This document shows, in pieces, positions 1-29,291 of a DNA stretch of 29,291 bases (within the stretch, counting starts at the first letter, position 1; each line of letters begins with the position of its first letter). The DNA is from a virus. Under the pieces are notes generated by a model. It did no database searches and had not been told where the DNA came from. It saw only the letters and a list, made by a program, of their open reading frames with translations. The stretch covers positions 1 to 29,291 of the IMG/VR virus record IMGVR_UViG_3300028840_001973; one strand, written 5' to 3'. The position numbers and the translations under genes were made by a program.

Positions 1-38
1 AGATATGATACAACTACTGATGTTATTTGTTTGATCAT
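1..38 (-). CDS. Start of a gene running off the left edge (partial)
   Basis: An ATG at 38-36 on the minus strand opens a frame that stays open for 12 codons to the window edge. It is preceded by TAAGGA about seven bases upstream, a better Shine-Dalgarno match than most genes here have. It follows the 38-codon ORF in the same leftward operon. Only the N-terminus (starting MIKQITS) is visible, so no function can be given. Confidence 0.4.
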   Translation of the reverse strand, partial: MIKQITSVVVSY

Positions 39-85
39 TTTATTTCCTTATAAGTGAAGTCTACATATTCAACGTTATACTTATT

Positions 86-202
86 TTAATATTGGGCTCT
101 GATGGCTTCAATTTGTTCAATGTGATCTAGCACAATCTTCTCCGGAAAATCAATTCTAGCGCCGTTTCTGGTCAATCTGATGCGTTCTATTATTATCCCC
201 AT
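86..202 (-). CDS. Small hypothetical protein, 38 aa
   Basis: A minus-strand frame of 38 codons begins with ATG at 202-200 and overlaps the 3' end of the VRR-NUC gene by 10 bases, the type of overlap used throughout this operon. The product starts MGIIIERIRLTRNG and ends in a charged helix-like stretch, EKIVLDHIEQIEAIRAQY. It matches no family I recognise. The overlap and the lack of other coding sequence here support it; its short length keeps confidence moderate. Confidence 0.45.
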   Translation of the reverse strand: MGIIIERIRLTRNGARIDFPEKIVLDHIEQIEAIRAQY

Positions 203-672
203 AATGGCAAAATATCATCAAGAGTTTTTACTATAATATATTTGAACCCACGGCTCTCTACTTTCTTTTGAAACTTGATCTGCCTTTCACTTTGCCGGTC
301 CGACTTAGAGAACTTTACCTCTATGTATACTGCACCAACATAACCAGGGATAGATGCGATCAGATCAGACGTGCCTACTTCGGTTGTGCCTGGTATCCAT
401 TTATCCTCGATCAGAGTACGTTCATGACCCAGGACATCTTTGACCTTTGACTTATTTACAAGTCTTCTGCCTGATGTAGTTACTTTCGTACAGATTCCAC
501 CCTTAAGCTCAATGAATTCACTTATTAGTGATTCGAGTTGAGCCGCAGACTTAGGTTTTTTTACATTAAATTCCTGGAGGAAGTACTTATGCGGTTCTTT
601 CCCAGTTCGCGCCCGGTGTCGGTCTAATCTTAGGGACTTCAAGATTTCGTTTGCGTTTGATGATCCTTTCAT
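193..672 (-). CDS. VRR-NUC domain nuclease
   Basis: A 159-residue protein of the PD-(D/E)XK superfamily, VRR-NUC type. The core is GTSD at residues 100-103, then EVK at 118-120 and RQSERQIKF at 126-134: the aspartate, the E-x-K pair and the RQS-Q-F helix typical of these phage nucleases. An upstream glutamate near residue 48 could complete the active site. Phages use such single-domain nucleases in recombination, repair or branched-DNA processing. The gene lies last but one or two in the early operon, downstream of the helicase. Its first 86 bases overlap the preceding gene and no clear ribosome site is visible, so the true start may lie further in. Family call is firm; the DNA substrate is unknown. 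Confidence 0.8.
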   Translation of the reverse strand: MKGSSNANEILKSLRLDRHRARTGKEPHKYFLQEFNVKKPKSAAQLESLISEFIELKGGICTKVTTSGRRLVNKSKVKDVLGHERTLIEDKWIPGTTEVGTSDLIASIPGYVGAVYIEVKFSKSDRQSERQIKFQKKVESRGFKYIIVKTLDDILPLWG

Positions 673-823
673 AATTTGTACTAAATGTTAAGTAATATTC
701 TATTTGTAAGTGAAATATATCCCATAATTCAAGTATCTTATCACGTTGCCTTTCGTTGATAGGATAGGTTGTGTCTACCTTCATTTCATAAAGGAGCCAC
801 TTCATAACTTCTGTATCAGTCAT
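587..823 (-). CDS. Hypothetical protein, 78 aa
   Basis: The start codon shares one base with the stop of the upstream helicase gene (TAATG at 825-821), a standard translational-coupling arrangement. The product is 78 residues. The first 50 look helical (EVMKWLLYEMK, RQRDKILELWDIFHLQIEYYL); the last 28 are basic. I recognise no family. The 3' third overlaps the VRR-NUC gene in another frame for 86 bases, so either that nuclease starts later or the overlap is genuine. Coupling to the helicase is the main support. Confidence 0.6.
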   Translation of the reverse strand: MTDTEVMKWLLYEMKVDTTYPINERQRDKILELWDIFHLQIEYYLTFSTNYERIIKRKRNLEVPKIRPTPGANWERTA

Positions 824-2043
824 TAGAACGGTACGCCTCCTTCCTCATTATCTTCTATGAACATGTCCCTGGTTAATGTAAACACTCTACCAGTTTTCCA
901 GTCAATAGATTCTTCAAAAGGTTTATATGACTGTGGTTCGCTTGCTACTAAACCGAAATCATCCTTTAATACTTTACGGATATAATTGATACTTATTTGA
1001 TTGTTGTAATGAAACCATTTTTCCTTAATATCCTTTGGTATAACTTTTAATTCATATTCATTATTATTACTAAACCAATCAACTATCAACTCGTTTAGTT
1101 CTTTATATAAACCTGACCTAGATGCTTCCTTAACCTGGTCCAGATACTCGTTTCTTAATTGATCAGGTGTGAAAACCATTCGATCATGAGAGTAATCTAT
1201 TTCGGGCATATTTTTAAGATAGTATAATAAATAAGGTATTTCTTTTATTAAATCCTTTTCTATGTTATGATTCTTAATCCTTGGTTTATTAAGTTTCCTG
1301 ATCCAAAACCTGATCTCTTCCTGTTCAATCCTCATGAAGTCGCTTTCGTTATTAGTGGCCATCACTATTTTACCATAAAAGTCTATTTTCCTTGGTTCAA
1401 CAAACTTCATGTGTAAAGTAATATGTTTAGCAGTGGCTAACGCTTTAATCTTTTCAACTGCAGATTTACGCTCAATTATTGTTTCGTCTATCCCTATTAT
1501 ATTAGCTCCTGCATAATCACCATTAAAAGTGCTTCCTATAGATTCAGGGTTGATCATAGCCATATTTTGCCCAAAAATAGCGTTAAGTAAATTAAGAAAC
1601 GTACTTTTACCAGTTTCCCTAACTTTTGATACTAACACTAATACAGGTAATATTTGAGTTGGTTCATCGTATAAAACTTTAAGGTATTGAAAACCAAGTT
1701 TATATTGATTACCGAATACTTCCCTCATTAAAACATGAGTCCAATAGATGCCTTTATATGGCTTGTCAGGTGGTGGTTTTTCTGGTTTATATGTAAGTTC
1801 ATGATATATATTATAGTTATTACCATGCTCTAACTTATAATTGTGATGATCTGGTTGAAGAGTAAATCTATCATACTTAGGTATATTATCCTTCATATAA
1901 CGTAAACCTTCATCTTGCATCAATTCCTGTCTATTCCACTTTTCTAAGTATTTTATTTTAGTACCAAACCTTTTGTGATAGTCGTAAGTTACTTTGAAAT
2001 AAGTGGTTCCGACTCTTATGTAAGTTTGTTCACTTTTCTCCAT
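823..2043 (-). CDS. SF3-type replicative helicase (DUF5906 / primase-helicase-like)
   Basis: This 406-residue protein has the core of a superfamily 3 helicase. Walker A is at about residues 138-149 (SKVRETGKSTFL, with K146 and S147), Walker B at 182-187 (IIGIDE), and motif C at 225-232 (KIVMATNN, sensor Asn). R245, in EEIRFW, is a plausible arginine finger. This matches the primase-helicase family of phages and plasmids (DUF5906, D5-like) in which a hexameric ATPase unwinds DNA at the fork. No primase domain is visible in the N-terminal 130 residues, so it is a helicase-only version or pairs with a primase outside the window. It overlaps its upstream neighbour by 28 bases and couples to the next gene by TAATG. 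It is the only replication enzyme clearly seen here. Confidence 0.85.
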   Translation of the reverse strand: MEKSEQTYIRVGTTYFKVTYDYHKRFGTKIKYLEKWNRQELMQDEGLRYMKDNIPKYDRFTLQPDHHNYKLEHGNNYNIYHELTYKPEKPPPDKPYKGIYWTHVLMREVFGNQYKLGFQYLKVLYDEPTQILPVLVLVSKVRETGKSTFLNLLNAIFGQNMAMINPESIGSTFNGDYAGANIIGIDETIIERKSAVEKIKALATAKHITLHMKFVEPRKIDFYGKIVMATNNESDFMRIEQEEIRFWIRKLNKPRIKNHNIEKDLIKEIPYLLYYLKNMPEIDYSHDRMVFTPDQLRNEYLDQVKEASRSGLYKELNELIVDWFSNNNEYELKVIPKDIKEKWFHYNNQISINYIRKVLKDDFGLVASEPQSYKPFEESIDWKTGRVFTLTRDMFIEDNEEGGVPF

Positions 2044-2282
2044 GGATCAAGTCCCCTCCTTACGAACTGCTTATTAATATTACTAATCAACTTCATGTTA
2101 TTGTACTGAGACTCAATGAGTTGGAGCCTTTGTTGAAGGAGCATGATTGTGACCTGGGAGTTATTCCAGGTCACGCTCATTTGTAAGTTATCCATTTCGA
2201 TCTGATCAACATACGCCTCAATCTGATCAAGGTAATCATGTTGACGGTCGAACGCAAGGGATTCGCGGAGGTCGTTAAACAT
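2016..2282 (-). CDS. Hypothetical helical protein, 88 aa
   Basis: The best start is the ATG at 2282-2280, which overlaps the upstream stop as ATGTTTAA; a longer frame up to 2318 would overlap that gene by 44 bases. From this start the product is 88 residues, begins MFNDLRES, and is dominated by two predicted helices rich in Q, I and L (DYLDQIEAYVDQIEMDN and MLLQQRLQLIESQYNNM), which suggests a short coiled coil. It ends in a basic tail. It lies immediately before the helicase gene, so a helicase-accessory role is possible but is inference from position only. No family recognised. Confidence 0.65.
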   Translation of the reverse strand: MFNDLRESLAFDRQHDYLDQIEAYVDQIEMDNLQMSVTWNNSQVTIMLLQQRLQLIESQYNNMKLISNINKQFVRRGLDPWRKVNKLT

Positions 2283-2655
2283 TGTCGAATAACTCAGGTT
2301 GATCCTTTTCTTGAACAACAGGTTCCCATGCCCATAACCCTGTTACACAAACATTACCTGTGTCGATCGGGTGAGGTAAATCAGGGTGCCATCGTCCATT
2401 ACAATACGCCCTGTCATCTTTGTTACAATGGAATTTTTGCCACTCTTTAATGTTGTTGCCACCTATATATAGGCTTACTTTATCTCCTTCTTTAAGCTCT
2501 CTACCTATTAACTTAGATAGTTTACTCGTCCTTGTTGATGGATTTTCACCAGTCCTGTTCATAAATAGTTCAATATATCCTATTCGTTTCTTTTCCTGGT
2601 GTTTTAATTCTACCTCTCTTATTGTTACAAGGTAAGTTTTTTCGATTGTTTTCAT
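2275..2655 (-). CDS. Hypothetical protein with a C-terminal QxxLF motif, 126 aa
   Basis: The start ATG overlaps the stop of the thymidylate-synthase-like gene by four bases (ATGA at 2655-2652). The N-terminal half is beta-rich (EKTYLVTIREVEL, GYIELFM) and contains GRELKEGDKVSLYIGG. The middle has His and Cys residues (HCNK, YCNGRWH), too irregular to call a zinc site. Residues 119-123 are QPELF, which fits the QxxLF form of the bacterial sliding-clamp-binding peptide and sits in a free C-terminal tail as such motifs usually do. It lies between nucleotide-metabolism and helicase genes. Function unknown; clamp binding is inference. Confidence 0.7.
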   Translation of the reverse strand: MKTIEKTYLVTIREVELKHQEKKRIGYIELFMNRTGENPSTRTSKLSKLIGRELKEGDKVSLYIGGNNIKEWQKFHCNKDDRAYCNGRWHPDLPHPIDTGNVCVTGLWAWEPVVQEKDQPELFDNV

Positions 2656-3377
2656 GTTACTTGATTTTTATTTAACTTATTATTATACAGATGGAGATTA
2701 TTAACTATATGAGTATAGGTCCCCATCTTTAGACCTAACTCTAAGGTGATCTGTTCCTGCAACTTAGAAAAACAATAAGTATCATTCGGAAACCCGAACC
2801 ACAGGTCATTGCTTCTCATCATCACAGTCATATGTAACCGGCTCTCGCGGATACTGAATTGAATGCCTAAGGTACAGATCACGTCCTTATCATTCATGTG
2901 TGCCTTATTGCCATCGTACAGACTTATTACGGCTCTCCTTGTTTTAGGATCTTCCCGCAGTAGTTTAATTACTCCAGGTAGTTGATCTTTCCACCAGTAA
3001 CCATAGTTGCTCATGACGTTGCCGTCTTCGTCCCTGAGAGTATCCCACAGACTTGCACCCGCCTGGATGACTCTTGTAGGGTCCAGTGTTGCGTCCTTAT
3101 ACCATAACCATTCTTGTTCGGCATAAGACTTTGACCAGGCACGCCATTTGGGCAATTCTAAGCGCTTCTCTGGGCGTTTTATCAAAATCGTGGCGTTGTA
3201 TATGGCTTTCGTTTTGGATTCATTAGAACCCATTAGATTGATCCATTTATAAAGCTCCTCGAACGCCTCAGATGCAGTTTCAAAAGTCCAGATACTACAT
3301 TCCGGTACTGCCAAAACCACCTTCTCCTCGTTCAGTTTGAGTTGAATGGATTGACTCGTCTTCGATTGGTGTTGCAT
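2652..3377 (-). CDS. Thymidylate-synthase-fold enzyme, likely dCMP-type (methylase or hydroxymethylase)
   Basis: The 241-residue protein aligns without gaps to E. coli thymidylate synthase from the catalytic cysteine onward: C168 (=Cys146), R188 (=Arg166), D191 (=Asp169), H229 (=His207), Y231 (=Tyr209), with exactly conserved spacing. E89 in EWLW matches the general base Glu58, and R147/R148 match the phosphate-binding arginines. The residue at the position of Asn177 is Asp (D199). In this family Asn recognises dUMP, and Asp at this place marks dCMP hydroxymethylases such as T4 gp42. The protein also stops about ten residues after HLY, lacking the usual C-terminal folate-closing segment. Its start overlaps the dUTPase gene by 83 bases; internal GTG or TTG codons would shorten this. 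A plain thymidylate synthase remains possible because a dUTPase is next door. Confidence 0.88.
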   Translation of the reverse strand: MQHQSKTSQSIQLKLNEEKVVLAVPECSIWTFETASEAFEELYKWINLMGSNESKTKAIYNATILIKRPEKRLELPKWRAWSKSYAEQEWLWYKDATLDPTRVIQAGASLWDTLRDEDGNVMSNYGYWWKDQLPGVIKLLREDPKTRRAVISLYDGNKAHMNDKDVICTLGIQFSIRESRLHMTVMMRSNDLWFGFPNDTYCFSKLQEQITLELGLKMGTYTHIVNNLHLYNNKLNKNQVT

Positions 3378-3783
3378 AATTCACTGGTGTTAAGATAAAC
3401 TGAATGATTTTCTGACCTGCGTATATATCGATCCAGTGCGGACTGACGTTAGTCAGGTGTATGTGAATTTCTCCCTGGTAGTCTTCATCGATTACCTGGG
3501 CACCTACGTATAGTTTATACCTGGTGGCGATCCCGGACTTGTTAAAGGCGATCAAAGCGTGTCCTGGTGGTATTTCTACCTTGATCCCGGACGGTATGTT
3601 GACGCCCTCGTGTGGACCCAACCGGACTGTCTTCGAGTCAAGTCTCATTGATAGGTGTTCGTTCTTGTCCAGGAACTTCTTAATGAAGTTATCCGTGAAC
3701 TCAGGTATAAAAAAGTCGATACCTGCCGACTGTGGTGTGCCCCGTTCAGGGGACTTAACTTTTAAGGTTTTTTTGTATTTCAT
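3295..3783 (-). CDS. dut: dUTPase (deoxyuridine 5'-triphosphate nucleotidohydrolase)
   Basis: All five motifs of the trimeric dUTPase family are present in order: motif 1 AGIDFFIP near residues 20-27; motif 2 NKSGIATR; motif 3 VIDEDYQGEI with the catalytic Asp and the uracil-site Tyr; motif 4 AGQKIIQ; and motif 5 RGEGGFGSTG at the C-terminus. The enzyme converts dUTP to dUMP and pyrophosphate in the cytosol, keeping uracil out of DNA and supplying dUMP. The length (162 aa) is normal for the family, with a modest insertion after motif 1. It lies one base after the cytosine methyltransferase gene and its last 83 bases overlap the thymidylate-synthase-like gene, so the two are probably co-translated. 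Confidence 0.95.
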   Translation of the reverse strand: MKYKKTLKVKSPERGTPQSAGIDFFIPEFTDNFIKKFLDKNEHLSMRLDSKTVRLGPHEGVNIPSGIKVEIPPGHALIAFNKSGIATRYKLYVGAQVIDEDYQGEIHIHLTNVSPHWIDIYAGQKIIQFILTPVNYATPIEDESIHSTQTERGEGGFGSTGM

Positions 3784-3784
3784 A

Positions 3785-4747
3785 TTATAATAATATTAAC
3801 TCGTTTATATCTACTACTGTCATGCTTGTATCGATCACGGGTCTTGCTGACTGGATAGTGTCATGAGCCATTTTACTGATCCACTCACCTGCGGCCGGTT
3901 GTACTGCCTGACCCATCTGAGCAGCCCAGGTCTTAGGGTTGCCTTTGAACTCGTACGTGTCAGGATAGGTTCCTATACGTTTGAGCTCGTTGATCCCTAG
4001 CCACCGGTTTTCAGTCGGATGAATCTTACCATATCCCATAAGTACATTTGAAGGTTTATCAAAATCCATCCTGTAAATACCCAATGAAGGGTGCCTTGGT
4101 TCAATCTCTTTGTCCCAGACTTTAGTCATGTTCTGTCCTGGAAGTAGTTGATCTCCGAACAGGTCCAGGTGAGACTGGCACGTTCTTGAGTATATGTCCT
4201 GCCGTCCAGGGTGTGGTACGTCCTTAATGACATCACCGACGGTGAACGGCCTGGATATAGTGCTCCACTCCAGTTCATATTGACTTAAGATAATAAACAC
4301 TCGCTTACGGTTCTGAGGAACTCCCAGATACTTGGTGTTGTGTTTGAACAGGGTCATCTTGTAACCCTCTTGTTGATACTTATCCAGTAACCATTTACCT
4401 TTTTTTAATATCCCCATGACTGATTCTGACACGAATACCTTAGGTTGGTAGTGCCTTATCAAATGAATACCTAAGTAATGATGACTAAAACGTGGGTCGT
4501 TCTCCTTTTTGTTGGAGTTAGCCACTGAGAACATAGCACAGGGTGGATTGCCAAAGATATAGTCGATCTGACCGTAGTCATTGAACTCCCAAAGGTCCTT
4601 AAATACTATGTGTTCTACAAGTGGGTGGTTTGCCTTGAACGTCTCTGTGTAGTTATGTTCAGGCTCATAATTAGCGAGAACGTCGAAGTGCCATTGTGCT
4701 CCTTCGACGAACCCGCCTGCGTAAGTACAGAATGATATCGCTCTCAT
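3785..4747 (-). CDS. DNA (cytosine-5-)methyltransferase
   Basis: A 320-residue C5-cytosine methyltransferase. Motif I is FCTYAGGFVEGA (SAM binding, residues 6-17). Motif IV is GNPPCAMFS with catalytic C70. Motif VI is ESV at 108-110, a variant of the usual ENV. Motif VIII is GVPQNRKRV at 142-150, and motif X is MGQAVQPAAG near the C-terminus. The target-recognition region between VIII and X is short, so a short recognition sequence is likely. No restriction endonuclease gene is adjacent, which suggests an orphan phage methylase that protects phage DNA against host restriction. It overlaps its upstream neighbour by ATGA. The ESV variant may alter cytosine contact but is not obviously inactivating. 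Confidence 0.93.
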   Translation of the reverse strand: MRAISFCTYAGGFVEGAQWHFDVLANYEPEHNYTETFKANHPLVEHIVFKDLWEFNDYGQIDYIFGNPPCAMFSVANSNKKENDPRFSHHYLGIHLIRHYQPKVFVSESVMGILKKGKWLLDKYQQEGYKMTLFKHNTKYLGVPQNRKRVFIILSQYELEWSTISRPFTVGDVIKDVPHPGRQDIYSRTCQSHLDLFGDQLLPGQNMTKVWDKEIEPRHPSLGIYRMDFDKPSNVLMGYGKIHPTENRWLGINELKRIGTYPDTYEFKGNPKTWAAQMGQAVQPAAGEWISKMAHDTIQSARPVIDTSMTVVDINELILL

Positions 4748-4995
4748 ATATCCTCATCTCCCATTATCCTGTCTTCATACTCCTGGTCAAGGTAAAAATC
4801 TTCCGGAGGGTTAAACCAACTTTCCAATACTGAAATCAGATTATAGTAATCACCTGATGTTGCTTTTTCTAACTCTTCGTTGATCTCATCCTGTGTCCAG
4901 CCGTTAGCCATGGCTTGCTGTTGAAAGTACCCCATAAGGGCAAAGGCATTTCCATCCTGTCCCACTAAGGTACCTGTCATTTTAACTTTTGTCAT
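4744..4995 (-). CDS. Small conserved phage protein, 83 aa
   Basis: An 83-residue protein with the pattern KMTGTLVGQDGNAFALMG, then a helix with NGWTQDEINEELEKATSGDYYNLISVLESWF. I recall this arrangement (GNAF near the N-terminus, ATSGDYD followed by a short helix) as a recurrent unnamed small phage protein found near replication genes; its function is not known. It overlaps its neighbours by 14 bases upstream and four downstream (ATGA), so it belongs to the early operon. The acidic C-terminus (DQEYEDRIMGDEDI) is notable. Confidence 0.75.
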   Translation of the reverse strand: MTKVKMTGTLVGQDGNAFALMGYFQQQAMANGWTQDEINEELEKATSGDYYNLISVLESWFNPPEDFYLDQEYEDRIMGDEDI

Positions 4996-5281
4996 CTTTA
5001 CTATTATTTAATTGTTCCCTATAATCGTTCCACTGTGCTATATAACCTACTGCATCGAACAGGTTATCTTCTTTATGGTGATATGCCTCCCTGGATAGTT
5101 TTAAGGCAATGATGCTCATATAAACCATATCAGGGTGCTTAGCTTCGTCATACTCTTCGTCCATGAGGCCGGCCAGGAGCTTCCCTGCCTGCTTCATGTT
5201 ACGTTGGTAGGGACCATACATGCGGTCCTTCTCTTCAGATCGCTCATAGGCGACCTTGTGTTGCTCTAACAGTATACTCAT
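4982..5281 (-). CDS. Hypothetical protein, DUF6378-like, 99 aa
   Basis: The start ATG overlaps the preceding stop by four bases (ATGA at 5281-5278). The product is all-helical in appearance. Its second half, MSIIALKLSREAYHHKEDNLFDAVGYIAQW, resembles the phage DUF6378 pattern, in which a helix with LxR is followed by a D-N-xxDxxGY motif. That family is common in phage replication and nucleotide regions and some members have been linked to nucleotide pyrophosphatase-like (MazG-type) folds; here this is only a resemblance by eye. The N-terminal third is highly charged. Function unknown. Confidence 0.72.
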   Translation of the reverse strand: MSILLEQHKVAYERSEEKDRMYGPYQRNMKQAGKLLAGLMDEEYDEAKHPDMVYMSIIALKLSREAYHHKEDNLFDAVGYIAQWNDYREQLNNSKDDKS

Positions 5282-5757
5282 GATTGTTCTATACTCCAGG
5301 TGATCTTCACATTAACATTTAAGTTCAGGTTCTTGGTGATCGTCTCAGTGATCGCCTGCTGGAACGCGTTCACCAGTTCAGGGCTGACCTGTTCGGGTGA
5401 CTTCTTAGGCACGGGCTGCTTAGCCAGGGAATCGTTGAGCTTCTTCTGTTTAGCCTTATTATCTTTCCTAGTCTGTTCCCTTTCACGCCAGTACTCACGC
5501 TCACGGTCGATCAACTGGTCTGCCAACTTGAACAACTTGACATCGTTCTTACTGTAGTACGTTTCCCACACACCAGGGCGAACCTGTTTAATCTTGTCCC
5601 AATCTTCCAGCCAGTTGAGCGTCATGACATTCACCTTACGGGCTGAGCAATACTGAGACTTCATGATCCTCTTACCGTGCTCTACGTCGCTGTGAAACTC
5701 GTTCAGGAACCCTACGAGCTTAGTCTGTTTATCTACCTTTTCATTGGTGTCATTCAT
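5278..5757 (-). CDS. Charged coiled-coil hypothetical protein, 159 aa
   Basis: The chosen start is the ATG at 5757-5755, which overlaps the upstream exonuclease stop as ATGAATGA; a longer frame to 5775 would overlap by 26 bases. The middle of the product is a long, extremely charged helix (EREYWREREQTRKDNKAKQKKLND) likely to form a coiled coil. A proline-rich linker (QPVPKKSPEQVSPEL) follows, then a C-terminal segment with alternating hydrophobic residues (LNLNVNVKITW). It sits directly after a YqaJ-type exonuclease, so it could be a recombination partner, but it does not resemble the RecT or Erf annealases I know. No family recognised. Confidence 0.7.
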   Translation of the reverse strand: MNDTNEKVDKQTKLVGFLNEFHSDVEHGKRIMKSQYCSARKVNVMTLNWLEDWDKIKQVRPGVWETYYSKNDVKLFKLADQLIDREREYWREREQTRKDNKAKQKKLNDSLAKQPVPKKSPEQVSPELVNAFQQAITETITKNLNLNVNVKITWSIEQS

Positions 5758-6394
5758 CGTCCTGAAGTTTATCAATTATTGACTGAACTAATTCATTGAA
5801 CGGTCTGAGGCGGGCTTCCATCTCACTGATGAGCTTCTCGTCCCTTTCGATGCGGTGTACCCTGGCTCTGAGATTACCATCAAACTCAGGGTGATACGTC
5901 ATGAAGTCCGTCCATTCAGCGCCTGTGATCATCATCTGGAACTGCATCTGGTAGACGTACCTGCGTTCAGGACCCTCCATGATATAGTTAATGTGGTTCG
6001 CCCACTGCGGGCACTTGATCTCCAACAGCCCTATGATCATATCATCGCCGTTCAGTATTGTTCCGTCAGGAGTACAGCCTGACATGTTGTCTCCAAGGAT
6101 GAACCCAGGCATATCGACACTGATACCGCGTGAGGTGCTGTAGACTTCCCTGGCGTCGGCTTCGTACTCGATCCCCCATTCCATCTGCCAGGTGGTGATA
6201 TCGTAGCCGGTTATCTCACTCATATCTATGCCCATACGTTGTAACGCCAGTTCGTAGGCATACTTCTTTGCAGTCTCTCCGAAGATATCTCCGGAACGCC
6301 TCCCCTTTGTCATAAAGTCGACTGCTCTCGAGGCTGTTATTCGTCCTTGTCTCATAACTTGAAAATTATTATTAATATTACTTTGATTGTCCAT
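5750..6394 (-). CDS. YqaJ / lambda-exonuclease-type viral recombinase nuclease
   Basis: A 214-residue nuclease of the YqaJ (lambda Exo-like) family. It has RQGRITASR at residues 15-23, GIEYEADAR at 74-82, TPDG with D110, LEIK with E125 and K127, and the helix YVYQMQFQMMITG at 147-158. This order (RxGxxTASR, GxxxExxAR, DG, ExK, QxQ) is the family signature; Asp, Glu and Lys form the metal-dependent active site. Such enzymes resect double-strand ends 5' to 3' for single-strand annealing. The length is normal. A second possible start is Met14. It is followed by the coiled-coil gene and preceded, across an 85-base gap, by a candidate ssDNA-associated protein. Confidence 0.87.
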   Translation of the reverse strand: MDNQSNINNNFQVMRQGRITASRAVDFMTKGRRSGDIFGETAKKYAYELALQRMGIDMSEITGYDITTWQMEWGIEYEADAREVYSTSRGISVDMPGFILGDNMSGCTPDGTILNGDDMIIGLLEIKCPQWANHINYIMEGPERRYVYQMQFQMMITGAEWTDFMTYHPEFDGNLRARVHRIERDEKLISEMEARLRPFNELVQSIIDKLQDDE

Positions 6395-6479
6395 ACTACC
6401 AGGCTCATCAACAATTCTACTAGTACCTGTATCAACCCTGCAGCCTGGTTTACAAGGCTGATGATCAACACGTAGCCAT
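6395..6479 (-). other. Short gap upstream of the exonuclease gene
   Basis: These 85 bases hold no ATG-started ORF of useful length. The exonuclease reading frame stays open upstream through the gap (encoding a Cys-containing stretch such as CEWLRVDHQPCKPGC), but I find no good start codon in it. I see no terminator or promoter. Confidence 0.4.
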
Positions 6480-6830
6480 TCACACCTTATACTTACTTAG
6501 GTCTTCCTTGACACGTACTGCCAGGGTCTGTTGACCGAAGGCGTTCACCATCTGTGGCCTGAGAATGATCTTCGTGCCGGTCCAGTCCTCTACGTTCTGA
6601 CTGCCTGCGATCTTAGCGATCACCTTAGCGTTCGTCTTATTCAGGACCATCATCTTGTCTGCCTCTTTGAACGAGACAACTACAACGTCCTCTTTTTCCC
6701 GCCCGTTGAAGGCTTCATCGATACCGACCTTGTCGATCGTTACTGTTACCTCTTTTCCGTCGAGGTCTTCCCCTGCTATGAACCGGTAGTCGTAATTTTT
6801 TTTCCAGGGACCTTTTAACACTTTTTTCAT
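6480..6830 (-). CDS. Conserved phage protein near recombinase, possible OB-fold/ssDNA-associated, 116 aa
   Basis: A 116-residue protein with the pattern LKGPWKK, LDGKEVTVTIDKV, VVVSFKEADKMMVLNKTNAKVIAKIAGS, VEDWTGTKIIL and a final strand with AFGQQTLAVRV. I know this pattern (K-x-x-LNKTNAK-I-x-K followed by VEDWxGKxI) as a widespread unnamed phage protein usually found beside exonuclease or recombinase genes. The beta-rich outline fits an OB-like fold, so ssDNA binding is plausible, but that is inference. Its ATG overlaps by four bases the ancestral stop of the broken HNH gene upstream, which shows that the HNH gene once sat flush in the operon. Confidence 0.75.
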   Translation of the reverse strand: MKKVLKGPWKKNYDYRFIAGEDLDGKEVTVTIDKVGIDEAFNGREKEDVVVVSFKEADKMMVLNKTNAKVIAKIAGSQNVEDWTGTKIILRPQMVNAFGQQTLAVRVKEDLSKYKV

Positions 6831-7204
6831 GTTACTTGTTTTTGAATGTATTTATTATCCTTTCTTATTATCACTCTCCACTTATTATTGTGTTTAGACC
6901 AGTATACTCCCTTTGGTTTATTTTTACGATGGGACACGTTTTGTTATACTGTTAACAATCTTAAGTTCTCAATCCTATTGTCATCCTTGATATGGTTGAT
7001 GTGATCTATTACTAATCCATCAGGTATTTTTCCATAGTGGAGCTCCCATATAACTCTATGAACTAAATAGGCTTTACCTTTTAATCTAAACATTAAGTAC
7101 CCAGTGTTCATTTTTGTACCAACTTGCTTACCAATCCAATTCCTGGGTGATAACTTTACTTTCCAGTACAACTTTCCATCTTTATACTCAACATAGTCGT
7201 TCAT
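6827..7204 (-). pseudogene. HNH homing endonuclease interrupted by an in-frame TAA
   Basis: The first 86 codons encode an HNH endonuclease N-terminus: YKDGKLYWKVK, GYLMFRLKGKAYLVHRVIWELHYGKIPDG, then VIDHINHIKDDNRIENLRLLTV with the HNH core His and Asn residues. A TAA at 6946-6944 ends it exactly where family members continue with QQN. Reading past that codon in the same frame gives QNVSHRKNKPKGVYWSK and HNNKWRVIIRKDNKYIQKQ, the classic homing-endonuclease C-terminal segment, up to TGA at 6829-6827. That TGA overlaps the next ATG as ATGA. One C-to-T change (CAA to TAA) therefore explains the truncation. The 86-aa product keeps the catalytic core but loses the DNA-binding tail, so the gene is probably inactive. 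Confidence 0.82.
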
Positions 7205-7264
7205 ACCACCAAAACCCCGCCAGGTACAGGACTTGGCAGGGTGGTGCGGGGCGTTCAGTGGTAG

Positions 7265-7489
7265 TTACTCTTCCATCAGGAAATCCTTGGTCTGATCATG
7301 CCACAGTTGGAACTTATCGCCATCGCAATACATGTCTATGTCAGCCAGGTCCTGGGCGGCTTCGAGTAGGGTCTGCAACCCTTCGGCTGCCTTGGTTTTC
7401 TCTTTCGTGTTGGACTTCCTGATCAGCCTGTCATAGTAGTACTCAAACCTGTCTTCCAGGCCGTCTATCAATACTTGTGTTGTGTCCAT
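7265..7489 (-). CDS. Hypothetical protein, 74 aa
   Basis: The ATG at 7489-7487 lies one base after the upstream stop (TAAGATG) and is preferred to a TTG nine bases earlier. The product is 74 residues, acidic and helical: MDTTQVLIDGLEDRFEYYYDRLIRK, then TKAAEGLQTLLEAAQDLADIDMY. No family is recognised. Downstream, 7205-7264 is a short GC-rich gap that can fold (CCCCGC pairs with GCGGGG around a GCCAGG/CTTGGC hairpin) before the HNH start. Confidence 0.65.
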   Translation of the reverse strand: MDTTQVLIDGLEDRFEYYYDRLIRKSNTKEKTKAAEGLQTLLEAAQDLADIDMYCDGDKFQLWHDQTKDFLMEE

Positions 7490-7490
7490 C

Positions 7491-7859
7491 TTAGTCAATT
7501 AACGTTAGTTTATCCTCAGCCACACTGGTGTGGTACTCCTTGCCATCATAGTGATACTTAATTCTATACTCACTGCCACGCTCTGCAGGGTTGAACGCAA
7601 CCAGGGTACAGAATTCTATGTCATGGTACTCTTTCGTGTCCCAGTCATAGTGCTGGGCGGTGGTCGAGTACTCACTATGGAGTTCGTGCACCGGATTAGG
7701 TATTCCATTTCTTACTACGTCCAGAACCATGTCCAGGCGGTAACTGTCTTTAAGGACCTCCACTAAGAACACAGCCAGGTCCTGATCATTACCCATCTCA
7801 TTTACTAGCATCGTTGCCACTTGCTCGATAGGCAGTTCAATTTGAATTGTCTTACTCAT
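7491..7859 (-). CDS. Hypothetical protein, 122 aa
   Basis: A 122-residue protein with an amphipathic N-terminal region (IEQVATMLVNEMGNDQDLAVFLVEVLK) and a C-terminal part rich in Tyr, His and beta strands (SEYRIKYHYDGKEYHTSVAEDKLTL). It is acidic overall with no signal peptide. No family recognised. The 41-base gap upstream contains a perfect hairpin (GGTCC, loop TGGT, GGACC at 7877-7890), which might help RNA processing between this gene and the RHH genes. Confidence 0.65.
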   Translation of the reverse strand: MSKTIQIELPIEQVATMLVNEMGNDQDLAVFLVEVLKDSYRLDMVLDVVRNGIPNPVHELHSEYSTTAQHYDWDTKEYHDIEFCTLVAFNPAERGSEYRIKYHYDGKEYHTSVAEDKLTLID

Positions 7860-7900
7860 TTTTATTAAGGTTTGATGGTCCTGGTGGACCGGTTAATTAA

Positions 7901-8086
7901 TTACAACTCGATCTTAGGCAGGTGTGTCTCACGAGCCAGGTCATACTTCCTTGTGATGTGGTCGTCATACAGGCGCTCTAACAACGTCTCCAGGTAGTTC
8001 TTGAGCGGGCGGTTCTCAGCCTTGGCTAACTCTACCAGGTGTGTGTGCGACTCTTCTTTGATAACGATTGACTTTAATTTAGGCAT
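7901..8086 (-). CDS. Ribbon-helix-helix protein, 61 aa
   Basis: The 61-residue product has the outline of an RHH (Arc/CopG) DNA-binding protein. A short strand, KSIVIKEES, is followed by helix 1, HTHLVELAKAENR, a turn with PLK, and helix 2, NYLETLLERLYDD. RHH proteins bind DNA as dimers by inserting the paired strands into the major groove. This gene lies directly after a second RHH gene in the same operon, so the two may regulate related sites or form mixed complexes. The 55 bases between them are AT-rich with no clear separate promoter. The fold call is by pattern; the DNA target is unknown. Confidence 0.65.
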   Translation of the reverse strand: MPKLKSIVIKEESHTHLVELAKAENRPLKNYLETLLERLYDDHITRKYDLARETHLPKIEL

Positions 8087-8141
8087 TTTTTAATTGTTTT
8101 TTTATGTTATTCATTCAATGGTGTAAAGATATATATAATGT

Positions 8142-8336
8142 TTATACGTTCGACACAGTTGGCCGTATTTTTTTATTATACCTATCAGGTACGTCAAACT
8201 TAACTCCCATCTTTAACAGGGATTTGATCATGTGATTCTCCAGGTTCTCACTGACACTTGTTTTGTACTTACGGCACAACTCCTGGAATTCAGTGTGTAC
8301 CTCACTGTTGACATAGATAGTTACTTTTTTATTCAT
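8142..8336 (-). CDS. Ribbon-helix-helix repressor candidate, 64 aa
   Basis: The start is set at the ATG 8336-8334; the longer frame to 8399 runs through the operator region and is unlikely to be translated. The 64-residue product starts MNKKVTIYVNSEVHTEFQELCRKYKTS and continues VSENLENHMIKSLLKMG: the strand, helix, turn and helix of RHH/CopG-type regulators. It is the first gene of the leftward early operon. Immediately upstream lie three copies of a 14-bp palindrome, one overlapping a -7 promoter box, which is the usual layout for autoregulation by RHH proteins. The strand residues K4, T6 and Y8 would contact bases. Autorepression is inference from layout. Confidence 0.72.
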   Translation of the reverse strand: MNKKVTIYVNSEVHTEFQELCRKYKTSVSENLENHMIKSLLKMGVKFDVPDRYNKKIRPTVSNV

Positions 8337-8345
8337 GGTTGTAAA

Positions 8346-8413
8346 TTTATACGTACAAAGATACAAATTTATACGTATAAATGGCACAGTTTTGATCATT
8401 TTGTACGTACAAA
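8346..8413. promoter_or_regulatory. Three phased operator palindromes, consensus TTTRTACGTAYAAA
   Basis: Site 1 (8346-8359) is TTTATACGTACAAA, site 2 (8368-8381) TTTATACGTATAAA and site 3 (8400-8413) TTTGTACGTACAAA. Sites 2 and 3 are perfect palindromes; site 1 combines one half of each. Centres are 22 and 32 bp apart, close to two and three helical turns, so bound dimers would lie on one face of the DNA. They lie just upstream of the RHH gene and probably bind its product. Confidence 0.75.
8356..8363 (-). promoter_or_regulatory. Candidate early leftward promoter, -7 box
   Basis: On the minus strand these bases read TATCTTTG, a full match to the Bacteroidota -7 consensus TAnnTTTG. Transcription would begin about seven bases on, giving a leader of roughly a dozen bases before the RHH start codon. 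The box overlaps operator site 1 and abuts site 2, so repressor binding would block it. A good -33 TTTG at standard spacing is not visible. Confidence 0.5.
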
Positions 8414-8456
8414 GTTTTTAGGGAACTGACGACGAAGACGCGAAAAAGATAGGTTG

Positions 8457-8614
8457 TGTAATACCAATGTAACAACTTGTAATATCCAATTTGTCTTATC
8501 TAGTCTATATTTATTACATTTATTACAATATTACAATAATGATAAAACTATATGGGATCGTATATATATTTAATATTAGAACTTTCGATGGGGTGTAATA
8601 TGTAATGTGTAATA
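8457..8614. repeat. Cluster of nine TGTAATA-type elements (iteron-like)
   Basis: Direct copies of TGTAAYR lie at 8457, 8468 and 8478; inverted copies (TATTACA) at 8512, 8521 and 8529; direct copies again at 8594, 8601 and 8608. Eight match TGTAATR exactly; the copy at 8468 is TGTAACA. The region is very AT-rich and non-coding, between divergent transcription units. Three groups of three, in forward, reverse and forward orientation, resemble binding sites for an initiator or regulator. Confidence 0.55.
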
Positions 8615-8651
8615 TAACTTGTGTCGGCTGGGATTATTGAAAATTTTTGCT

Positions 8652-8659
8652 TATCTTTG
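8652..8659 (+). promoter_or_regulatory. Candidate rightward promoter, -7 box
   Basis: TATCTTTG matches the Bacteroidota -7 box TAnnTTTG and lies 45 bases before the plus-strand gene at 8705. The -33 element is weak or absent. Confidence 0.45.
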
Positions 8660-8704
8660 CCTCCCACATTGAAAACCAGTGTGTTATAATCGCTTAAACG
8701 GAAA

Positions 8705-9013
8705 ATGGCTGGAAATACCTTTGCTAATGATCGCGAACTCGCACGCGAAGCCGGCCGAAAAGGTGGCAAAGTAAAAAAATACGATGAGGCCTGGCTTCGA
8801 CTCGGACATAAGTTAACCGGAGACCATGCTGAACACATCAGGAAGTACATGAATAAACTTATTAGAGAGGGACGTGACGATGAGTTCTTTGAAAACTACC
8901 TAAAACTATTACAGTACTTCAAACCTAAGGTAATGGCACATGCAGTTAAAACCCAAACTGAAATTACTTTCCGTTTCGAGTCAGGCGACAAAGAGTTATT
9001 CGAGGATATTTAG
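8705..9013 (+). CDS. Candidate terminase small subunit, 102 aa
   Basis: The 102-residue product starts with a basic helical segment (NDRELAREAGRKGGKVKKYDE), then WLRLGHKLTGDHAEHIRKYMNKL, then EFFENYLKLLQYFKPKVM, and ends with an acidic tail (ESGDKELFEDI). The order (basic start, W-xx-LG, a helix pair, then LxYFKPK) is one I associate with small terminase subunits of Bacteroidota phages, whose N-terminal part binds the packaging site. The large terminase lies about 1.9 kb to the right on the opposite strand, so the usual adjacency is missing. Without a search, another small DNA-binding protein remains possible. It is a lone plus-strand gene between leftward units and has its own -7 box. Confidence 0.55.
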   Translation: MAGNTFANDRELAREAGRKGGKVKKYDEAWLRLGHKLTGDHAEHIRKYMNKLIREGRDDEFFENYLKLLQYFKPKVMAHAVKTQTEITFRFESGDKELFEDI

Positions 9014-9144
9014 ATTTATTTCTAACGGCACGGAGTTATTCGGTGTGGTTTATTATTATTTCGGCTTAAAAATGTCTTAGAATTGATCTATGGGCTTCTG
9101 GTGGGCAAAAAAAAGCCGGACAAATACATCCGGCTTGAATCCAA
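9014..9144. other. Non-coding stretch after the small-terminase candidate
   Basis: No coding frame is credible here. It holds the 3' end of the plus-strand transcript and the minus-strand terminator at 9107-9134. No terminator with a T-run in the plus direction is visible. Confidence 0.5.
9107..9134 (-). terminator. Intrinsic terminator of the small leftward unit
   Basis: On the minus strand a GCCGGA/TCCGGC stem with an 8-base loop (stem arms at 9115-9120 and 9129-9134) is followed by eight T residues (9114-9107). This is a clear rho-independent terminator for transcripts coming from the 93-aa and 44-aa genes. In the plus direction only two T residues follow the stem. Confidence 0.85.
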
Positions 9145-9205
9145 TTAAGGTAGGTTTTTAATTAACCAGGTTAAGGTAGGTTTTTAATTAACCAGGTTAA
9201 GGTAG
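9145..9205. repeat. 26-bp tandem repeat, about 2.3 copies, with palindromic cores
   Basis: A 26-bp unit at 9145-9170 is repeated exactly at 9171-9196, and the first nine bases recur at 9197-9205. Each unit boundary contains the perfect 13-bp palindrome TTAACCAGGTTAA (9162-9174 and 9188-9200). The second unit forms the 3' end of the 44-aa ORF; the first lies beyond its stop. Confidence 0.9.
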
Positions 9206-9305
9206 TTAATATTATTTCAACTATCGTGCCAATAAGCCAGGCAATGGCTGATCCCCAAATGACCAGGCACAATATGAACAGTGTTATGATTATAAACAGT
9301 ATCAT
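9171..9305 (-). CDS. Small membrane protein, 44 aa
   Basis: An ATG at 9305-9303 overlaps the stop of the 93-aa gene by four bases (ATGA) and opens a 44-codon frame that stops at 9173-9171. The product is almost entirely hydrophobic: a first segment MILFIIITLFILCLVIWG, then AIAWLIGTIVEIILTTLTW and a short LIKNLP tail. It probably forms one or two membrane helices. Such small membrane proteins in phages act as holins, superinfection-exclusion or host-takeover factors; nothing here decides between these. The ATGA coupling and strong hydrophobicity support it as real. Confidence 0.6.
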   Translation of the reverse strand: MILFIIITLFILCLVIWGSAIAWLIGTIVEIILTTLTWLIKNLP

Positions 9306-9583
9306 TCTGGTATCAGTTCAAATACTATATCAATATCATAGTAATCCTTAAAACCAAGGCTTTTGATTTCGTAGTGGTATCCATCATTAAAATCACTAAA
9401 AATAAGTGTGGTTATCAATACATCCTGGTTAAATTCAAGGTGAAACAACTTGTGGATATTACTTAAATTATATTCACTAAATTCCAGGGTGAATGTTATT
9501 TTACCTTTACTCGTTTTGATCACAGGGAAGTCATCCAGATCAAAATGAGACAAAATTTTGTTAAATACTTCGTTTGAATTCAT
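9302..9583 (-). CDS. Hypothetical protein, 93 aa
   Basis: The 93-residue product is acidic and aromatic-rich, with probable alternating strands: KITFTLEFSEYNL, IHKLFHLEFNQDVLITTLIFSDF, and YDIDIVFELIPE. No signal peptide, membrane segment or known motif is visible. It forms a two-gene unit with the 44-aa membrane ORF (ATGA overlap), bounded upstream by the terminator at 9660-9686 and downstream by the one at 9107-9134. Its promoter should therefore lie in 9584-9659, though I see no clean consensus box. A soluble partner of the small membrane protein is possible but unproven. Confidence 0.65.
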   Translation of the reverse strand: MNSNEVFNKILSHFDLDDFPVIKTSKGKITFTLEFSEYNLSNIHKLFHLEFNQDVLITTLIFSDFNDGYHYEIKSLGFKDYYDIDIVFELIPE

Positions 9584-9659
9584 ACTAATTTATTTATTAT
9601 AGGGTTATTATTATTATCGTGCCTGGGGTTGCCAGGATCACAGTATGCTGAGTGTGGAT

Positions 9660-9686
9660 AAAAAAGGGGGATCATCTCTGATCCCC
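9660..9686 (-). terminator. Intrinsic terminator after the K/A/E-tailed gene
   Basis: A perfect 8-bp stem, GGGGATCA and TGATCCCC, closes a 4-base loop at 9667-9686. On the minus strand it is followed by one more C and then six T residues (9665-9660). It sits eight bases after the stop of the 161-aa gene and is a textbook terminator for it. Confidence 0.9.
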
Positions 9687-9693
9687 ATTCGAT

Positions 9694-10179
9694 TTACTTT
9701 TTGGCTTTTTCAGCCTGGGCTTTTTCAGCCTCCTTTTTGGCCTGGGCTTCTTTTTTGGCGGCTTCTTTTTCCGCCTTTTGTTTAGCCAACTTTTCCTCAC
9801 GTTCTTTTGCCTTTTGGGCTTTTATTGCCTCAGGAAAAGTTTGTACCCACTTTTGAGGCACAGGCTTTTTAATGGTTTTGAAATAACTTTCAATAACAAT
9901 TTGCCTGTTATTTCCCCCAATTCCGGCGGCTGGTTTTGATCCCTTCAAAACCTGGGCACCAATTTCCTCCATTACAAAGGAAATATTTTGAAACCTTAAT
10001 GGGTATTGGTTTGCCTTACGTCCAAACTTTTTTTCCAATTCCCTGAAAAAATCAACTTTTTTGAATTTTTCTTTTTTGGCCTGAAGTTTGGTCATTTCGA
10101 CATAAACATCTAGGCATGCCTGGAATTCTTCCACGGTCCATGCCACGGGTTCATTTACCCTGTTTTCTTTTTTGATCAT
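9694..10179 (-). CDS. Protein with restriction-enzyme-like N-terminal domain and Lys/Ala/Glu coiled-coil tail, 161 aa
   Basis: Residues 1-90 follow the pattern WTVEEFQACLDVYVEM, FKKVDFFRELEKKFGRKANQYPLRFQNISFVMEEIG, and KGSKPAAGIG. This resembles the N-terminal domain of many HNH-type and DUF3883-type restriction proteins (W-x-x-EE, R-x-x-xQNIS-V-x-x-xG, KPxxN), but the nuclease domain is absent. After residue 115 the protein is an uninterrupted helix of K, A and E with repeats such as EKEAAKKEAQAKKEAEK, strongly basic and histone H1- or TolA-like. It may bind DNA non-specifically, or act as a decoy or inhibitor of host restriction; both are inference. It is a single-gene unit with its own promoter block (10238-10311) and terminator (9660-9686). 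Confidence 0.72.
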   Translation of the reverse strand: MIKKENRVNEPVAWTVEEFQACLDVYVEMTKLQAKKEKFKKVDFFRELEKKFGRKANQYPLRFQNISFVMEEIGAQVLKGSKPAAGIGGNNRQIVIESYFKTIKKPVPQKWVQTFPEAIKAQKAKEREEKLAKQKAEKEAAKKEAQAKKEAEKAQAEKAKK

Positions 10180-10237
10180 AAAATTAAGAACTGTTTAATT
10201 AATAAATATGGAGTATTTCCCCATTTGAATTATAATA

Positions 10238-10311
10238 CAAATATACAAATAATATGTATACAAACACACTTTTGGGTAAAAAAGTTTTAACTATTTTTAG
10301 TAAAAAATACT
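10238..10311 (-). promoter_or_regulatory. Promoter/operator block, copy A
   Basis: On the minus strand this block reads AGTATTTTTTACT, a spacer, then GTTTGTATAC followed by ATTTGTATATTTG. TATATTTG matches the -7 consensus TAnnTTTG, with another TTTG 15 bases upstream, shorter than the usual 19-21. It lies 59 bases before the 161-aa gene. The same elements recur at 10407-10470. Confidence 0.5.
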
Positions 10312-10402
10312 AATGAGTCAAAAGTAATATAATACCCACGACCTGGATGATTGTATAAACAATTGCCAGGACATTAAATACTAGGTTTTTTGAATTTTTC
10401 AT
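10310..10402 (-). CDS. Tiny membrane protein candidate, 30 aa
   Basis: An ATG at 10402-10400 opens a 30-codon frame ending at TAG 10312-10310. The product begins MKNSKN, then has one unbroken hydrophobic stretch, LVFNVLAIVYTIIQVVGIILLL, ending TH: a single membrane helix with a positively charged cytoplasmic end. It is preceded by promoter block B, laid out like block A before the 161-aa gene, which argues for real expression. It is too short for certainty and no family is known to me. Confidence 0.45.
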   Translation of the reverse strand: MKNSKNLVFNVLAIVYTIIQVVGIILLLTH

Positions 10403-10406
10403 AGGG

Positions 10407-10470
10407 CAAATATACAAATAAAAAGTATACAAACCATAAAAAACATATAATACTTTTAGTAAAAAATACT
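10407..10470 (-). promoter_or_regulatory. Promoter/operator block, copy B
   Basis: This is a near copy of block A: the 28-bp element with ATTTGTATATTTG and GTTTGTATAC (10407-10434) differs from A by a few bases in the middle, and AGTATTTTTTACTAAAAG recurs at 10453-10470. It lies directly before the 30-aa ORF. GTATAC is itself a palindrome. Confidence 0.5.
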
Positions 10471-10639
10471 GACAAAAAACTAATCAAAAACATATATGAA
10501 TTGACTGGTATATAATCAAGGTCATATGTGAATAACCTATATATGAATGGGGCTGGTCATATATAACCCATCAACATATATAACATATGTATATACATTG
10601 AATATGTCTACCATTGAACACCTGGTCAATGTATCTCTC
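10471..10639. other. AT-rich non-coding stretch with CATATR repeats
   Basis: No credible gene. It contains many CATATA/CATATG words and two related elements, GGTCATATGTGAATAACC (from 10521) and GGTCATATATAACC (from 10556). These could be protein-binding sites or part of an origin or packaging region; nothing here decides. Confidence 0.4.
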
Positions 10640-10776
10640 TCTCGATCCCTGGGTTGTGGTGTCTCGATCTCCAGGCTGTCTCCCTCTCGATCTGTGGGTT
10701 GCCTCTCTCTCAGCCCAGGAGGCCAGGCTCTCTCAGCCCCCCAGGTGTGTGTCTCTCAACCCAGGAGACGAGAGGC
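10640..10776. repeat. Six-copy 23-bp degenerate tandem repeat, GC-rich
   Basis: The word TCTCGATC or TCTCARCC begins at 10640, 10662, 10685, 10708, 10731 and 10754, giving spacings of 22, 23, 23, 23 and 23 bp. Units 1-3 share TCTCGATC and a later GGGTTG or AGGCTG; units 4-6 share TCTCAGCCC or TCTCAACCC and CAGG. The block is much richer in GC than its flanks. It lies just beyond the 3' end of the large-terminase gene, a plausible place for a packaging or replication site. Confidence 0.75.
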
Positions 10777-10882
10777 GCGCAACGGCCTCCACCCAACCAA
10801 TTTCACAAAATACAACATCAGTAGAACTATTCAAATCCAATATATAAAAGGGGAAAGCTAAAATTTTTCAAGCCCGAAACGG

Positions 10883-12034
10883 CTAAACAGGGGACAATGT
10901 AAACTCCTTCCGGCCAGCCAGCAAATGACTTACAGCATAACGGGTGGCATCGATCAGGTGGTTCCAGGAATCATGAGGTTTACCAGTAGGTTCGCCAGAA
11001 GCGTTGGTAGCCCATCTATAATTCCTGAATTCTTTTATCAGGTTAACTGATCCAGAGTCAATATTAATAGGTATAGTCTTCATCAGATCAATCCCACTAT
11101 TAATCGAGTCTCTTCCTTTTTTAGAGGGTATAATATCAAGTTTCTTGTTTCTTAATTCCTGAATCGACTTAGGTTCGGCGCTGTCAGCTACAACTGTTAT
11201 ATCCGGGCGTAGTAATCCTGCGATCATGTCATTAGTCAGTTCCAGTTTGTAGCAGCGTTCTCTTAACCACAGTTCGCCGCCGCTCAGTCCAACTTCTACT
11301 ATACCAGTTGGGTGGACCGAGTAGCCGAAGTCCAATCCATACAGGGTCCTCTTATACATTGCGGGCCAGTCAGCACTTGACCTAATAATAAAGTGTTTTC
11401 CTTCCTCGAAGATCATTCCTTCCAGTAGACCGAACTCCCCCTTAACGTACACTCTATAGAAGTTCTCATCGCCTTTAGCCCTGCGCTCGAGTGATTGAAT
11501 GATAGACTCGTCCAGGTATGGGTTGTCATGATACGTGGAATGATCTACAAACACATTGTTAGTATCAAAGAACTCCTGTACCCAGAACGGACCGACAGGG
11601 TTGAACGAACCGAACATCAGTGGTGTCCTGATCTCCGCTTGGTCCCAGATGCTCCTCTTCACGTAGAACAGTTCGTCGAAGTAGGCTATGTCCTGGCGCA
11701 TGCCGTGGAACCTGGATTCGTCGTCTGCAGGTATGAACGAGATGGTAGTGCCGTTGGGTACGTTGTAGATCATCTCTGACTTGTTGAAGGCTGAGGGGTC
11801 GAACTGGTCCTGCATCACATGCTTGATCCAGTCAGGGAACAGTGTCTTCTTGATGACAGGCATAGATTCACTACTGATGGTGATGCGTTTGTTAGGGTAT
11901 TTGTGGGCGTAGATGGTGATATACTGAAGGATTGATATGGTCTTGCTCGAAGAGGAACCACCGTAGCAGATGACAGTGTGGTTGCCGTCCTTGACAGCCT
12001 TGACTATGCGGGGGAAGACTTGGGTGAACTTCAT
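10883..12034 (-). CDS. terL: Terminase large subunit
   Basis: A 383-residue packaging ATPase/nuclease of the PBSX-like (Terminase_3) type. Walker A is GGSSSSKT at residues 25-32 (a variant of GGxGSGKS usual in this group). Walker B is AYFDE at 117-121 and the coupling motif is FGSFNP at 141-146. The RNase H-like nuclease has D235 in GLDFG, D284 in VVADSAE and D362 in HLIDATRYA. It cuts concatemeric DNA and pumps it into the prohead through the portal. It is encoded on the minus strand, divergent from the portal gene, with 170 bases between them; in most phages of this type the two are co-oriented. The short hairpin AGCC/GGCT over its stop is not a convincing terminator. Confidence 0.93.
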   Translation of the reverse strand: MKFTQVFPRIVKAVKDGNHTVICYGGSSSSKTISILQYITIYAHKYPNKRITISSESMPVIKKTLFPDWIKHVMQDQFDPSAFNKSEMIYNVPNGTTISFIPADDESRFHGMRQDIAYFDELFYVKRSIWDQAEIRTPLMFGSFNPVGPFWVQEFFDTNNVFVDHSTYHDNPYLDESIIQSLERRAKGDENFYRVYVKGEFGLLEGMIFEEGKHFIIRSSADWPAMYKRTLYGLDFGYSVHPTGIVEVGLSGGELWLRERCYKLELTNDMIAGLLRPDITVVADSAEPKSIQELRNKKLDIIPSKKGRDSINSGIDLMKTIPINIDSGSVNLIKEFRNYRWATNASGEPTGKPHDSWNHLIDATRYAVSHLLAGRKEFTLSPV

Positions 12035-12049
12035 TAGACTATGGTAAAA

Positions 12050-12096
12050 GACTGAACAAGCTGAGCCGGAGAACCGACCCAGCCATGTTCAGAGTC
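12050..12096. promoter_or_regulatory. Long imperfect hairpin in the terL leader
   Basis: GACTGAACA (12050-12058) pairs with TGTTCA and GTC (12086-12096, a two-base bulge). Inside, GCTG (12060-12063) pairs with CAGC (12080-12083), and CGG/CCG closes an inner AGAA loop. It is 16 bases upstream of the terL start, so it would lie in its mRNA leader if transcription starts further upstream. No T-run follows in either direction. Confidence 0.45.
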
Positions 12097-12204
12097 CTTA
12101 ATAAAAATCAAGTATGAGCACGATAAACAAAGTTTTACAAAATTAATTAAAAAATGGATCAAAATGAAAAAATTGTTATAACTTCGTGAAATACAGTCTT
12201 TACT

Positions 12205-13491
12205 ATGCCTACTTCCTTGGAGCGCTTCAGTGGTCTCATGTCTAACTTATTTAGGCGTAAGTTGTATATTAATGCCTATGAGAACGTGGTCTATGAGCAC
12301 CTGACATTTAATGCCCGTTCAAACCAGGAGCTACAAAAGTTATATACCAGTCTCGTCGAAGTAAGGATCATCGAGGACTTCATTGCTGACTTTATCAGCC
12401 GTATACCGGCAGGAGTTGAAGATGCGGCAGGTAATGAAGTTAAGCGCTCGCCACTGAACCAGTTGATCCAGCAAGCCAATCCTCAGCAGTCGTTCCAGGA
12501 GTTGCTCAAAGAGTACCTGGTGTACTACGGTTTGACAGGTAACGCGTATATGTTCTACAACGATAACTACCTGTATAACCTGCCTACTGATGAGGTTGAG
12601 ATCGTTACGAGGTTCCCTGTTGAAGTACCGGAGTACAGGAACTGGGTGGAGTACTTCAAGCACAACTATGAGGGTATTGACTACCTGCTGCCTGGTGACC
12701 AGGTGTTGCACCTGAAGACAGCACAGTTGGAAGCTGAACGGGGCAGTTGGGTCTATGGGTCCAGTCCTTACTCAGCAGCTGAGCCTAATATCAAGGCGCT
12801 CGAAGCGAACAACTCAGCCCGGGTAAGTACGATGAATGACAGGGGTGCACTTGGGTTCATCACGAATGACAGTGAGTACCCTGACAAGGATGCAACGGAG
12901 GAAGCACAGGAGAACATGCAGAAGTACGGGTTGAAGGAAGGGCAGTATAAGTTCCTCATCAGCACACAGAAGCTCAGGTATCAGAAGATGAGTATGAACC
13001 TGGAGGAGTTGAAGCTACTTGAGAATCTCGAGGTTGACTTCAACAAGCTGTGTATGCTCAGGGGTATCGATCCGGTGATCTTCTTCTCAGGGGATACAAC
13101 CTACGCGAACCAGTACCAGGCGTACAAGGCTACGGTGAAGCGTGCACTGCTACCCCTGGCGTATCACTTCTATGACAAGGCTAACCTGTGGATCAAGAGG
13201 AACACAGGTACTACCAACCGGCTCGTACCGCAGGTGGATAAGCTGCCTGACTACAGCGAGCTTGGCGTTGAGCACAGTGCCCGCCTGGTCAAGGAGGTTG
13301 AAGCAGGTGTACTCAGCAGGGCACAGGCGTTAGAGATACTCTACCCTGACCTTGAGTGGGTTGAGGACGCTCCGCAGATGATGCAGGTCGTGGAAGCTAA
13401 TAGAGGAGGCTCGTCCTCCTCAAGTAGTTCCACGACCAATGGAGAAGCCTCAGATGAAGATAAGTTGTTTAACATTAAACTATATAAGTAA
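12205..13491 (+). CDS. Portal protein (HK97-like)
   Basis: The 428-residue protein has the portal outline of the HK97 type: an N-terminal basic region (LFRRKLYINAYENVVYEH), then NPQQSFQELLKEYLVYYGLTGNAYMFY near residues 92-118, LPGDQVLHLKTAQ, a central GSSPYSAAEPNIKALEANNSARVSTMNDRGALGFI segment, and the long helix followed by a C-terminal SARLVKEVEAGVLSRAQALEILYPD. It forms the dodecameric ring at the capsid vertex, docks the terminase and nucleates head assembly. A Ser-rich linker (SSSSSS near residues 403-408) precedes the charged end. It is the first gene of the late operon; I see no strong promoter in the 170-base gap before it. Its stop shares one base with the next start (TAATG). Confidence 0.92.
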   Translation: MPTSLERFSGLMSNLFRRKLYINAYENVVYEHLTFNARSNQELQKLYTSLVEVRIIEDFIADFISRIPAGVEDAAGNEVKRSPLNQLIQQANPQQSFQELLKEYLVYYGLTGNAYMFYNDNYLYNLPTDEVEIVTRFPVEVPEYRNWVEYFKHNYEGIDYLLPGDQVLHLKTAQLEAERGSWVYGSSPYSAAEPNIKALEANNSARVSTMNDRGALGFITNDSEYPDKDATEEAQENMQKYGLKEGQYKFLISTQKLRYQKMSMNLEELKLLENLEVDFNKLCMLRGIDPVIFFSGDTTYANQYQAYKATVKRALLPLAYHFYDKANLWIKRNTGTTNRLVPQVDKLPDYSELGVEHSARLVKEVEAGVLSRAQALEILYPDLEWVEDAPQMMQVVEANRGGSSSSSSSTTNGEASDEDKLFNIKLYK

Positions 13492-13925
13492 TGAGTTTTG
13501 ATTTTGGTGTAGGAAGTAATCAGCCTTCAGGTGCCCGTGGAACAGCAGGGCAAACAAAGGATGAGGTTATTAACGGTCAGTTCTTACAGGGTACTCAAGG
13601 GTGGACCCTGGGGGCTAATTGGTCTTTATCGGGCAGGAGTTTACTGCACGAGGCCGGTGCCATTGAGGCGGTCAGTCAGGATTTGGCTGGGGCGACACAC
13701 ACGACTGTGACGTATTCATTTATGGTTCATCTTTCCGGCATCAGTGCCGGGACGCTGACTGTTACTGAGGGCAGTGGTGCTACTGGTGAGGAGCTTGATG
13801 CTAACGGCTGGCACACCTGGGAGGCTGTTTTGACAACAGATACTACTTTAGCCTTCACTCCATCGACTGATTTTGATGGTCAGATCGATGTTGTAAGGGT
13901 AAGGGCATTGAAAGTACAACCGTAA
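13491..13925 (+). CDS. Beta-sandwich (carbohydrate-binding-like) protein, 144 aa
   Basis: The start overlaps the portal stop (TAATG). After a Gly-rich leader, the sequence VINGQFLQGTQGWTLGANWSLSGRSLLHEAG, then AIEAVSQDLAGATHTTVTYSFMVHL, then a run of GTLTVTEGSG-type strands, follows the jelly-roll pattern of CBM4/9-like domains often found on phage virions (GW-x-x-G-x-W, Q-L near the middle, W in the last third: WHTWEAVL). Position between portal and protease suggests a virion protein, perhaps a capsid or neck decoration that binds glycans. That role is inference; the fold call is by pattern. Confidence 0.65.
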   Translation: MSFDFGVGSNQPSGARGTAGQTKDEVINGQFLQGTQGWTLGANWSLSGRSLLHEAGAIEAVSQDLAGATHTTVTYSFMVHLSGISAGTLTVTEGSGATGEELDANGWHTWEAVLTTDTTLAFTPSTDFDGQIDVVRVRALKVQP

Positions 13926-13931
13926 GGAATT

Positions 13932-14177
13932 ATGGCAGTAGCATTTGTCCGCAGGGGCGACATACAGGAGTATGACGTTGAGGAGGAACTGCGTAAATAC
14001 AGGCAGTGGGCTGCTCACCGTAGTCAACAGATAACTAATATCAGTTGGGGTGGTACCATTGGTAATCCTGCAAGCCAGGTGGTGGATGAGTATGCTGCAA
14101 GAGTACGTCAGGACGAGGGAGTTGTGGAATCATTGGATTGTTTACAGGCGAGAGTCTATCAACTTATGCTATTATGA
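13932..14177 (+). CDS. Small protein with RVxxDxGVVE motif, 81 aa
   Basis: The 81-residue product has a charged N-terminal half (RRGDIQEYDVEEELRKYRQWAAHRSQQ) and ends in DEYAARVRQDEGVVESLDCL. This tail closely matches segments in the tail-terminator-like protein (DRVSNDGGVVENYTDC) and the tail hub (DEYVNRVEADQGVVEAESC) of the same operon. Its own function is unknown. It lies six bases after the beta-sandwich gene, and its stop overlaps the protease start by ATGA. Confidence 0.65.
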   Translation: MAVAFVRRGDIQEYDVEEELRKYRQWAAHRSQQITNISWGGTIGNPASQVVDEYAARVRQDEGVVESLDCLQARVYQLMLL

Positions 14178-14956
14178 CAAGACAGGAGCGTATTAAAAAG
14201 GTTATCCTGGAAAAGGATACTATCATTGCCAAGAAAAAGAGTAAGATGAAGCAGGCTGATGGCGTGGTGATCACTGACGCGGCTAAGAAGACAGTTGTAA
14301 AGGCTGTCCGGGACGATGAAAAAAAAAGTGAACTCGACGCAATCCTGATCATTAATACTACTAACTTCATGGACTCGCATAGTGATGTTCACATACCTGG
14401 ATTGTGGAGCAAGTCTCTTCAGGAGAACAAGAACATTATGCACTTACAGGAGCACAAACTTGAGTTCGAGAAGATCATTGCTGATGGAGACGACTTAAAT
14501 GTATATACGAAGACTTTCAACTGGTCCGACCTTGGTTATCCATATCCAGGACAAACAGAAGCATTGGTTTTTGATAGTAAGATCAGACGAGAACGCAATG
14601 AGTATATGTTTAACCAATACAAACAAGGCCGCGTTAATAATCATAGTGTCGGCATGGGATATGTGAAGATACTTTTAGCCGTTGATGATCCTGATGAAAC
14701 TCAATACTATGAGAACTGGGAAAAGTACATTGATCAGATAGCAAACAAGGAAAAAGCCCAGGAACAAGGTTATTTTTGGGTAATCAAAGAAGCAAAGGTT
14801 GTTGAAGGCAGTGCAGTTCCAATAGGTTCAAATACTGCAACACCTACATACGATATTAAGTCAGAGCCGTTTCAGGACACTCTGAACATTCTAAAGTCAA
14901 TCATTGAGCCGGAGGTTGATCCACTCAATTTATTTATTAACAAATTAAAACTATAA
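14174..14956 (+). CDS. Prohead (capsid maturation) protease, S78-like
   Basis: The ATG at 14174 is chosen because it overlaps the upstream stop as ATGA; a longer frame to 14138 adds 12 doubtful residues. The 260-residue protein has the HK97-protease outline: ILIINTTNFMDSHSDVHIPGLW, then MHLQEHK with a candidate catalytic His, a strand DLNVYTKTFN, then NNHSVGMGYVK with a candidate catalytic Ser, and EGSAVPIGSNTATPT, the EiSxVPxxAN signature before the C-terminal tail. It would cleave the scaffolding part of the major capsid protein, encoded next. Residues 20-60 are basic and helical. Family call is good; exact catalytic residues are inferred. Confidence 0.82.
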   Translation: MTRQERIKKVILEKDTIIAKKKSKMKQADGVVITDAAKKTVVKAVRDDEKKSELDAILIINTTNFMDSHSDVHIPGLWSKSLQENKNIMHLQEHKLEFEKIIADGDDLNVYTKTFNWSDLGYPYPGQTEALVFDSKIRRERNEYMFNQYKQGRVNNHSVGMGYVKILLAVDDPDETQYYENWEKYIDQIANKEKAQEQGYFWVIKEAKVVEGSAVPIGSNTATPTYDIKSEPFQDTLNILKSIIEPEVDPLNLFINKLKL

Positions 14957-14959
14957 AAA

Positions 14960-16231
14960 ATGGCAGACACCATTAAAACACCTGAGGAACTTGCCAAGGA
15001 GATCAACGAGGCTCTTAGTGGAATCAGGGACATGATCAAAAAATCCGCTACCAAAGAAGAGGCGGAAGCATTGAAGGATGACATCGCAAAACTGCGTAAT
15101 GAATTCCCTCAGGAAGAGTATGCTGACAAAATTGACTCGATCGAGCAATCAGTGAAAGAACTCTCAAACAAGGTGAAAAACGTTTCTATCGTGGGCATGC
15201 CTAACGGCGTTACCCTGCGTGACCGGATCAAGGAACAACTTGAGACTGAAACCTGGCAGAAGCACCTCAAGAACCGTGCCGAGGGAGAATCACCTATCGC
15301 TAACATCGAAACTAAGGACATCAACTGGGGTGCGGCCGGAGCCAACGGTACCAACGACGTAGTTCAGAACGCGATGCCGTTCCTGGTACCACAGTATCCG
15401 TTTGAAGAGCCCTTTGACGTCCGCAGTGTGTTCCCGGTAGGCTCGATCGATACAGGTTCACTCGACTATCCTCAGGAACTGTTGTACACTGATGGAATGG
15501 GCATGTTGGCGGAGACAGGCGGTTCTAGTGAGACCAGTATCACATTTCAGATGGTTACTGAGAACGCGCACAGGATAGCAACCTTTGCTGAAGTCAGCCG
15601 CAGGGCGCTCCGCAACACCACCTGGTTGAGTGCGTATCTGGCCAACCGTTTCATGGAGAAGTTCGTGAAGCTCCTGAACACACAGTCGCTTGTTGGTGAT
15701 GACACCGGTGAGAACCTGAATGGAGTGTACAACCAGGCTACCGCGTATGCTGCGGCCGGGGCGTTCACTGATACGATTCCTTCAGGCGAGTCAACACTGA
15801 TCGACGCAGTTATTGCCATGAAGTCCCAGCTGTATGATACTGCGAATGTGATGGCGAATGTTTGCATGGTATCTCCTGTCACCCATTATCAGCTGACCGT
15901 TCAGAAGACTACTACACGTGAGTACGCTTACGAGCAGCAGTTGGCTCAGGTTGATTCAATGGGAATGTGGAGAATCAACGGCATGACCCTGATCATGAGC
16001 AAGGACATACCTGATGGAGAGGCATTGATCGGACTTGTCGCTCCTACCGTACTTGAACTGTTGTTCAACGGTGGCCTGGACATGAGTACTACTCAATCGC
16101 ACGCAAGCAACTTTATCGGAAGTATCGTTGCGTTCCGGTTCGAGGCTGACGTACTGTTCCCTGTTTACCGTCCGTATGCCTGGATAAAGGGTGACCTTGC
16201 AACCGTACAGGATGATATTACTGCGGCATAG
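14960..16231 (+). CDS. Major capsid protein (HK97 fold)
   Basis: The 423-residue protein begins with about 75 residues of charged coiled coil (PEELAKEINEALSGIRDMIKK, EEAEALKDDIAKLRNEF), the delta or scaffolding domain removed by the maturation protease, probably somewhere near residues 75-115. The shell domain follows with the usual HK97-family signatures: VVQNAMPFLVPQYPFEEPFDVRSVF, GMGMLAETGGSSETSITFQMV, the helix AEVSRRALRNTTWLSAYLANRFMEKFVKLLN, MVSPVTHYQLTVQKT and AFRFEADVLFPVYRPYAWIKG. It is the main shell subunit. An intrinsic terminator follows 20-60 bases downstream, which would raise its transcript level relative to the tail genes. Confidence 0.95.
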   Translation: MADTIKTPEELAKEINEALSGIRDMIKKSATKEEAEALKDDIAKLRNEFPQEEYADKIDSIEQSVKELSNKVKNVSIVGMPNGVTLRDRIKEQLETETWQKHLKNRAEGESPIANIETKDINWGAAGANGTNDVVQNAMPFLVPQYPFEEPFDVRSVFPVGSIDTGSLDYPQELLYTDGMGMLAETGGSSETSITFQMVTENAHRIATFAEVSRRALRNTTWLSAYLANRFMEKFVKLLNTQSLVGDDTGENLNGVYNQATAYAAAGAFTDTIPSGESTLIDAVIAMKSQLYDTANVMANVCMVSPVTHYQLTVQKTTTREYAYEQQLAQVDSMGMWRINGMTLIMSKDIPDGEALIGLVAPTVLELLFNGGLDMSTTQSHASNFIGSIVAFRFEADVLFPVYRPYAWIKGDLATVQDDITAA

Positions 16232-16251
16232 TCTGTTCTGCTCATCATGTG

Positions 16252-16288
16252 ATCCTTGGGGTAGAGTCCCTGCCCCTTGGGTTTTTTT
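16252..16288 (+). terminator. Intrinsic terminator after the major capsid gene
   Basis: GGGGTAG (16258-16264) pairs with CTGCCCC (16270-16276) around a 5-base loop with one G-U pair; an outer ATCC/GGGT stem adds four pairs across a small internal loop. Seven T residues follow (16282-16288). It lies between the capsid and connector genes, and probably reduces rather than stops read-through because the tail genes have no obvious promoter of their own. Confidence 0.75.
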
Positions 16289-16300
16289 AACATCAAGGCA

Positions 16301-16813
16301 ATGATCAAAACAAAAAAGACATTAGTAGGAACAAGTCCTCTTACACTTGAGGCTGCTAAGCAATGGTTGAGAATAACTGATGACCCTTCTGCTGATGACA
16401 GTCTTATCACTGATCTTATCGAACAGTCGCGTGATTTGATTGAGGAAAATTTGAACATTGCTATGGTTGAGTACTCTGTTGAGATCGAGGCAACCGAAAG
16501 AACTGAGCTTACATTACCTTACCGACCCATTGTTTCAGTTACTCAAGTGCAGGACCGGGAGATGAATGATCTGACCTACTCATTTAATGGGTTTGCCATA
16601 TCCCTCAACTCTCCGTCCGATATCGTGGCTACTTATACATGTGGCTATGGGTCCAGTGAGCTTCCTTCTGGACTTTTGTTAGGATGGAAGGAAGTACTCA
16701 CTGGGTTTTATGAGAATCGAGGCGACCGTATGAATACAGATTTCAACCCGATGATTTTAATCCGTCAGAACCCCGTTCTAGCGGCGTATAATAAACAATC
16801 TTGGTGGGTCTGA
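16301..16813 (+). CDS. Head-tail connector protein (gp6-like)
   Basis: The ATG at 16301 is the likely start; the frame extends to a TTG at 16277, but that lies inside the terminator. The 170-residue product has the gp6-like pattern LTLEAAKQWLRITDDPSADDSLITDLIEQSRDLIEENLNIAM, then a strand-rich part (ELTLPYRPIVSVTQVQ, DIVATYTCGYG) and the helix LLLGWKEVLTGFYENRGDRM. These proteins form the adaptor ring beneath the portal. Position between capsid and head-closure genes agrees. Confidence 0.88.
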   Translation: MIKTKKTLVGTSPLTLEAAKQWLRITDDPSADDSLITDLIEQSRDLIEENLNIAMVEYSVEIEATERTELTLPYRPIVSVTQVQDREMNDLTYSFNGFAISLNSPSDIVATYTCGYGSSELPSGLLLGWKEVLTGFYENRGDRMNTDFNPMILIRQNPVLAAYNKQSWWV

Positions 16814-16827
16814 CATAATGTATTGCT

Positions 16828-17148
16828 ATGGGCATTGGACGCTTTAGAAGCCGGATAAAGATTATTGAAGTTCAGAGAGGGCAACCGGATGGATTAGGTG
16901 GCTACTATACAACCAAAGAAACAGTCGCAACGGTTTGGGGCAATGTTGAACTGAATGACGGCTCCAGGGCTCTTGAAGGTAACAGGGTGACTAACCATAC
17001 ACCTTATGAAATTACTTTAAGGGCAGGTACGTACGTTGTTACTACAAATAACCTGCTTGAGTATGATGGTATTGAATTAACTATAAACTCTGTAAGGATT
17101 GACCAGGACAAACGATGGACAATAGTACAGGCTTATTCTGATGGCTGA
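16828..17148 (+). CDS. Head-closure / head-tail joining protein
   Basis: The 106-residue product starts MGIGRFRSRIKIIEV, then DGLGGYYTTKETVATVWGNVE, then GNRVTNHTPYEITLRAGTYVVTTNNLLEYDGIELTINSVRIDQDKRWTIVQAY. This is the beta-barrel pattern of the SPP1 gp16 / phage head-tail adaptor family: an R-I-x-I strand, G-x-x-W near residue 35 and an I-x-I-RxG strand. It plugs or completes the connector before tail attachment. It overlaps the next gene by eight bases. Confidence 0.85.
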   Translation: MGIGRFRSRIKIIEVQRGQPDGLGGYYTTKETVATVWGNVELNDGSRALEGNRVTNHTPYEITLRAGTYVVTTNNLLEYDGIELTINSVRIDQDKRWTIVQAYSDG

Positions 17149-17569
17149 AAAAACCGATATAAGAGTAATAAATTTAAGTGAGGTCATTAAGGACATTGAC
17201 GACTTTGATGGAAAGACTCAGGTAGACTTTGAGAAGATGCTTGACAGGTATGCTAAACAGGTAGCGATCAATCAAAAAACTATCCTGCGTCAAAAAGTAA
17301 AGCAATGGACTGGTAATCTTGCAGGCTCAATCGGTTTCAGTGCTAGTAAATTAGCAAGAACAATATATCCTGGGCGATACTATATTCCACGTGGTAAAGA
17401 AACAGGTGAAGACTACAGGTTATTCATTGAAGAGGGCGGGCAACCTTATAACAATCCAAAGGCGAAACCTTTTATGGGTTACTGGTACGTGAAGGACAGT
17501 ATCAAGGGTATCGAGGAAAAAATGAAAAAGGAGATTAATCAGATCATTAAAAAGAACCAAAAGAAATGA
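17141..17569 (+). CDS. HK97 gp10-like neck / tail-completion protein
   Basis: The 142-residue product has an N-terminal helix with FEKMLDRYAKQVAINQKTILRQKVKQWTGNLAGSIGF, then RYYIPRGKETGEDYRLFIEEGG and PFMGYWYVKDS, and a very basic C-terminal helix (EEKMKKEINQIIKKNQKK). The TGNL-x-x-S-I motif and later EEGGxxYNNPKAKPF region fit the HK97 gp10 family, which joins head to tail. It lies between the head-closure and tail-terminator genes, the normal slot, and overlaps the next start by ATGA. Confidence 0.8.
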   Translation: MAEKTDIRVINLSEVIKDIDDFDGKTQVDFEKMLDRYAKQVAINQKTILRQKVKQWTGNLAGSIGFSASKLARTIYPGRYYIPRGKETGEDYRLFIEEGGQPYNNPKAKPFMGYWYVKDSIKGIEEKMKKEINQIIKKNQKK

Positions 17570-18057
17570 CTGATGTTAGGGCAGATATAATTGGGGCAAT
17601 CAATACTTTGCTTGCAGATCACCCTCTTGAAGTGTTCAATGATGTTCCTCAGAACGCTGACTATCCTTTAATATTCATAGGTAATATCGAGTTGAATACT
17701 CAGGTAGATAATAAGTCGACCTATGAAGTCCAGGGGTATGTCGAGGTTCATTTATACACAGGTGATAAACCATGGCAAAAGTCCCTTGTTGAACCTTACC
17801 AGTGGTTGAACAACTTAAAAGTAAGGTTGCAGCCTTATGTTTCATTCGTACTGCCTTTGAATGATCATCACATGGTATGGTGGAAACTTGATACTGACAC
17901 TGATTTTAACGACATATCTGTTACTGAAAAACATTATGTTGCGCAGGTTGTCTACCAGTTTGAAATTTTTCATAACTTTACATATTATGACAGGGTCTCT
18001 AATGATGGAGGCGTTGTCGAAAATTACACTGATTGTGTATTAAATAAAATACTATAA
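17566..18057 (+). CDS. Tail terminator / tail-completion protein (DUF3168-like) with GVVE tail
   Basis: The 163-residue product shows the tail-terminator pattern: RADIIGAINTLLADHPLEVFNDVPQNADYPLIFIGNIE, then YEVQGYVEVHLYTG, and a C-terminal strand KHYVAQVVYQFEIF. Such proteins cap the tail tube before head attachment. The last 25 residues carry YYDRVSNDGGVVENYTDC, the motif shared with the 81-aa protein and the tail hub. It sits two bases before the tail-tube gene, the expected order. Confidence 0.77.
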   Translation: MTDVRADIIGAINTLLADHPLEVFNDVPQNADYPLIFIGNIELNTQVDNKSTYEVQGYVEVHLYTGDKPWQKSLVEPYQWLNNLKVRLQPYVSFVLPLNDHHMVWWKLDTDTDFNDISVTEKHYVAQVVYQFEIFHNFTYYDRVSNDGGVVENYTDCVLNKIL

Positions 18058-18059
18058 TT

Positions 18060-18671
18060 ATGGCAACAGTTCAAGGAAAAAACCTAGTTGTAAGAATCCT
18101 GGATGGTACTTTCAAGGGTTACGCCGACACAACAACAACTCCTGCTACTCCGGCTGATGGTGATTATTATATCGCTACTGAAGATGGTGACTACACTAAC
18201 TTTGATGTTAGTCTTACTGGTGTTCTTGCCGGCGACATTCTTAAGTACATAACCGATGCGTGGACGAATGCAGGTGTTTCAGGTGGTGGTGTGATTGCTT
18301 GCTCTACTTCCTGTACAATGACACTGAATCAAGCGTTCACTGAAGTAACATGTAAGGATGCTGACTCTTGGGTATCACAGATCGAGGGTCAAAAGTCATG
18401 GGAGATGACAGTCGATGCTCTTTACCAGGAAGACGATATCGCCGGTGCAAAGGGATTTGTCGACTTATCTCAGTTGATCATCACCGGTCCTAACATTGCT
18501 CACGTGGCATTCGAGGAGATTAACAATCCGTTTGCTACAGTCAATGACAATACCTGGAGTGGCATGGCAAGGCTTAGCACCTGTTCGTTAACCGGACCTG
18601 ACAATGAGGCTGCTACTTACAACGCGACATTGATGGGTAACGGCCCACTTTATTTCACTCAAAGGACGTAA
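18060..18671 (+). CDS. Major tail (tube) protein with an inserted domain
   Basis: The 203-residue product starts MATVQGKNLVVRILDG and, from residue 80, continues VIACSTSCTMTLNQAFTEVTCKDADSWVSQIEGQKSWEMTVDALYQ, the pattern of tail-tube proteins of the TP901-1 type; it ends with GMARLSTCSLTGPDNEAATYNATLMGNGPL. Between lies an insertion (about residues 21-75) with PATPADGDYYIATEDGDY and DAWTNAG, a short module I know mainly from phage tail-fibre proteins. It forms the stacked hexameric rings of the tail. The insertion could be displayed on the tube surface. Confidence 0.88.
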   Translation: MATVQGKNLVVRILDGTFKGYADTTTTPATPADGDYYIATEDGDYTNFDVSLTGVLAGDILKYITDAWTNAGVSGGGVIACSTSCTMTLNQAFTEVTCKDADSWVSQIEGQKSWEMTVDALYQEDDIAGAKGFVDLSQLIITGPNIAHVAFEEINNPFATVNDNTWSGMARLSTCSLTGPDNEAATYNATLMGNGPLYFTQRT

Positions 18672-18673
18672 AT

Positions 18674-19018
18674 ATGTTTATCGGAGGAGAAGACAGACCT
18701 ATTAAGTTCGGTATTAATCAAACTGATCTTTATTGCACCCTGCGTGGTATATCAATTACTGTTATGCAGGAAGAGATGAAAAAGTTTGTTAACGGTGATT
18801 ACACAGGGGGAGAGATTCGTGACCTTATCTGGTCAGCCCTGGCAGATGGTGCCAGGAAAGAAAAGATCGATTTTCCTTTTACTAATCTTGATGTAGGCGA
18901 CTGGCTTGAGGAAGTCCAGGAAGGTGAATTAACTAAGGCACTTAATGAAATGAACGCCGGTGCACCTAAAGTTAGGGCTAACTCTGCGAAAAAAAAAGTC
19001 AGAGTGAGCTCTACATAG
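18674..19018 (+). CDS. Tail assembly chaperone, short form (gpG-like)
   Basis: The 114-residue product lies in the slot between tail-tube and tape-measure genes. It has FIGGEDRPIKFGINQTDLYCTLRGI, then MQEEMKKFVNGDYTGGEIRDLIWSALADGARKEK and LDVGDWLEEVQEGELTKALNEMN, a pattern typical of tail assembly chaperones. Near its end, at codons 106-108, is a run of nine A residues; the zero-frame reading stops after KKKVRVSST. Chaperones of this type coat the tape-measure protein during tail assembly and do not enter the virion. Confidence 0.82.
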   Translation: MFIGGEDRPIKFGINQTDLYCTLRGISITVMQEEMKKFVNGDYTGGEIRDLIWSALADGARKEKIDFPFTNLDVGDWLEEVQEGELTKALNEMNAGAPKVRANSAKKKVRVSST

Positions 19019-19296
19019 AGGACGTTATAGATCACCTGAGTGAGATAGGTATACGTTACGAGGATATGCTCGATATGTCCTGGGCTGAGTACCAGTATTT
19101 AGCAACAGGTCATCAATTGAGACTTGAAAGACAGTGGGATTATACCAGGCACTTGATGGCAGCGATGCACAATTCAAGTGGTTTTGCTAAGCGCAGGGTC
19201 AGACCTATCGAAATAATTAAACTTGATTTGCTCGATAAACCCAGGAAGATCAAAAAGATACCAATCGAGGACGTAATGAGAATACTTAGGAACTAA
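18674..19296 (+). CDS. Tail assembly chaperone, frameshifted long form (gpGT-like)
   Basis: A -1 slip on the A-run at 18989-18997 joins the short chaperone (108 codons) to a second open frame ending at 19296, giving a product of about 207 residues. The joined part reads KKKSQSELYIEDVIDHLSEI, then GIRYEDMLDMSWAEYQYLATGHQLRLERQW. The frame is continuously open from the slip site although no start codon is needed before 19066, and it ends at the tape-measure start (TAATG). This is the classical layout of lambda G/GT and its relatives. The minus-one product is seen only as an open frame; frameshifting efficiency is unknown. Confidence 0.8.
18991..18997 (+). promoter_or_regulatory. Slippery heptamer A AAA AAA (-1 frameshift site)
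   Basis: In the chaperone frame, codons 106-108 are AAA AAA AAA, so the heptamer has the phase X XXY YYZ required for simultaneous slippage. The next bases are GTC, and the region after them can form local pairing around GAGCTC. The alternative frame stays open for 99 codons beyond the site. Confidence 0.8.
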
Positions 19297-21020
19297 TGGG
19301 ACTGCTTACAAACATAAGGGTCTTCATGACCTTAAACACTAAGAACTTTAGTAAAGGTCTTAAAAAGTCGCAGAAAGAAACCAGGGACTTCGACAAAAGT
19401 ATATCTAGTTTAGGTCAGAACATAGCAGGTGTATTTTCAGCCGGTGCTATTATTGCCTTTGGTCAGGAGTTAGCCAGTCTCAACGCGAAGATATACAACG
19501 CCAGGATTGCCTTTGAAAGATTTGGAGGGCAAACTTTGTTCATGCAGGAGTTGCGTGATTCAACTGGTGGTATGGTCGATGATCTTCACCTGATGCAACA
19601 GGCTATCCAGGCAACCAACCTTGGATTGAGACAATCAGACTTACCTACATTCTTTAAGTTTGCTACTATACGTGCGGCTGAAACAGGTGTTGCTGTTGAT
19701 TACCTTGTCAATTCAATTGTCAGTGGTGTTGGCCGTGAGTCCAGGCTCGTACTTGACAACCTTGGTATATCACTTAAGGACTTAAACCTTGAAATCGAGC
19801 AACTTGGTTCTACTTTTACACCGGCGGCTATCAGTCTCATCTCTAAAAACTTCCTTGAAGCAAGGCGTGAAATTGACGATACCACAAACAGTGTCTTCAA
19901 GCTCAATGCTCAGTGGAAAAACTTTACGCAAAACCTGGCTGAGGGAGTTGTTGGTGACACTGCAGCCGGTATCATAGGAAGATTATCATCAGGACTTGAA
20001 ACTATTAACAGGTTTTTCGACAGGGACCTTGGTGAGCAAACCGTAGCTGAGGAACTTAGTAAGATAACTGATGATACCGAAGAGTGGTATAAGTGGTTAG
20101 GCTTTGTCAGGAATAAATGGCTTGAGATAGGCAGGGAGTTTGATGGATGGGCTTCGAGTGAAAACAATCCCTCTAACTGGTTCAGGATTAGTGAGGCTGA
20201 GTTTTTCGATCAGCAATCTGATCAGGTACTTAAGTTTATCAACAACTTAATGAAAGTTGAAGGTGCCTGGGATAAGTTTATTGAGAAGTATACTAAAAAG
20301 GTAGAACCACCTGAAGTATTGGAGCCTGAGGAAGGATTTGATCCTTCATTTGGTTATCTTGAGGGACTTCGCCGCGAGCTTGAATTAGCCACTGAAGCAC
20401 AGTTGAAACTAGCCAGGACTGATCCAGAGTTTGACGTTAAGGCAGAGGGATTACGTGAGTTGATCGCTGGACTTAAAGAAATGATTGACCTGTATCTTAA
20501 GGGCGTGCAGGCTACTGAAGAGATGGAAGATGCCACTGAAGATTTAACTGAACAGGTATATAACTTAAGCGAGGTGTTTGCTGAAGTGGCCGGTATAGCA
20601 GTACGTAGTTTTGTTGATTCGTTATTGCAGGCGATAGAAACAGGCGATGTCATAGGTGCTTTTGCTAGTTTCTTAACTGACCTTGGAAAGATGTTGACTG
20701 CTTACGGTTCGGCTCTTGTTGCCTTTGGTATTGCCGAGGAAGTATTGAAATACGGTGACCCATATAGTAAGATCGCAGCCGGTGCAGTGTTGATAGCTGC
20801 TGGAGTTGCCTTGAGTGCTATCGGTGGTGCCATCAGTAAACATGCTGGAGGTGGAGGCGGAGGTTACGGAGGCGGTCGTGGTTCCTATAGTTCTTATGGC
20901 GGTGGAACAGGACCTGATATGGGTTTTGACTATAACAGGGAAATAGTAATGGTTGCCCGTGGTGAAGACTTAGTTGCAGTTATCAATCGTCAAAACTTCA
21001 GACAAGGTGTCAATCTATAG
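19296..21020 (+). CDS. Tail tape-measure protein
   Basis: The 574-residue protein follows the chaperone pair, the fixed position of tape measures. It starts with a helical region (TKNFSKGLKKSQKETRDFDKSISSL), has alternating hydrophobic and Gly/Ala segments (NIAGVFSAGAIIAFGQEL), the region AIQATNLGLRQSDLPTFFKFATIRA common to phage tape measures, a long Glu-rich middle, and a C-terminal membrane-like stretch (IAAGAVLIAAGVALSAIGGAI) followed by a Gly-rich linker and VARGEDLVAVINRQN. The length sets tail length: 574 residues at 1.5 angstrom each is about 86 nm. The hydrophobic part may enter the host membrane during DNA ejection. Confidence 0.9.
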   Translation: MGLLTNIRVFMTLNTKNFSKGLKKSQKETRDFDKSISSLGQNIAGVFSAGAIIAFGQELASLNAKIYNARIAFERFGGQTLFMQELRDSTGGMVDDLHLMQQAIQATNLGLRQSDLPTFFKFATIRAAETGVAVDYLVNSIVSGVGRESRLVLDNLGISLKDLNLEIEQLGSTFTPAAISLISKNFLEARREIDDTTNSVFKLNAQWKNFTQNLAEGVVGDTAAGIIGRLSSGLETINRFFDRDLGEQTVAEELSKITDDTEEWYKWLGFVRNKWLEIGREFDGWASSENNPSNWFRISEAEFFDQQSDQVLKFINNLMKVEGAWDKFIEKYTKKVEPPEVLEPEEGFDPSFGYLEGLRRELELATEAQLKLARTDPEFDVKAEGLRELIAGLKEMIDLYLKGVQATEEMEDATEDLTEQVYNLSEVFAEVAGIAVRSFVDSLLQAIETGDVIGAFASFLTDLGKMLTAYGSALVAFGIAEEVLKYGDPYSKIAAGAVLIAAGVALSAIGGAISKHAGGGGGGYGGGRGSYSSYGGGTGPDMGFDYNREIVMVARGEDLVAVINRQNFRQGVNL

Positions 21021-23685
21021 ACTACAATATACTGCTTTAGACGGGAGTCATACACAAATCGACTTTTTTAAGGATTATTTTCCTTTAACTGATGAATATG
21101 TTAACAGGGTTGAAGCTGATCAAGGTGTTGTTGAAGCTGAAAGTTGTGTTACTCGGTTTATATATGGTCAGGGAGATGATATAGTTGACATGTGTGGTTC
21201 CGAGGAGCCTTTACTGATCAACTGGGGTAACGGTGATCATAACGCTACTACATTGCCTAGTTCAGCCACGCTTAACTTAGTTATACGTAACCTTGATGAA
21301 AGAGCAGCCCTGGAAGATGTTTTTAATGGAGGGTGGGTAATAATAGTGTATAAAGATACTAATGTATTCTGGAGGGGAAAGATTACCGATACACTTAACA
21401 TTGAACAGTACAAAGAATATCCATACCGTCTCAGTCTTAACTGCAACGATGGTGTAGGTGAAACTAAAAACAATCAATTCCTTACGATCGATTTTCCTGA
21501 ACCATGGCCGAACAAAGTAAATGTATTACAGTTAATAACTAAATTAATTAATAAGTTTCTTTATCCTAACGATGAATACAAACTGTTCGTATCATTTAAC
21601 TTATATCCTGATGGGACCATTGATGACGGCCGCAGGCTTGAGTATGTTTATCTCGACCCTTTGGTATTCATGGACTACGATCAAGACCAGTACATACGTA
21701 ACAGTGACCTGATTGACTCTTTACTTGGTATACTTGATCTCAGGATGTTTCAGTGGGGTGGTAATTGGTACTTAATGTCCAAAGACGCCCCCTGGAACGC
21801 TGGGAATATCCAACTAACTGAATACGATGTAGTTGATGAAACGCCTGTTTATATTAGCAGGACCACGTTGAACCAGGGTATACTCGATCTTTACAAATGT
21901 ATTTACGGTGAAGACGTTCAAATCAGGGGTACAGCAAACATTAATTTCATTGCTCCTTTGAGACAGGTCGTGTTAAGTCAGCAATTCCAGATGAACAGTA
22001 ATATCTTACCGGCTTTTGCTAACAGGGGTGCTAACTTCTACAGGGGTTTTGATGGTGTTGATCTTGAGTATAATCCTGCACCTATAGCAAACAGGATGAG
22101 GCACTGGACAAACGTCAATAATTTTAACGGAATACCTTATACATTACAAGATAACGCAGGGTATTTACAGGTTCCAGTATTTAGCCCCGGTGGTGAGTTA
22201 AACAGTAGTGCTTATGTTGAATGGACTATTGATCCTGAGATTCAATTTGACAGGTTCTTTTTTGCTATTAACTCAGTTCAAACATTTAGAAACAATATAC
22301 TTAATCAAAGGCAAGATAAAGTAGGTATAAAACGAGTAGTTGAGATCAGGTATACTTCCGTTGGTGGTACTCATTACTATTTTTGGCGTAACAATCCTAA
22401 TACTATTAATGACCCTGAAGCTTTTGACGGTTGGACGACTGATGCCAGGCAATACCGCTGGGATTTTAGTGATCCTATCAGTCTTGAGTCGCTTATGCCT
22501 GAGGATGCTTTGTGGACAGGTGGTACGTTCAGATTTACCTTTTATAATGGGTACGATGAAAACTTTTTCCTTCCTGATTATTACCTATTATACAGTGGCC
22601 TTCAGCTTGGTATCATTACTGCAGGGTATAAAATACTACCAGAGGAGCAAAAGACTAACTGGTTAAAGAAAGGCATGTTGCCTATATTAGGTGAATTGTT
22701 ATTGTCTCCTATGCCAATTGGTATATGGACAATGTACTATGGAACGAAGCACATACAGCAAAAGAAAAGGGATAAAAGACTCAAAAGTCAAATCGGTAAT
22801 GATGCTCAACTTAATTTTCAGACTACAGATATTGACTGGGATAATGATCTTGTAGTTGATATTAACCCTAATTCCAGGTCGCAGTTGAATATGGCTTACC
22901 GTATTGGTATTACTTATGCAGGTCTTAAAAGTTACCATGATATTCACCTTAGTTCGTTCTATGACATTTCAGGTGTTTCACTTGAGTCATGGCTTGATCA
23001 GTCAGAAGTATTTAAGCAGGGTGGCGAAACAACCGTATTGGACCTTATTACGTGGAGAGGCAGGCAATTCATCCGTGATAATTCAACTTATACAACCCAG
23101 TTATCAGGTGAATGGAGATCATCAAACATTACTCCGTTTCAGTTAGTTAATGATTTTGAGGGGCGTATCTACCAGGCATTTAAGCTGCAGTGGCGTGATT
23201 ACAGGGCTACCTGGGATAATATATACACTGAATTTAAGGCTTTACAAAACGTTGATGGTTTACCACTTGTGTGCGACTTTAACCAGTATGCTTTTGATGA
23301 CAGTTTCTGCAAAGGTTCTGGTGGTCAGCCTGTTCCGGGTATTCAATACAACTGGTTGATAGGTACAGATGGTGTTGACTTTGGTTTCTGGTTGAACGTG
23401 GAACCTCCTCAAGGTTTCATATCTCCTACAGATTTTGAAGGTGAAGGAATAACTAAGTTAGCTAATGTAGGGGGAAGTACGATCGAACTGTCCCTTGGAT
23501 TAATATCTCCCACCTTACTTCCGGGAGTATCAAAAATTGAATTATATTTGCTTGAGTTAGACGAGGTCATCGATATGACGCCTACACCAAGTAATACATA
23601 TTCAGGAAGTTATACAGGTATACGTACTTATCTTGAGGGTAAAGAAAACGATACCTTGAAAATAACACTTAAGGCAATCGAATAA
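21007..23685 (+). CDS. Tail hub / baseplate protein (tail-associated, Bacteroidota type)
   Basis: The frame can start from a TTG at 20974 (903 aa, 47-base overlap), but the GTG at 21007 gives a 14-base overlap with the tape-measure stop and is preferred (892 aa). Early on there is DEYVNRVEADQGVVEAESC, then LLINWGNGDHN, IIVYKDTNVFWRGKITD and YRLSLNCNDGVGETKNN, the pattern of the hub-like N-terminal domain in Bacteroidota siphophage tail proteins. A middle part has LLGILDLRMFQWGGNWYLMSK. Counted from the TTG, a hydrophobic segment (about residues 560-590, PILGELLLSPMPIGIWTMYYG) is followed by a basic cluster (KKRDKRLK). The C-terminal 130 residues are beta-rich. It probably forms the tail tip to which fibres attach. 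No peptidase or lysozyme motif seen. Confidence 0.8.
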   Translation: MSIYRLQYTALDGSHTQIDFFKDYFPLTDEYVNRVEADQGVVEAESCVTRFIYGQGDDIVDMCGSEEPLLINWGNGDHNATTLPSSATLNLVIRNLDERAALEDVFNGGWVIIVYKDTNVFWRGKITDTLNIEQYKEYPYRLSLNCNDGVGETKNNQFLTIDFPEPWPNKVNVLQLITKLINKFLYPNDEYKLFVSFNLYPDGTIDDGRRLEYVYLDPLVFMDYDQDQYIRNSDLIDSLLGILDLRMFQWGGNWYLMSKDAPWNAGNIQLTEYDVVDETPVYISRTTLNQGILDLYKCIYGEDVQIRGTANINFIAPLRQVVLSQQFQMNSNILPAFANRGANFYRGFDGVDLEYNPAPIANRMRHWTNVNNFNGIPYTLQDNAGYLQVPVFSPGGELNSSAYVEWTIDPEIQFDRFFFAINSVQTFRNNILNQRQDKVGIKRVVEIRYTSVGGTHYYFWRNNPNTINDPEAFDGWTTDARQYRWDFSDPISLESLMPEDALWTGGTFRFTFYNGYDENFFLPDYYLLYSGLQLGIITAGYKILPEEQKTNWLKKGMLPILGELLLSPMPIGIWTMYYGTKHIQQKKRDKRLKSQIGNDAQLNFQTTDIDWDNDLVVDINPNSRSQLNMAYRIGITYAGLKSYHDIHLSSFYDISGVSLESWLDQSEVFKQGGETTVLDLITWRGRQFIRDNSTYTTQLSGEWRSSNITPFQLVNDFEGRIYQAFKLQWRDYRATWDNIYTEFKALQNVDGLPLVCDFNQYAFDDSFCKGSGGQPVPGIQYNWLIGTDGVDFGFWLNVEPPQGFISPTDFEGEGITKLANVGGSTIELSLGLISPTLLPGVSKIELYLLELDEVIDMTPTPSNTYSGSYTGIRTYLEGKENDTLKITLKAIE

Positions 23686-25151
23686 TGGCAGTTAAGACAC
23701 GACAAGAGCTACTTGATTACTGGAATAGTAAAATAATTCAGAATAGTAATCAGGCTATTACAGGTCAGATCATGAACCAGGGCGGTGTTGATATTATCGA
23801 CTCGATGGCGATGGGTACTGATGCTAGTAACGCGATGAACTGGAAAAACAAGTGGGCTGCCGGTACCTATAATATCAATGATGTTGTAAGGGATGGAGAC
23901 TGGACAATGGTTGCCAATAAAACAACTACTGAACGCCCTGCACCGCAATTGGTAGGAGACCCTATATATCTGTTTCCAGGCACATTGAATGGTGTAGGCA
24001 GTCCGAGTGCTTCACAGGTGATCGTAGGGCAGAGATATACGCCTCCAGTAGACAAGCTCATAACAGGCTTCAGGATATATACTGACGCAGGGCAGAAGTA
24101 CGGGGTCTATATTGTTACTGACCCAACAGGCACACCGCAGTTCAACCAGGTGGCATCGTTCACTGCTACTACAACAGGGTGGGTAGCAATCAACACGAGT
24201 AATGTCTTTATTGATGCAGGTGAGGCTTTTGATCTTATTGCAACTATCAATCCTGACAATACGCCTACAAACACCAATGCTACTTATGTTTACACTACTC
24301 CTCAAAATACTGCTGTTCCATTAGCAGGGCAAATCATTCACGCTAATAACGCTATTGATGAACTGTGGATAAGTACAACTGATAACAACGCTACTGACCG
24401 CAGTGCTTTACTTGCATCGTTGAAACTTGGTGATGTAATAGTCAGTGAAGGGCAATCGTGGACAGTACAGGGCAATACCAATGCAGGCACGTACCATATC
24501 ATCCAGGTGGTACCAACAATACAGTTGGTTGTTGACGGCACTTTCACCTTCCAGTTCCAAGTCTATCCTGTTGCTACTATTTTAAGACAGCAGGCAACAG
24601 ATGAGTGGCCTGGTGATCCTGAAGTGAGCGGATTGCTTGCTGTTGATACTGGTTATGATACAATCGTTCCTGATGATAACCAGTACAATGTTGATATTCA
24701 ATACCAGGATATAAGATTCTCAGATGATTGGGATATACTGGCGTTCTCCGGTCAACAAGAAACTTGGGAGCCTGATTACAATTTTGAAAAGGTCAGTGCA
24801 TTTACAGTTACTTCACAGCAGCCGACCTACGATACTGTTGCAAGGCTGCCTATCAACATTCCAGCAGGATTGACTACTTATGAGATCAAGTTTTCGTGGA
24901 CTTATACATTGAACAGTACGGTCAATAGTGCTTATTTTAGGTTTAGTATTGATGATGGTGCAACGTGGAGTACATTCCAGGAAGAGCCAAAAGATATAAC
25001 CGATCAGAGACCGAGGTACTATGCTTTTCCAAGAACGTACAACGAGGAGAATGTAGTGCAGAGCGGTTTGGTTTTCGAGGCTGCTAAGGGCAACGTAAGT
25101 GATGTAATGACAATTGACTTTTTAGATGTTATTTTTCAAAAAGTGCAATGA
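23685..25151 (+). CDS. Tail fibre / receptor-binding-associated protein
   Basis: The 488-residue product begins TRQELLDYWNSKIIQNSNQAITG, a helix pattern I associate with N-terminal attachment segments of Bacteroidota tail fibres. It then has WAAGTYNINDVVRDGDWTMVANKTT, a short module frequent in phage fibres (carbohydrate-binding-like), and a chain of beta-sandwich repeats with Thr/Asn-rich strands. The last third (DWDILAFSGQQETWEPD, FRFSIDDGATWSTFQEEP) is again a beta sandwich with sugar-binding-like aromatics. It starts on the hub stop (TAATGG) and overlaps the next gene by ATGA. Host-surface binding is inferred from place and pattern. Confidence 0.75.
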   Translation: MAVKTRQELLDYWNSKIIQNSNQAITGQIMNQGGVDIIDSMAMGTDASNAMNWKNKWAAGTYNINDVVRDGDWTMVANKTTTERPAPQLVGDPIYLFPGTLNGVGSPSASQVIVGQRYTPPVDKLITGFRIYTDAGQKYGVYIVTDPTGTPQFNQVASFTATTTGWVAINTSNVFIDAGEAFDLIATINPDNTPTNTNATYVYTTPQNTAVPLAGQIIHANNAIDELWISTTDNNATDRSALLASLKLGDVIVSEGQSWTVQGNTNAGTYHIIQVVPTIQLVVDGTFTFQFQVYPVATILRQQATDEWPGDPEVSGLLAVDTGYDTIVPDDNQYNVDIQYQDIRFSDDWDILAFSGQQETWEPDYNFEKVSAFTVTSQQPTYDTVARLPINIPAGLTTYEIKFSWTYTLNSTVNSAYFRFSIDDGATWSTFQEEPKDITDQRPRYYAFPRTYNEENVVQSGLVFEAAKGNVSDVMTIDFLDVIFQKVQ

Positions 25152-25357
25152 AACAATGGAGACCGTCAGACTGGATAGCAATAGGGCTTTTGGGGCTTAT
25201 TTATATCTACCTGATATTTGTGTTTATACTAATGTTAACGGGAAAGGATAAACTGGATAATGACGCTGGCGTAAGAACTAAAGAAATAATAATTTACATC
25301 CTGGGTGTGCTTTCAGGGTATATCGGGATAAAAAAAGTAAAACAAAATGGCAACTAA
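25148..25357 (+). CDS. Small two-helix membrane protein, holin candidate, 69 aa
   Basis: The start overlaps the fibre stop by ATGA. The 69-residue product has two likely membrane helices, IAIGLLGLIYIYLIFVFILML and IIIYILGVLSGYIGI, separated by a charged loop (TGKDKLDNDAGVRTK), and a basic end (KKVKQNGN). The size and topology fit class II holins, which time lysis by opening the inner membrane, but no lysin gene is recognisable beside it. Its 3' end overlaps the next gene by 11 bases. Membrane location is firm; the lysis role is a guess. Confidence 0.65.
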   Translation: MKQWRPSDWIAIGLLGLIYIYLIFVFILMLTGKDKLDNDAGVRTKEIIIYILGVLSGYIGIKKVKQNGN

Positions 25358-26387
25358 CTTCTACGACAAGGCATCATTGGTCCTGATACCTTCGGGTTAT
25401 AAAGCAGGCAAACTCTATTCTGTCAAACCTACTGATGGTACTGGCGACTTCACTTTCAGTCGTGCTACAGGGTATTCATCCAGGACAGGACCAACCGGCA
25501 AGATCCAGGAAGTTGCTGACAACACTCCACGACTTCAATACCCTAAGTGTCCTGCGGTGTTGCTTGAACCGAGTAGGGAGAATTTGTTTCTCAACAGCGA
25601 TGTAGGGGCAACTCAAACAATAACAGTTGTTAGTGGTTCAGACTATGCCATCTACTTTCTTGATGGTGATGGGCAGATTGATTTGACTGGTGCTACTACT
25701 GCAACGGTGACTAAAAGCGACCTTGACTTGTCAGGAGCGTATCTGTTCACAGCAGGCAGCACATCACTGACTTGTACTGTAACTGGTACTGCTAATATGG
25801 TTCAGTTAGAATTAGGCACCTACCCCACAACCTACATTAAGACTGAGGGGAGTACTGTTACGAGGGCTTTGGAAAACCTTTTATTGACAGGCATTGATAC
25901 AAGCGGTATCCTAACAGGGGCAACAGGCACATTGTTTTTCAAACAGGTATCATTGAATAATGATGCGGAAACAAAAAGGATTTCCCTTAGTGATGGAACA
26001 TCAGCAAACAGGCTTGTTTTAGCGTTCAATTCTGATAGTACAATTTCTTCGTTTATGCAGATTGCAGGGGTTACGGTTGCATCCAATCCTGTTGTTGGGT
26101 TCACTTATGATGCAGGGCAAACAATTAACGCCTGTGTTGCTTGGGGTGGTTCTGATTTCAAGGTATCGCTTAATGGAGAACTGTTTGCAGGCTCATTGAC
26201 AGGAACTCCGATAGCATTTCCCAATTTCAATACCTTAGACCCTATTGGTTCAAGATACTATGGGGAGATTGATGAAATGCTCATATTCCCCACCGCCCTG
26301 ACCGATGATGAACTTTTTGAACTGACCAATCCTGAGTGGACCTCCTACTCACAGATGGCACAGGCATTAAATTATACACTGATATAG
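25347..26387 (+). CDS. LamG-like tail/fibre protein 1
   Basis: The 346-residue product begins MATNFYDKASLVLIPSGYKAG, then GTGDFTFSRATGYSSRTGPTG, PRLQYPKCPAVLLEPSRENL, a central beta-sandwich and a C-terminal module with TYPTTYIKTEGSTVTR and FPTALTDDELFELTN. FTFSR, LLEPxRxNL and the final PTALTDxEL are features of phage structural proteins with a concanavalin/LamG-like lectin domain that often sit at the tail tip. The next gene is a related paralogue. It starts inside the membrane-protein gene (11-base overlap). Binding to a host glycan is inference. Confidence 0.78.
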   Translation: MATNFYDKASLVLIPSGYKAGKLYSVKPTDGTGDFTFSRATGYSSRTGPTGKIQEVADNTPRLQYPKCPAVLLEPSRENLFLNSDVGATQTITVVSGSDYAIYFLDGDGQIDLTGATTATVTKSDLDLSGAYLFTAGSTSLTCTVTGTANMVQLELGTYPTTYIKTEGSTVTRALENLLLTGIDTSGILTGATGTLFFKQVSLNNDAETKRISLSDGTSANRLVLAFNSDSTISSFMQIAGVTVASNPVVGFTYDAGQTINACVAWGGSDFKVSLNGELFAGSLTGTPIAFPNFNTLDPIGSRYYGEIDEMLIFPTALTDDELFELTNPEWTSYSQMAQALNYTLI

Positions 26388-26389
26388 AT

Positions 26390-27643
26390 ATGGCAACTCC
26401 AACATTGATACTCGGAAATAACGATTGGGCTACCAAAGACGGCAAGCTCCTCGGATACTATCAGAATAAGGGATACTACTTCCCCCGAGAATTTACCTTT
26501 TCCCGAACTTCTGAGGGTACATACATTGGCAGGGATGGGCTGATTAAAACTGCTGATGCAGGGATAGCGAGGGTGGACTTTCAGAATAACCCTAATGGTG
26601 CTTTGCTGTTAGAGCCTGCGAGGACTAATATTGGTCTGTGGAGTGAGGATATAAGCCAATGGAATTTGAGTTTTGCAACTGTTCAGGATGGTTTTACAGA
26701 CCCATTTGGTGGGAATAAGGCATTTCAAGTTGACTTTGCACCTGAAGTTGATGGAACTTGGCCTTCTTTTATCAGGCAGGGTGTTACTACTTTTGCTGAC
26801 GTTGTTCATACATCAGCGCTGTACTGCAAGTATGTGGACATTCAATACCTGAAATTTGTATTGGATGGTAACTCAGCACCTATGGTTTTTGACCTGACTG
26901 ATGGTAGTGTTATTGAAAATGATACATCGGGTACTTGGTATGTTAAATCACCTGAAGTTACTGATATGGGTAATGGTTGGTGGAAGATTGTCTTCTATAG
27001 GAATGAAACAGCATTTGGTTCAAACAAGCCAAATATGTACTTTTTTGTAGGTAACAACGCATTAGATACCCTCAACCCTAATGTTGGGAGCGTACAGGTG
27101 GCTTTTGCACAGGTAGAACAAGGCTCCTACCCAACTTCCTACATCAAGACCGAAGCGAGTACGGTTAATCGGGGGATTGACGATATAGCTTATAGTAGTC
27201 TGCAAAATGGAGTTTTAGGTACTGATTCAGGAACCTGGTTTATGCACTATCAATGGCTTAATCAAATAGGAGGTGCTACATCTGCTGTCCATATCAGGAA
27301 ATCAGCTTGGAATAATGAAAGTTTCTACCTGTACAACTATGAAAATACTGTTAGGATTGGCAGTACAACACCTGTAGAAACACTATGTTTTCATACCTTA
27401 ACCGGGGATGAAGTAGGAAAACCTGTAAAAGTAGCTTTGAGTTGGGATGCAGGGGTGTACCAAAAAGCGTATGTTAATGGAGTTGACCGTTCAGCAGCAA
27501 ATATTGGAGATGCTACAGCCTATGCTTTTACTCATTTAGGGTTAGGTAATGTATCAGGATTAACTGCTAATGGACTGATATGGGAGATGCGGTTTTATCC
27601 TACAGCCCTGACAGACACTGAACTTGAACAATTAACCTCATAA
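26390..27643 (+). CDS. LamG-like tail/fibre protein 2 (paralogue of the preceding gene)
   Basis: The start is the ATG at 26390, two bases after the previous stop; a longer frame to 26336 overlaps the neighbour and is less likely. The 417-residue product has REFTFSRTSEGTYIGRDGLI, ARVDFQNNPNGALLLEPARTN, SEDISQWNLSFATVQDGF, and a C-terminal part with SYPTSYIKTEASTVNR and FYPTALTDTELEQLTS. These match the first LamG-like protein in order and spacing, with a 70-90 residue insertion in the middle that resembles a second beta-sandwich. The two genes are a tandem duplication that has diverged, perhaps to bind two receptors or to be alternative tips. Confidence 0.78.
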   Translation: MATPTLILGNNDWATKDGKLLGYYQNKGYYFPREFTFSRTSEGTYIGRDGLIKTADAGIARVDFQNNPNGALLLEPARTNIGLWSEDISQWNLSFATVQDGFTDPFGGNKAFQVDFAPEVDGTWPSFIRQGVTTFADVVHTSALYCKYVDIQYLKFVLDGNSAPMVFDLTDGSVIENDTSGTWYVKSPEVTDMGNGWWKIVFYRNETAFGSNKPNMYFFVGNNALDTLNPNVGSVQVAFAQVEQGSYPTSYIKTEASTVNRGIDDIAYSSLQNGVLGTDSGTWFMHYQWLNQIGGATSAVHIRKSAWNNESFYLYNYENTVRIGSTTPVETLCFHTLTGDEVGKPVKVALSWDAGVYQKAYVNGVDRSAANIGDATAYAFTHLGLGNVSGLTANGLIWEMRFYPTALTDTELEQLTS

Positions 27644-27645
27644 CT

Positions 27646-27957
27646 ATGAACAAGACAATTATCAATTTAATCCTCGTATTGGGTGGTGCAATCCTTCTGA
27701 TACTTGCAGGCCAGAACGAGGCTGTAATGCACGTAATAGGTGATGAACTTTCCTTTGCCATAGGTGGGTTGTTATTTGGTGCTATCCTTGTCTTTGGCAT
27801 CATAGTGGCTATCAGGGTCAATAAGCCTGAAACTACACCAACAAGGGCTGAGAAAATATCCAAACAGGTTGCCTGGGAGATTATGGATGCTGAGGATCAG
27901 GAGACCAGAAAGAAGTTATTTGAAACACTTAAAAAGGAGTTTGAAAATGGCAAATGA
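27646..27957 (+). CDS. Membrane protein with charged C-terminal helix, 103 aa
   Basis: The start is two bases after the fibre stop. Two likely membrane helices (IINLILVLGGAILLILAG and FAIGGLLFGAILVFGIIVAI) are joined by a loop with NEAVMHVIGDELS, followed by a 45-residue charged helical tail (TRAEKISKQVAWEIMDAEDQETRKKLFETLKKEF). The topology would fit a holin or an inner-membrane protein of the lysis system, but no lysin is nearby. The last 11 bases overlap the next gene, as in the 69-aa membrane gene. Confidence 0.65.
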   Translation: MNKTIINLILVLGGAILLILAGQNEAVMHVIGDELSFAIGGLLFGAILVFGIIVAIRVNKPETTPTRAEKISKQVAWEIMDAEDQETRKKLFETLKKEFENGK

Positions 27958-28468
27958 GAAATACGACAGTTACACCTTTGCTGATGAAGCGGAAATGTTC
28001 ACCGTTATCGAAGGTCAAGGCTACCTGATAAATGCCACTGAGGAGGGTGTATCGGGTGAATTGCAGTCCAACAATATCATCACTGATACCAATGCGGGAG
28101 AGGGGGATGCTACCTACCTTGACATGCATTGGATGGGTCAGATACCCTTAGACGACCTTGAACCGCCAACGATGTCAGTTGAAGTTTATGTTACCTCAGC
28201 ACGTAAGGGTAATTTCAAGATCCCGTCTAACTACAAGGTAGGTGGTCAGATGCGGAAGTATGTCAATTCACTGAATGGTTATGCGGGGGAACCAAACCTT
28301 AATGAGGAAGTCATCATTGAACCTGAAGTGTTGAACACCGTTACCACCACTTACACCAAGACGCAGATACTTCAATGGATGGATGATAACGATGTGCCTA
28401 ATGAATTGTATCAGGAGAGTTGGACGAAGGCGAAGTTAATCCTGGTTATCCTGGCTTGGTTTGTTTGA
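27947..28468 (+). CDS. Hypothetical protein with HeH/LEM-like C-terminus, 173 aa
   Basis: The ATG at 27947 is chosen over one at 27869 because the longer frame runs through the upstream gene. The 173-residue product starts MANEKYDSYTFADEAEMFTV and has an acidic beta-rich middle. Near its end, TKTQILQWMDDNDVPNELY is followed by WTKAKLILVI: two short helices with TK repeats, the pattern of HeH/LEM or SAP-type helix-hairpin motifs in phage proteins. The last codons (LAWFV) are hydrophobic. Its 3' end overlaps the convergent gene by 33 bases. Function unknown. Confidence 0.6.
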   Translation: MANEKYDSYTFADEAEMFTVIEGQGYLINATEEGVSGELQSNNIITDTNAGEGDATYLDMHWMGQIPLDDLEPPTMSVEVYVTSARKGNFKIPSNYKVGGQMRKYVNSLNGYAGEPNLNEEVIIEPEVLNTVTTTYTKTQILQWMDDNDVPNELYQESWTKAKLILVILAWFV

Positions 28469-28825
28469 GCCTCCTTTCAGTAACTCCTCACCTGTCAAGG
28501 CAAAATAAAGGTTTTGAAGTTGGTGAACGTAATCAGCTGACGCTACAAAACAAGCGGTATCCCCGTCCTCTACCCAGTATTCAATAGTGTAACCGTTCCA
28601 ACTCCAATTCTTGCTGTTAAGTATTCCAAAATCAATCAACCATTGTTCGGTTAGGGGGATGGGTATGGCTTTCCATCCGTTTGGTAGGGGATATTTATCC
28701 CGGTTTAAAACCCTGAATGTTTTATCTTTGTGTGTGATTCCGATAATAATCAATATCTCACCTGTTAACTGATCTTTAAAAAGGTTTCCTAATCTTAATT
28801 CTTTAGTTGTCGTTGTTTTATCCAT
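28436..28825 (-). CDS. Conserved phage hypothetical protein, 129 aa
   Basis: The start is the ATG at 28825-28823: a strong AGGAGG lies five bases upstream (28836-28831), whereas the earlier ATG and GTG are too close to it. The product has LRLGNLFKDQLTGEILIIIGI, then PIPLTEQWLIDFGIL, and DYVHQLQNLYFALTGEEL near the end. The order LRxGN, PIPLTxxWLxxFGF and YVHQLQNLYFALTGEEL is one I know as a widespread unnamed phage protein in Bacteroidota phages. It is convergent with the late operon and overlaps the upstream gene by eight bases (ATGGATAA). Confidence 0.75.
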   Translation of the reverse strand: MDKTTTTKELRLGNLFKDQLTGEILIIIGITHKDKTFRVLNRDKYPLPNGWKAIPIPLTEQWLIDFGILNSKNWSWNGYTIEYWVEDGDTACFVASADYVHQLQNLYFALTGEELLKGGSNKPSQDNQD

Positions 28826-29114
28826 CATCACCTCCTTTCAGTAATTCAATTAAATTATAGTGCTTAATTAAAGCGGCAGTGTCTTTAAAGTTTCCTGTTT
28901 CATCTGGATGCTCCCATGTTCCGTCAGGATTCATATACCACCCCATCTCACCAATCCTAGTTATTGCATTTTCGAGAATTGTCGCTTGATGACCATTCAC
29001 ATGCTCGGAATGAGATTCAAGTATAAGTCCTAACTTACGATTAAATTCCTCAACTGTATAAGCGTTAGTCGAAAACAACGCATATATTTTTTCTATGGCT
29101 GTTTCCTTTGTCAT
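28818..29114 (-). CDS. Hypothetical protein, 98 aa
   Basis: The ATG at 29114-29112 has AGGAGG just upstream (about five bases), so it is preferred to the ATG at 29132. The 98-residue product has MTKETAIEKIYALFSTNAYTVEEFNRKLGLILESH, then ITRIGEMGWYMNPDGTWEHPDETGNFKDTA and IEL-LKGGDD. No family is recognised. The GW-x-x-NPDGTWEHPDE stretch looks like a surface loop. It is the middle gene of a leftward trio joined by short overlaps. Confidence 0.62.
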   Translation of the reverse strand: MTKETAIEKIYALFSTNAYTVEEFNRKLGLILESHSEHVNGHQATILENAITRIGEMGWYMNPDGTWEHPDETGNFKDTAALIKHYNLIELLKGGDDG

Positions 29115-29291
29115 TGTTTCCTCCTTTTCCAATACGGTACTTTACTCTTCATTATTTTATTGTGTTTACGCCTGTTGGCTTTCCTTAACTCGTGCCGGTC
29201 ATCCAGGTCCTTTACTACGTGGTCCAGGTACCTGCTATCATATAGCAGTTCGACCTCATTCATTATATCCCCACTGTGCTGCTTCTCGTAC
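29111..29291 (-). CDS. Basic hypothetical protein, partial at the right edge
   Basis: A minus-strand frame is open from the window edge to a TGA at 29113-29111, which overlaps the next ATG (ATGA). An internal ATG at 29263-29261 would give a 50-residue product, MNEVELLYDSRYLDHVVKDL and then DDRHELRKANRRKHNK, ending KSKVPYWKRRKQ. The C-terminal half is very basic. The frame is open further upstream, so the true start may be outside the window. No family recognised. Confidence 0.5.
   Translation of the reverse strand, partial: YEKQHSGDIMNEVELLYDSRYLDHVVKDLDDRHELRKANRRKHNKIMKSKVPYWKRRKQ

What the first reader, a model, noticed from the sequence alone, without database searches (positions are those of the whole stretch)
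2652..3377. Thymidylate-synthase fold with Asp at the dUMP/dCMP selectivity position, and no C-terminal closing segment
Seen: from C168 the protein aligns to E. coli TS with exact spacing (20 residues to R188, 11 more to D199, 30 more to H229), and D199 stands where TS has Asn177. The chain ends about 12 residues after His229, where E. coli TS has about 57 more. Known: Asn to Asp at this site converts TS to dCMP preference and is a hallmark of dCMP hydroxymethylases. Inference: the enzyme may make 5-methyl- or 5-hydroxymethyl-dCMP, so the phage might carry modified cytosine. The neighbouring dUTPase fits dUMP use instead, so the case is open.
Basis: partly seen in the sequence, partly recalled or inferred. 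Interest (0 to 1): 0.68.

Follow-up and report, generated by a model that had tools for sequence, protein, structure and literature searches.

The report
Phage dCMP hydroxymethylase gene cassette
The gene almost certainly makes the enzyme that viruses such as T4 use to build 5-hydroxymethyl-cytosine into their DNA, so this small phage probably disguises its DNA from bacterial defences; the enzyme is a known kind, but two of its neighbour genes travel with it in a way I did not find described.

Summary
The ORF at 2652-3377(-) is a thymidylate-synthase (TS)-fold protein with Asp at the E. coli Asn177 site and no C-terminal tail. It also carries the dCMP-hydroxymethylase signature published for T4 gp42: Asp three before the Cys, SNYG, catalytic Glu, the Arg pair and the deoxy-specific Ser. 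It lacks the changes seen in the flavin-dependent dCMP hydroxylase of RB69-type phages. In a tree it lies in a strongly supported clade of short Asp-type enzymes, apart from true ThyA. Best reading: dCMP 5-hydroxymethylase (about 0.82), a new member of a known kind.

The neighbouring 'dUTPase' does not argue for dUMP use. It belongs to a variant clade with the uracil-hairpin Gly replaced, which usually sits beside dCMP hydroxymethylases in place of a MazG-type pyrophosphatase (both in 1 of 69 locus patterns). Canonical phage dUTPases had no TS nearby (0 of 53 loci of 12 kb or more). A DUF6378 gene completes the cassette: 22 of 22 DUF6378-query loci of 12 kb or more carry a TS. What the dUTPase variant and DUF6378 do is inferred. 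A C5-methyltransferase homologue with an altered SAM motif in the same operon is unexplained.

The parts
2652..3314 (-). dCMP 5-hydroxymethylase gene (likely start TTG 3314; longest ORF from ATG 3377)
   Evidence: PF00303 1.9e-21; signature residues; clade 99/99; model pLDDT 89.5 and MilA/T4 fold match
2781..2783 (-). codon of Asp199 (T4 Asp179, E. coli Asn177 site)
   Evidence: alignment, invariant in 129 of 129 relatives
2883..2885 (-). codon of Asp165 (T4 Asp145, the water-activating residue, three before Cys168)
   Evidence: alignment, invariant in 129 of 129 relatives; role from PMC6400193
2874..2876 (-). codon of Cys168, catalytic nucleophile
   Evidence: alignment
3295..3783 (-). trimeric dUTPase-family gene of the variant clade; candidate dCTP/dUTP pyrophosphatase
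   Evidence: PF00692 3.2e-19; VGAQVIDEDY with Gln for the hairpin Gly; association and exclusivity
3496..3498 (-). codon of dUTPase Gln96 at the usual hairpin Gly
   Evidence: Gly in 79 of 80 canonical-dUTPase control loci, in 0 of 97 parsed loci with TS and DUF6378
3785..4747 (-). C5-methyltransferase homologue with changed motif I (FCTYAGG)
   Evidence: PF00145 1e-31; alignments
4744..4995 (-). small gene of unknown function in the operon (phrog_1933)
4982..5281 (-). DUF6378 protein, conserved partner of these hydroxymethylases
   Evidence: PF19905 1e-06; co-occurrence and reverse search

Best explanation
The protein is a dCMP 5-hydroxymethylase. It binds dCMP (Asp199 reads the cytosine; Arg147/148 and Ser189 the phosphate and deoxyribose), attacks C6 with Cys168, takes a methylene group from methylene-tetrahydrofolate (Glu89) and adds water, activated by Asp165 and Ser123, where TS adds hydride. 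The product, 5-hydroxymethyl-dCMP, would be raised to the triphosphate by kinases and built into phage DNA. The variant dUTPase next door most likely hydrolyses dCTP and/or dUTP, feeding dCMP to the enzyme and lowering competing dCTP, as T4 gp56 does. Shown here: sequence, residues, predicted fold, clade and gene association. Inferred: enzyme activity, modified DNA, and the roles of the dUTPase variant and DUF6378.
For: All T4 gp42 signature residues tested are present: E89, W111, S123, Y125, R147, R148, D165, C168, R188, S189, N190, D191, D199, H229, Y231 (roles from PMC6400193). Best PDB sequence matches are MilA CMP hydroxymethylase (2.9e-18) ahead of any TS; a family profile scores T4 dCMP hydroxymethylase first. 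Fold search: MilA TM 0.81. Tree: within an Asp-type clade at 99/99; Asn-type ThyAs form a separate clade at 100/98. Clade mates L009 and L019 lie with a carbamoyltransferase, the pairing shown to give carbamoyl-hydroxymethyl-cytosine in PMC8670742. Several contigs hold both this enzyme type and a classical ThyA, so it is not their dTMP source.
Against: No activity or virion nucleoside data. The Arg59, Lys28 and Arg177 folate contacts of T4 are not conserved. No hexose or carbamoyl transferase was recognised in the window, so the hydroxymethyl group would stay bare or the partner is unrecognised or lies outside this contig. The C5-methyltransferase homologue in the operon fits unmodified cytosine better.
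Confidence: 0.82

Rival explanations
1. A dCMP methylase, as described for phage Xp12: same substrate, but hydride instead of water is added to the methylene, giving 5-methyl-dCMP.
For: Asn-to-Asp at 177 alone turns TS into a dCMP methylase (Liu and Santi, Hardy and Nalivaika, cited in PMC8670742). A 5-methylcytosine phage would also fit a C5-methyltransferase homologue nearby.
Against: Asp165 at -3 and Ser123 match the hydroxymethylases; ThyA has Leu and Pro there. No C-terminal tail, which TS uses to seal the site for hydride transfer (PMC6400193). The Xp12 enzyme itself could not be fetched, so its residues are untested.
Confidence: 0.08
2. A flavin-dependent dCMP hydroxylase (AfhB, RB69 ORF048 type), giving 5-hydroxy-dCMP.
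For: Same fold, size and Asp at the 177 site; PDB 9iqc and 9iqu are among the better fold matches.
Against: RB69 ORF048, nearly identical to 9iqc, has lost the catalytic Glu (Phe), Trp82 (Ala), Ser94 (Thr), Asp145 (Glu), Asp171 (Asn) and Tyr218 (Phe); the window keeps all six.
Confidence: 0.05
3. A true thymidylate synthase on dUMP, fed by the neighbouring dUTPase.
For: Pfam and NCBIfam name it TS; a dUTPase-family gene overlaps it.
Against: Scores 81.6 bits against a cut-off of 327 for the closest TS equivalog model; Asp at 177; no tail; separate clade from ThyA. The dUTPase is of the variant type, and canonical dUTPases showed no TS within 8 kb in 53 control loci.
Confidence: 0.03
4. On the neighbours: dUTPase variant and DUF6378 sit beside the hydroxymethylase only because these phages share ancestry, and have no part in the same pathway.
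For: DUF6378 hits collapse to 1-2 clusters at 70% single linkage. Variant dUTPases occur in contigs with no TS found (6) or only a classical TS (1). A distant DUF6378 in phage Quesadilla has no annotated TS near it.
Against: The partners occur with two distant hydroxymethylase clades. MazG and dUTPase replace each other (1 of 69 patterns has both, about 12 expected if independent). Control loci found by another early gene have three of these genes together or none (3 against 77 of 80).
Confidence: 0.4

Closest known systems
T4 gp42, deoxycytidylate 5-hydroxymethylase (PDB 1b49, 6a9a)
   Same: Fold, short C-terminus, all signature residues tested, dCMP-type Asp
   Different: About 25% identity and a separate clade; T4's dCTPase partner gp56 is unrelated to the trimeric dUTPase variant here
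Bacteroides phage BF503P2 gp42 (annotated deoxycytidylate 5-hydroxymethyltransferase) and clade mates L009, L019
   Same: 41% identity, same clade, variant dUTPase nearby
   Different: They lack DUF6378 and have a carbamoyltransferase; the window has DUF6378 and a C5-methyltransferase homologue
MetaGPA modified-contig thymidylate synthases (PMC8670742)
   Same: Asp at position 177 as marker of modified cytosine; PRA-PH/MazG-type, deaminase and carbamoyltransferase neighbours
   Different: dUTPase, MazG and DUF are not named in its main text; the window has the dUTPase variant in place of MazG
MilA CMP hydroxymethylase (PDB 5b6d, 5jnh)
   Same: Best sequence and fold match; Asp-type, water-adding enzyme
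   Different: MilA has Lys133 and Ala176 and prefers CMP; the window has Arg and Ser, as in enzymes that use deoxynucleotides
AfhB / RB69 ORF048 dCMP hydroxylase (PDB 9iqc, 9iqu)
   Same: TS fold, about 235 aa, acts on dCMP, Asp at the 177 site
   Different: Has lost the folate-chemistry residues that the window keeps

Membership tests
dCMP 5-hydroxymethylase (T4 gp42 type) | Asp at the cytosine-reading site (T4 Asp179) | tested here: met
   D199
dCMP 5-hydroxymethylase (T4 gp42 type) | Asp (or Glu) three before the catalytic Cys (T4 Asp145) with Ser (or Thr) at T4 Ser94 | tested here: met
   D165 and S123
dCMP 5-hydroxymethylase (T4 gp42 type) | Folate chemistry residues: catalytic Glu60, Tyr96, Trp82 | tested here: met
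   E89, Y125, W111
dCMP 5-hydroxymethylase (T4 gp42 type) | No TS-type C-terminal tail | tested here: met
   12 residues after H229
dCMP 5-hydroxymethylase (T4 gp42 type) | Makes 5-hydroxymethyl-dCMP; 5hmC in virion DNA | not testable with these tools
   needs enzyme assay and mass spectrometry
Thymidylate synthase ThyA | Asn at E. coli 177 and C-terminal closing segment | tested here: not met
   Asp199, no tail; below the NCBIfam equivalog cut-offs
CMP hydroxymethylase (MilA type) | Lys and Ala at MilA 133 and 176 (ribose preference) | tested here: not met
   Arg147 and Ser189
Flavin-dependent dCMP hydroxylase (AfhB / RB69 ORF048) | Loss of catalytic Glu, Trp82 and Tyr218 seen in the solved enzyme (my comparison, not a published rule) | tested here: not met
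   all three kept in the window
Canonical trimeric dUTPase (neighbour 3295-3783) | Gly before the [VI][IV]D of motif 3 (uracil hairpin) | tested here: not met
   Gln96; Gly in 79 of 80 canonical controls
Canonical trimeric dUTPase (neighbour 3295-3783) | dUTP-specific activity | not testable with these tools
   needs assay on dUTP and dCTP

The most novel reading that the evidence does not exclude
The operon is a compact cytosine-replacement cassette of a kind not yet described: a trimeric dUTPase-fold protein with an altered uracil hairpin serves as the dCTP pyrophosphatase, standing in for T4 gp56 or MazG, and DUF6378 is a dedicated partner of phage dCMP hydroxymethylases. Less likely still (about 0.08), the C5-methyltransferase-fold protein with its changed SAM motif acts on 5hmC in DNA rather than on cytosine.
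Probability: 0.3. Interest if true: 0.65.

Novelty: new member of a known kind. Interest (0 to 1): 0.45.

Why it matters
It adds a small, uncultured phage to those predicted to replace cytosine, and gives a residue test that separates folate-dependent hydroxymethylases from the newly solved flavin-dependent hydroxylases. If the partner genes do what their association suggests, a family filed as dUTPase would be re-read as dCTP pyrophosphatase in many phages, and DUF6378, for which I found no functional study, would get its first testable role. That would help predict which uncultured phages resist restriction enzymes and CRISPR nucleases.

Tried and rejected
Truncated or decayed gene: rejected, relatives share the short C-terminus and the active site is whole. 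Close relatives by exact peptide patterns from the window alone: none; DNA-level relatives of the operon in cultured phages: none. DUF6378 as a MazG- or gp56-type pyrophosphatase: no profile match (MazG against gp56 gave none either, so this test is weak), and its model (pLDDT 73) had no PDB fold match. Whole-phage 'relatives' search: not available for a virus record. Xp12 record: not held under the accession tried. C5-methyltransferase as a usual part of such cassettes: rejected, PF00145 in 2 of 39 contigs; a search for relatives of the window's variant returned only two loci, with ordinary enzymes and no TS. Literature on a trimeric dUTPase-fold dCTPase: nothing in the titles and abstracts returned, few of which I opened.

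Full report
WHAT IS THERE. The ORF at 2652-3377(-) codes for 241 aa and matches Pfam Thymidylat_synt at 1.9e-21. The missing tail is shared by the family. The first 21 codons are probably not translated: AlphaFold gives residues 1-28 low confidence, relatives begin later, and a TTG at 3314 follows AGGAG at 9 nt.

WHICH ENZYME. The T4 dCMP-hydroxymethylase ternary-complex paper (PMC6400193) names Asp145, three before Cys148, with Ser94 and Tyr96, as what separates hydroxymethylation from TS chemistry, and Asp179 as the cytosine reader. The window has all of them: D165, S123, Y125, D199. Across 129 different relatives both Asp residues are invariant and the Ser is kept in 128. E. coli ThyA has Leu, Pro and Asn at the -3, Ser94 and Asp179 sites. 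The TS of SPO1-like phage Goe26 has Asp at -3 but Asn at 177, as expected if -3 marks water addition and 177 marks the base; that its product is 5-hydroxymethyl-dUMP is my inference from SPO1. Arg147 and Ser189 match deoxy-specific enzymes rather than MilA (PMC5175136).

A NEW RIVAL, TESTED. The fold search returned, besides MilA (TM 0.81), T4 and TS structures, the 2025 entries 9iqc and 9iqu, described as a riboflavin-dependent monooxygenase with dCMP and FAD and as phage HY126 dCMP hydroxylase AfhB. RB69 ORF048 is nearly identical to them. Compared with T4 gp42 it has lost the catalytic Glu, Trp82, Ser94, Asp145, Asp171 and Tyr218; the window has lost none of these. So the window enzyme looks folate-dependent.

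PHYLOGENY. In a 48-row maximum-likelihood tree the window falls in a 24-row clade of short Asp-type enzymes (99/99) with BF503P2 gp42 and the carbamoyltransferase-linked L009 and L019. T4 gp42 is in a second Asp-type clade with L240 and L249. All Asn-type ThyAs form one clade with E. coli (100/98). Some long branches make the order between these clades unsure.

THE CASSETTE. Loci with such enzymes (149 from IMG/VR plus the window and annotated phages) form 94 groups at 90% identity of the enzyme. The most frequent neighbours of known or partly known kind are a MazG/PRA-PH pyrophosphatase (72 groups, typically overlapping by 4 nt), DUF6378 (62), a trimeric dUTPase (18), dCMP deaminase (15) and a carbamoyltransferase (7). 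MetaGPA (PMC8670742) already reported TS with PRA-PH, deaminase and carbamoyltransferase domains on modified contigs; the words dUTPase, MazG and DUF do not occur in its main text. Among 69 locus patterns with enough flank, 47 have MazG only, 16 dUTPase only and 1 both. The contig with both (L017) has an ordinary dUTPase. L027 instead has a homologue of T4 gp56 dCTPase (1.8e-18) directly upstream of the enzyme.

REVERSE TESTS AND CONTROLS. Searching with DUF6378, 22 of 22 loci of at least 12 kb have a TS, with dUTPase (13) or MazG (9). Of the 55 short TS genes in all DUF6378-query loci, 54 have the full hydroxymethylase signature and the other is a fragment; four further TS genes there are classical ThyAs. 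Searching with the dUTPase variant, 31 of 36 loci of that size have a TS. Searching with a YqaJ-type nuclease from the same module, at 57-82% identity, 77 of 80 loci have none of these genes and 3 have TS, MazG and DUF6378 together. Searching with the ordinary dUTPase of L017, 79 of 80 have Gly at the hairpin site, and outside the query's own contig none of 53 loci of at least 12 kb has TS, MazG or DUF6378. In cassettes with TS and DUF6378 the hairpin residue is Cys, Ser, Lys, Gln, Ala or Glu, never Gly. In the dUTPase superfamily this hairpin region sets nucleobase specificity (PMC4827122), so a change of substrate is plausible, but this is inference.

LIMITS. DUF6378 hits fall into one or two clusters at 70% single linkage, so they are few independent events. 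Six variant-dUTPase contigs of 10-55 kb have no TS and one of 160 kb has only a classical TS. Croceibacter phage P2559Y has the variant (VGACVIDEDY), but its next gene is a shortened TS-like protein without the catalytic region, and it carries two C5-methyltransferases with a different motif I. A distant DUF6378 relative in Mycobacterium phage Quesadilla lies between polymerase and primase with no annotated TS.

THE C5-METHYLTRANSFERASE HOMOLOGUE. It directly precedes the dUTPase in the operon. Its motif I reads FCTYAGG where the HaeIII enzyme has LFSGAGG. Another phage with an Asp-type TS (L007) has HTYMGG and the same NPPCA motif (26% identity). The only two other PF00145 hits in 39 hydroxymethylase or cassette contigs also look divergent there. 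Why a phage that fills C5 of cytosine would keep such a gene is open.

VERDICT. A convincing new dCMP hydroxymethylase, by a rule already in print. The partner genes are the more interesting part and remain hypotheses.

Noticed in passing
window 3785-4747(-); L007 18003-19112; L468, L469: C5-methyltransferase homologues in phages with Asp-type TS have unusual SAM motif I (CTYAGG, HTYMGG, PLIGGS) though the PC motif is kept; possibly a changed reaction on modified cytosine.
   Followed up: partly
window 4982-5281(-): DUF6378 (PF19905) co-occurs with dCMP hydroxymethylases on the same strand within a few kb in most loci; no function found in the literature held.
   Followed up: partly
L476 9001-9965 (Croceibacter phage P2559Y): Variant dUTPase directly followed by a shortened TS-like protein (P2559Y_0036) that lacks the catalytic region, in a phage with two C5-methyltransferases: looks like a decayed hydroxymethylase.
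   Followed up: partly
L176, L181, L187, L203, L263, L269, L291, L296, L297, L299: Contigs that carry both an Asp-type hydroxymethylase and a full-length classical ThyA.
   Followed up: partly
L002 12109-12915 (Bacteroides phage BF503P2 gp36): A second, very divergent Asp-type TS paralogue that lacks the catalytic Glu, in the same genome as gp42.
   Followed up: no
L101 3083-3976 and relatives in 28 of 94 groups: A PLP-dependent-enzyme-like protein (weak PALP match) directly beside the hydroxymethylase; could be a further cytosine-modifying step.
   Followed up: no
L243 7147-8004: A TS with Asp at 177 but Val at -3 and Asn at the Ser94 site, placed next to ThyA on a long branch: a candidate dCMP methylase rather than hydroxymethylase.
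   Followed up: no
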